A stretch of DNA of 41,790 nucleotides, taken from contig PNNN01000042.1 of NCBI GenBank assembly GCA_013824245.1, positions 1 through 41,790 of the forward strand, in the 5' to 3' direction. A program made the position numbers and the translations under genes. How positions within the stretch are numbered: position 1 is the first letter of the stretch; each line of letters opens with the position of its first letter. Source of the DNA: Chlorobiaceae bacterium. GTDB lineage: Bacteria; Bacteroidota; Ignavibacteria; UBA10030; SZUA-254. This document shows, piece by piece, positions 1-41,790 of this stretch. Below the pieces are notes generated by a model that had not been told where the DNA came from, ran no database searches, and saw nothing but the letters and a program-made list of their open reading frames with translations.

Positions 1-93
1 ATATTTATACTAATTTTTCAGAAGTCTCTAATAATGATAAAAGCTTGAGTTGCTGGATATTATTGTTTACTTGACTTTTTCCTTTTTAAAGTG

Positions 94-100
94 GTTAGGC
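94..100. repeat. Possible end of an attC-like palindromic element (edge copy)
   Basis: GTTAGGC here is followed by AACCGC. The 13-nt word GTTAGGCAACCGC matches, with purine/pyrimidine swaps only, the ends of the element at 1615-1808 (GTTAGGCAGCCAC read on the minus strand and GTTAGGTGGTTGC on the plus strand). It lies 47 bases past the stop codon of the minus-strand nitrilase-like gene, where an attC R'' box would lie if that gene were an integron cassette. The partner end would be outside the window. A 7-mer R-box match alone is common by chance, so the call rests on the longer similarity. Confidence 0.35.
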
Positions 101-147
101 AACCGCATTGTAATCATAACAATATTTAAAGGAGCGAAACATTTTTT

Positions 148-912
148 CTATGCTTGACTGATTTGGCCAGATGAGTCAAAGTTCCAGATTTTGATTTCGA
201 GCCGCGGTTTATTGCCGATTTCGAGATCAATTTTCCTCGAGGAATTTCTCTGCCAGCCAGAAGGCCCCGGAATATAGCAGTGTTTGATAGATCCTCGGAC
301 ATCTGCGTGTACTGAGCACAAAGAAGAAATGCCATTGGTTGCGAGTCGTTTCATTGGAGCAAAAACTCGGAATCTGGATGCCGTATGAGCTTGGTCGATT
401 ACGATTTTCGTATTACGAAATGCAAGGGCAGCTTGAATGCGTTCATTGAAAATCTCACCGCAAAGAAGTACCTCGATTCGTGGGGAAGCAAATAGCAGGC
501 GTTCCTCTTTGCACAGAGCGTCCAAAACTAAGTACTGATTTGTGCTCGTGGTGCTTCTTTGTCGCCATTTATCACTTCGACCATCCGTGGAGGCGAAGAT
601 CGAAAACGAAGGCAGTTTGTATAGGCTCACGAGTTCATCATTCGGATGTGGATTCTTAATGTCGGTGTCCAACCCAACTAGTAAATCAATGCCAACATTT
701 GTTGCTAGGTTCGTAATTTGTCTTTGGATAGCAACGTACTCAGCACTGTTGGACGCGAAAAAGTATCCACCAGGAAGACAAAAAAGGTGGACGGAATATC
801 TGGAAAGCTCATCCGCAGCATTAGATAAGAGTGTCATACGCTGAGTTGTCCATCGTAGATCATGGTAGCCGTCTATTGTAACCGTACACACTGCAACTTT
901 GAAAGTGGTCAT
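148..912 (-). CDS. Nitrilase (carbon-nitrogen hydrolase)-like protein
   Basis: A 254-residue cytosolic protein with no signal peptide. Several segments fit the nitrilase fold in order: an N-terminal strand MTTFKVAVCTV, a loop strand VHLFCLPGGYFF (45-52), LLVGLDT (77-83), a Lys-bearing stretch SDKWRQRS (113-120), and IEVLLCGEIFNERIQ (146-160), where Cys151 aligns with the family nucleophile. After that comes the usual strand-helix layout ending near HAD. The catalytic Glu normally found in a PE motif is not visible: the equivalent loop reads PGG. The protein may therefore be inactive, divergent, or only similar in fold. The start codon has no clear ribosome site. It follows the secreted protein at 995-1576 by 82 bases on the same strand, so the two may share a transcript. 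Family membership is an inference from motif order. Confidence 0.6.
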   Translation of the reverse strand: MTTFKVAVCTVTIDGYHDLRWTTQRMTLLSNAADELSRYSVHLFCLPGGYFFASNSAEYVAIQRQITNLATNVGIDLLVGLDTDIKNPHPNDELVSLYKLPSFSIFASTDGRSDKWRQRSTTSTNQYLVLDALCKEERLLFASPRIEVLLCGEIFNERIQAALAFRNTKIVIDQAHTASRFRVFAPMKRLATNGISSLCSVHADVRGSIKHCYIPGPSGWQRNSSRKIDLEIGNKPRLEIKIWNFDSSGQISQA

Positions 913-994
913 GATTCTAAAATACTATAGTCGTTGATACAAATAGAGTGATTTAAGTAAGATTGACTTTTGAGGATAAATATAGAAATTGAAA

Positions 995-1576
995 TCACTG
1001 CCCCCGAAATGCTTGTAACCATTTTATATTCTCTTCGCTTGACCAGTCGTCATTATAGTAACCGTAAGCTACTGGGGGATCTGTAGAAACAGACTTATAT
1101 ACCCAATGATTATCTTGAAAAGCATAGTTTATTGTTAACGATATCGGCGATGATCCAGCATCTTGGAAGATTGTGTCTCTGAAACAACTCTTCTTTGTGG
1201 TATGCCACCAATCGTGTGAATATTCACTCGAAATAGTTGAGTAAGATTCTGACTTTATGAAACCATTATTAAGAATTTTGAAAGTGACATGTACAACAGC
1301 GACGAACGGAGAAATTATTGAATTTGTTCTTTGAATATCATATGATAGCGAAAAAGAAGTGTGTTTATAAAGTCTAAATATCTCTTTTGTTGGACTATCA
1401 TGAAAGTCTTGTCGATCTAGGAATAGCGGTTTAGAGGTGAAAAATGAATCAATAATTGACACTTGTTTTTCGAAAGCTGCTCTTATAATCTTAGTATCAT
1501 TTATCGATTCCTGAGAATAGGCAAGATTGAGACTGATAATAGAGAATACGATTAGAATTGGATTTTGTATTGCCAT
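995..1576 (-). CDS. Secreted protein of unknown function
   Basis: A 193-residue protein with a signal peptide of about 21 residues (hydrophobic ILIVFSIISLNLAYS before Gln). The start is supported by GAGG just upstream. The mature part is rich in aromatic and polar residues and reads as mixed beta structure, with two Cys and a closing segment DDWSSEENIKWLQAFRG. I do not recognise a family. On the minus strand its start codon lies about 39 bases after the GTTAGGC end of the palindromic element at 1615-1808. That very short leader is the geometry expected for the first gene of an integron-type cassette. Confidence 0.7.
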   Translation of the reverse strand: MAIQNPILIVFSIISLNLAYSQESINDTKIIRAAFEKQVSIIDSFFTSKPLFLDRQDFHDSPTKEIFRLYKHTSFSLSYDIQRTNSIISPFVAVVHVTFKILNNGFIKSESYSTISSEYSHDWWHTTKKSCFRDTIFQDAGSSPISLTINYAFQDNHWVYKSVSTDPPVAYGYYNDDWSSEENIKWLQAFRGQ

Positions 1577-1614
1577 AGAAACCTCAATATAGTATAAACT
1601 TTATATTGGTGGCT

Positions 1615-1808
1615 GCCTAACTATTAGTTATCCCGCCACAAAGATTGGCGGGTGAAATTGCCATATAGCGTGTTATCACACAGGCAGTTTGTGTGTTATA
1701 ATTTCTTTAAAATTCTCTTCACACAAATATTACGAAAAGCTCATGCCAAAGTCAAACTTGTTTCGGACTCATCCCCTGCCACTCCCGCCAAAAAGCGGCG
1801 GGTTAGGT
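1615..1808. repeat. attC-like palindromic element, complete copy
   Basis: The element begins GCCTAAC (1615-1621) and ends GTTAGGT (1802-1808), matching the integron R-box consensus RYYYAAC/GTTRRRY in inverted orientation. Inside each end is a GC-rich hairpin: CCCGCCA/TGGCGGG (1632-1638 and 1646-1652) and CCCGCC/GGCGGG (1784-1789 and 1797-1802). On the minus strand the gene at 1821-2657 stops 12 bases before one R box, and the next gene starts about 39 bases after the other, as cassette junctions do. At 194 bp it is longer than typical attC sites. No integron integrase is in the window, so a palindromic mobile element of another class remains possible. Confidence 0.4.
1724..1802 (+). repeat. 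79-bp direct repeat, copy 1
   Basis: This stretch recurs at 2828-2906 with three substitutions and no gaps. It starts CAAATATTACGAAAAGC and ends in the CCCGCC...GGCGGG hairpin. It forms the right-hand part of the attC-like element at 1615-1808, so the two elements flanking the T9SS gene are homologous. Confidence 0.9.
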
Positions 1809-1820
1809 GGTTGCATTATT

Positions 1821-2657
1821 TTATTTTGATATAATTAAAAGTTTAGATGCTGCGTAATCTTCAGTTTGCAGCCTATAAAAATAGACTCCACTGGAAAATT
1901 CTTGTGCGTTAAAGAAAATCTCATGTTCGCCAACAGATTGTTGACCAGAAATGAGTGTCTGTAATTCTTGTCCAAGGATGTTGAATATCTTCAAGGTGAC
2001 AGTACTCTTCTTATCAAGAGAAAATCCGATTGTTGTCGATGAATTGAACGGATTGGGATAATTTTGGTAAAGTTGAAAGTTATTAGGCCGGTTATTGCTA
2101 TTATGGACAGAAAGGGGAGTACCATATTCAACTCCATCAATTCTCGCGTAGATGATCGTGGATCGGTACGGCCATCCGAGTCCATTATCCTCCTCTGATA
2201 CGACACCAATCCCATACGCAAGTTCGCATGCTGCATCAATATATCCTGTGTATAGCGCTTTGGTTACTATACCGAATAATGTATCCGTAAATTTCTGTGT
2301 AGAGCGAAGGTCATATCCTGTTGAATGTTCGAGAGGGTCAGCCCAAAATAGTACGGTGCCTGATGACGAGTCGATTCTATGATAATATATGCTTGAACTC
2401 TTATTATCAAGGTTCGTCTTTTTTATTGCATAATATTGTTTTCCGTTTAACATTGTAGTGTCATACATAATTTCTTTCTTCTCATAATATAAATGAGAAC
2501 CTGGATTGCTAATCCAATTCTGCCAATGATATTCCCAAACATCTCCAACATGCATCGGATAAAACGAGTATATAGAATCGTTTACTTGTGCATCCAATAT
2601 TGAGGTAGAGATCAAAAAAGCAAAAAGAATGATGTTCATTCTAATTATCGTTTTCAT
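1821..2657 (-). CDS. T9SS type A sorting-domain protein, exported, unknown function
   Basis: A 278-residue protein. The reading frame is open further upstream, but the ATG at 2657 is chosen because GGAGGG lies just before it and a signal peptide (MKTIIRMNIILFAFLISTSILDAQ) follows directly. The middle contains WEYHW and YYAIKKT and resembles beta-rich secreted proteins of Ignavibacteria, without a named domain. The last ~80 residues are a T9SS sorting domain: [17 protein letters not shown], then VTLKIFNILGQE, then SSGVYFYRLQTE and a final LLIISK. It is expected to cross the outer membrane and be surface-attached or released. The gene sits between two copies of an attC-like repeat, with a leader of only about 28 bases, so it may be a mobile cassette. 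Confidence 0.85.
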   Translation of the reverse strand: MKTIIRMNIILFAFLISTSILDAQVNDSIYSFYPMHVGDVWEYHWQNWISNPGSHLYYEKKEIMYDTTMLNGKQYYAIKKTNLDNKSSSIYYHRIDSSSGTVLFWADPLEHSTGYDLRSTQKFTDTLFGIVTKALYTGYIDAACELAYGIGVVSEEDNGLGWPYRSTIIYARIDGVEYGTPLSVHNSNNRPNNFQLYQNYPNPFNSSTTIGFSLDKKSTVTLKIFNILGQELQTLISGQQSVGEHEIFFNAQEFSSGVYFYRLQTEDYAASKLLIISK

Positions 2658-2684
2658 TGTTCCCTCCAAATATTTTGTGTAACT

Positions 2685-2906
2685 GGCTAACAATTAATTA
2701 TACTGCCACATGGCAGGCTATCAAATCCGCCAGTGGCGGACAAGCACACAGAGTGTACGATAGATTCCATATGTTTTATTGTTTTTATTCTGTTTCCCAT
2801 CGTCTGCATCCATAAAAAAATACACTGCAAATATTACGAAAAGCTTATGCCAAAGTCAAACTTGTTGCGGACTCATCCCCTGCCACTCCCGCCAAAAAAC
2901 GGCGGG
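2685..2906. repeat. attC-like palindromic element, decayed copy
   Basis: The left end GGCTAACAATTAATTAT parallels GCCTAACTATTAGTTAT of the complete element. Small GCC/GGC palindromes follow, and the right part is copy 2 of the 79-bp repeat. The right-hand R box is missing: the sequence reads GGCGGGATCTTC where the complete copy has GGCGGGTTAGGT. The left R box also has one mismatch to the consensus. Both suggest decay or truncation. Confidence 0.4.
2828..2906 (+). repeat. 79-bp direct repeat, copy 2
   Basis: Differs from 1724-1802 at three positions (C/T, T/G, G/A) over 79 bases with no gaps. It ends in the hairpin CCCGCC (2888-2893) / GGCGGG (2901-2906). Confidence 0.9.
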
Positions 2907-2944
2907 ATCTTCGACTTCTCTACCCGCAGAAAAGGGGAGGTGTC

Positions 2945-2972
2945 AGTCCCTCTCTAAAGTTAGAGAGGGACT
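2945..2972. repeat. Perfect inverted repeat next to a DUF559-like relic
   Basis: Arms AGTCCCTCTCTAA and TTAGAGAGGGACT (13 bp) flank a 2-base centre. It touches the stop codon of the minus-strand gene relic. CCCTCTC-type palindromes of this sort often flank DUF559-type genes in environmental bacteria; a second CCCTCTCC palindrome is at 34551-34576. Confidence 0.7.
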
Positions 2973-3120
2973 ACAGGGTGAGTTCATTGTTCAGGATATT
3001 TTCTAATCGTTTCAGTACATCCGGCAAATCATTTTCTATCTCACTGATTTTAAACCGGATTCCTCTAATCAAAATGGCGTTAGATTTTCCGTTCCGAAAG
3101 AAATTTTCAGAACGAAAAAA
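2971..3120 (-). pseudogene. 3' remnant of a DUF559 (endonuclease-like) gene
   Basis: The minus strand reads through about 49 codons to a TAG at 2971. The tail includes SNAILIRGIRFKISEIEND, then LPDVLKRLENIL. This matches the end of DUF559 proteins, where an R..YL...G..V.RF strand is followed by an E(I/V)..... L..VL..I helix. No upstream part with the family's N-terminal LR...T..E..LW motif is present, so only the 3' end survives. DUF559 is a PD-(D/E)XK-like family often found in mobile contexts. The assignment is by eye and tentative. Confidence 0.4.
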
Positions 3121-3198
3121 GATAATCTTCACAAAACTGCCAATAATTTATGACCGATTCGAGGAACCAGATAACATATCATAAATACAATGTCATAG

Positions 3199-3927
3199 TT
3201 ACTCTGAACAACCGATGTTAAATGTTTTTGAATATATATTATGGTTATACGGATAGTATTCTGGTCTGTATTCAATTTTAATTCTGTACACACCACTTCC
3301 AAGATTATTGATTGTCCGGAGTGCCAATTGTTCACGAAGAGTTTGGTTTGGTACAAGCTGGATGTACTGAGGATACAAATCCAAACATGGACCAATGTTG
3401 ATCTCCAAAAAATTACACCATTTACCTTCGATGAAGACTTCAAGCCAATAAGTAAGCTTGTTATTACACGCAGTTATGAAAGCATTTTCATTTGTTGGGT
3501 TGTCGATTGTAAAAATTAGATTATCGGAACATTGATAATAAGTTTTGTCCGTCTGAATATACAGCCATGGAAGAGGTTGTACCGTAAAGTCGAGACGTCC
3601 CGCATCACGTAAATATTGTTTTTCGATAAGAGCGAAATGTTTTGCTGCGTAGGTAGGGCAACCACATGCGTCGCAAGTTGCGCAATATTCAACCATAACA
3701 TCAACAACAGGAATCTTGGCTGAATTGAGAAGGGCTTTAGTGTCGGGTGGTGTGTAGTGACTTGCAGTGTCGCACTGAATTCCGCCCGAATAAAATTTTG
3801 CAACCCATATCAATTGTTCAAAGGGTCGTGGATCAATAGGAATAACAGGTGATGAATTGTAGTTAAGGTCGCAACTTACAAACGTCAGAAGAATACCTAT
3901 GATGAAGGTTCGAATAAGATTTTCCAT
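3199..3927 (-). CDS. Lipoprotein with a Cys cluster, unknown function
   Basis: A 242-residue protein with a lipoprotein signal (GILLTFVSC, lipidated Cys19), so probably membrane-anchored. Residues 82-90 form a dense cluster CATCDACGC, which could bind metal or form disulfides in the envelope. The C-terminal half (about 140-240) is beta-rich with ILFTIDNPTNENAF and GSGVYRIKIEY, resembling the immunoglobulin-like BsuPI/proteinase-inhibitor fold. The start is supported by GAAAGGAAT upstream and by a promoter match ending 23 bases before the ATG. It stands alone, with the repeat-rich accessory segment downstream. No known family is assigned. Confidence 0.75.
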   Translation of the reverse strand: MENLIRTFIIGILLTFVSCDLNYNSSPVIPIDPRPFEQLIWVAKFYSGGIQCDTASHYTPPDTKALLNSAKIPVVDVMVEYCATCDACGCPTYAAKHFALIEKQYLRDAGRLDFTVQPLPWLYIQTDKTYYQCSDNLIFTIDNPTNENAFITACNNKLTYWLEVFIEGKWCNFLEINIGPCLDLYPQYIQLVPNQTLREQLALRTINNLGSGVYRIKIEYRPEYYPYNHNIYSKTFNIGCSE

Positions 3928-3949
3928 AAAAATATTCCTTTCGAAAATT

Positions 3950-3980
3950 CAAATGTAATATATCTAATGAATGAATCAAA
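3950..3980 (-). promoter_or_regulatory. Bacteroidota-type promoter for the Cys-cluster lipoprotein
   Basis: On the minus strand TTTG (3980-3977) is followed by a 19-base spacer and TACATTTG (3957-3950). This matches the Bacteroidota primary-sigma consensus TTTG-N19/21-TAnnTTTG exactly. Transcription would start near 3943, giving a leader just long enough to hold the ribosome site before the ATG at 3927. Confidence 0.55.
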
Positions 3981-4008
3981 TCCAACAGGGAAATTCCAGC
4001 CATTCCGT

Positions 4009-4082
4009 CCCGCTCTGCGAGCGGGATCGGGATCTGAACTTGGCAAAACTTATTCTTAGCATAGATACTGAAACGAGTTCAG
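4009..4082. repeat. Dispersed hairpin element (CCCGCTC...CTGAA...TTCAG)
   Basis: A 7-bp stem CCCGCTC/GAGCGGG (4009-4025) is followed by GATACTGAAACGAGTTCAGC, whose CTGAA/TTCAG pair folds at 4068-4082. The wording is like repeats I know from Ignavibacteria and other Bacteroidota intergenic regions (ATCCTGAAA...TTCAGGATGACA type). It occupies part of the 290-base gap before the S46 gene; nothing else is visible in that gap. Confidence 0.45.
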
Positions 4083-4217
4083 CATGACGCTGACCCTGTT
4101 TAAAGGTCCAAATGCTTTTCTTGCAATCCACCCCTAATTTTCTTACCATAAAACCATTATGATGTTAAAATTCTATTAATCCAATCAATATTCCCTCAAT
4201 TTTCTAAAAGGTTTGTT

Positions 4218-6299
4218 ATGAGAAATAAGAAATTATGGATGATATTTGCGATAGCAATTACCAGCGTATTTTTACTGAATGCCGGCGCTCCCGCACCCGA
4301 CGAGGGTATGTGGACGTTCGATAATCCGCCGCTTAAAATGTTAAAAGAAAAATATGGATTCGAGCCGACAAAAGAATGGCTCGACCATGTACGACTTTCA
4401 AGCGTGCGTTTTAACGATGGCGGCTCCGGATCTTTCGTAAGTGCAAACGGACTTGCACTCACAAACCATCATGTAGCACGCGGACAATTACAGAAGATGT
4501 CGACACCCGAGAAAGATTATGTGAAGGACGGTTTCTATGCAAAAACACAAGCAGATGAAATTAAATGCGCCGATCTTGAACTGAATGTACTTGAGTCGAT
4601 GGAGAATATTACCGACCGAATAATGAAAGCAGTAAAGAAAGCCAAAACCGATCAGGAAGCGCTTGAGCTACGAAAAGCCGAAAGCGCCAAGATTGAAAAA
4701 GAAAATTTAAAGAAAACAGGTCTCCGATCCGATATAGTTACATTATACAACGGCGGCGAATACTGGGTTTATCGATATAAGAAATATACAGATGTTCGAC
4801 TTGTATTTGCACCAGAAGCGGGCATAGCGTTTTACGGTGGTGACCCGGATAATTTTACCTATCCGCGTTACGACCTCGATATGGCGATCTTCCGTGTGTA
4901 TGAAAACGATAAACCTGTTCAATCGAAAAACTATTTGAAATGGAGCGCCAATGGAGCCGATGACGGCGAGCTTGTTTTTGTTTCGGGTAATCCCGGCTCA
5001 ACCGAGCGGCAAAGTACAATGGCACAGCTTGAATTCATGCGCGATTATCAATATCCTATCGTGCTGAAATCATTAAAACGCCGAATCGAAATGTTAAAGA
5101 AATATTCGCTTCGCGGAAAAGAAGAAACCCGTCAGGCGGCATCGCTTATTTTCGGAATGGAGAATTCTGTTAAAGCGAATCAGGGAGAATATGAGGGATT
5201 GTTGGACAAGAATATATTCGACAAGAAGCAAAAGGAAGAATCAGAATTCCTTTCGATAATTTCAAAAAACCCAGAATGGCAAAAAGAATTCGGCGGGGCG
5301 TGGGATGCGATATCAGATGTTAAGAAAAAGAACATAGCTTTAATAAAGCCGATGTTCTTTCGCGGTCTACGTGGTTCACGCATGGCTCAGCTTGCGTTGA
5401 TGACTGTTCAATATGTTGCCGAAGTGAAAAAACCGGATGGCGAACGCCTCGAGGGTTTTCATGATGCTCAACTTGAAACGTTCAAGTTCAATCTTTTTTC
5501 ACCGGCGCCGGTATATCCACAGCTTGAAGAGTACCGATTGACGGATGGACTAAGAGAAACAATCGAAGAACTCGGCATCGATGATCCATTTGTGAAAACA
5601 ATACTTGGTGGTAAAACACCTGAAGAATTTGCGAAGGAACTCATCACCGGAACGAAGATGGCTGATCCGGAATTCAGAAAAAAATTAGTCGATGGCGGAC
5701 AAAAAGCGATTGATGCATGTACAGATCCGATGATTGTTGCAGCAAAGAAGGTTGATCCGTTTGTGCGTGAAGTTAGAAAGAAAATTGAGGATGAAGTTCA
5801 GAGTATCGAATCGGTTGCGGGAGAGAAGATAGGCAAAGCCCGATTTGCTGCATACGGTAAATCAACATATCCCGATGCGAACTTCACACTTCGTTTAACG
5901 TACGGCACCGTTAAAGGGTATTCGATGAATGGAACAATTGCACCATCAAAAACAACATATTATGGATTGTACGACCGATATTATAGTTTCGATAAACAAA
6001 ATCCATTCGATCTTCCACAACGTTATGTCGATAACATCGGGAAAATAGAGCTCAGCACACCGATGAATTTTGTTGCTACGCTCGATGTAGTTGGAGGGAA
6101 TTCAGGTTCACCGGTTATAAATAAAAATGGTGAACTCGTTGGGCTCGTTTTCGATGGTAATATCGAAAGTCTGGTTGGAACTTATGTTTATGATGAAGTG
6201 AAGAATCGGACTGTATCCGTTCACAGCAAAGCGATGATTGAAGCGATCAGTAAATTGTATGATGCGCCGGCACTTGTCAATGAACTGTTAGGTAGATAA
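4218..6299 (+). CDS. S46 family dipeptidyl-peptidase, DPP7-like
   Basis: A 693-residue serine exopeptidase that removes N-terminal dipeptides, expected in the periplasm after cleavage of a signal peptide (about residues 1-22). Length and domain order match peptidase S46: a chymotrypsin-like half with LTNHHVARGQ (His85), GGDPDNFTYPRYDLDMAIFR (Asp221), a long helical insertion, and GGNSGSPV (Ser629). Eighteen residues after the Ser, the motif FDGN places Gly647 at the position that sets P1 preference (Gly in DPP7, Arg in DPP11). A preference for hydrophobic rather than acidic P1 residues is therefore predicted. AAAGG lies upstream of the start and a strong hairpin terminator follows. The gene is monocistronic and looks intact. 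Confidence 0.95.
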   Translation: MRNKKLWMIFAIAITSVFLLNAGAPAPDEGMWTFDNPPLKMLKEKYGFEPTKEWLDHVRLSSVRFNDGGSGSFVSANGLALTNHHVARGQLQKMSTPEKDYVKDGFYAKTQADEIKCADLELNVLESMENITDRIMKAVKKAKTDQEALELRKAESAKIEKENLKKTGLRSDIVTLYNGGEYWVYRYKKYTDVRLVFAPEAGIAFYGGDPDNFTYPRYDLDMAIFRVYENDKPVQSKNYLKWSANGADDGELVFVSGNPGSTERQSTMAQLEFMRDYQYPIVLKSLKRRIEMLKKYSLRGKEETRQAASLIFGMENSVKANQGEYEGLLDKNIFDKKQKEESEFLSIISKNPEWQKEFGGAWDAISDVKKKNIALIKPMFFRGLRGSRMAQLALMTVQYVAEVKKPDGERLEGFHDAQLETFKFNLFSPAPVYPQLEEYRLTDGLRETIEELGIDDPFVKTILGGKTPEEFAKELITGTKMADPEFRKKLVDGGQKAIDACTDPMIVAAKKVDPFVREVRKKIEDEVQSIESVAGEKIGKARFAAYGKSTYPDANFTLRLTYGTVKGYSMNGTIAPSKTTYYGLYDRYYSFDKQNPFDLPQRYVDNIGKIELSTPMNFVATLDVVGGNSGSPVINKNGELVGLVFDGNIESLVGTYVYDEVKNRTVSVHSKAMIEAISKLYDAPALVNELLGR

Positions 6300-6320
6300 T
6301 AAATTTATCAAGTATACAGT

Positions 6321-6352
6321 AAAAAGGGTGACGACAACCCGTCACCCTTTTT
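6321..6352. terminator. Rho-independent terminator, bidirectional
   Basis: Perfect 13-bp stem AAAAAGGGTGACG / CGTCACCCTTTTT with a 6-base loop, plus extra T at the end. It lies between the convergent S46 gene and the minus-strand small lipoprotein gene and can serve both. Confidence 0.9.
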
Positions 6353-6384
6353 TATATCATTTAATCTGAAAAAGAAAAACTATT

Positions 6385-6723
6385 TTATTTAATTATAAAA
6401 TTCGGATTATTGCTTTTAGCGGTGTAATATGCATCATCGAGCGTGGAGCGTGAGCCGTTAGCATCGCTAACAAATTTATCAAAGGTTGCCCTGATCTGAG
6501 TTTTTTCCGGCACTGTTATCTGAATACTACCGTTCATATTCACTTTCTTCTCAAAATTTTTCCCCGAGATTGTGTAATAAATGATAGCGGTTTCGCCATA
6601 ATAAATATATGGGAATGCGTTAACCGGTTTCTTTTCGTATTTAATGGTTACTACCACGTCTGGTGCGCGGCATCCTACAATCAGTAGGATAGATGTGAGA
6701 AGAACTGCAAACAATAGGCGCAT
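6385..6723 (-). CDS. Small lipoprotein, unknown function
   Basis: About 112 residues, starting MRLLFAVLLTSILLIVGC with a clear lipobox (IVGC). The ATG at 6723 is preferred over the one at 6729 because GAAAG lies seven bases upstream of it. The mature part has VVVTIKYEKKPVNAFPYIYYGETAIIYYTI and ends NPNFIIK, and looks like a single small beta domain of the kind that lines the periplasmic face of a membrane. No family is recognised. It shares a downstream terminator with the S46 peptidase gene and is divergent from the DUF4097-like gene. Confidence 0.7.
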   Translation of the reverse strand: MRLLFAVLLTSILLIVGCRAPDVVVTIKYEKKPVNAFPYIYYGETAIIYYTISGKNFEKKVNMNGSIQITVPEKTQIRATFDKFVSDANGSRSTLDDAYYTAKSNNPNFIIK

Positions 6724-6861
6724 AATCATTCTTTCAAAATTGTAGATATATCTTTATTGGATGTAATTTCGTAAAGTAGATCGAAAAAGTCAACTTTTTG
6801 ATTGTAACATCTCTGAATGCTTACCGTATCCAATGGACAGACACAAGCAAGGATATCTAAT

Positions 6862-7665
6862 ATGAAAAAATTTATTATAACAATTTTGATTTTGTTGGGT
6901 GTCGCGATATCATTTAATTCTCCGGTTATCTGCCAGGCAACCCGTACCATCACCAAGACGATTGATCTTCCACTCGATGGAATGGTCTCTATCGATACTT
7001 ACAAGGGATCTATTACCGTAATAACATGGGATAATCCAAAGGTTGAGATTATAGCCGAAATAGAAGCCGATGGTGAAGGAGATTATGAAGAAGAGAAAGT
7101 ATATGATACCGAAATTAAAATTAGGGAGAGGAAAAATGAAGTCGCCATTATAACAGATTATGATCGGGTACATGATCACCACTCATGGTTCTTCGATTGG
7201 TTCGGTGTGAATTCCGGCAGTATGCCATTCGTGCATTATCGGATTTCAATGCCGGTTACCGCTTCATTAAAAATTAAAGATTACAAATCTGATACAAAAA
7301 TAACAGATCTAAAATCATCATTAACGATGGAAACATATAAAGGGAGCGTAATTGTGCAACGGTTCGAAGGAGCAATTGATCTTGAAACTTATAAGGGTGA
7401 TGTTGAAGTTCATATAGCTCAATTAGCAGACGATAGTAAGTTTGAAACATATAAAGGCGATATCGAAATATTTATACCAGAGAAAAACAGTGTTACAATC
7501 GACGCTGTCCTTGGCAGACGGGTTGAATTCGATTCTGATTTCGATATACAGTTTAAACGCCAATCTCGACACGATAAACGCATCTTAAATGATCTAAACG
7601 GAGGAGGCAAGGTGATTAAGCTCAGGTCAGAGAAAGGGAATATAAGGTTGTTGAAACAGCGTTAA
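6862..7665 (+). CDS. DUF4097-like secreted beta-repeat protein
   Basis: A 267-residue protein; the ATG at 6862 is chosen because AAGGAT lies eight bases upstream and the signal peptide MKKFIITILILLGVAISF begins there. The body carries a recurring strand-turn unit: DTYKGSITVI (45-54), DYKSDTKI (140-147), ETYKGSVIV (157-165), ETYKGDVEV (175-183) and ETYKGDIEI (195-203). This is the right-handed beta-stacking pattern of the DUF4097/putative adhesin family, often found near anti-sigma factors or envelope stress genes. Here its neighbours are lipoproteins. An insertion rich in His, Trp and Phe (DHHSWFFDWFG, 105-115) interrupts the repeats. A terminator follows. Confidence 0.8.
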   Translation: MKKFIITILILLGVAISFNSPVICQATRTITKTIDLPLDGMVSIDTYKGSITVITWDNPKVEIIAEIEADGEGDYEEEKVYDTEIKIRERKNEVAIITDYDRVHDHHSWFFDWFGVNSGSMPFVHYRISMPVTASLKIKDYKSDTKITDLKSSLTMETYKGSVIVQRFEGAIDLETYKGDVEVHIAQLADDSKFETYKGDIEIFIPEKNSVTIDAVLGRRVEFDSDFDIQFKRQSRHDKRILNDLNGGGKVIKLRSEKGNIRLLKQR

Positions 7666-7684
7666 TAAGAATTATCTTCATAAG

Positions 7685-7716
7685 GAACCGGCAGCACGGC
7701 CGGTTCTTTCGTTTTT
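7685..7716 (+). terminator. Rho-independent terminator after the DUF4097-like gene
   Basis: Stem GAACCGGC (7685-7692) / GCCGGTTC (7699-7706) with a 6-base loop, followed by TTTCGTTTTT. Confidence 0.85.
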
Positions 7717-7783
7717 ACTCAAAAGATTTTTTTGTATATTCTACAACCGTATTTTGAGGCACTATAAATAAGGAAAATAGAAT

Positions 7784-8452
7784 ATGCTCAGCGATATATG
7801 GAGACAATTTACAAAACGTATTCCTCTTTTATTGTTATTGTTAATTCCCGTACTTTTCATTATTGGGTTTGTGTTATTGATTTCGTGGAAAACCGGTCAG
7901 CCGGTCTATGTTTTATTTCAAGATATATTTATTGTTGCACAAATCCCGCTTTACATAGGATTTGTTTCCAACATCGGAGCTTTTGTATGGGCATTCGCAA
8001 TCGCCGTCTGCGCTTATGTGGGAGTCCTTTTATTCAATGAGCCGGAGCAGAGGAATGCAGCACATTTTTTCCTATATGCCTCATTTTTGGGGGTATTCTT
8101 AATGCTCGATGATTTTTTTATGTTTCATGAAATAATATACCCAAGATATTTTCATGTTGATTCCGATATTATTTATATCATTTACGCCGCTCTCGGAATC
8201 GGTTTTATAATCAAGTTTAAGAAAATAATTCTTAAAAGCGATTTGACCATCTTGCTTTTATCCTTTGGTTTTTTTGCACTTTCTATTTTTTTCGATGAGT
8301 TGCGTGAAGCGGTTTGCTTGAACGATTATTGGATTATTGCCGAGGATGGAAGTAAACTGATCGGCATAATTTATTGGCTCGTATATTTTTCCCTTACGGG
8401 GAAATCGTATCTCCAAGCAAAAGTAACAAAACCCCAAACAGAATCAGTATAA
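7784..8452 (+). CDS. Polytopic membrane protein with DD..(M)FHE and EDG motifs
   Basis: A 222-residue protein with about six or seven membrane segments (near 14-34, 45-60, 64-84, 96-112, 128-143, 153-171 and 190-204). Charged residues sit where they could face each other in the membrane: MLDDFFMFHE (107-116), FDELRE (170-175) and AEDGSKLIGIIYW (186-198). Such clusters of Asp, Glu and His inside membrane helices suggest metal binding or an intramembrane hydrolase, as in the CREST group, but I cannot match it to a named family. It is the first gene of a tight run with the thiamine-binding protein (8-base gap) and guaA. AAGGAAAATAG precedes the start. Confidence 0.7.
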   Translation: MLSDIWRQFTKRIPLLLLLLIPVLFIIGFVLLISWKTGQPVYVLFQDIFIVAQIPLYIGFVSNIGAFVWAFAIAVCAYVGVLLFNEPEQRNAAHFFLYASFLGVFLMLDDFFMFHEIIYPRYFHVDSDIIYIIYAALGIGFIIKFKKIILKSDLTILLLSFGFFALSIFFDELREAVCLNDYWIIAEDGSKLIGIIYWLVYFSLTGKSYLQAKVTKPQTESV

Positions 8453-8460
8453 GGGTTATT

Positions 8461-8763
8461 ATGATGAAAGTAATAGTCGATCTTACCATAATTCCAATCG
8501 GTGTAGGATTATCGCTTTCAAAATATATCGCTGAATGCGAGAAGGTGCTTGCCTCATCAAACTGTAAAACACAGCTTCATGCCAACGGTACCAATATTGA
8601 AGGCGAGTGGGATGATGTGTTTGCGGCTATCAAAAGGTGTCATGAAGTTTTACATAAAATGGGTACTCCACGAATATTTACTACAATTCATGTCGGCACT
8701 CGAATAGACTGCGATCAGTCGATGGACGATAAAATAAAAAGTGTTCAATCTAAATTGACTTAA
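8461..8763 (+). CDS. MTH1187-family thiamine-binding protein
   Basis: About 100 residues, full length for the MTH1187/YkoF-like thiamine-binding family (formerly DUF77), which forms small ferredoxin-like oligomers. Diagnostic segments are [20 protein letters not shown] at the N terminus, then [20 protein letters not shown] and [11 protein letters not shown]. Two adjacent ATGs (8461 and 8464) are possible; AAGGG overlapping the stop of the upstream gene serves either. The gene lies 8 bases after the membrane protein and 5 bases before guaA, so co-transcription is likely. Family members are thought to bind thiamine or a related cytosolic ligand; why it sits with guaA is unclear. Confidence 0.85.
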
Positions 8764-8768
8764 TAAAT

Positions 8769-10310
8769 ATGGAACGGATTCTTATACTCGATTTCGGTTC
8801 GCAGTATTCGCAGCTCATCGCTCGTAGAGTGAGGGAATTGGGCGTATATTCAGAATTACAGCCGTTCAATCTTTCAATCGAAAAAATTAAACAATTAAAT
8901 CCGACCGGCATTATTCTTTCTGGTGGTCCTTCAAGTGTGTACGAACCGGACGCACCACATCCTGATTCCAATATCTTCAATTTAAATATTCCAGTTCTTG
9001 GAATTTGTTACGGACTTCAGATAATCGCCTATCAGTTAGGCGGACAAGTGGATACGCAGGCAAAACGGGAATATGGTCCGGCTGATCTATCTATTCAGGA
9101 TTCCACCGACCTTTTCAAAAATATCGGAACCGGAAACGGCAAAACTAAAGTTTGGATGAGCCATGGCGATGCCCTTACAAAATTGCCGCACAATTTTGAA
9201 ACTATAGCAGATTCATCCAATGCTCCCATTTGCGCAATCCGAAATTATGAGAAAAAAATTTACGGAGTACAGTTTCATCCTGAAGTTGTTCATACTGATG
9301 AGGGCAAAAATATTATCTCAAATTTCATCTACCAAATTTGCGGATGCAAAGGTGGATGGAATACCGGGTTTTTCATCGAAAACAAAATTGCTGAAATTCG
9401 GTCAGTTGTTGGAAAGGAAAATGTTATCTGTGCGTTGAGCGGTGGAGTTGATTCGTCTGTTCTCGCGGTATTGCTTCACAGTGCAATTGGTGACAAATTG
9501 TTTTGCATTCATGTGAATAACGGTCTCATGCGCAAAAGTGAAAGTGAGAATGTTGTGCAGTTATACCGCGATACTTATCACTTCAATCTCGATTATATTG
9601 ATGCATCCGAACTATTTTTAGAAAAATTGAAAAAAATTGAAAATCCTGAGCGCAAACGAAAAATTATTGGTGAAACATTTGTTGAGGTTTTTGAAAAGGA
9701 AGCAAAAAAAATCGGTAAGGTCGGATTTCTTGCTCAGGGAACGCTCTATCCTGATGTGATTGAATCGGTTTCATTTAGGGGACCATCTCAAACTATAAAA
9801 ACTCATCACAATGTAGGCGGTTTACCAGAAAAGATGAACCTGAAATTGATTGAACCGTTTCGAGAGTTGTTTAAAGACGAAGTGCGGCAAACGGGTAAAG
9901 CTCTCGGCATTCCGGATGAATTAATCAATCGCCATCCGTTTCCGGGACCCGGTTTAGCAGTACGAATTTTGGGAGAAGTTACAAACGATCGACTCGATCT
10001 TCTTCGTGAAGCAGATAAAATTTTCATTGATGAAATAAAGTCAGCGGGTCTGTATGATTTAATTTGGCAAGCATTCGCGGTTTTCCTCCCAGTGCAAAGT
10101 GTTGGCGTTATGGGCGATCAGCGAACATATGAAAACGTTATCGCTCTGCGTGCCGTTACAAGTGTTGATGGAATGACGGCTGATTGGGCAGAAATACCCG
10201 CAACGGTTTTAAGTAAAATTTCCAGCCGGATTGTTAATGAAGTACGGGGAATTAATAGGGTGGTTTACGATATCAGTTCGAAACCACCCTCAACAATTGA
10301 GTGGGAGTAG
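8769..10310 (+). CDS. guaA: GMP synthase (glutamine-hydrolysing)
   Basis: 513 residues, the normal full length. It converts XMP to GMP with ATP and glutamine-derived ammonia, the last step of de novo guanine nucleotide synthesis. The N-terminal class I amidotransferase domain shows the nucleophile in GICYGLQ (Cys80) and the pair in FHPE (His170, Glu172). The ATP pyrophosphatase domain has the P-loop SGGVDSS (224-230). The C-terminal dimerisation domain ends with the canonical PPSTIEWE. The start is fixed by family alignment ([20 protein letters not shown]); there is no evident ribosome site, and the gene begins 5 bases after its neighbour, so translation is probably coupled. Confidence 0.98.
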
Positions 10311-10318
10311 ATCCCACT
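10300..10318. terminator. Hairpin between convergent guaA and the DUF2914 gene
   Basis: Stem AGTGGGA / TCCCACT with a 5-base loop that contains the guaA stop codon, followed by TCTTTATT. The arms overlap the guaA 3' end and lie 4 bases from the stop of the opposite gene, so one compact hairpin may end both transcripts. The T-tract is weak. Confidence 0.55.
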
Positions 10319-10321
10319 TCT

Positions 10322-10717
10322 TTATTGAACTTTAAAGCTGATCTCTTTTAAAACTTTTCCGGTATCATCCGTAACTGTAACAAGCCAATCGCCGGCGGTG
10401 TATGCGGTTTTACTTGCCCATGTGCGCCAAGGTGACCCGTCGATACCTAACTCAGTTGCATGAACCATATCGCCATGTTTCCATATTACCGTGATAGTTT
10501 GGTCGGTAGCACCGGCTACCTTAAGCCATAAAAATATTTTGGAATTCAGTTCGAAAGTTGTTGATTCATCGATTAGAGTTCTTTCCTTAACATCTTTGCC
10601 TAACTTGGCATCAACAATCTGAATCCCGGATGTTTGATTCTCTGTTTGTTGGGCAAAGGCGCTTATCGCGCCGATCAGTAATAAAAATGTTAATACTGCG
10701 AAATAAATTCGTTTCAT
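10322..10717 (-). CDS. DUF2914 domain protein, exported
   Basis: 131 residues: signal peptide MKRIYFAVLTFLLLIGAISAFAQ, then a single DUF2914-type domain. Family marks are IFLWLKVAGA, ITVIWKHGD, SPWRTWASKTA and GDWLVTVTDDTGKVLKEISF, that is, two beta sheets with a conserved W(R)TW(x)SK core. DUF2914 domains are small periplasmic modules of unknown biochemical role. Its stop codon nearly abuts guaA in convergent orientation. No promoter match is seen upstream. Confidence 0.85.
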   Translation of the reverse strand: MKRIYFAVLTFLLLIGAISAFAQQTENQTSGIQIVDAKLGKDVKERTLIDESTTFELNSKIFLWLKVAGATDQTITVIWKHGDMVHATELGIDGSPWRTWASKTAYTAGDWLVTVTDDTGKVLKEISFKVQ

Positions 10718-10796
10718 AAACCAATACTCCTGAATATGTTGAAAGTTTAGATAATTATTAATTAATGTGAGATAATTAAAATGTTATTTCAGATTA

Positions 10797-11657
10797 TTAT
10801 CTTGCACCTTCTTCAAACCGGCGTGCCTTCCGGTTCCACGTATACCATATTACACCGCGACTTGTAGTTGAATCATTGATGATCGTTTTATGGTTAATAT
10901 TGACTCGGTTGATATTACCGTTGCTGTCTTTTTCGAAATCGGCAAGAGCGGTGTATTGTGTTGTTGAATCGCCCATGACATCGTCGTGAATTGTTTCGTT
11001 ACGTTCCATTGTTAGAGAAAGAATTTCCTTGATACCTGTATTTGTTATATGTAAAAATTTTATTTTATACTCGATAACTGATACAGGTCCGTCGCAACAA
11101 GGATTTGTAGTGGATGAGCCAAAGTTTATGCTGACCGCCGGTTGTCCACCGATAGATAACGTATCATCTTCCAATCCAATGTGCGTTAAGTCAGAACATT
11201 CGTCGCATGGCTTACTGGATGGAATGATCGTTAATTTTGTGGAGTCGTTTTGTATCGAGAGTGTCAACAAACGTTCATCGTAATATTTATCCCCGTATCC
11301 GGGCGCTGTTGAAAAACAGGTGAGTGCAAGAAAAATATACTGTGCCGAACCCGGGATGTTCTTTATCGTTAAAGTTCTTAGTACGGTTGATTCAGTCCCT
11401 TTCGCAATCGAACCCCATTTTGATATCATTCCTTTGCATCCATCGCGATATTCTTTGGGAATATATTTCATAACGATTTTGCTGATATTTTCATCTAAAC
11501 TTGATGGAGGGATCTCAAGCGGACTGAAATATGCTAAAATTTGTTTATGATCTTTACCATGAATTGTTTTGTTGATATTTAGCTGGGGTAAATTATTCCC
11601 GGAGTAAGCAGATGTGATAACAAGAAAAAGCAGAAATATTGATGATTTCATTTTCAT
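10797..11657 (-). CDS. Secreted protein of unknown function
   Basis: 286 residues with a signal peptide (SSIFLLFLVITSAYSG). Mature features include a PPSSLDENISKIVMKYIPKEY helix, the Cys-pair segments PCDECSDL and NPCCDGPV, and a beta-rich C-terminal half ending IWYTWNRKARRFEEG. The four clustered Cys suggest disulfides. This layout (helical start, then a long antiparallel sheet, then WNR..RRFE) resembles secreted proteins that describe a computed or enzymatic product, but I recognise no family. It lies 79 bases upstream of the DUF2914 gene on the same strand, and the two may be co-transcribed. Confidence 0.7.
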   Translation of the reverse strand: MKMKSSIFLLFLVITSAYSGNNLPQLNINKTIHGKDHKQILAYFSPLEIPPSSLDENISKIVMKYIPKEYRDGCKGMISKWGSIAKGTESTVLRTLTIKNIPGSAQYIFLALTCFSTAPGYGDKYYDERLLTLSIQNDSTKLTIIPSSKPCDECSDLTHIGLEDDTLSIGGQPAVSINFGSSTTNPCCDGPVSVIEYKIKFLHITNTGIKEILSLTMERNETIHDDVMGDSTTQYTALADFEKDSNGNINRVNINHKTIINDSTTSRGVIWYTWNRKARRFEEGAR

Positions 11658-11720
11658 AAAGATTAGATTGTTTTAATATTGTGATTAGTTCTAATATACG
11701 AATTCAAAATAAAATTGCAT

Positions 11721-11757
11721 AAAAAAAGGCGTGTTGTCAATTGCACTACACGCCTTT
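11721..11757 (-). terminator. Rho-independent terminator of the ribonucleotide reductase gene
   Basis: Stem AAAGGCGTGT / ACACGCCTTT. Read on the minus strand it is followed by a run of seven T. It begins 24 bases after the nrdJ stop codon. Confidence 0.85.
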
Positions 11758-11780
11758 AAAAAGTGTTATTTGAGCTATGA

Positions 11781-14534
11781 TTAGGAACAACCCGATGTTT
11801 CTCCACAGTTTCGGCATTTATAGCAGGAACCGCTTCTGATCATTATGCTGCCGCATTGATGGCATGGGGGAGCGTCGGCTTGTTGTTGGAATACTTCTCT
11901 CTCGGTTTGTTCACGGGTTGGGGCTGTGATAATTTTTATCTCACTCATATTTTCTGTTCGGTTTGTTTCTTTGGCTTCATAAGCTCGCACCTGATCGTCG
12001 GGGAGCATAAATTTGTTATCAAGCCAACGGAATATATAATCCAAAATTGATTTTGCAATCGGGATTTCTTTATTGCCTGTAAAACCGCTCGGTTCGAAAC
12101 GCATGTGCGAAAATTTTTCTATTAACACACGATGTGGAACACCATATTGCAGCGCCATCGAGACTGAGGTTGCAAAGGCATCCATTAATCCAGAAATAGT
12201 GGAACCTTCTTTTGACATAGTGATAAAAATTTCACCCGGCGTGCCGTCTTCATACAGACCTACGGTTATGTATCCCTCGTGCCCGGCGATTGAAAATTTG
12301 TGTGTTAGCGCCTGGCGCTCGTCCGGCAGTCTGCGTCTTACCGGTTTTCTTTTGGTGACCTCAGATGTTTTATCAAGACTTGTGTTTAAAGGTTGAGTTC
12401 GTTTGCACCCATCGCGATAAATTGCAATTGCCTTTAAACCCATGTGCCATGCCTCAATGTAAGCAGTAGAGATATCCTCGGATGAAACCTCTGTGGGCAT
12501 ATTGACAGTTTTAGAAATTGCACCTGAGATAAACGGCTGCACAGCCGCCATCATCTTGATATGCCCCATATACCCGATTGAGCGTGTTCCTTTTGCCGGT
12601 TTGAATGCACAATCAAAAATCGGGAGGTGTTCTTCGCGCATATGCGGAGAACTCTCTATCGTATCGTTCTTATCGATGTACGCGGTGATATGTTCTATCT
12701 GTTCATCGATATAACCTAATTTTTTTAGGGCGAGAGGAACCGTTTGGTTAACGATTTTAAGCATTCCACCGCCAACCAATTTTTTATATTTTACGAGTGC
12801 GATATCCGGTTCAACGCCGGTTGTGTCGCAATCCATCATAAATCCGATTGTTCCAGTCGGAGCCAATACGGTTGTTTGTGAATTTCGAAAACCATATTCG
12901 CGACCGAAGACAACCACATCATCCCATACTTTACGGGCCGCGGTGAGCATATTGCTTGGAACGAGTTTATCTGAAATCTGGTCGGCTGCCAGTCCGTGCA
13001 TCTTCATCACTCTTAGCATAGATTCACGATTTTTCTTGTAACCTCTAAAAGATCCCATTTCTTTGGAAATAAGTGCCGATTGTTTGTATGCTTGACCGGT
13101 CATCAAAGCAGTGATTGCGGCGGCATAAGCTCTGCCTTCATCGTTGTCATAAGCAAGTCCGCGCGCCATCAGCAATGCACCCAAATTAGCATATCCCAAT
13201 CCTAAAGGTCTGAAATTATGACTGTTCTGTTCGATCTTTTGTGTGGGGTAACTCGCGTTATCAACCTCGATCTCTTGTGCGGTGATCGTAATACTGATTG
13301 CCTGACAGAACGATTCAATATTGAACTCGCCATCTTCATTTCGGAATTTCATCAAATTGAGAGAGGCAAGATTGCATGCAGAATCATCGAGGAACATATA
13401 CTCACTGCAAGGGTTCGATGCGTTTATTGGCGCTGTTTGCGGACAGGTGTGCCACTTGTTAATTGTTGTATGGAATTGCATACCGGGATCTCCACATATC
13501 CAAGCTGCGTTAGCCATCTCTTTCATAATATCGCGTGCACGTAATCTGTCCATCGGCTGACCGCCATGAACAGCACGGGTTGTCCATTCACGGTCTTCAA
13601 TTACACACCGCATGAATTCATCTGTCGCTCGAACGGAGTGATTTGCATTTTGATAAAAAACTGAATCATATGCGCCACCCGGTACATTAAATCCGCCGTC
13701 AAACCCAACGTCGATCAAAGACCATGCTTTCTTTTCTTCATCGGCTTTACACCGTATAAAATCTTTTATATCAGGATGATCGGCATTAAGGATTACCATT
13801 TTAGCGGCTCTGCGAGTCTTACCGCCCGATTTTATAACGCCTGCGAATGCATCATAACCTTTCATAAACGATACCGGTCCAGAAGCAGTGCCTCCGCCAG
13901 ATAAACTTTCTTTAGATGATCTTAAAGATGAAAGATTTGATCCGGTCCCAGATCCCCATTTGAAGAGTTTCCCTTCAGTTTTTGCTAGTTCAAGAATAGA
14001 ATCCATTGTATCTTCGACCGAGTTTATAAAACATGCCGAGCACTGCGGTTTTTCTTCAATTCCAACATTGAACCAGACCGGGCTGTTAAATGCGAGGTAT
14101 TGATTCACCAGCATATAACAAAGCTCATTATAAAATATATCTCCATCTTCCTCGGAGACAAAATAACCGGCTTCTTTTCCCCAAATAGTTATTGTACGCG
14201 CAACTCGCTCTATTAACTGTTTAACACTGGTTTCGCGCTGAGGTGTGCCAATTTTACCATGAAAATATTTTGAGACCACAACATTCGTGGCTGTCATTGA
14301 CCAAAATTTTGGAACTTCGACGTTCTTTTGTTCAAAAATAATTTCACCTTTTTCACTTGTGATATTGGCAGTGCGCGTCTCCCAATCTATAAGATCAAAA
14401 GGATGAATATCTTCTTTTGTATAGTAACGTCTGAATTTTATTCCTTGCCTTTGTTTCGTTGGTTGAATTACTTCTGATTCGCTTGTTTTACCATCCTCCG
14501 GGTTCGCAAAAAGCATTTTCTCTGATAATGTCAT
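11781..14534 (-). CDS. nrdJ: Class II (adenosylcobalamin-dependent) ribonucleoside-diphosphate reductase
   Basis: 917 residues; makes deoxyribonucleotides with or without oxygen. The ATG at 14534 is preferred over the in-frame TTG just before it because GGAGA lies seven bases upstream. The active-site set is present: SACF (Cys168), then NPCSE (Asn374, Cys376, Glu378), then SACN (Cys387), with the 11-residue Cys spacing of Thermotoga-type NrdJ. There is no ATP-cone at the N terminus. The C-terminal ~25 residues form a zinc ribbon, CHQCG...CYKCRNCG, ending in a redox tail CS, the TSCPD-type ending of B12-dependent enzymes. No cobalamin riboswitch or clear NrdR box is seen upstream, so regulation is not evident. 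No accessory nrd genes are adjacent. Confidence 0.96.
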   Translation of the reverse strand: MTLSEKMLFANPEDGKTSESEVIQPTKQRQGIKFRRYYTKEDIHPFDLIDWETRTANITSEKGEIIFEQKNVEVPKFWSMTATNVVVSKYFHGKIGTPQRETSVKQLIERVARTITIWGKEAGYFVSEEDGDIFYNELCYMLVNQYLAFNSPVWFNVGIEEKPQCSACFINSVEDTMDSILELAKTEGKLFKWGSGTGSNLSSLRSSKESLSGGGTASGPVSFMKGYDAFAGVIKSGGKTRRAAKMVILNADHPDIKDFIRCKADEEKKAWSLIDVGFDGGFNVPGGAYDSVFYQNANHSVRATDEFMRCVIEDREWTTRAVHGGQPMDRLRARDIMKEMANAAWICGDPGMQFHTTINKWHTCPQTAPINASNPCSEYMFLDDSACNLASLNLMKFRNEDGEFNIESFCQAISITITAQEIEVDNASYPTQKIEQNSHNFRPLGLGYANLGALLMARGLAYDNDEGRAYAAAITALMTGQAYKQSALISKEMGSFRGYKKNRESMLRVMKMHGLAADQISDKLVPSNMLTAARKVWDDVVVFGREYGFRNSQTTVLAPTGTIGFMMDCDTTGVEPDIALVKYKKLVGGGMLKIVNQTVPLALKKLGYIDEQIEHITAYIDKNDTIESSPHMREEHLPIFDCAFKPAKGTRSIGYMGHIKMMAAVQPFISGAISKTVNMPTEVSSEDISTAYIEAWHMGLKAIAIYRDGCKRTQPLNTSLDKTSEVTKRKPVRRRLPDERQALTHKFSIAGHEGYITVGLYEDGTPGEIFITMSKEGSTISGLMDAFATSVSMALQYGVPHRVLIEKFSHMRFEPSGFTGNKEIPIAKSILDYIFRWLDNKFMLPDDQVRAYEAKETNRTENMSEIKIITAPTREQTEREVFQQQADAPPCHQCGSIMIRSGSCYKCRNCGETSGCS

Positions 14535-14922
14535 CAAAAATTCTCCATCTTCTAATCAATTCGGTTTTATTATCGTATAAACATTTTAAAACAACTAATC
14601 GTTCATTATAGAGCTATGGAACAATATGCCCTCCTGATTCAAGTACAGTGGATCTTCAGCTAAAACGTTTCGTCGAAAATAATTGACGATGCTGGTTCAA
14701 AATATATGGAGATATGAGAAAGAAGTCAAGTAAAAAATTATTTAATTTTATATTAGAAAAATATTTTTTTAAATGTGAATTATTTTCCTTGACATGAAAC
14801 GAAAAATAGCATTTTTGACATTTCGCAACTATTTATAAAGCGAGCTAAATCGATTTGTTTGCTTTTTTCAGGAGGATAGATTATTTTATATTTGGTTATT
14901 TTTTATCAATCAAAGGTAATTT
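14535..14922. other. Intergenic region between divergent nrdJ and acyl-CoA synthetase genes
   Basis: 388 AT-rich bases without an ORF. On the plus strand TATATTTG (14887-14894) matches the Bacteroidota -7 element, but the best upstream TTTG is 25 bases away, so the promoter is only partial. AAAGG at 14912-14916 is the ribosome site for the acyl-CoA synthetase. AGGAGG at 14870-14875 leads to no ORF. No riboswitch fold is evident. Confidence 0.5.
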
Positions 14923-16740
14923 ATGGCATCTGTTATTGAATATTCCACCGTTGTTGAGATGTTTGATAATATCACACAAAAATATCTCAGCGACTCACGT
15001 CCGATGTTGATGCATAAAATTGAAGGATCTTACGTAAATTTTTCGTATCGCGAAGTGCGAGAAATGGTTCACTCTTTTGCTCTCGGATTGGCGGCAATCG
15101 GGATTAAACGCGGCGATCATATTGCAGTGATATCCGAGAACCGCCCGGAATGGGTTGTTGCAGATATGGCAATTATGAAATTAGGCGCAGTTAACATCTC
15201 AATCTATCCCACTCTCACTCCCAAACAAGTAGAATATATTCTTAACGATGCCGATGTGAAAATTGCAATTGCATCAAACCAGCTACAGCTTAATAAAGTT
15301 CTCAAAATATTTAATGATGTACCATCGTTAAAGCGCGCGATAGTTCTCTCCGATAAAGTTGTTACACAGGAGAAAAAAGTAATGAATTATTCTCATGTGG
15401 TCGAAATGGGAAAAGAATTCGATCAACTTTATCCGGGTTATGTGGATAATGAGCAGAAGAAAATCAAGCCGGATGATCTCATGACACTAATCTATACTTC
15501 CGGTACAACGGGTAATCCAAAAGGGGTTATGCTTACCCATAATAATTTGGTTAGCAATATGAAAGCATGTGCCTCAATTATCCATTTCGGCAGTGAAGAT
15601 ATACTTTTATCGTTTCTGCCTCTCTCGCATTCTTACGAGCGCCTTGCAGGATATTACACCGCTATGGCATGTGGTACAACTATTGCCTATGCTGAAAGCA
15701 TCGATACATTGCGCGACAATCTTATAGAGGTGCGGCCAACTATTGTCACAACCGTCCCGCGGTTATTTGAAAGATTGTATAATCGTATCATGAAACAGAT
15801 GAGCGAGGAATCGAAAATAAAGCAGACAATCTTTAATTGGGCAATCAATGTCGGAAAGACGTACAGGTATTCGAAACGTAAGAATGTAATCGCACCAGGA
15901 TTGTCGCTCCAGCATAAAATTGCCGATAAGCTCGTATTCAAAAAAATAAGAGAGCGAACCGGCGGACGGATAAAATTTTTCGTATCGGGTGGGGCGGCTC
16001 TCGCTGCCGAGCTTGGTGAGTTCTTTGATGCTATTGGTATTGTAGTGATAGAAGGATACGGTATGACCGAAGCATCACCGGTGATTTGTGCCAATTTGGA
16101 ACAGAAGTATAAATTTGGAACGGTTGGTCCGCCATTGCCCGGGGTTCAAGTAAAGATTGCCGAAGATGGTGAAATCCTTGCGAAGGGTCCAAACGTGATG
16201 AGAGGATATTGGAAGAATCCGGAAGCCACAAAAGAAGCCATCGATAAAGATGGATGGCTGCATACAGGCGATATAGGTCAGTTTGATTCTGATGGTTTTC
16301 TAAAGATCACGGATCGGAAGAAACATTTGTTTGTGAGTTCGGGTGGAAAAAATATTGCGCCCCAACATATCGAGGGATTGTTTCTTCAAAGTTCTTTCAT
16401 TGAACAGGTTGTGCTGATTGGAGATGGACGGATGTATCTGACTGCGCTGATAGTGCCGAGTTTCGATTCGTTGAAAGAGTATGCAAAAAAACACCGGATA
16501 GAATTTTCAAACAACGAAGATTTATCTCAGCATCCGGAAATTTACAAGTTGCTCGAAGGTGAGCTTTCAAAATTTCAAAAAGACCTGGCAAACTATGAGC
16601 GAGTTCGAAAATTCACTATTCTAAACAGTCCTCTTACTATCGAAAACGACGAACTTACTCCAACAATGAAAGTTAAACGTCGGGTTGTTGAAGCCAAATA
16701 CAAAGAACTTATCGAAAAAATGTATGCCGATGTTGTATAA
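14923..16740 (+). CDS. Long-chain fatty acid-CoA ligase (AMP-forming)
   Basis: 605 residues, the typical length of FadD15-type long-chain acyl-CoA synthetases, which activate fatty acids through an acyl-AMP. Motifs: ATP-binding [18 protein letters not shown] (189-206), [18 protein letters not shown], and a C-terminal [21 protein letters not shown] containing the hinge and catalytic Lys region. There is no signal peptide; it is probably membrane-associated on the cytosolic face. The start has AAAGG seven bases upstream. The pseudouridine synthase gene follows after 47 bases. Substrate length cannot be read from the sequence. Confidence 0.95.
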
Positions 16741-16787
16741 CATTCATCTTCGATAAGGATAAAGCCAAACACACTGTCTGTTCCCGG

Positions 16788-17516
16788 ATGAAAACCCTTC
16801 TGAAAGACAGGCATGTATCTTTGGCCCGTGCTCTTTCTAAGCTTGGTTTCTGTTCTCGCTCTTTATCTGAAAAAATGATTTTAGCAGGGAGAGTCAGCAT
16901 AAATGGGAAGCCATGTTTAAACCCATCTTATCGTTGTGCACTTGCTTCGGATAAAATTAGTGTGGACAACAAGAAGATTTTTAAAGAATCGTTCAAGTAT
17001 ATAATTTTAAATAAACCGGTAGGTGTGGTCACAACCCGGTCGGATGAAAGAGGGAGGAAAACGGTATACGATTTATTAGGTGATGTTGGTCAGTGGGTCT
17101 TCCCCGTAGGAAGGTTGGATAAAGATACTTCGGGGTTGCTACTAATGACCAATGATACTCAACTCGGCAACCTCCTGACGAGTCCTGACTCAAAAATTCC
17201 GAAAACCTACAATGTTACAATCAGTGAAATTATTGCTCCGGAAGATATCGTCAAATTGCGGTCGGGTATAGTTATTGGAGAAGAAAAATTCCTGCCGGCA
17301 ATTGTAAACCGGATAGGTGAAAAACAGATAGAAGTAATTATTGTAGAAGGAAAAAATAGACAAATACGCCGGATGTTTCAATCAATAGGATACAAAGTGA
17401 TATCATTATCCCGTACAAAGATCGGAAGATTAGCATTGAAGAATTTGAAACCGGGTGAATGGAAATATCTCACGCATGAGAAAGTAAAATTTCTAAGTGA
17501 TAGTAAGAAAAAATAA
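16788..17516 (+). CDS. rRNA pseudouridine synthase, RsuA/RluB/RluE/RluF family
   Basis: 242 residues with an N-terminal S4 RNA-binding domain ([16 protein letters not shown]...[10 protein letters not shown], about 10-57) followed by the TruA-like catalytic domain. It carries the family motif [14 protein letters not shown], with catalytic Asp111, and later [11 protein letters not shown]. It isomerises a uridine in 16S or 23S rRNA. RluB (23S U2605-type) is the commonest assignment for this length, but the target cannot be fixed from sequence alone. It follows the acyl-CoA synthetase closely. A heptamer repeat and the Nudix gene come next. Confidence 0.93.
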
Positions 17517-17520
17517 TTTA

Positions 17521-17552
17521 ACTCATAACTCATAACTCATAACTCATAACTC
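17521..17552 (+). repeat. 7-bp tandem repeat (ACTCATA)
   Basis: Four perfect ACTCATA units plus ACTC lie in the 61-base gap between the pseudouridine synthase and Nudix genes. Such a short perfect array is prone to slippage. It could change the spacing of the Nudix gene's leader but does not touch the coding region. Confidence 0.9.
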
Positions 17553-17577
17553 AAATCTTATATCTCCATTTCAGATT

Positions 17578-18045
17578 ATGTCTAAGATCAGCAGTTCTAT
17601 CGTAGAGGTTTGTGTTTTTAAAAAAGAGAACAGTCAGGTAAAATATCTGCTTCTTCATCGAACCGCGGATGAAAAAGTATATCCCAACCTCTGGCAGTTT
17701 ATTACAGGTTCAATAGAAGGGAATGAAAAAGCAAAAGAAGCTGCAATTCGGGAGTTGGCAGAAGAGACCGGTTTAAAACCAGAGTCGTTATGGGTTGTCC
17801 CTTATGTGCTTTCATTCTATAACGTTGAATGGGATTCGGTGAATTTATGTCCATTCTTTGCAGTTAAGGTTGATAGTGATAGTTCAATTCAAATTTCAGA
17901 CGAGCATGATGATTTCGGCTGGTTTTCATATGATGAAGCAATTCAAAAATTGGTTTGGCCCAGTTGGCGGGAAGGGTTGAGAATAGTAAATGAATATATC
18001 ACTCGCGATAGGGACTCTCACACCGATATTCACCGAATCTTCTAA
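17578..18045 (+). CDS. Nudix hydrolase, NudB-like
   Basis: 155 residues with a perfect Nudix box spanning residues 44-66: G at 44, E at 50, then REL (58-60), AEETGL (61-66). It hydrolyses a nucleoside diphosphate linked to another group and needs Mg2+ or Mn2+. The length and the ending WPSWREGLRIVNEYI resemble dihydroneopterin triphosphate pyrophosphatases (NudB) and related dATP pyrophosphohydrolases. No folate gene is adjacent, so the substrate is open. There is no signal peptide and no strong ribosome site at the start. Confidence 0.9.
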   Translation: MSKISSSIVEVCVFKKENSQVKYLLLHRTADEKVYPNLWQFITGSIEGNEKAKEAAIRELAEETGLKPESLWVVPYVLSFYNVEWDSVNLCPFFAVKVDSDSSIQISDEHDDFGWFSYDEAIQKLVWPSWREGLRIVNEYITRDRDSHTDIHRIF

Positions 18046-18136
18046 ATATTTTTAAAGTACAGAAGTCAACCGTTTCCGAATAGCTATGTCTAATTTCTAA
18101 AATCAAGATGTTTAAGTCACGTAAGGAGCTTCGGTC

Positions 18137-19144
18137 ATGAAACAGAAAATAGTTATGGTTTTGGCAGTATTGCTCAGTTTGAGCATCCTGTCGGATTTTG
18201 GATGGGGGCAAATTAAAAAGGAAATAATAAAAGTTGAAAAGAAGGTGAAGCAGGGATATTTAGGAGTTGAGATTCAGGATGTGAATAAAAAATTGAAGGA
18301 AAAGAAAAATCTTTCCGTAGATCGTGGTGCTTTCGTTCAAACAGTTGTAGAAAACAGCCCTGCCGAAGAAGCCGGGATTGAAAAAGGTGATGTCATTGTA
18401 AAATTTGCCGACGAGGCAATTGATGATAGTGAAGATTTGACGGATGCGGTTCGAGCCACAAAACCCAAAACAGAAGTGAAAGTGGAGTTGAATAGAAAAG
18501 GGGATAAAAAAACGGTTTCTGTAACTGTGGGTAAGGTTAAAACTCCGAAGGCGTTCGCATTTAATTTTGATGACGATGGGATGAGCTGGCATTCATCTCC
18601 GCCAAAAAATTCTGAACTGAAAAAGAAAATGAATATCCGTGTTTTTTCTGAAAGTGAATTTCAAGGAGTGCAACTGCAACCGCTCACAAAACAGCTTGGT
18701 GAATATTTTGGCGCGCCATCGGGAAAAGGTTTACTCGTTACAGAGGTTGAGAAAGCAAGCGAAGCTGAAAAGGCGGGAATGAAAGCGGGTGATGTAATCA
18801 CCAAAGTGAATGGAAACAAAATAAAAGATCTCGGCGATCTTCATGAGGAATTATCCGATGCTGAAGGTAAAGATGCATCAATCGAGATTATGAGAGATCG
18901 AAAGTCGATGATTTTAAATATGAAGATTGAAAAAGAAGATGATGAAGAAGAGGATGATGACTGGTCGGGAAAAATAATGCTAAGTCCCGGAGCGAATTGT
19001 ATGAAATCATTTTGCATTCAGATACCAAGTCAGAGAATCGAGAAAGAACGTTTGCAGGATAAACTGTATGATCTTCGTAAAGATATTGAAAGAGGAGTAC
19101 ATAAGATTAAACAGGCAATCCGGCGCGAGTTTCGCGAGTCATAA
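18137..19144 (+). CDS. Exported double-PDZ protein without a protease domain
   Basis: 335 residues. A signal peptide (VMVLAVLLSLSILSDFGWG) is followed by PDZ 1 (about 39-133, with GYLGVEIQDV and SPAEEAGIEKGDVIV) and PDZ 2 (about 176-265, with GKGLLVTEV and SEAEKAGMKAGDVITKVNG). An acidic patch DDEEEDDD (268-275) and a basic, probably coiled-coil tail (IEKERLQDKLYDLRKDIERG) complete it. There is no trypsin-like domain and no His/Asp/Ser triad, so it is a periplasmic adaptor or substrate-recognition protein rather than a protease. AAGGAG is well placed before the start. An HtrA protease is encoded at 40171-41685, but no link between the two is shown. Confidence 0.88.
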   Translation: MKQKIVMVLAVLLSLSILSDFGWGQIKKEIIKVEKKVKQGYLGVEIQDVNKKLKEKKNLSVDRGAFVQTVVENSPAEEAGIEKGDVIVKFADEAIDDSEDLTDAVRATKPKTEVKVELNRKGDKKTVSVTVGKVKTPKAFAFNFDDDGMSWHSSPPKNSELKKKMNIRVFSESEFQGVQLQPLTKQLGEYFGAPSGKGLLVTEVEKASEAEKAGMKAGDVITKVNGNKIKDLGDLHEELSDAEGKDASIEIMRDRKSMILNMKIEKEDDEEEDDDWSGKIMLSPGANCMKSFCIQIPSQRIEKERLQDKLYDLRKDIERGVHKIKQAIRREFRES

Positions 19145-19179
19145 CGCTTTTTCTTGGTTTAGATTTAAACCTTCTTTTG

Positions 19180-19224
19180 AAAGTACAAGGTTGTTCGATA
19201 AATCGGACGAACTTGTACTTTTTA
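19180..19224 (+). terminator. Rho-independent terminator after the PDZ protein gene
   Basis: Stem AAAGTACAAG (19180-19189) / CTTGTACTTT (19212-19221), with an inner GTTCG/CGAAC pair, followed by a T-rich tract. Confidence 0.85.
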
Positions 19225-19323
19225 TTTATTTTCTTATATTTTAAAAACAATTCAACCCTGATCTGTTCTACCTCTCGCTGTTCGAACCGATCATAAGAAA
19301 CTATCATCAATATCATTGCGTTC

Positions 19324-20709
19324 ATGAAATTCTATTCTTTTCTTCTTTTTGTGCCGGTTTTAGCGACATCAACCAATCTAATTGCACAAAATTTACAAGA
19401 ACCACGCCCATACGAAATTGCTGCCAAACAAATTATAGCTGAAGGATTACAATCGTGCTGGGCTTTTTCAATGCTCGAAAATTTATCATTAAAAATCGGA
19501 CCGCGTTTAGTTGGATCATCTCAGGCGGCGCAGGCAGTTGAGTGGGGAATTAAAACAATGAAAGATTTAGGATTCCAAAATGTTCACACCGAGCCGTGTA
19601 TGGTGCCTCATTGGATCAGGGGACCTATTGAAGAAGCATCGATATTAACATCCGATGGGAAAATCATTCCAATAAATATTTGTGCGCTCGGTGGCAGTAT
19701 TGCAACAATGGAAAATGGGGTCACGGCTGAAGTTCTTCAAGTGAAATCATTCGACGAATTGAAATCTTTATCCGATAAAGCAAAAGGAAAAATAATATTT
19801 TTTAACCGTCCGATGGATAAAAGTAAAATTAATCCTGGTGAGGCATATGGCGGTGCAGTCAACCAGCGCGGAAGTGGTGCGGTTGAAGCGGCGGCGGTTG
19901 GCGGTGTTGCGGCTCTGGTTCGATCTATGACAATGCAATTGGATAATGTTCCTCATACCGGTTCGATGCATTATATCGATACAATTCCAAAAGTTCCTGC
20001 GGCGGCAATAAGCACTGTTGGCGCAAATTTATTGGATAGCTTATTAGCTGTTGATAAAAATTTAAAAGTAAATATTCAACTCACATGCCAAACCCTGCCC
20101 GATGTAGAATCGGCGAACGTTATTGGTGAGTTAATTGGAACGGAAAATCCTGAAGAAGTTATAGTAATTGGCGGTCACCTCGATAGTTGGGATAAAGGAC
20201 ATGGCGCACACGATGACGGCGCAGGCAGTGTTCATGTGATTGAAGCATTAAGGTTGCTGAAAGAACTTGGGCTAAAACCAAAGCGTACGATTCGTGCCGT
20301 ATTGTTCATGAATGAAGAGTTCGGTCTCAACGGCGGCGTCGCTTATGCAAAGAGAGATCGTCCCGGCGAAAAGCATATCTGTGCCATAGAAACCGACGCC
20401 GGCGGATTTACTCCGCGAGGTTTCGGAGTAGGGGCAGATTCGATTGCGTTTCCCAAATTTGCGCGATGGAGTTATCTTCTTGACCCGATTGATGCGGGAC
20501 GAATAACCCGTGGCGGCGGCGGTGCTGATATCTCTGAGTTGGCTAAGCTTGGTGTAATAACTATCGGTCTTAGGGTAGATGGTCAAAAGTATTTTGACTA
20601 TCACCATTCGGATAACGATACAATCGATAAGGTTCATCCGCGAGAGCTTGAGCTTGGCGCTATCGCTATTGCAATTTTTAGTTATGTCATCGCACAAGAG
20701 GGTATATAA
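19324..20709 (+). CDS. M28 family zinc aminopeptidase/carboxypeptidase-like, with PA-type insert
   Basis: 461 residues, exported (signal peptide to about residue 22). Residues about 130-240 are a PA-like insert (VKSFDELKSLSDKAKGKIIFF), and the C-terminal half is the M28 di-zinc peptidase. Metal and catalytic residues visible are GGHLDSWD (His285, Asp287), the HDDGAG segment (Asp near 297), MNEEFG (Glu331, Glu332), TDAGG (Asp358) and DYHHSDNDT. The architecture matches plasma glutamate carboxypeptidase-like enzymes, which release amino acids from dipeptides. No clear ribosome site is present. It is followed by a palindrome cluster and then a second M28 gene. Confidence 0.93.
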   Translation: MKFYSFLLFVPVLATSTNLIAQNLQEPRPYEIAAKQIIAEGLQSCWAFSMLENLSLKIGPRLVGSSQAAQAVEWGIKTMKDLGFQNVHTEPCMVPHWIRGPIEEASILTSDGKIIPINICALGGSIATMENGVTAEVLQVKSFDELKSLSDKAKGKIIFFNRPMDKSKINPGEAYGGAVNQRGSGAVEAAAVGGVAALVRSMTMQLDNVPHTGSMHYIDTIPKVPAAAISTVGANLLDSLLAVDKNLKVNIQLTCQTLPDVESANVIGELIGTENPEEVIVIGGHLDSWDKGHGAHDDGAGSVHVIEALRLLKELGLKPKRTIRAVLFMNEEFGLNGGVAYAKRDRPGEKHICAIETDAGGFTPRGFGVGADSIAFPKFARWSYLLDPIDAGRITRGGGGADISELAKLGVITIGLRVDGQKYFDYHHSDNDTIDKVHPRELELGAIAIAIFSYVIAQEGI

Positions 20710-20753
20710 AAGTAAAAGAGACATCTGAAATATTATTCTAGAAAAAATACCGA

Positions 20754-20856
20754 AACTGTTGAAACAGTTGATAATCATCTCTTTGCATCAGTAACCCACG
20801 ACTTAAGTCGTGGGTTAATTAATCATTTGCTCATCGAGAAACCGTTTCAACGGTTT
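20754..20856. repeat. Cluster of three short palindromes (REP-like)
   Basis: Three inverted repeats: AACTGTT/AACAGTT (20754-20769), a 26-bp perfect palindrome with arm TAACCCACGACTT (20792-20817), and AAACCGTT-tc-AACGGTTT (20839-20856). Tight 0-2-base centres and grouping in one intergenic region are typical of REP/BIME elements. The CCCACGAY core recurs at 27726-27745. They lie between the two M28 peptidase genes. Confidence 0.75.
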
Positions 20857-20918
20857 GTAAGTAATTTTCAGAAGTCTCCCATCTTTAATAATAATTCATT
20901 CAATAAACTGAGGTCCGC

Positions 20919-22526
20919 ATGAAATATTTTTGTTACATCTTGATTTCCGTATTTCTCTTCATCAATCTGCTGCCCGCGCAATTTGTGCCGGAGAAATTCG
21001 ATTCTGCCGCTATTGCGCAAATCAGAGATGAGGGAATGAATCGTTCCAAGGTGATGGAGTATTTAAGTTATTTAACCGATGTATATGGTCCGCGTCTTAG
21101 TGGTTCGCCCGGATATATGACAGCGGCAAAATGGGCAAAAGATCAACTCATTTCTATCGGTTTGGAAAATGCTCATCTTGAAGCGTGGGGACCTTGGGGA
21201 AGAGGTTGGAGTTTGAAGAATTATTCAGCAACTGTTTTTGGCAGACAAAATTTTCCTCTAATATCTTATCCCAAAGCATGGTCACCAACTCTAAGCGAGG
21301 TCGTTGCAGATCTTGTTTTACTCGATGCGAAAACCGACAGCGCGATTGAAACTTATCGCGGTAAATTAAAAGGTAAGTTTGTGCTGTTGAGCGATTCAAG
21401 AGAAATCAAGATACCGTTTGAACCTTATGCGGAACGCGATGCTGATTCAAGTTTATTGAAACTTGCAAATTCCGATGGTCAACGTCGTGGCGGTCGAAGA
21501 TTTGAGATGACTCCTGAGATGAAACAACGCCAACTGATTTCTTACCGTAAAATGCAGCTTTGTTTTGATGAGGGCGCGAAAGCAATTCTTACGATCAGCC
21601 AGGGCGATGGCGGAAATGTTTTTGTCGCCGCCGCATCGTATCCACAGCATCCTGATTCAGGTTGGTCGAGCGGTGCAAAAGTTTACGATTCAAAAGCGCC
21701 AAAATTGATACCACAGGTCTCAGTAGGGGCTGAACATTATAACCGCCTTGTCCGCATGATTCAGAAAGGCGAGAAACCCAAATTAGAATTAGAGATAGAA
21801 GCCGAGTTTAATAAAGCCGATTCCGGCTATAATATTATCGCGGAAATTCAGGGAACCGATTTGAAAGATGAGATCGTAATGATCGGAGGTCACTTCGATT
21901 CATGGCACGGCGGAACAGGTGCGGCAGATAATGCTACGGGATCTTCTGTCGCGATGGAAGCGATGAGGATAATCAAAACGCTCAATCTAAAACCCCGACG
22001 AACCATTCGTATCGGATTGTGGGATGCGGAAGAGCATGGTTTCCTCGGCTCGCGCGGATATATTACAAAACATTTTGCTGAGCGGGAAGGTGGTTCATCT
22101 AACCCGGATAGAAAGATTGTTTATAAACCGGAAGGAGAAAAATTTTCGGTTTATTTCAACGATGATAACGGCGCAGGAAAATTCAGGGGAATCTATTTGC
22201 AGGGGAATGAAGCTTGCCGCACAATATTCCGTTCATGGCTGAAACCGTTTAATGATTTAGGTGCATCGACAGTTACCGTAGCGAGCACAGGTGGCACAGA
22301 TCATCAGGCATTCGATGGTTACGGATTGCCCGGGTTCCAGTTTATACAGGATGAACTCGATTACGGTTCGCGTGTTCACCATGCAACTATGGATGTTTAT
22401 GATAGATGTCCGCCCGAAGATCTGAAGCAAGCAGCAGTGATAATGGCTGCATTCGCATATAATGCGGCAATGAGGGATGAAAAGATACCAAGGAAGCCAC
22501 CAGTAGAACAAAGAGGAAATCGTTAA
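20919..22526 (+). CDS. M28 family peptidase, exported
   Basis: 535 residues, signal peptide to about residue 20 (MKYFCYILISVFLFINLLPAQ). A PA-like insert (about 120-270) is followed by the M28 domain: GGHFDSWHGGTGAADNATGSS, GLWDAEEHGFLGS, FNDDNGAGK and GGTDHQAFDGYGLPGFQ, with the late His in VHHATMDVYDR. All metal-ligand segments of the family are there, so it is likely an active zinc peptidase. GAGG precedes the start. It is about 75 residues longer than the adjacent M28 protein, with clear divergence in the middle, so this is an old paralogue pair rather than a recent duplication. A bidirectional terminator follows. Confidence 0.93.
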   Translation: MKYFCYILISVFLFINLLPAQFVPEKFDSAAIAQIRDEGMNRSKVMEYLSYLTDVYGPRLSGSPGYMTAAKWAKDQLISIGLENAHLEAWGPWGRGWSLKNYSATVFGRQNFPLISYPKAWSPTLSEVVADLVLLDAKTDSAIETYRGKLKGKFVLLSDSREIKIPFEPYAERDADSSLLKLANSDGQRRGGRRFEMTPEMKQRQLISYRKMQLCFDEGAKAILTISQGDGGNVFVAAASYPQHPDSGWSSGAKVYDSKAPKLIPQVSVGAEHYNRLVRMIQKGEKPKLELEIEAEFNKADSGYNIIAEIQGTDLKDEIVMIGGHFDSWHGGTGAADNATGSSVAMEAMRIIKTLNLKPRRTIRIGLWDAEEHGFLGSRGYITKHFAEREGGSSNPDRKIVYKPEGEKFSVYFNDDNGAGKFRGIYLQGNEACRTIFRSWLKPFNDLGASTVTVASTGGTDHQAFDGYGLPGFQFIQDELDYGSRVHHATMDVYDRCPPEDLKQAAVIMAAFAYNAAMRDEKIPRKPPVEQRGNR

Positions 22527-22531
22527 ATTTA

Positions 22532-22555
22532 AAAGCCGGTCATCGACCGGCTTTT
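22532..22555. terminator. Bidirectional Rho-independent terminator
   Basis: Stem AAAGCCGGT / ACCGGCTTT with loop catcg, with T-tracts usable on either strand. It separates the convergent M28 peptidase and anti-sigma factor genes. Confidence 0.9.
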
Positions 22556-22578
22556 TATTATGCTCAAATTAAATATTA

Positions 22579-23472
22579 TCAATTCCTTTTTTCATTTTTA
22601 AGATCAATAATGAATATAAATTGTTCAGGAGTAATATCCGAAAGGTCGGGTGGTAACTTTTCTTTCACAAACAGAAGATATTTCCCTGCAATATTTGCAT
22701 AATATTTCCGGTCAATGATGAATTGCAAAGTATCCAATATATTACCGGGATGGTTAATCTTATAACTGGTCTCAATCGAAATTAGATTATCGAGAGGATT
22801 TTTCAGGATTATCTCATACCTTAGCGAATCGATTTTAGAATGTGGAATATAGAGAAGTACTCTCGCTCCAGATGTTGATGGATCATCAATCAAATTGGTT
22901 GTTCCAATTCTCTCGTTGCCACGTGTGGAATTTTGGTACCTGAGCACAAGACTTGCATATTGCTTTTCAGGAGACGATAATTTATTGTCGATGTTGAAAT
23001 TGGTTACAAGTGTCAGAGCGACAATGAAAATCACGGCGGCAATCGCAAAGACATCGACGAATTTTTTGGATAGGATTAGTTCCAATCTATTACCAACCAT
23101 TAGTTTTTCAGGCATGCCGTCCATCTGCTTTTGACGTTCACCATTTGCAACCGGGTAGGTACTGCGTATCATCTCGATATCTGATCGGCAATCAACACAG
23201 GTCCGGAGGTGAGATTCGATACTTTCCAAACCCAACTTGTCCGATTCATAATATCTTTCGAGGTATCCTACGATTTGTTCAGGTGTAAGATGATTTTCTG
23301 CTAACCTTAGAGCGTGTCGAGCCGTAACCTCTTTCGCTTTCAGCCAGAACTCAAATTCCTTTTTAAGTTCCCCTGAATCTCTGAGAGCATCTTCAACCAA
23401 CTTCTTTTCATCCGGTTCAAGAGTGCCTGCAATATAAAACGGTATTAGCTTTTTTATTTCTGAATATTCCAT
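22579..23472 (-). CDS. Transmembrane zinc anti-sigma factor
   Basis: 297 residues. The N-terminal part has two zf-HC2/anti-sigma modules in tandem: the first (residues 1-44, SEIKKLIPFYIAGTLEPDEKK) has lost its metal ligands, and the second keeps the canonical HLRTCVDC (His88, Cys92, Cys95). A single membrane segment lies at about 139-158 (VDVFAIAAVIFIVALTLVT), leaving a C-terminal ~140-residue domain outside the membrane with no named family. It would hold the sigma factor encoded 38 bases upstream at the membrane until a signal releases it. Gene order sigma then anti-sigma is the usual regulatory pair. The outside domain is where a signal or protease would act. Confidence 0.88.
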   Translation of the reverse strand: MEYSEIKKLIPFYIAGTLEPDEKKLVEDALRDSGELKKEFEFWLKAKEVTARHALRLAENHLTPEQIVGYLERYYESDKLGLESIESHLRTCVDCRSDIEMIRSTYPVANGERQKQMDGMPEKLMVGNRLELILSKKFVDVFAIAAVIFIVALTLVTNFNIDNKLSSPEKQYASLVLRYQNSTRGNERIGTTNLIDDPSTSGARVLLYIPHSKIDSLRYEIILKNPLDNLISIETSYKINHPGNILDTLQFIIDRKYYANIAGKYLLFVKEKLPPDLSDITPEQFIFIIDLKNEKRN

Positions 23473-23510
23473 AGGTTCTAATATTAAGTCGTTTTAAAAC
23501 AAGAATAGTT

Positions 23511-24056
23511 TCATGTGATATGTTTGCGGATGTTGATAGCTTCTTCTTTACATCTGAAAACACGCGTTTTAATTGTAGATTCCTTGACCTTTTCTTTTTT
23601 GGCAATTTCCTGATAAGATATTTTTTGACGGAAAATCATGGTCCAAAGCTGTCTGCATTTCTCATCGATCAGATTCCATATACGGTTGAAAATGATTGTC
23701 TCTTCTTCTGTTATAGTGATGGTATAAGGATTCTCCGGAGCTGGGGGATCGTTGGTGATGCGAGATGGTTGCCGCCGCTGCCTGCGGATGGCATCTATGA
23801 GAGTGAAACGTGTAATCTGTTGAACGTATGCTTTCAGCGTGGATTTGTGTTGGAATTGCTCCGAGCGCAAATTTACCAGAAGTTTATATAACGTATCAGA
23901 GCGGATATCATCCGGCTGGATTCTGCCGGACCAGAGGAAACGTTGAATAATTTCAGTTATCCACCCGCTTACAACACGATAGCTATCCTGACTACCGGCA
24001 AGGAAACCATTGATTATCTCTTGATCTGATACTATATTTTCGTCGGTTTTGCGCAT
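23511..24056 (-). CDS. ECF-type sigma-70 factor
   Basis: 181 residues, with sigma regions 2 and 4 only. Region 2 spans about 13-98 (DSYRVVSGWITEIIQRFL, ending in a basic DAIRRQRRQPSR). A proline-rich linker NDPPAPENPY joins it to region 4 (about 117-178), which has the helix-turn-helix KISYQEIAKKEKVKESTIKTRVFRCKE. It directs RNA polymerase to target promoters when not bound by the anti-sigma factor in the next gene. Its start faces the TPR-CHAT gene across 156 bases. A weak TTTG-N20-TATTTTCA lies upstream on the minus strand. It cannot be placed in a numbered ECF group by eye. Confidence 0.9.
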   Translation of the reverse strand: MRKTDENIVSDQEIINGFLAGSQDSYRVVSGWITEIIQRFLWSGRIQPDDIRSDTLYKLLVNLRSEQFQHKSTLKAYVQQITRFTLIDAIRRQRRQPSRITNDPPAPENPYTITITEEETIIFNRIWNLIDEKCRQLWTMIFRQKISYQEIAKKEKVKESTIKTRVFRCKEEAINIRKHIT

Positions 24057-24132
24057 TTGGCTTCAATGAAAATACAGATTTCGTTCAAAAGAGTCAAAAA
24101 GATGGGTTAGAAAAAAGTGCCGAAAAATTGTA

Positions 24133-24164
24133 TTTGATTTTTAGCTGAATCTCTGATATATTTG
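24133..24164 (+). promoter_or_regulatory. Bacteroidota-type promoter for the TPR-CHAT gene
   Basis: TTTG (24133-24136), a 20-base spacer and TATATTTG (24157-24164) match the primary-sigma consensus TTTG-N19/21-TAnnTTTG. A start near 24171 gives a leader of about 42 bases to the ATG at 24213. This suggests basal expression of the CHAT gene by the housekeeping sigma factor, whatever the ECF sigma does. Confidence 0.6.
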
Positions 24165-24212
24165 ACAAATCACTTTAGAGGGCATTTCCATTATTATTTA
24201 GCGCATGTGAAA

Positions 24213-27110
24213 ATGAAAATTGAGACACACGTCCGATCTTTATTACTGCTTATTTTATTGATGCTGCCATTCCAAGCGCGAAGCCAGGCGTGGAAGGAAT
24301 TGCTCAATCATGCTAACGCATGTAATAAACAAGGGAATTTAGATTCTGCTAAAATTCTATTCGATCAAGCGCTTGGCGATGCGCAACACACATTCGGAGA
24401 ATACGATTCATCGGTTGTTTTAATTTTACGTGCCATTGGAGTATATTTTCAAAGTAAGAATGCTGACAGTGCCGAAATATATTACCGTAGATCAATTGAA
24501 GTCTACACAAAATCGAATAATACATCTCCCCTTGAGTGTGCGAAAGCATATCATAATCTCGGAGTTTTGCTGGGTGAATCTCCAAGGTCTGACGAAGCAG
24601 AAAATATCCTGTTGCAATCGCTCGAGATTAAAAGAAAGTTACTTCCCCCAACAGATCTGAGTGTACTGCGAACTGAAGAAGCGCTCGGTACTTTGTATCG
24701 TGAAAGTGGAGATTATGGTAAGGCGGTCATGATTACTACCTCCGTGTTAGAAAGAAAAGAAAAAATTGTCGGTCATAATCACTCCTCGCTTACCATTACT
24801 TTAAACAATCTTGGAATCGCTTATTATTATATGGGTGACTATCCCAATGCCGAGATTAATTTTAAGCGAGCAATTAGCTTGACAGGAGAAGATACATCTA
24901 ATCGGGCAGGATTCATGAACAATCTAGCGGCTGTCTATCATGATGAGATGAAGTATTATGAAGAGACTCAAATCCTAAGGATAGCATGGGAATCAATCAA
25001 GAACCGAGCAGCCGTTAACCCGTCAATGAAAATGCTTCTAGTCGGTGATCTTGGTGCAGCGGAGTATAAATTAAATGAAATCGAAGCTGGTAAAGAACAT
25101 CTACAAGAAGCTCTCACCATTGCGCGGGAAAATGGTCTGGAAGAATCTCCCGATCTTACTTACACTCTACGGACGCTTGCTGAAATTTACCGTGACGAAA
25201 AGAAGTATACGGAAGCTGATTCATTTTACAGGGCAACCACTGCCATCGTTCGGACAAAGTTGAGCAGGCAACATCAACTTCTGGCTACAACTATCCAATC
25301 ACACGCGAGTTTGTTTCGAAGAATTGGAAAACTCGACAGTGCATTGACACTTTATTACAAAGCATTCGAAATGTATCATCAGATGTTCCAGGACGTTGCA
25401 CAATTTGTTTCTGAGCAGGAAGCACTCCGGACTGCCTTATTGTCAGAACGCTCTTCCAACCTGTATCTTTCGACTTACTCAGAACTTCGGAACCCCTCAG
25501 AACAACGCAGAGCGGAGGCAGCCAACGTTCTTCTTCAATCAAAGGGAAAGATTTCTGATGAAATATTCCAGCGGCACCAGATGTTTGTCCGGGATGGTAC
25601 ACCAAGAATTGATTCACTTTCACATAAGTACCACACCGCCAAAGTGCGGCTGGCGGCTCAGTATATACAATCGGAGCGCATGCATACTGGAACCGGGAGT
25701 GTTTCGGTGTTAGACTCTTTGAGCCGTCTGGTAACACATTTAGAGTCTGAACTTGTTCATACCAGCGGAGATTTTAAAAAAGCACTTCCTCCAGAAAATA
25801 TTACTTCCGAAAAAATTGTCCGATGTTTACCTTCCTCAACAGTTCTTGTTGAGTTTGTGAAGCATTCTTTCTTTGATTGGGAAACCCAATCAGATCACCC
25901 AAAATACAGCGCTCTAATTCTGTTACGCGGTGAGCGCAATCCGCGCATCGTTGAACTGGGAGATGCGACTGTGATCGATAATCTTGTGAGTCGCTATCGG
26001 AAACATATGCTTGTTACATCCTTATCGGGTGTAACCCCAGCGAGGTGGGAAGAATACAAATCAATTGCTCGCTCGCTTTTCAAAAAAATCTGGCAGCCAC
26101 TTCAACTCAAATTGAATGAGGGGGAAAAGATAATAATCGCACCAGACGGAGCGTTAAATCTTCTCGCCTTTGGTGGATTGATGAAACCTTCGGGAAATTA
26201 TTTAATTGAAGAGCATTCACTACATTACCTCTCTGCGGGACGAGATCTACTGCGACTTGAGCAAAAGAAAGAAAGTGGAAAGGGATTACTCGCTTTTGGT
26301 GATGCAGATTTTGATGCACCGGTTGAGGCGCGGATCAAAGATCAGCAACCGATGTTGGCAAGAAATGAAGAACAAGACCAATTCAATGCGGTAAGAAATG
26401 CAAGATCGAATTGTTTTATGATGAGCAATGAAACAGTTCAATCGCTTCCGGCTACACATTTTGAAGTAGAAGCGGTTGGATCGAATTGGAAACAGAAATA
26501 TACAATCGAACCTATTTCGGTTTACTATGGTGCAGGTGCAAGCGAGGAACATTTCAAACAACATGCTACTGGAAACCGCTCAATACATATTGCCACCCAT
26601 GGGTATTTTCTTGATGTAACATGCAGCGACCAATCAATAATTTCAAAAAGACGGCAGGATGTAACGATTGAAAATCCTCTGCTTCGGTCCGGCCTTCTGC
26701 TTGCTGGTGCGAATCTGCATGGAGAAGGCGCTGATGCACCCGGCGCTGAAGACGGCATCCTCACTGCACTGGAAGTTTCCTCACTTGATCTCCGAGGCAC
26801 TGATTTAGTAGTTCTCTCCGCCTGCGAAACGGGATTGGGGAAGATTGAACAAGGTGAGGGTGTATATGGACTGAGGCGAGCGTTCCAACTCGCCGGTGCA
26901 AAAACTGTCGTAAGTTCACTTTGGCAGGTGCCCGATCGTGAGACAACTACCTTCATGAAGATACTCTATTCCCAGGATGCAAAAACGTACCCTGAACTAT
27001 TCCAGAAAACAGCAATCCAAAGATTGAAAGAACTAAGAATCAGAAAACAGTCCACTCATCCTTACTACTGGGCTGGATTTATCGCAACTGGCGATTGGAA
27101 AATTAAATAA
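24213..27110 (+). CDS. Exported TPR-CHAT protein (caspase-fold protease-like)
   Basis: 965 residues. The ATG at 24213 is chosen over an in-frame TTG 51 bases upstream because a signal peptide (VRSLLLLILLMLPFQARSQ) follows it and the TTG lies inside the promoter match. About residues 30-440 are consecutive tetratricopeptide repeats (for example NNLGIAYYYMGDYPNAEINF). A helical linker follows, then a CHAT domain over roughly the last 350 residues. The caspase-like dyad is intact: HIATHGYF (His796) and VLSACETG (Cys871), with the usual AFQLAGAKTVVSSLWQV beyond it. It is divergent from the sigma/anti-sigma pair. A regulatory protease acting on envelope proteins is an inference; CHAT proteins can also be effectors in conflict systems. 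Confidence 0.93.
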   Translation: MKIETHVRSLLLLILLMLPFQARSQAWKELLNHANACNKQGNLDSAKILFDQALGDAQHTFGEYDSSVVLILRAIGVYFQSKNADSAEIYYRRSIEVYTKSNNTSPLECAKAYHNLGVLLGESPRSDEAENILLQSLEIKRKLLPPTDLSVLRTEEALGTLYRESGDYGKAVMITTSVLERKEKIVGHNHSSLTITLNNLGIAYYYMGDYPNAEINFKRAISLTGEDTSNRAGFMNNLAAVYHDEMKYYEETQILRIAWESIKNRAAVNPSMKMLLVGDLGAAEYKLNEIEAGKEHLQEALTIARENGLEESPDLTYTLRTLAEIYRDEKKYTEADSFYRATTAIVRTKLSRQHQLLATTIQSHASLFRRIGKLDSALTLYYKAFEMYHQMFQDVAQFVSEQEALRTALLSERSSNLYLSTYSELRNPSEQRRAEAANVLLQSKGKISDEIFQRHQMFVRDGTPRIDSLSHKYHTAKVRLAAQYIQSERMHTGTGSVSVLDSLSRLVTHLESELVHTSGDFKKALPPENITSEKIVRCLPSSTVLVEFVKHSFFDWETQSDHPKYSALILLRGERNPRIVELGDATVIDNLVSRYRKHMLVTSLSGVTPARWEEYKSIARSLFKKIWQPLQLKLNEGEKIIIAPDGALNLLAFGGLMKPSGNYLIEEHSLHYLSAGRDLLRLEQKKESGKGLLAFGDADFDAPVEARIKDQQPMLARNEEQDQFNAVRNARSNCFMMSNETVQSLPATHFEVEAVGSNWKQKYTIEPISVYYGAGASEEHFKQHATGNRSIHIATHGYFLDVTCSDQSIISKRRQDVTIENPLLRSGLLLAGANLHGEGADAPGAEDGILTALEVSSLDLRGTDLVVLSACETGLGKIEQGEGVYGLRRAFQLAGAKTVVSSLWQVPDRETTTFMKILYSQDAKTYPELFQKTAIQRLKELRIRKQSTHPYYWAGFIATGDWKIK

Positions 27111-27119
27111 ATTGATTCA

Positions 27120-27230
27120 TTGGTCCATTTATCCATTTATCCATTGATACAATGATAAAATGATTCAATGATCCGACGATTCAATCCATAACTCCATAAC
27201 TCCATTAATCCCTCCCTCCATCAATCCACA
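27120..27230 (+). repeat. Degenerate low-complexity tandem words
   Basis: After the CHAT gene the sequence repeats CCATTTAT, ATGATTCAATGAT and CCATAACT with drift. These are slippage-type repeats without coding capacity. The rest of the 266-base gap up to the HTH gene is AT-rich and shows no clear promoter. Confidence 0.6.
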
Positions 27231-27376
27231 AAATATTTCTTCTTAAGTCACGAATCTCCCTCTCAATTAACTTTCTTATCACACCTTTAAAAAAATCTTC
27301 TCATTTCTTGTAACCTTTTCTTGTCTCAAGCGACTTGTATATAAAGGGGTATAATATTTAAAAATCAAGGATCTGT

Positions 27377-27691
27377 ATGCAGAAGGCGATCGATTATATA
27401 AAAACAAACTGGCGGGGAGGCAAAAGTTTAAAAGAAATTGCAAAAATCCATAAGATTGATCCGGGGAATCTGGAGCGGGAATTCCGAAATACAGAAGGAA
27501 TGACAGTTAAGCATTACACGGATGGTAAACGTAAAGAATATCTAGTGCAGTTAATTTCGAAGGATGATGCCTTTGGATATGAAATGGGTGCGAAATTAGG
27601 ATTTGAAACCGACCGCGCTTTTTATAGATGGGTAAAGCGGGCATTTGGAATATCTTTCAGAGAATTGTGGAGAAATAAAATTATTAACTGA
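27377..27691 (+). CDS. Stand-alone AraC-type DNA-binding domain protein
   Basis: 104 residues, which is just the two-HTH AraC/XylS DNA-binding module. The first helix pair is GKSLKEIAKIHKIDPGNLEREFRNTEG, and the second is YEMGAKLGFETDRAFYRWVKRAFGISFRELW with the family's G(F/Y)..xx.F.R.F(K/R)...G.S....R pattern. There is no ligand-binding domain, so activity would be set by level or by a partner. AAGGA is upstream. It sits between the sigma/CHAT locus and the T9SS cluster, and the targets are unknown. The frame is intact, so this is not obviously a fragment of a longer regulator. Confidence 0.82.
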   Translation: MQKAIDYIKTNWRGGKSLKEIAKIHKIDPGNLEREFRNTEGMTVKHYTDGKRKEYLVQLISKDDAFGYEMGAKLGFETDRAFYRWVKRAFGISFRELWRNKIIN

Positions 27692-27725
27692 TGTTACGCA
27701 ATACTGCCAAGATATACATTAATTG

Positions 27726-27784
27726 CCCCACGATTTATCGTGGGGATAAAATAAAATAAAATAAAATATATTGGGCTTCAGCCC
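27726..27784. repeat. Two short palindromes of the REP-like group
   Basis: CCCCACGAT/ATCGTGGGG (27726-27745) shares its core with the 26-bp palindrome at 20792-20817. GGGCT-tc-AGCCC (27773-27784) has the same TC centre as AAACCGTT-tc-AACGGTTT (20839) and ATCGAACT-tc-AGTTCGAT (34720). Confidence 0.7.
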
Positions 27785-27817
27785 CATAATTATAGGGTTA
27801 ACATTCGAAGCGATGAA

Positions 27818-27885
27818 CATGCGGCTTGCTCTTCGTGGATTAGGTACCGCAAAACAATGACAATGTCAAACGAGTGAGCCGCATG
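27818..27885 (+). repeat. GCGGCTT-type long inverted repeat, copy A
   Basis: Left arm CATGCGGCTTGCTC (27818-27831), right arm GAGTGAGCCGCATG (27872-27885): 14 bp including two G-U pairs if read as RNA. The 40-base loop contains CGTGGATTAGGTA, also found (with one inserted base) in copy C. TTTTT follows, so this copy could also end transcripts of the HTH gene. Confidence 0.75.
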
Positions 27886-28064
27886 TTTTTGACAATAAAA
27901 AGGATATTTATTTCATTGATTTCAACATAATATACCGGTAATTTAAACTCACGGGCAAAGTCGCATTCAACACGTCTCAACTTGTTTCAAGAAAATAAAA
28001 AGTCATTTATGGTTGTAGGAAATAATCCACAAATTCAATCCACTAATCCACCCAAGGAGGGTAT

Positions 28065-31000
28065 ATGAAACATTTTTTAATATTTTTGCTGCTTTTAATT
28101 TGTTCGCAATTATTATTATCGCAAGATAGGATTCTTGTTACTCCGTTTAACGATGCTATACCTATTAATGAGGGAGAGAGTGCGGTAAATAAGATTGTGC
28201 AAAGTAATAACCAACCATCCTCAATTCAATCGTTGGAGTGCAATAACAGTCAGAGGTATGGCTATTCCAAAGTTGATTATCCATCGAACATCCACTTAAT
28301 GGCTTGGCACAAAGATGTAATGGCGATGTGGTTTGTTGCACCAGCAACAGGTTACATTGATACATTATTCTGGTACGGAGTTTTTATTGGAACAGTTGAT
28401 TCATCAATAGAAATCACACTTTTTAAATCTAATATTGGTCCCAATTCCGGTCCAGGGGTGAATTATCCTTCAGCGTGCAGCGATTGGGGATACTTTCCAA
28501 ACTCAAACGATCCTGATCAGGGAGTTGCACCTTATCCGGGTGAAGCGACAGGTGCCTGGATTTCAACTGTCGAATCGCCATATGTTTCTTTTCCGCCATT
28601 TGGTTCAGTCCTTCCGGGAGAATATTTTCAGGCAAAAAATTTACGTGCAAAACATAAAAGCGGATTAAGTTCATTTGCATTATCAAGCTATTGTGGAAAA
28701 GTTTATGTGACTGAGGGAGATTCTTTTTTTATAGCAATGAGAGTTCCTGGATATTATCATGTCTCGGATCCACCCACATCATGGAATACATCCTCAGAAT
28801 ATCCTTCTCATAGAACATGGAAATTCTACGAACATGCTACTCCAAGTTGCACTCCAACATCCGTAAAGGGATGGAAAGCACGCGAGTTTGGTGTTTTCAA
28901 TTGGATGTTTAGTATGGTCTCTGCTGTGAATGCGCCGCCAGTCATCGGCAATATCACCGATGCAGGGAATAAACTAACCACCACTCCACAATCAATAACA
29001 GCCGAATTGCTCGATTGCGATTTTGAGTTTCCTGAAGAAGCAGCAATCGATTCGGTGCTCATTAATTGGGAGCTAAATGGTGTTCCTCAAAATGATATTT
29101 TAATGTCACACTCGACTGGAGATATTTATAACGGCGAAATCCCCGGTGATATGCAGGCAGGGAGTAAAGTCGAATATAAAATTTGGTCAAACGATACAAA
29201 AGGATTATCAAGCCAATCTGCATGGCGTCAATACCAAACAGGCAAATACAAGAATCAATGGTACACACTTACACCTAATGCGCCATTAAACGAAAAAAAT
29301 ATAAGCGCAACCGGTACAGAAATTTTCGCGACTGAATTCTTCAACCCTCAACAGCCAACATCTCCGCCGGCAGATGATGGGACTGCTGGTCCTTTTGATT
29401 TAGGTGGTCCATTTGTATTTAATGGAGATACAGTAAGATATGCATGGATTGGAGTGAACGGGGCTCTCGCACTTACCAACGAAGCAAGCGACATCCAGCA
29501 TGTTAATAAGGCAGGATTGTATACCGGACTATGGAGAATACCAAATGGTTTGCATCACGATGGAACAGGTGAATTAAATGATAATGAAGGTATCCCGAAA
29601 AATTTTATTGCTCCATTGTGGAATGACTTCTTGCTAAACGACGGCGTGACGCAGTTTGGAAAAATAATTCATCAGCAAGGGTATGAGGGAGATCCTTGTT
29701 ATTACATCGTTGAGTGGGATTCAATCGGAATTTACACCGACTTCGGCGGGCAATCAAGTTTTACAACATTTCGAGTTGTGTTGAATAAATGCACGGGGGA
29801 TATCGAATTCCAGTATAAAAATACAGATGCATCTACGGTGGCAGGTATTGTGAACGCAACTTCATTAATTGGAATTGAAAAAGATTCATCGGGCATTAAT
29901 CCGGGCGATTGGCTTTTCGCTAACAAAAACGGAACACCTAACGAAACACAACCGTTAAACTCAACTGCTATTGTATTCGTACACGATCATTCGTCATTGA
30001 ATACGATAACCGTATCGAAAATGATTGATGCTGACGGTAATATTGTTACTGCTACTGATCGAACTCCAAAAAGTTGGTATCTTGAAATCAGACAAGACGC
30101 TATTGATGGACCAATTATCGCATCCGGGAATTCAGAATCAATATCAGTTAATGGTATCCCAAACGGAAATTATTTTGTGGTCGAAGCTGATAGTTCAGAT
30201 TGGCTGCCGGTAGGTTATCTGATCGATGATATACCTTATACTTCTGAAAATCGTTACGCAAGTTTTAGTTTAACAGGGGATAGCGTTACAGTTGCTTTTA
30301 TTAATGTTCCGCCAGCATATGCTCAGCAATACCGCACCGCTACTCAGGAGCAATGGGCAACGGCAGTTGATCAGAAAGACAAGCTTAAAGCAATAAAACG
30401 GAAAGCCGATAAAGTGCGAGTACAATTTTTACTTGTTGCACCGGCAAACGCGACAGCAGTTAAGATAAAATTCGGAATGTTATTTACCGGTTCGGTGTGG
30501 GATGCTAAAAATATGACTGCATATCTCGATACAATTAATAATTTAAAAGAATACACACTCACTCATTCTTTGCCCGCGCGTGATACAATATTGGTAAATG
30601 GATGGGGCGCAAAGGGGAAACCGATCAAGGTGAAAGTTGAATGGCAAACATCTCCTAAGGTTACTAAGCAAGATATCGTTTCCTATTTAAAAAACACACC
30701 GGGTTTGCCAAAACCGAATCTACATAATGTTGGCGAAGAATTGTTTCCCAATAAATATTTTCCAACAAGCTACTTCAGTTCTTCCTCGCCTCTATTGGTT
30801 GGAAAACCACAAGGTGAAAAAGGTGCACGTTCAGTCGTTCATTATAAATATCAGGATGTTCAAAAGTCATTAAACAAAAAAGGACAACTGCATACCACAA
30901 CGCCAGGATGTTTAGATAATTTTGACACTAACGGTAAGCCGATTGATAAACAACAAAAGAGTTTGCCGCCGGATAAACACAATAACAAACTATTAGCAGA

Positions 31001-31688
31001 ACTCATAGCTCTTAAGTTGAACATCGCTGCAAGTATTACAGGTAAATTCCCGAACGGATTGGGACAACTTACTTACAGCGATCCGGACGATCCGGCTTTT
31101 ATTCTGAATGGTTTCACTATCGATCAAATTATTCCAAAGGCAGATAGCGTGCTTGGATGTCTTAATGTTTCTGTCGGTGGTACTCCGTTAATTGCCGTTG
31201 ATCTGTTTAAAGCTATCAGAAAAATCGATACTGCTTTTTCCGACATACCAAATTTCAAAGATACGATTAGTTTTGGTGCAGGAACAAGATTAACCGGTGT
31301 TAAACGTTTGATTGACATCCCATATTTGCATGCAACACCGGGTGCAGTACCTGTTACAGAATGGATTCCTCAGACTGAAGGGTTAACTATTAGTCAATAC
31401 GCCATGAAGGCAGAAAACTACCCCAATCCATTTAATCCTATTACAAATATTTCATTTGAAGTACCGTTCGAAGCATTCGTATCATTGAAAGTATATAATG
31501 TACTCGGACAGGAAATACAGATCCTTCTGAATAATGAAACGATGGATGAAGGTGAATATGAGGTGGAGTTTGATGCACATAATTTGCCTTCAGGTATTTA
31601 TTATTATCGGATTGTATCTCAGCCGATTGATGGTGAGAACGGAGAGCAAATTACATCTGCCGTACGAAAAATGTTGTTGCTGAAATAA
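28065..31688 (+). CDS. Large T9SS type A sorting-domain protein
   Basis: 1207 residues; signal peptide to about residue 20 (MKHFLIFLLLLICSQLLLSQ) after a strong AAGGAGG. An N-terminal domain (to about 280) has SYCGKVYVTEGDSFFIAMRVP. A beta-sandwich at about 286-385 (PPVIGNITDAGN ... GEIPGDMQAGSKVEYKIWSNDTKG) resembles Ig-like modules of secreted proteins. A beta-rich region at about 410-640 (AWIGVNGALALTNEAS, YYIVEWDSIGIY) is typical of large Ignavibacteria surface proteins. The C terminus (1115-1207) is the T9SS domain: [39 protein letters not shown]. No enzymatic motif is seen; adhesion or surface structure is plausible. A type-1 hairpin starts 6 bases after the stop. Confidence 0.88.
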   Translation: MKHFLIFLLLLICSQLLLSQDRILVTPFNDAIPINEGESAVNKIVQSNNQPSSIQSLECNNSQRYGYSKVDYPSNIHLMAWHKDVMAMWFVAPATGYIDTLFWYGVFIGTVDSSIEITLFKSNIGPNSGPGVNYPSACSDWGYFPNSNDPDQGVAPYPGEATGAWISTVESPYVSFPPFGSVLPGEYFQAKNLRAKHKSGLSSFALSSYCGKVYVTEGDSFFIAMRVPGYYHVSDPPTSWNTSSEYPSHRTWKFYEHATPSCTPTSVKGWKAREFGVFNWMFSMVSAVNAPPVIGNITDAGNKLTTTPQSITAELLDCDFEFPEEAAIDSVLINWELNGVPQNDILMSHSTGDIYNGEIPGDMQAGSKVEYKIWSNDTKGLSSQSAWRQYQTGKYKNQWYTLTPNAPLNEKNISATGTEIFATEFFNPQQPTSPPADDGTAGPFDLGGPFVFNGDTVRYAWIGVNGALALTNEASDIQHVNKAGLYTGLWRIPNGLHHDGTGELNDNEGIPKNFIAPLWNDFLLNDGVTQFGKIIHQQGYEGDPCYYIVEWDSIGIYTDFGGQSSFTTFRVVLNKCTGDIEFQYKNTDASTVAGIVNATSLIGIEKDSSGINPGDWLFANKNGTPNETQPLNSTAIVFVHDHSSLNTITVSKMIDADGNIVTATDRTPKSWYLEIRQDAIDGPIIASGNSESISVNGIPNGNYFVVEADSSDWLPVGYLIDDIPYTSENRYASFSLTGDSVTVAFINVPPAYAQQYRTATQEQWATAVDQKDKLKAIKRKADKVRVQFLLVAPANATAVKIKFGMLFTGSVWDAKNMTAYLDTINNLKEYTLTHSLPARDTILVNGWGAKGKPIKVKVEWQTSPKVTKQDIVSYLKNTPGLPKPNLHNVGEELFPNKYFPTSYFSSSSPLLVGKPQGEKGARSVVHYKYQDVQKSLNKKGQLHTTTPGCLDNFDTNGKPIDKQQKSLPPDKHNNKLLAELIALKLNIAASITGKFPNGLGQLTYSDPDDPAFILNGFTIDQIIPKADSVLGCLNVSVGGTPLIAVDLFKAIRKIDTAFSDIPNFKDTISFGAGTRLTGVKRLIDIPYLHATPGAVPVTEWIPQTEGLTISQYAMKAENYPNPFNPITNISFEVPFEAFVSLKVYNVLGQEIQILLNNETMDEGEYEVEFDAHNLPSGIYYYRIVSQPIDGENGEQITSAVRKMLLLK

Positions 31689-31694
31689 CAAGTC

Positions 31695-31743
31695 AGAACT
31701 CCGACTTCTATCCTGATTTTTCTCTGTCAGAAGTCGGAGTTCT
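31695..31743. repeat. CTCCGACTTCT hairpin, copy 1
   Basis: Perfect 15-bp arms AGAACTCCGACTTCT (31695-31709) and AGAAGTCGGAGTTCT (31729-31743), with a 19-base loop. It begins 6 bases after the stop codon of the upstream T9SS gene and has no following T-tract. Confidence 0.85.
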
Positions 31744-31766
31744 TCGTATGAAGAACTGGATTTAAC

Positions 31767-31833
31767 TGCGGCTTACTCATGATGTGTGTAATCGTTGATA
31801 ATGAATGGATCGATCTGGGGAGAGTAAGCCGCA
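31767..31833 (+). repeat. GCGGCTT-type long inverted repeat, copy B
   Basis: Perfect 12-bp arms TGCGGCTTACTC (31767-31778) / GAGTAAGCCGCA (31822-31833) with a 43-base loop that begins ATGATG. It lies between two copies of the CTCCGACTTCT hairpin. Confidence 0.75.
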
Positions 31834-31844
31834 TAAATATTATC

Positions 31845-31893
31845 AGACCTCCGACTTCTACATTGAATAATCAGAGTAAGAAGTCGGAGGTCT
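31845..31893. repeat. CTCCGACTTCT hairpin, copy 2
   Basis: Perfect 15-bp arms AGACCTCCGACTTCT (31845-31859) / AGAAGTCGGAGGTCT (31879-31893), loop 19 bases. Compared with copy 1 the A-T pair at arm position 4 is C-G, a compensatory change. Confidence 0.85.
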
Positions 31894-31952
31894 ACACGTT
31901 GAAAAATAAAATATAATTACAAAACTAATCATAATAACAATGAGGTACCGTT

Positions 31953-34529
31953 ATGAAATATATTGTTACAATTTTTCTCTGTTTGTTCCTGATAAATTTT
32001 GCAGAGTCACAAGTTCCAAATAAAATTTCGTACCAAGGATTACTTACAACACCTTCAGGTACACCACTACCCGATGGAAGTTACGATTTGAAGTTCGAAA
32101 TCTTCAATCTTCCTTTAGGTGGAACACTCCGTCACACAGAAACACATTCAGGTGTAACAGTAGAACGAGGAACATTTAGTTTAAACCTCGGTCCGTTACC
32201 GGCGATTTTTTCTGAATCATTGTTCGTTGAGGTGACTGTTCTTGCCGGTCCGGGAATTTCTTCGCCGATGACGTTCGCGCCACGCTCGGAGTTAACAAGT
32301 GCACCATATGCGTTCAGGGCAGATACCGCAAAGGGGATAATTCCAAACGCTAACTTGCAAGTTGCCACTCTCTCAACAACAGGCAATGTTGGGATAAAGA
32401 AATCACCATCATCGTTCGCATTCGATGTGAATGGAATCGTCAATGCCACAGACATTTATAAAAACGGTTCTCCGTTGAACGCAAGCCAGTGGATAACGAG
32501 TGGAAGCAACATTTATTACAACTCTGGCAACACTGGCATCGGAACAGCAACACCAACTTATAAACTCCATGTGAGCGGAACCGTGAACGCCACGGATTTT
32601 CTGAAAAATGGTCTACCACTTGGCACAACACAATGGACTACAAGCGGAAGCAATATTTATTACAACTCGGGTAATGTAGGTCTTGGTATAACAAATCCAA
32701 CTGCAAAGCTGAATATTATTGGGGGAGATGATACATACGCTAATGTAGTTCCGGAAATACAAATAGATGCCCAAAATTTTCCTGTTATTCGTTTGAACGC
32801 CACAGGAGGCATCGGGAAAAATGATGCAGGATATGAAGCGATGAACACCAATCGAAGATATCGTATGGGGATTAACACTTTCGACAATTTTTATATTCAT
32901 GATGCCACAGCAGCGATAGATAGAATCAGCATTCTTACCAATGGTAATGTCGGTATTGGAAAGGTTCCTTCCTATAAGCTGGATGTGAGTGGAACCATTA
33001 ACGCCACCGATATATATAAGAATGGCTCACCCCTAAGCACAAGCCAATGGACGACGAGTGGAAGCAACATTTATTACAACACTGGCAACACCGGTATCGG
33101 GACAGCGAGCCCGGTATCCAAAGTACACGTATCTGGTGCGTCGCTGGACGGATTTAGTCCGCTATTGTATTTAACCCCAACCACTACAAGCTCGGATCCC
33201 TGGCCAGCAGGTGCAATAATACATGCTTCCGATTTGGCTGTAGGTAAAACATTGCTGATGAGAATTGGACGAAGCAATACAACTTGGAACCTTGCTGATT
33301 TCGGATTTTATTATGCAGGCGATGGATCATTGAACAATCGATTGACACTTGGAATGCATAGTAATCCCTATATGATGAACATCTGTGCATCAGGCAACGT
33401 CGGCATCGGAACAGCAACCCCAGCATACAAGCTTGATGTGAGTGGAACAGTAAACGCAACCGCATTCCGTGGCGATGGATCACAGTTGACGGGTTTGCCA
33501 AGCGGCTCAAGTCAGTGGACAACATCAGGTTCTAATATTTACTACAATTCCGGCAACGTCGGCATCGGGACGATAACACCAGGTCAAAAATTGAGTGTTC
33601 AAGGCATGATGGGTTTGTATCCAACGACGTTCTCTGCTCCAGCGGCGCGTGGAATGTATCTTTACCACAATGGAAATATTGGGACCCTCTATGCATTTGA
33701 CTATACATCCAACCAAGGAGATCCGATAGCATATAATGCGCTTGAGCACAATTTTTATACATATGTCGGTGCAACAACAACATCGAGGATGTTTATTGCA
33801 AACTCCGGCAACGTCGGCATCGGGACAACGACACCATTGAGCAAATTAGAAGTTGCCGGTACGATTCACTCAACATCGGGTGGAATAAAATTTCCCGACG
33901 GGACGGTCATGACAACCGCGGCTGCGGCGACAACCGGCATGAGCAGCAACACCGATCTTTCTCTCGCGGCTGATGCTGACGCAAATGGATCCGGTGAGAT
34001 GATCGTGGCGACAAATGGTAATGAGAGAATGCGAGTAACAAACTCCGGTAGTATCGGTATTGGGACGACGACACCGGATGCCAACGCCAAGCTCGACGTA
34101 AACGGCTACGCATTTGCCAAAGCGCCTGTTGTGGTGTACGACAGCGCGGCGGGGAGCGGGACGAGTTTCGACATCACTTGGCTCAACAATGTCCGTGTCG
34201 ATAACAACATTGTTGAGAAGCAGGGGAACAACTATGAGTTTTTATTGAAGAAGGCAGGATGGTACAGGGTCTCATTGTTTTTGTTTTTTTTAACTCCCAA
34301 CTATGCACAATATTCCATTAACATATTTAAAAATGGAATTTGGGAAAAATCTGTATGTGTTTTTGATCGTACATCATCAGGTGGATGGTGGCAAGTAAAC
34401 GGTAGTGTGATCGTACAATCTAATGGAAGCGATCTATTTAAAATAAACGGATATTCAACTTCTAGTTTTTCGGTGCATCCACCAAAGTATTTGCATCAGC
34501 TTTCCATCGAATACCTCGGTGCGGAGTAG
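31953..34529 (+). CDS. Tail-fibre-like GIG-repeat protein with a C1q-like C-terminal domain
   Basis: 858 residues with a signal peptide (MKYIVTIFLCLFLINFAESQ) and GAGG upstream. The N-terminal domain (about 20-130, PNKISYQGLLTTPSGTPLPDG ... SAPYAFRADTA) is common in Bacteroidota exported fibre proteins. Residues about 135-640 hold nine G(N/S)xGIG-type units, such as GNTGIGTATP and GNVGIGTTTP, and four QW(T/I)TSGSNIYYN(S/T)GN linkers, suggesting a beta-helical trimeric shaft. The last ~135 residues (VVVYDSAAGSGTSFDITWLNN ... GWYRVSLFLFFL ... HQLSIEYLGAE) look like a C1q/TNF-type jelly roll. Unlike its neighbours it has no T9SS sorting domain, so its export route is unclear. The repeats are also visible in the DNA. 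Confidence 0.87.
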   Translation: MKYIVTIFLCLFLINFAESQVPNKISYQGLLTTPSGTPLPDGSYDLKFEIFNLPLGGTLRHTETHSGVTVERGTFSLNLGPLPAIFSESLFVEVTVLAGPGISSPMTFAPRSELTSAPYAFRADTAKGIIPNANLQVATLSTTGNVGIKKSPSSFAFDVNGIVNATDIYKNGSPLNASQWITSGSNIYYNSGNTGIGTATPTYKLHVSGTVNATDFLKNGLPLGTTQWTTSGSNIYYNSGNVGLGITNPTAKLNIIGGDDTYANVVPEIQIDAQNFPVIRLNATGGIGKNDAGYEAMNTNRRYRMGINTFDNFYIHDATAAIDRISILTNGNVGIGKVPSYKLDVSGTINATDIYKNGSPLSTSQWTTSGSNIYYNTGNTGIGTASPVSKVHVSGASLDGFSPLLYLTPTTTSSDPWPAGAIIHASDLAVGKTLLMRIGRSNTTWNLADFGFYYAGDGSLNNRLTLGMHSNPYMMNICASGNVGIGTATPAYKLDVSGTVNATAFRGDGSQLTGLPSGSSQWTTSGSNIYYNSGNVGIGTITPGQKLSVQGMMGLYPTTFSAPAARGMYLYHNGNIGTLYAFDYTSNQGDPIAYNALEHNFYTYVGATTTSRMFIANSGNVGIGTTTPLSKLEVAGTIHSTSGGIKFPDGTVMTTAAAATTGMSSNTDLSLAADADANGSGEMIVATNGNERMRVTNSGSIGIGTTTPDANAKLDVNGYAFAKAPVVVYDSAAGSGTSFDITWLNNVRVDNNIVEKQGNNYEFLLKKAGWYRVSLFLFFLTPNYAQYSINIFKNGIWEKSVCVFDRTSSGGWWQVNGSVIVQSNGSDLFKINGYSTSSFSVHPPKYLHQLSIEYLGAE

Positions 34530-34537
34530 CGGTGAAC

Positions 34538-34610
34538 AACCCTCACCCCTGCCCCTCTCCCAATTTGGGAGAGGGGATGTCACGACGTAGTCGGGACAGA
34601 GGAGAGGGTT
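34538..34610. repeat. CCCTCTCC palindromic element
   Basis: Inner palindrome CCCCTCTCCCAA / TTTGGGAGAGGGG (about 34551-34576), within outer AACCCTC...GAGGGTT arms reaching 34610. The wording matches a repeat I know from many unrelated environmental bacteria. It starts about 8 bases after the stop of the fibre-like gene. Confidence 0.7.
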
Positions 34611-34651
34611 ATAAGAAAAAGATGAACACCCGGCAATTATATCGACCAATG

Positions 34652-34700
34652 AGAACTCCGACTTCTATCCCGGTACTTCAAAGTCAGAAGTCGGAGTTCT
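34652..34700. repeat. CTCCGACTTCT hairpin, copy 3
   Basis: Perfect 15-bp arms AGAACTCCGACTTCT (34652-34666) / AGAAGTCGGAGTTCT (34686-34700), loop 19 bases. The arms equal those of copy 1; the loop differs. Confidence 0.85.
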
Positions 34701-34719
34701 TCTTAGTAAAAATTTGTAA

Positions 34720-34760
34720 ATCGAACTTCAGTTCGATATTCGAGCGAAATAAATTTCGCT
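34720..34760. repeat. Two short palindromes of the REP-like group
   Basis: ATCGAACT-tc-AGTTCGAT (34720-34737) and AGCGAAAT-aa-ATTTCGCT (34743-34760), each with perfect 8-bp arms and a 2-base centre. They lie just upstream of the T9SS gene at 34789. Confidence 0.75.
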
Positions 34761-34788
34761 TTACAACACTGATAAAAGGAGCAATAAA

Positions 34789-36192
34789 ATGAAAAGTATA
34801 AAAATAATATCGCTTGTTTGTTTGTTCGTGTCGGTAACGTTATCGCAAACCCCAAAACACCCTTGGCATGTCATCGACCGCGGCGGTGGGAAAGGGACCT
34901 CTGGAAATGCTGTACTCCAATCATCAATCGGTCAACCTCTTGTTCAAAGGATGACATACCTCGATACCGGCTCAACACTGGAGAGTGGTTATTTGCCAAC
35001 TCTTCGTCAATCGTCGGGCGCCTATACCTGCGTTGCGATCGATATTGCCAATGGATGGAACCTATTGTCAGTTCCTCTCATTGTTAATGATTATCGAAAA
35101 AACACTTTCGCACCGTGGGCATCATCGGCGGCGTTTAAATACACAACGGCATACGAATCTGAAGACACTCTCGTGAATGGCGAAGGGTACTGGCTTAAAA
35201 GTGATCAGAGCCAACCGTTTTATATTCTTGGAACGAGTTATTTTGAAGATACAATTGATGTTCACGCGGGATGGAACATTATAGGCACTATTTCGTATCC
35301 AATTCTTAACTCAGATATTGTACCCATAGCGCCATCAATAATCCAATCACTGTTTTTCGATTTCATTCCAAGTGCAGGATATATAATTTCGGATACATTG
35401 TTCCCCGGTTATGGCTATTGGGTGAAAGTAAGTGAAGCCGGGCAGTTAGTTGTAAAACCCACATCTCAACTCGCTCTATCTTCACCTATGATCGCATCAA
35501 AACCGAATCAAAGATCAACAGGTTCATCATTAGAAAAAATTGTTGATGAGCAAGGATTGAACTCTTTAACATTCACAGATGCCAATGGCAGATCGAAGTC
35601 GATATATTTTTCATCCAAAAAGATCGATTTAGATTTAGACCGGTTTGAGTTACCTCCTTTACCTCCCGATGGTGTTCTTGACGTCAGGTATTCGAATGGA
35701 AATTTAGTGGTAATACCCGATAAGCAATCAAATAATTATACGATTCGCATCTCATCTGCTGAATATCCCATTACATTACGTTGGGATATTAAAAATGAAT
35801 CATTCAGCGCATCGCTGATGATTGATAAGAAAAATGTCAGCTTAAACAGGACGGGTGAAGCGCAGATTACAGAAGCATCATCAAAAATTAAACTTGAATT
35901 AATAGGACTATCTGATAAAGAACTTCCGAAAGAATTCGCTCTTCAACAAAACTATCCCAATCCCTTCAACCCATCAACAATTATAAATTATCAATTACCG
36001 ATTGCCAATTGGGTGAAGTTGAAAATCTACAATCTGCTTGGTCAGGAAGTTGCAACGCTTGTTGATGAGATGCAGGAAGCAGGATATAAATCGGTTGAAT
36101 GGCATGCCGGCGCTTTGCCAAGCGGGGTTTATATTTATCGATTGTCAGCAGGGTCATTTACAGATTTAAAGAAGTTGATACTGGTGAAATAA
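34789..36192 (+). CDS. T9SS type A sorting-domain protein with two GWN...YW modules
   Basis: 467 residues; signal peptide [27 protein letters not shown] upstream. The central part holds two related modules, one with [11 protein letters not shown] ... GEGYWLKSD (about 88-143) and one with [12 protein letters not shown] ... [10 protein letters not shown] (about 163-220), joined to a beta-rich stretch. The T9SS domain fills the last ~85 residues: [50 protein letters not shown]. The GWN/YW modules are common in secreted proteins of this lineage and have no known biochemical role. A type-1 hairpin begins 6 bases after the stop. Confidence 0.9.
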
Positions 36193-36198
36193 TTTGGT

Positions 36199-36246
36199 AA
36201 ACCTCCGACTTCTACCTCGATAATCTTAAGAAGAAGTCGGAGGTTT
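36199..36246. repeat. CTCCGACTTCT hairpin, copy 4
   Basis: Perfect 15-bp arms AAACCTCCGACTTCT (36199-36213) / AGAAGTCGGAGGTTT (36232-36246), loop 18 bases. Pairs 2 and 4 of the arm differ from copy 1 and stay complementary. It starts 6 bases after the upstream stop, as does copy 1. Confidence 0.85.
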
Positions 36247-36264
36247 TCAGTAGGTTTTCAGATG

Positions 36265-36325
36265 AATGCGGTTCGCGTCATGATGGATTATTCATCGTGT
36301 GGATTAGGTAGAAGCGAACCGCATT
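36265..36325 (+). repeat. GCGGCTT-type long inverted repeat, copy C
   Basis: Perfect 12-bp arms AATGCGGTTCGC (36265-36276) / GCGAACCGCATT (36314-36325), with a 37-base loop containing GTGTGGATTAGGTA as in copy A, and CATGATG as in copy B. It ends 6 bases before the stop of the minus-strand bacilliredoxin gene. Confidence 0.75.
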
Positions 36326-36331
36326 ATTATT

Positions 36332-36742
36332 TTATTTGTTGCAATGTTTATCAAACATCTCTGTAAGCAAGAATGCTACATTCTCAGGTGTATTGTGTTG
36401 AATGCTTGAACGATGAATGATATCTTTGAATTTACCGTCTTGCATCAACGCGAAGGATGGTGATGATGGCGGTTCGTTCGCAAAGTAACTTCTCGCTTTA
36501 GCTGTTGCGTCGCGATCAGTAGTGGCGAAAATTGTTGTAAATTTTTTTGGCAAGATTGTGTGCTTCATTGCCATATCAAGCGCAGGTACTGCAACACCCG
36601 AAGCGCAGCCGCAAGCCGAATTGATATAAACGAGCATCGTTCCGTTGCGTGCTGAAAACATATTTTCAACTTCTTCCGGTGTTTTAAGTTCCTGCAAACC
36701 CACTTGCCTTACTTCATCTTTTAATTCTTCATGTGTATCCAT
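36332..36742 (-). CDS. BrxA/BrxB-family bacilliredoxin
   Basis: 136 residues, close to the usual length for this thioredoxin-fold family (YphP/YqiW, formerly DUF1094). It carries the signature SACGCASGVAVPAL, a CGC site instead of the thioredoxin CxxC, plus TTIFATTDRDATAKAR and EPPSSPSFAL. In Firmicutes it reduces bacillithiol mixed disulfides on proteins. Whether this organism makes bacillithiol cannot be read from the window, though many Bacteroidota do. GAAAG lies upstream. It follows the VOC gene by 51 bases on the same strand. There is no signal peptide, so it is cytosolic. Confidence 0.9.
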   Translation of the reverse strand: MDTHEELKDEVRQVGLQELKTPEEVENMFSARNGTMLVYINSACGCASGVAVPALDMAMKHTILPKKFTTIFATTDRDATAKARSYFANEPPSSPSFALMQDGKFKDIIHRSSIQHNTPENVAFLLTEMFDKHCNK

Positions 36743-36793
36743 TTATTTTCTTTCACCTTTCTTAATTTATCGTTTCGAATATTACTATAAAGA

Positions 36794-37177
36794 TCATATC
36801 ATCGAGTGGAGTGCCAATCTGTTCCCTTCAACATCTTCGAAAACAGCCATGTAACCGTATTCTGGCGTAATGAATGTTTTCTGTACTAATATCTTACCGC
36901 CATGCATTATAATTCTGTCAAGCAAAAGTTGCATGTCAGGATCGGCGCTGAAATAAACCAACACGCCTTGATGTCCCGGTTTATAATAATCGCGATGTTC
37001 GCAAAGCGCCCCTCCAACTGTTCGATCGCTTGTTGGAAAGAGTGCCATCTTCACACCATTTGGGAGTGTGGTATCTTGAAATTGAATATCAAAGATTGCC
37101 CCATAAAACTTTTTTGCTCTTGCAAGATCATTCGCAGGTATCTCGAACCAGCCGATTGTTTTTCCCATGGATGCCAT
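36794..37177 (-). CDS. VOC (glyoxalase/bleomycin resistance-like) family protein
   Basis: 127 residues. The ATG at 37177 is chosen because GAAAGGAA precedes it. The paired beta-alpha-beta-beta-beta layout is plain: IGWFEIPANDLARAKKFYGAIFD, then VKMALFPTSD, GVLVYFSADPDMQLLLDRI, GGKILVQKTFITPEYGYMAVFEDVEGNRLALHS. The late EDxEGNxxxLHS motif is the metal-site end of VOC enzymes, and the DLARAKKFYG start is typical of the PhnB/glyoxalase-like group. It could be a lyase, a dioxygenase or a binding protein; the substrate is unknown. It is probably co-transcribed with the bacilliredoxin gene. Confidence 0.88.
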   Translation of the reverse strand: MASMGKTIGWFEIPANDLARAKKFYGAIFDIQFQDTTLPNGVKMALFPTSDRTVGGALCEHRDYYKPGHQGVLVYFSADPDMQLLLDRIIMHGGKILVQKTFITPEYGYMAVFEDVEGNRLALHSMI

Positions 37178-37349
37178 TTTAATTCCTTTCGTTTGTAAGA
37201 AATGAAACAAAGATTTGAATCGGAGAGTTTCATTGGATATTCTCCTGTTTGAGCGGAGGAGGGATAGATAGTTATATTATCTGATTTATTGCACTTATAT
37301 CACCAATTTTGTAAATTATTCAGTTCAATTTATTATTTGAAGGTAAAGC

Positions 37350-38282
37350 ATGAGTTTGTTAGTAGTCGGGTCGCTTGCAATAGATACGATTGAAACACCA
37401 TTCGGAAGAGTGGAAAATGTTCTTGGTGGTTCATCAACATATATTTCAATCGCTGCAAGTTATTTTATAAAACCGATACGCCTGGTAGGCGTTGTTGGTA
37501 GCGATTTCTCAAAAGAATACATTAATATTCTTGAGGATCGTGAGATCGATTTAGAAGGTATGCAGGTAATTCCCGGTGGGAAAACATTTCGCTGGGGAGG
37601 AAGGTATCATTACGATCTCAATGTCCGCGACACACTCTATACAGATTTGAATGTTTTTCAACACTTCAATCCTGTGATACCGAAGTCGTACAAGAAGACA
37701 ACTTATGTATGTCTCGGGAATATTGATCCGGTTCTTCAGCACCGTGTCCTGGAACAGATTGAAAAACCGCGGCTCGTTGTCGGTGATACGATGAACTTCT
37801 GGATTAAAGGAAAAAATGCTGAACTAAGAAAAACATTGAAACTTCTTGATGTTCTAATTCTAAATGAATCGGAAGCACGTGAGATAACGGATGAGCCGAA
37901 TCTCATTAAAGCGGGCAAAGCAGTGAGGGAATTGGGTCCAAGGATTGTTGTTATAAAAAAAGGAGAGCATGGCGCGCTTCTTTTTACACCATCTACAATT
38001 TTCTCGGCACCGGCATTTCCATTAGAAAATATTTATGATCCAACAGGAGCCGGTGATACTTTCGCCGGCGGATTTATCGGCTGGATTGCGAAAACGAATG
38101 ATATCTCGGATGCTAATTTAAAACGTGCTGTAATTTACGGAAGCACTATGGCATCTTTTTGTGTGGAAAAATTCAGCTTGGATAGATTTAAAAACCTGAC
38201 GATACTCGAAATCCACGATCGCTTTCATTCGTTTCGCGAGTTGTCTCATTTTGAAGAAGATTTTTTAGATAATGGAAAATGA
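37350..38282 (+). CDS. PfkB-family carbohydrate/nucleoside kinase
   Basis: 310 residues of the ribokinase fold. The N terminus LLVVGSLAIDTIETPFG and GGSSTYISIAASYF form the substrate side; the C-terminal signature DPTGAGDTFAGGF contains catalytic Asp236. KKGEHGALLF is the usual strand before the nucleotide site. GAAGG is well placed upstream. It overlaps the MtnA gene by four bases (ATGA), so translation is coupled. This neighbourhood points to a substrate whose 1-phosphate MtnA isomerises: 5-methylthioribose, 5-deoxyribose or ribose 1-phosphate. The canonical MTR kinase belongs to another family, so this would be an alternative entry enzyme. Confidence 0.9.
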   Translation: MSLLVVGSLAIDTIETPFGRVENVLGGSSTYISIAASYFIKPIRLVGVVGSDFSKEYINILEDREIDLEGMQVIPGGKTFRWGGRYHYDLNVRDTLYTDLNVFQHFNPVIPKSYKKTTYVCLGNIDPVLQHRVLEQIEKPRLVVGDTMNFWIKGKNAELRKTLKLLDVLILNESEAREITDEPNLIKAGKAVRELGPRIVVIKKGEHGALLFTPSTIFSAPAFPLENIYDPTGAGDTFAGGFIGWIAKTNDISDANLKRAVIYGSTMASFCVEKFSLDRFKNLTILEIHDRFHSFRELSHFEEDFLDNGK

Positions 38283-39292
38283 TTAAATCAATTGAGTGGG
38301 TCGGTGGTCATGTTCGATATATCGACCAAACCAAACTGCCTTCGGATGAAGTTTACACCAAGACATCTGATTATAGAGATGTTGCCGAGGCAATTAGAAA
38401 ATTAAGAATCCGCGGTGCACCATTGATCGGTATTGCCGCCGCATATGCTGTGGCACTTGCGGGGATGGAATCAAGAAAATTAGAGTCATCGAAGTTCGTA
38501 AATGAAATTACCGAGGCGATAGATTTACTCGCCGCCACAAGACCTACTGCCGTAAATTTATTCTGGGCTTTAAAAAGAATGAAAACGGTATTAAGCTTGA
38601 ATGATAATATCGAAATTGTTCGAACATCATTAATCGATGAAGCTATCAAGATTCATTCAGAAGATATTGAGATGTGCAAAAATATTGGAGAGAACGGATC
38701 AACGTTGATCCCGGATAACGCGACGATACTTACTCATTGCAATACCGGCGCACTTGCAACGGGTGGAGATGGTACAGCTCAAAGTGTAATCACGACAGCT
38801 CATAAACAAGGAAAGCGAGTCAACGTTTATGCAGATGAAACACGTCCGTTATTACAGGGTGGAAGGTTGACTACCTGGGAATTAATGAAGAATGGAATTG
38901 AAGTAAATCTAATCACCGATAATGTCGCCGCTTTTTTGATGCAAAGAAATAAAATTACACTTGCAATCACTGGCGCCGATCGTATTGCCGCTAATGGCGA
39001 TACTGCAAATAAAATTGGGACTTACAGCATTGCAGTAAACGCGAAGTATCATGATATTCCGTTTTATATCGCGGCACCTACTTCAACAATCGATCCGGCA
39101 ATCAGATCCGGTTCTGATATTATGATTGAAGAAAGAAATATCGAAGAGGTAACATCAATAGACGGAAAGCGAATTGCGCCAGATGGAGTTAAAGTTTACT
39201 CGCCTGCTTTCGATATAACACCTGCATCTTTAATAACCGCAGTCATCACCGATCGTGGTGTGTTTTATCCACCATTTGATTTTAGTAAATGA
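38279..39292 (+). CDS. mtnA: S-methyl-5-thioribose-1-phosphate isomerase (MtnA-like)
   Basis: 337 residues, full length. It is an aldose-ketose isomerase in methionine salvage, related to eIF2B subunits. Motifs: RIRGAPLIGIAAAYAVAL, LTHCNTGALATGGDGTAQSV (catalytic Cys154), DETRPLLQGGRLTTWEL, ITDNVAAFLM, and TGADRIAANGDTANKIGTYS (catalytic Asp234). Both catalytic residues are kept. It overlaps the PfkB kinase upstream and the RecO gene downstream by 4 bases each. No mtnB, C, D or other salvage genes are present in the window, so a different use, such as 5-deoxyribose disposal or a ribose-1,5-bisphosphate-type step, is possible. Confidence 0.95.
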   Translation: MIKSIEWVGGHVRYIDQTKLPSDEVYTKTSDYRDVAEAIRKLRIRGAPLIGIAAAYAVALAGMESRKLESSKFVNEITEAIDLLAATRPTAVNLFWALKRMKTVLSLNDNIEIVRTSLIDEAIKIHSEDIEMCKNIGENGSTLIPDNATILTHCNTGALATGGDGTAQSVITTAHKQGKRVNVYADETRPLLQGGRLTTWELMKNGIEVNLITDNVAAFLMQRNKITLAITGADRIAANGDTANKIGTYSIAVNAKYHDIPFYIAAPTSTIDPAIRSGSDIMIEERNIEEVTSIDGKRIAPDGVKVYSPAFDITPASLITAVITDRGVFYPPFDFSK

Positions 39293-40065
39293 GCATCATC
39301 GAAAAAACGGAGGCGATCGTTTTAAGGTCGGTTGATTTTCGCGAGTCGAGCAAGATAGTTACTTTCTATACAAAAAAGTTTGGAAAAATCGCCGGCATAG
39401 TCAAGGGAGCGAAACAAGCAAAAAATAAATATGGATCATCGCTCGAACCAATGTCGTACGTCTCGCTTGTATTCTATTACAAGGAAGGGAGGGATGTACA
39501 AACAGTATCGAGTTGTGATATTGTAAAACCGTTTCGCAAGTTGTCTGATGATCTTGATAAGATGGCTGTGGGGATGAGCATCATCGAGCTCTTAAACAAT
39601 GTAACCCCCGACCGCCACGAGAATGTACAGCTATTTGCACACGTTATAAATAGTTTGAATTCCATTAATTCTGCAACTAAAAACGTTAAGAATCTGTTCT
39701 TTTATTTTGAATACCATCTCGCTCGCTTATTGGGTTTTGGGCTTCAATTTGAAAGTTGTGTACAATGCAAGAAGATTTTGAGCCATGTAATTGATAACGA
39801 TCGGTATCATTACAGCATCGACAGAGGAGGTTTAATATGTTCTCAATGTGCCGATATCACCGGAACGAAATTTGAGATGACATCGGAGATATTAAAAACC
39901 TTTCGCGAGATTTATTCATCTAATAATATAGATTTGATTATTGAGACAGAGATATCGAATATGAACAAAGAAATTATTCATAATTTTTTATGGACTTATC
40001 TTCGATATCATCTCCCAAATCTTTATTCTCTGAAATCGCTAACTGTCTTTGGTAAGATTATATGA
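39289..40065 (+). CDS. recO: DNA repair protein RecO
   Basis: 258 residues. An OB-fold N-terminal domain (KTEAIVLRSVDFRESSKIVTFYTKKFGKIAGIVKGAK) is followed by the helical domain with a zinc site formed by CVQC (about 161-164) and CSQC (about 188-191). It loads RecA on single-stranded DNA together with RecR. The start ATGA overlaps the mtnA stop, so it is the last gene of a three-gene translationally coupled set. The functional link to the two metabolic genes is probably only positional. Confidence 0.95.
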   Translation: MSIIEKTEAIVLRSVDFRESSKIVTFYTKKFGKIAGIVKGAKQAKNKYGSSLEPMSYVSLVFYYKEGRDVQTVSSCDIVKPFRKLSDDLDKMAVGMSIIELLNNVTPDRHENVQLFAHVINSLNSINSATKNVKNLFFYFEYHLARLLGFGLQFESCVQCKKILSHVIDNDRYHYSIDRGGLICSQCADITGTKFEMTSEILKTFREIYSSNNIDLIIETEISNMNKEIIHNFLWTYLRYHLPNLYSLKSLTVFGKII

Positions 40066-40170
40066 CTTGAATGGCGAATTTAAAAAAATTAATATTGAAA
40101 AGCGTAACAATCAAACAAATTAAAAGTATAATTCAGATAAAACAGTGTTAAACTTGGAGTAATTCTAATT

Positions 40171-41685
40171 ATGTCAAAAAAATCAATCATCGCGTCTGCT
40201 CTTTTATTATTAATAGGTGTTGCTTTTAGTTTTATATTAGGACCCCGCCTTGCATGCGAGTCTCAATTAAAATTAGGCGGCGCTCAGCCAATTAATAACC
40301 CCGATTATAAATCTCTGAGTAAAGCTTTTATAGATGTGAGTAAAGCAGTGTCGCCCACTGTTGTTTCTATTACCGTGACCACAAAAGTGAAGAATAATAA
40401 AGACCAAAAGAATAATGAATGGTTTTTCCATTTCTTCGGACCTGAAGGTCGGCAACCTCAGGTACCGCAAATGGAAGGCGGATCCGGCTTCGTTATTAGC
40501 TCAGATGGATATATAATGACAAACAATCACGTTGTTGCCGATGCCGATGAAAAGAAAATTGATGTAACATTCAGCGATGGAAAAAAAGAAAAGGCGAAGA
40601 TCATTGGAACAGATCCGACAACCGATCTTGCCATTATTAAAGTGGAAAGAAAAGATATAAGCGTGGCGGCTTTTGGAAATTCTGATGAGGTTGAAATTGG
40701 TGAGATGGTTGTTGCAGTTGGGAATCCGTTAGGATTGGAAGGTACCGTAACGGCCGGTATTGTGAGTGCAACAGGCAGATCGATTGGAATTTTGAGGCAA
40801 GAAGGTGTTGGAAATTTAGGGATTGAAAATTTTATTCAAACCGATGCGGCAATTAATCCGGGCAACAGCGGCGGTCCGCTTGTAAACCTGCGCGGTGAGG
40901 TTGTTGGGATTAACTCTGCCATCGCAACAACCAATCAGCGTTATCAGGGATATGGTTTTGCAATCCCGATAAATCTTGCAAAAGTTGTTGCGGAAGATTT
41001 AATTAAAAACGGTAAAGTTCGCAGGGGCTATCTTGGTGTATTAATATCTCCGATAGACGATAAAATGGCAAAGGCGTTAGGAATGGATAAGCCGGAGGGT
41101 GCGCTTATTCAGGAAGTACAAAAAGATGGTGCGGCTGAAGATGCAGGTATTAAAGCGGGAGATGTTGTTGTTGCTATTGACGGCAAGAATATCAAAGCAT
41201 CTAACGAGCTGCAGTCGCTGATTGCGCGCAAACATCCGGGTGAAAAAGTTAGTTTGAAAATATTCCGCGATGGAAAGAGTTTAGAAAAAACCGTAACCCT
41301 GCGTGCAAGAGATGAAGAGAAAGATATTGCGAAGAACGGTGATGACGATCAATCGAAAGAAAAAGATGATTCAGAATCTGCTTCATCAAAGACGGTAACG
41401 TTTGAAAATTTGGGGTTATCGATTCAGGCATTGACGAGTGATATCAAAAAGCAGTCGAAGGTTGACAATGGAGTGATCGTTTCGAATGTTGTTCCTATGA
41501 GCGAGGCATTTAATAACGGGCTTGTTCAGGGTGATATAATCATTCAAGCCGATAAAAAAGATATCAATTCACCGAAAGATTTAAAGAGTATTATTGATAA
41601 GAAAAAAGGTGGGGATGCAATTTTATTGAGAATCAAGCGCGGTGAAACTGTAACATTCACCGCAATCCAAATTCCAAAAGAGTAA
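40171..41685 (+). CDS. HtrA/DegP-family serine protease with two PDZ domains
   Basis: 504 residues. A membrane anchor or signal peptide (SALLLLIGVAFSFILGP, 9-25) is followed by the S1C protease domain with an intact triad: TNNHVV (His120), TDLAII (Asp152), NPGNSGGPL (Ser233). PDZ 1 spans about 270-365 (RRGYLGVLISPI ... AEDAGIKAGDVVVAIDG). A charged, low-complexity linker follows (KNGDDDQSKEKDDSESASS), then PDZ 2 at about 405-500. It degrades or refolds damaged envelope proteins. GGAG lies upstream. A long stretch KVKNNKDQKNNEWFFHFFGPEG (about 73-94) corresponds to the LA loop, typical of DegP/DegQ types. Confidence 0.95.
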   Translation: MSKKSIIASALLLLIGVAFSFILGPRLACESQLKLGGAQPINNPDYKSLSKAFIDVSKAVSPTVVSITVTTKVKNNKDQKNNEWFFHFFGPEGRQPQVPQMEGGSGFVISSDGYIMTNNHVVADADEKKIDVTFSDGKKEKAKIIGTDPTTDLAIIKVERKDISVAAFGNSDEVEIGEMVVAVGNPLGLEGTVTAGIVSATGRSIGILRQEGVGNLGIENFIQTDAAINPGNSGGPLVNLRGEVVGINSAIATTNQRYQGYGFAIPINLAKVVAEDLIKNGKVRRGYLGVLISPIDDKMAKALGMDKPEGALIQEVQKDGAAEDAGIKAGDVVVAIDGKNIKASNELQSLIARKHPGEKVSLKIFRDGKSLEKTVTLRARDEEKDIAKNGDDDQSKEKDDSESASSKTVTFENLGLSIQALTSDIKKQSKVDNGVIVSNVVPMSEAFNNGLVQGDIIIQADKKDINSPKDLKSIIDKKKGGDAILLRIKRGETVTFTAIQIPKE

Positions 41686-41705
41686 TAATCGGTTATCAAT
41701 CTTAT

Positions 41706-41730
41706 CAAGCCCTGCCGGTTGGTGGGGCTT
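41706..41730. terminator. Hairpin between HtrA and the gene at the window end
   Basis: Stem CAAGCCC (41706-41712) / GGGCTTG (41724-41730), loop 11 bases, followed by TTGTTCTC. It lies between HtrA and a possible convergent reading frame. The T-tract is weak. Confidence 0.6.
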
Positions 41731-41747
41731 GTTGTTCTCTCGGTAAC

Positions 41748-41790
41748 TCATTTTTCAGCAACAATCAGTTTTTCTAAAATGAAACTCCGC
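41748..41790 (-). CDS. Possible C-terminal end of a T9SS-type protein (partial)
   Basis: On the minus strand the last 14 codons before a TGA at 41748 read RSFILEKLIVAEK. This resembles the closing strand of T9SS sorting domains (SF...KKLIV.K), such as KKLILVK at 36192. The 5' part lies outside the window. Thirteen residues are too few for a firm call. Confidence 0.3.
   Translation of the reverse strand, partial: RSFILEKLIVAEK

Follow-up and report, generated by a model that had tools for sequence, protein, structure and literature searches.

A family of dispersed hairpins in an Ignavibacteria-like genome, and the domesticated transposase that very probably spreads them

The window, by which we mean the whole stretch of 41,790 nucleotides analysed here, is contig C20 of a 3.23 Mb assembly in 76 contigs (G000, referred to below as the own genome). 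Judged by its relatives, the organism is an Ignavibacteria-like member of the Bacteroidota. It contains four hairpins, and T9SS sorting domains are encoded by two of the three genes that lie beside them. The features are the following.

28065..31688, + strand: gene for a 1207-aa protein, the host context of hairpin h1, with a T9SS C-terminal sorting domain (PF18962, E 1.7e-9)
31695..31743, no strand assigned: hairpin h1, arms 31695-31709 and 31729-31743, loop 31710-31728, subfamily A stem AGAACTCCGACTTCT, covariance-model E 1.9e-15 (in the model's own training set)
31845..31893, no strand assigned: hairpin h2, arms 31845-31859 and 31879-31893, loop 31860-31878, stem AGACCTCCGACTTCT, covariance-model E 7.1e-16 (training set)
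34652..34700, no strand assigned: hairpin h3, arms 34652-34666 and 34686-34700, loop 34667-34685, stem AGAACTCCGACTTCT, between the genes at 31953-34529 and 34789-36192, covariance-model E 1.6e-15 (training set)
34789..36192, + strand: gene for a 467-aa protein, the host context of hairpin h4, with a T9SS C-terminal sorting domain (PF18962, E 5.2e-8)
36199..36246, no strand assigned: hairpin h4, arms 36199-36213 and 36232-36246, loop 36214-36231, stem AAACCTCCGACTTCT, covariance-model E 3.8e-14 (training set)

The initial annotation had placed four hairpins at these positions, and its description of them holds except for the loop. All four have perfect 15-bp arms, around loops of 19, 19, 19 and 18 nt, and two of them begin exactly 6 bases past a stop codon (31686-31688 for h1, 36190-36192 for h4). 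The arms differ among the four copies at positions 2 (G/A) and 4 (A/C), with matching partners in the opposite arm, as had been claimed. No T-tract follows any of the four, again in agreement with the annotation, and thus none has the combination of G+C-rich hairpin and T-tract that marks an intrinsic terminator. As single-stranded DNA the elements fold far better than chance, with z scores of -6.5, -8.9, -4.8 and -6.6 for h1 to h4 (200 dinucleotide shuffles each; no shuffle was as good). The sequence CTCCGACTTC, with at most one mismatch, occurs 10 times in the window against 1.87 expected, a count reached in 0 of 100 shuffles. An Rfam scan of the window gave no match over the gathering score.

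The four hairpins belong to a larger family. Twelve copies with the exact core are present in the own genome, vs 0 for the reversed control pattern, while a looser stem pattern applied to the same assembly returned two unrelated matches and no new family member. A covariance model trained on the 12 exact-core copies found 52 places in the genome, 50 of them at E<1e-3, which is itself a lower bound; two further copies of subfamily B came from a later pattern search, for a total of at least 54 (52 without the two weakest). The figure of 54 is a lower bound because 150 of the 1939 model candidates were scored and because the pattern search added the two B copies. When the model was carried to related genomes, a search that the annotation had proposed, it found matches in 15 of 17 chosen genomes, with none in G003 or G011. 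Most of the copies in the own genome (44 of 52) overlap no open reading frame of at least 90 aa; seven overlap unverified reading frames of 92-154 aa, and one lies within the RAYT gene discussed below.

At least three stem subfamilies can be distinguished: A (AGAACTCCGACTTCT, AAACCTCCGACTTYT and near variants), B (AAACCTCCGGTATCT) and C (AAATGTCCGACATTT). Four of the five subfamily C copies adjoin B copies, 8 bp apart on contigs C4, C5 and C8 and 28 bp apart on C74, forming composite elements. Leaving out a degenerate copy with a 2-nt loop, the loop is 16-20 nt long in 50 of 51 copies and 56 nt in the other, and the arms pair at 15 of 15 positions in 31 copies, at 14 in nine, and at 13 or fewer in 11. 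The 15-nt arms are near-palindromes in themselves, with a tendency to mirror symmetry in the bases on either side. The loop had been described as unconserved from the window copies; with more copies to hand, that description gives way to a symmetric tendency, counted from each arm, towards C at +3, T at +4 and G at +7. Among 68 halves of subfamily A (a few degenerate B among them), the loop has G at +7 in 50, T at +4 in 40 and C at +3 in 36, and the outside has G at -3 in 36 and A at -4 in 37. The corresponding loop counts are 19, 16 and 11 in the 22 halves of subfamily B, with only 8 and 10 outside, and 9, 10 and 5 in the 10 halves of subfamily C, with 4 and 6 outside. The tendency within the loop is weaker in other genomes than in the own genome: 144 halves of 72 hairpins have C at +3 in 85, G at +7 in 77 and T at +4 in 50, and G at flank position -3 in 65. 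The unit resembles CNNAGNN-arm-NNCTNNG, with a clearer signal in the loop than in the flanks, and two such units in inverted orientation make up the element, a REPIN-like pair. CT occupies loop positions +3/+4 in 34 of the 102 halves from the own genome. Canonical REPs have a GT[AG]G head; here it is present in 3 of 102 halves, so that the family as a whole does not have it. In single-arm DNA folding, the arms of three other RAYT families fold alone; the arm of family A does not.

The arm changes can be followed beyond the window in the rest of the family, and their distribution among copies is informative. In the 12 exact-core copies, in which the search pattern fixes the core, there are 13 two-sided changed cells and 0 one-sided ones, compared with 5.0 two-sided cells in shuffles. 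Over 51 copies, with the outermost pair left out, pair types present in at least three copies are Watson-Crick in 22 of 22 cases, vs 4 of 27 for types present in one or two copies, the rest being 8 G-T pairs and 15 mismatches (Fisher p 4e-10); with the outermost pair included, the figures are 23 of 24 and 4 of 29. Since the shared variants are paired and the rare ones mostly unpaired, pairing is enforced when copies arise and is lost by them afterwards. Paired shared changes together with unpaired private ones are what a mobile palindrome leaves behind, as distinct from a structure under selection at each site. The annotation had suggested selection on the hairpin itself. Selection in place fails as a general explanation, the variants confined to one or two copies being mostly unpaired; arm changes without matching partners, which the annotation had named as evidence against its reading, occur in individual copies and not in the subfamilies. 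Compensatory changes across REPIN hairpins have already been described by Bertels and Rainey (2011, PMC3116915), and selection for complementary mutations in REPs is reported by Nunvar et al. (2010, PMC2817692).

Two other explanations of the pairing have to be weighed here. Template switching during replication perfects imperfect inverted repeats and would give matched changes with neither selection nor transposition. The shared arm changes are indeed two-sided, with no shared one-sided intermediate inside the outermost pair, as such correction would produce, but mispairs stand uncorrected in 20 of the 51 copies, and correction leaves unexplained the roughly 50 dispersed copies with a few common stems, the link to a RAYT and the identical stem letters of an orthologous pair (both below). 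We regard it as highly improbable as the main explanation, and it may be a secondary process. The second alternative is that the hairpins are RNA 3'-end elements, mRNA 3' stabilisers or terminators whose pairing is kept by selection in place. Against it, the copies bear unpaired private changes, and one-sided (G-U) intermediates are absent from the 12 exact-core copies, as the counts of 13 and 0 above indicate. We return to this alternative with the genomic positions of the copies.

The annotation had also pointed to a linked TnpA_REP/RAYT-type gene that might lie elsewhere in the genome, and such a gene is present at the start of contig C70, one of five Pfam Y1_Tnp matches in the own genome. 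Its coding sequence takes in one hairpin, in frame; a second starts some 30 bp past the stop codon, and a third hairpin on C70 lies between two genes downstream of it, which we take to be ABC-transporter permease-like. With respect to homologs, the in-frame hairpin adds about 12 residues to the linker that follows the Y motif, which is YIHLNP in this protein. The gene is cut by the contig end, so that some 56 N-terminal residues are missing; they are not at the start of contig C13 and are unmatched elsewhere in the assembly. That a transposase gene is both flanked and invaded by these hairpins is not what one would expect of RNA 3'-end elements.

Assignment of the protein family rests on profiles and motifs. 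PF01797 is above its cut-off in all six of the proteins scanned, and all six match NCBIfam NF047646 (REP_Tyr_transpos) with E values from 5e-14 to 2e-24, although only one of them exceeds that model's cut-off of 80 bits (86.2), the others scoring 52.5 (the truncated C70 protein), 71.9, 73.3, 76.8 and 78.5. For one protein tried, that of locus L047, the only solved relative at E<=1 was E. coli TnpArep (4er8), a weak match at E 0.025. Twelve aligned proteins all have NH[FY]H and Y---NP; Y-HLNP is present in 11 of the 12 and FQ in five, including that of C70. A motif scan found the gene at 14 of 30 loci, and at 12 of these the Y motif is Y[IV]HLNP, with YIHNNP at L061 and YIHCNP at L066. Y1_Tnp was the only Pfam domain found at E<=0.01 in the six proteins, with no C-terminal helix-turn-helix among the matches.

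The association of hairpin and RAYT extends well beyond this genome. At E<=1e-12, 54 of 150 relatives encode a RAYT homolog. We counted hairpins in the flanks of 30 RAYT loci, leaving out four other own Y1_Tnp loci (two without a profile match and two below 100 bits) and testing the own C70 gene downstream only, because the contig cuts the gene. A hairpin lies within 220 bp upstream at 25 of the 28 loci with enough sequence, and downstream at 23 of 29; the controls gave 8 of 1140 for shuffled flanks and 5 of 188 for distant windows in the same loci. Two loci, L060 and L075, have no flanking hairpin. The upstream and downstream arms of one locus agree at a mean of 11.8 positions (n=20) vs 7.3 between loci (n=555), and RAYT identity correlates with stem similarity over 28 RAYTs (Mantel r 0.635; 0 of 5000 permutations as high). 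That the stems at RAYT loci vary with the RAYT again speaks against RNA 3'-end elements. In a phylum-wide draw, 65 of 296 genomes have a RAYT homolog at E<=1e-20. Of 29 further loci from this draw, at least four of which repeat genes of the first set, 13 have a hairpin in the upstream flank and 15 in the downstream one, vs 8 of 246 far windows.

The exact hairpin is found in 9 of the 11 genomes with the closest RAYTs vs 7 of the other 139 (Fisher p 7e-9), a comparison whose cut-off was chosen after seeing the table and whose genomes are not phylogenetically independent. The correspondence is imperfect in both directions. G040 and G046 have close RAYTs and no exact-core hairpin, while seven genomes (G006, G010, G030, G043, G058, G087 and G095) have the exact hairpin with no close RAYT, and G001 has covariance-model matches with no RAYT at E<=1e-12. 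Orphan copies left after loss of a RAYT, or movement by another RAYT, might explain such exceptions. In a search of one genome per species (about 85,000 species), the exact subfamily A core occurs in 13 stretches, 10 of them from Ignavibacteria/Bacteroidota MAGs; the other three, from Rivularia, Propionibacteriaceae and Nocardioides, we take as chance or unrelated palindromes.

We also compared dispersed stems with the flank stem of one RAYT per genome, using 34 copies from 12 genomes after dropping one non-family hairpin in L169. Half of them (17 of 34) are within one base of the flank stem of the RAYT examined and the other 17 differ by two or more bases. The copies had been fetched with a pattern or model of subfamily A, which favours A-like stems regardless of the RAYT present, and several of the genomes have further RAYT matches. 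Copies within one base make up 4 of 4 in G046, 3 of 3 in G082, 3 of 4 in G076, 3 of 8 in G002, 2 of 3 in G009, 1 of 1 in G040 and 1 of 2 in G092. There are none in G064 (0 of 1), G079 (0 of 1), G091 (0 of 1), G006 (0 of 4) or G030 (0 of 2), and the dispersed copies in G006 (four), G030 (two) and G091 (one) are unrelated to the stem of the RAYT examined. Cognacy of stem and RAYT is thus clear at RAYT loci and in only some of the genomes. We found no RAYT for the own subfamilies B and C, and in 100 relatives the B stem occurs in no genome outside the genus, two of the 100 genomes holding it.

The positions of the copies show a strong bias towards gene 3' ends. With genes taken from mechanical ORF calls, 26 of the 52 copies are no more than 50 bp past the end of a gene and 4 no more than 50 bp ahead of the start of one; 19 of the 52 have convergent neighbours. 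The own genome has 125 Por_Secre_tail matches, and 23 of the 54 hairpins, at 19 different tails, are within 250 bp downstream of a T9SS tail, and none is on the upstream side of one. Uniform placement would give 0.5 such copies, and confinement to intergenic space, assumed to be 12% of the genome, about 4.4. The setting "in the T9SS cluster" that the annotation gave for the four window copies thus matches a real genome-wide bias.

Shared descent accounts for part of this bias. Behind the tails on C5, C8 and C74 (C/B pairs) and on C53 (a C copy), the DNA remains alignable, with about 72-82% identity, across the tail and on into the hairpin, which is what one would expect if T9SS gene ends had been duplicated as segments with the hairpin as a passenger and no RAYT had acted. 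As an account of the whole family, we give such duplication hardly any credence: 31 of the 54 copies lie outside the 250 bp behind any T9SS tail, the tail similarity of several A copies ends short of the hairpin, and hairpins recur at RAYT genes across the phylum.

The bias towards gene ends also speaks for RNA 3'-end elements, and two further observations favour them. The copy at C4:143398 has an orthologous counterpart in G001; the two are identical except for a 10-nt deletion in the loop, while their flanks are about 70% identical. Conservation of this copy between two species of the genus is more than decay predicts and so counts against pure decay. At least five T are present in the 8 bases after the hairpin at 14 of 102 ends genome-wide, vs 75 of 1020 in the background, although the window copies themselves have no T-tract. 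Taken with the unpaired private changes and the behaviour of the stems at RAYT genes, we consider this explanation of the family quite improbable. Some copies may have been co-opted, and a 3'-end role, which the annotation had offered as one option, is possible for some copies only, given the 3'-end and T9SS bias and the one conserved orthologous copy. A 9.4-kb block is bounded by two B hairpins in one species, where the congener has a single hairpin. Four G001 loci provided no clean empty site, giving one orthologous copy and one rearrangement instead.

Judged from sequence, this is a RAYT/REPIN system in the broad sense. We are fairly confident that these are non-autonomous mobile palindromes of a REPIN-like kind and that a cognate RAYT moves them, and a domesticated transposase whose gene carries the same hairpins has very probably spread the roughly 50 copies. 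The element is a pair of inverted units, each with a near-palindromic arm in the roughly symmetric CNNAGNN-arm-NNCTNNG frame. We infer that the C70 RAYT, an HUH/Y1 tyrosine nuclease, recognises, cuts and moves the hairpins as single strands: it would recognise the folded strand, cut and rejoin it, and so give rise to new copies. The CT at loop +3/+4 is a candidate cleavage site, by analogy with the cleavage at CT of known TnpA_REP (PMC8266576). Copies would then accumulate at the 3' ends of genes, places that probably tolerate an insertion, and decay, some being carried along with T9SS tail ends or retained. When the annotation spoke of a "mobile palindrome copied as a folded strand", mobility was the part that has found good support, together with the RAYT link, and the folded strand is the part that we infer. 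Several observations count against movement by RAYTs: half of the dispersed stems do not match the RAYT examined, some hairpins occur with no close RAYT, the GT[AG]G head is absent, the C4:143398 copy is conserved, the family A arm does not fold alone, no RAYT was found for B and C, and there was no clean empty site at the four G001 loci.

A more specific possibility builds on the 23 of 54 copies behind T9SS tails, the composite C-8bp-B elements common to T9SS gene ends and the 9.4-kb B-bounded block. A RAYT lineage of the Ignavibacteria and wider Bacteroidota with a head other than GT[AG]G, using the NNCTNNG/CNNAGNN frame, might have its paired palindromes as standing 3' modules of T9SS cargo genes, which would aid exchange of cargo tails and gene blocks. 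We think this rather unlikely.

Among known systems, the hairpins can be compared with the REPINs of Pseudomonas fluorescens SBW25 (PMC3116915), which are inverted pairs of palindromic units with a variable spacer, able to form one long hairpin, dispersed between genes, clustered beside the cognate RAYT and showing compensatory hairpin changes. The family differs from them in its 15-nt near-palindromic units, 16-20 nt apart in 50 of 51 copies, in having no GT[AG]G head and in its Ignavibacteria host; there are at least 50 copies here, vs 101 of one group in the SBW25 REPIN alignment. The REP/RAYT units of Nunvar et al. (2010, PMC2817692) likewise have inverted palindromes on both sides of the RAYT that co-evolve with it and keep pairing among variants, but they have GT(A/G)G heads and have been reported mainly in gammaproteobacteria, neither of which applies here. 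E. coli TnpA_REP with REP/BIME (4er8; Corneloup et al. 2021, PMC8266576) is an HUH/Y1 nuclease of single-stranded palindromes with a CT cleavage dinucleotide, a likeness that is predicted for our RAYT; the E. coli enzyme needs GTAG and a bulged stem, and the sequence similarity is weak (E 0.025). In TIRYT/TIRtrons (Di Nocera et al. 2013, PMC3733652), too, the gene lies between TIRs, some of which are self-complementary and moderately repeated.

By published motifs, the basis on which we compare our proteins with the subclasses of Quentin et al. (2018, PMC6006769), the RAYTs resemble the TnpA_Y1 subclass 2.1 row of Table 1 (HUH motif NH[YF]H, Y-HLNP, FQ in part). For that subclass the authors describe no REP-like sequences nearby and a C-terminal helix-turn-helix, while the genes here have hairpins beside them and, in Pfam, no such domain. 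TnpA_REP subclass 2.6 is similar in its Bacteroidetes hosts, the lack of GT[AG]G and the dispersed copies, which there have "atypical secondary structures"; its motifs are NH[LIV]H and YIH[QN]NP, unlike the NH[FY]H and mostly Y-HLNP seen here, although the YIHNNP of L061 would fit. Subclass 2.4 shares a REP or hairpin inserted in frame in the gene, but its Y motif is YIxNNP and its insertion is between HUH and Y, while ours follows the Y motif. We found no description of this hairpin family in the open-access literature searched.

Co-evolution of RAYTs with their palindromes, known mainly for REPs of the GT[AG]G type, is thus extended to a Bacteroidota lineage whose RAYTs resemble a subclass for which no REP was reported. 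The 28 loci with their range of stems are natural RAYT-stem pairs for the study of how HUH nucleases read a folded strand. The contrast between shared, paired changes and private, unpaired ones separates mobile palindromes from RNA structures selected in place, which are easily confused when covariation rests on few copies.

The remaining Y1_Tnp genes of the own genome were considered as partners of the hairpins and rejected. Those on C47, C57, C68 and C34 have a weak RAYT-profile match or none, and no paired hairpins of the family kind. A second RAYT-like gene, C8:122041-122550 (35% identity to the query), has an upstream hairpin of another stem and no downstream hairpin of the family kind. 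That upstream hairpin is decayed and compact, with 13 of 15 pairs and a loop of 3 (L159 11985-12017), and stands in the usual RAYT position. The C57 and C68 genes have short downstream hairpins of their own, with 9- and 11-bp arms and 4-nt loops.

Two subfamily B hairpins of the window's own genome, in the same orientation, enclose a 9.4-kb gene block within L189 (G000 contig C16:36800-49280); the block includes what we take to be a UvrA-like gene, along with other genes. In the second species of the genus, the outer flanks of this block join at one subfamily B hairpin (L190, G001 contig C7:353000-372900), so the subfamily B hairpins at these two loci mark a rearrangement breakpoint. At four other loci (L140, L143, L149 and L138) a subfamily C hairpin adjoins a subfamily B hairpin to give a composite element, with a spacing of 8 bp in three cases and 28 bp in one; T9SS tails precede three of the four.

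L124 and L102 share an orthologous hairpin (the copy at C4:143398 in G000), conserved across the two species between flanks about 70% identical, and this hairpin is a candidate for co-option.

A second RAYT-like gene is present on contig C8 of the window's own genome (G000):

L159 11985-12550, RAYT-like gene with upstream hairpin

The hairpin, immediately upstream, is compact and decayed, with a different stem. No hairpin of the REPIN-like kind was found downstream of the gene in L159, which is possibly a relic RAYT.

Within the window, the REPIN-like hairpins are interspersed with three copies of a distinct second family, TGCGGYT...ARCCGCA palindromes of about 57-67 bp:

27820-27883, copy 1
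31767-31833, copy 2
36267-36323, copy 3

Judged by eye, their longer arms are absent from the remaining nine of 12 pattern matches in G000.

The product of the gene at 31953-34529 weakly matches, under the cut-off, an adhesive trimer-fibre N-terminal family, and the gene contains seven copies of a 36-nt repeat of the GGCAACxxxGGxATCGG type (32520-34076).
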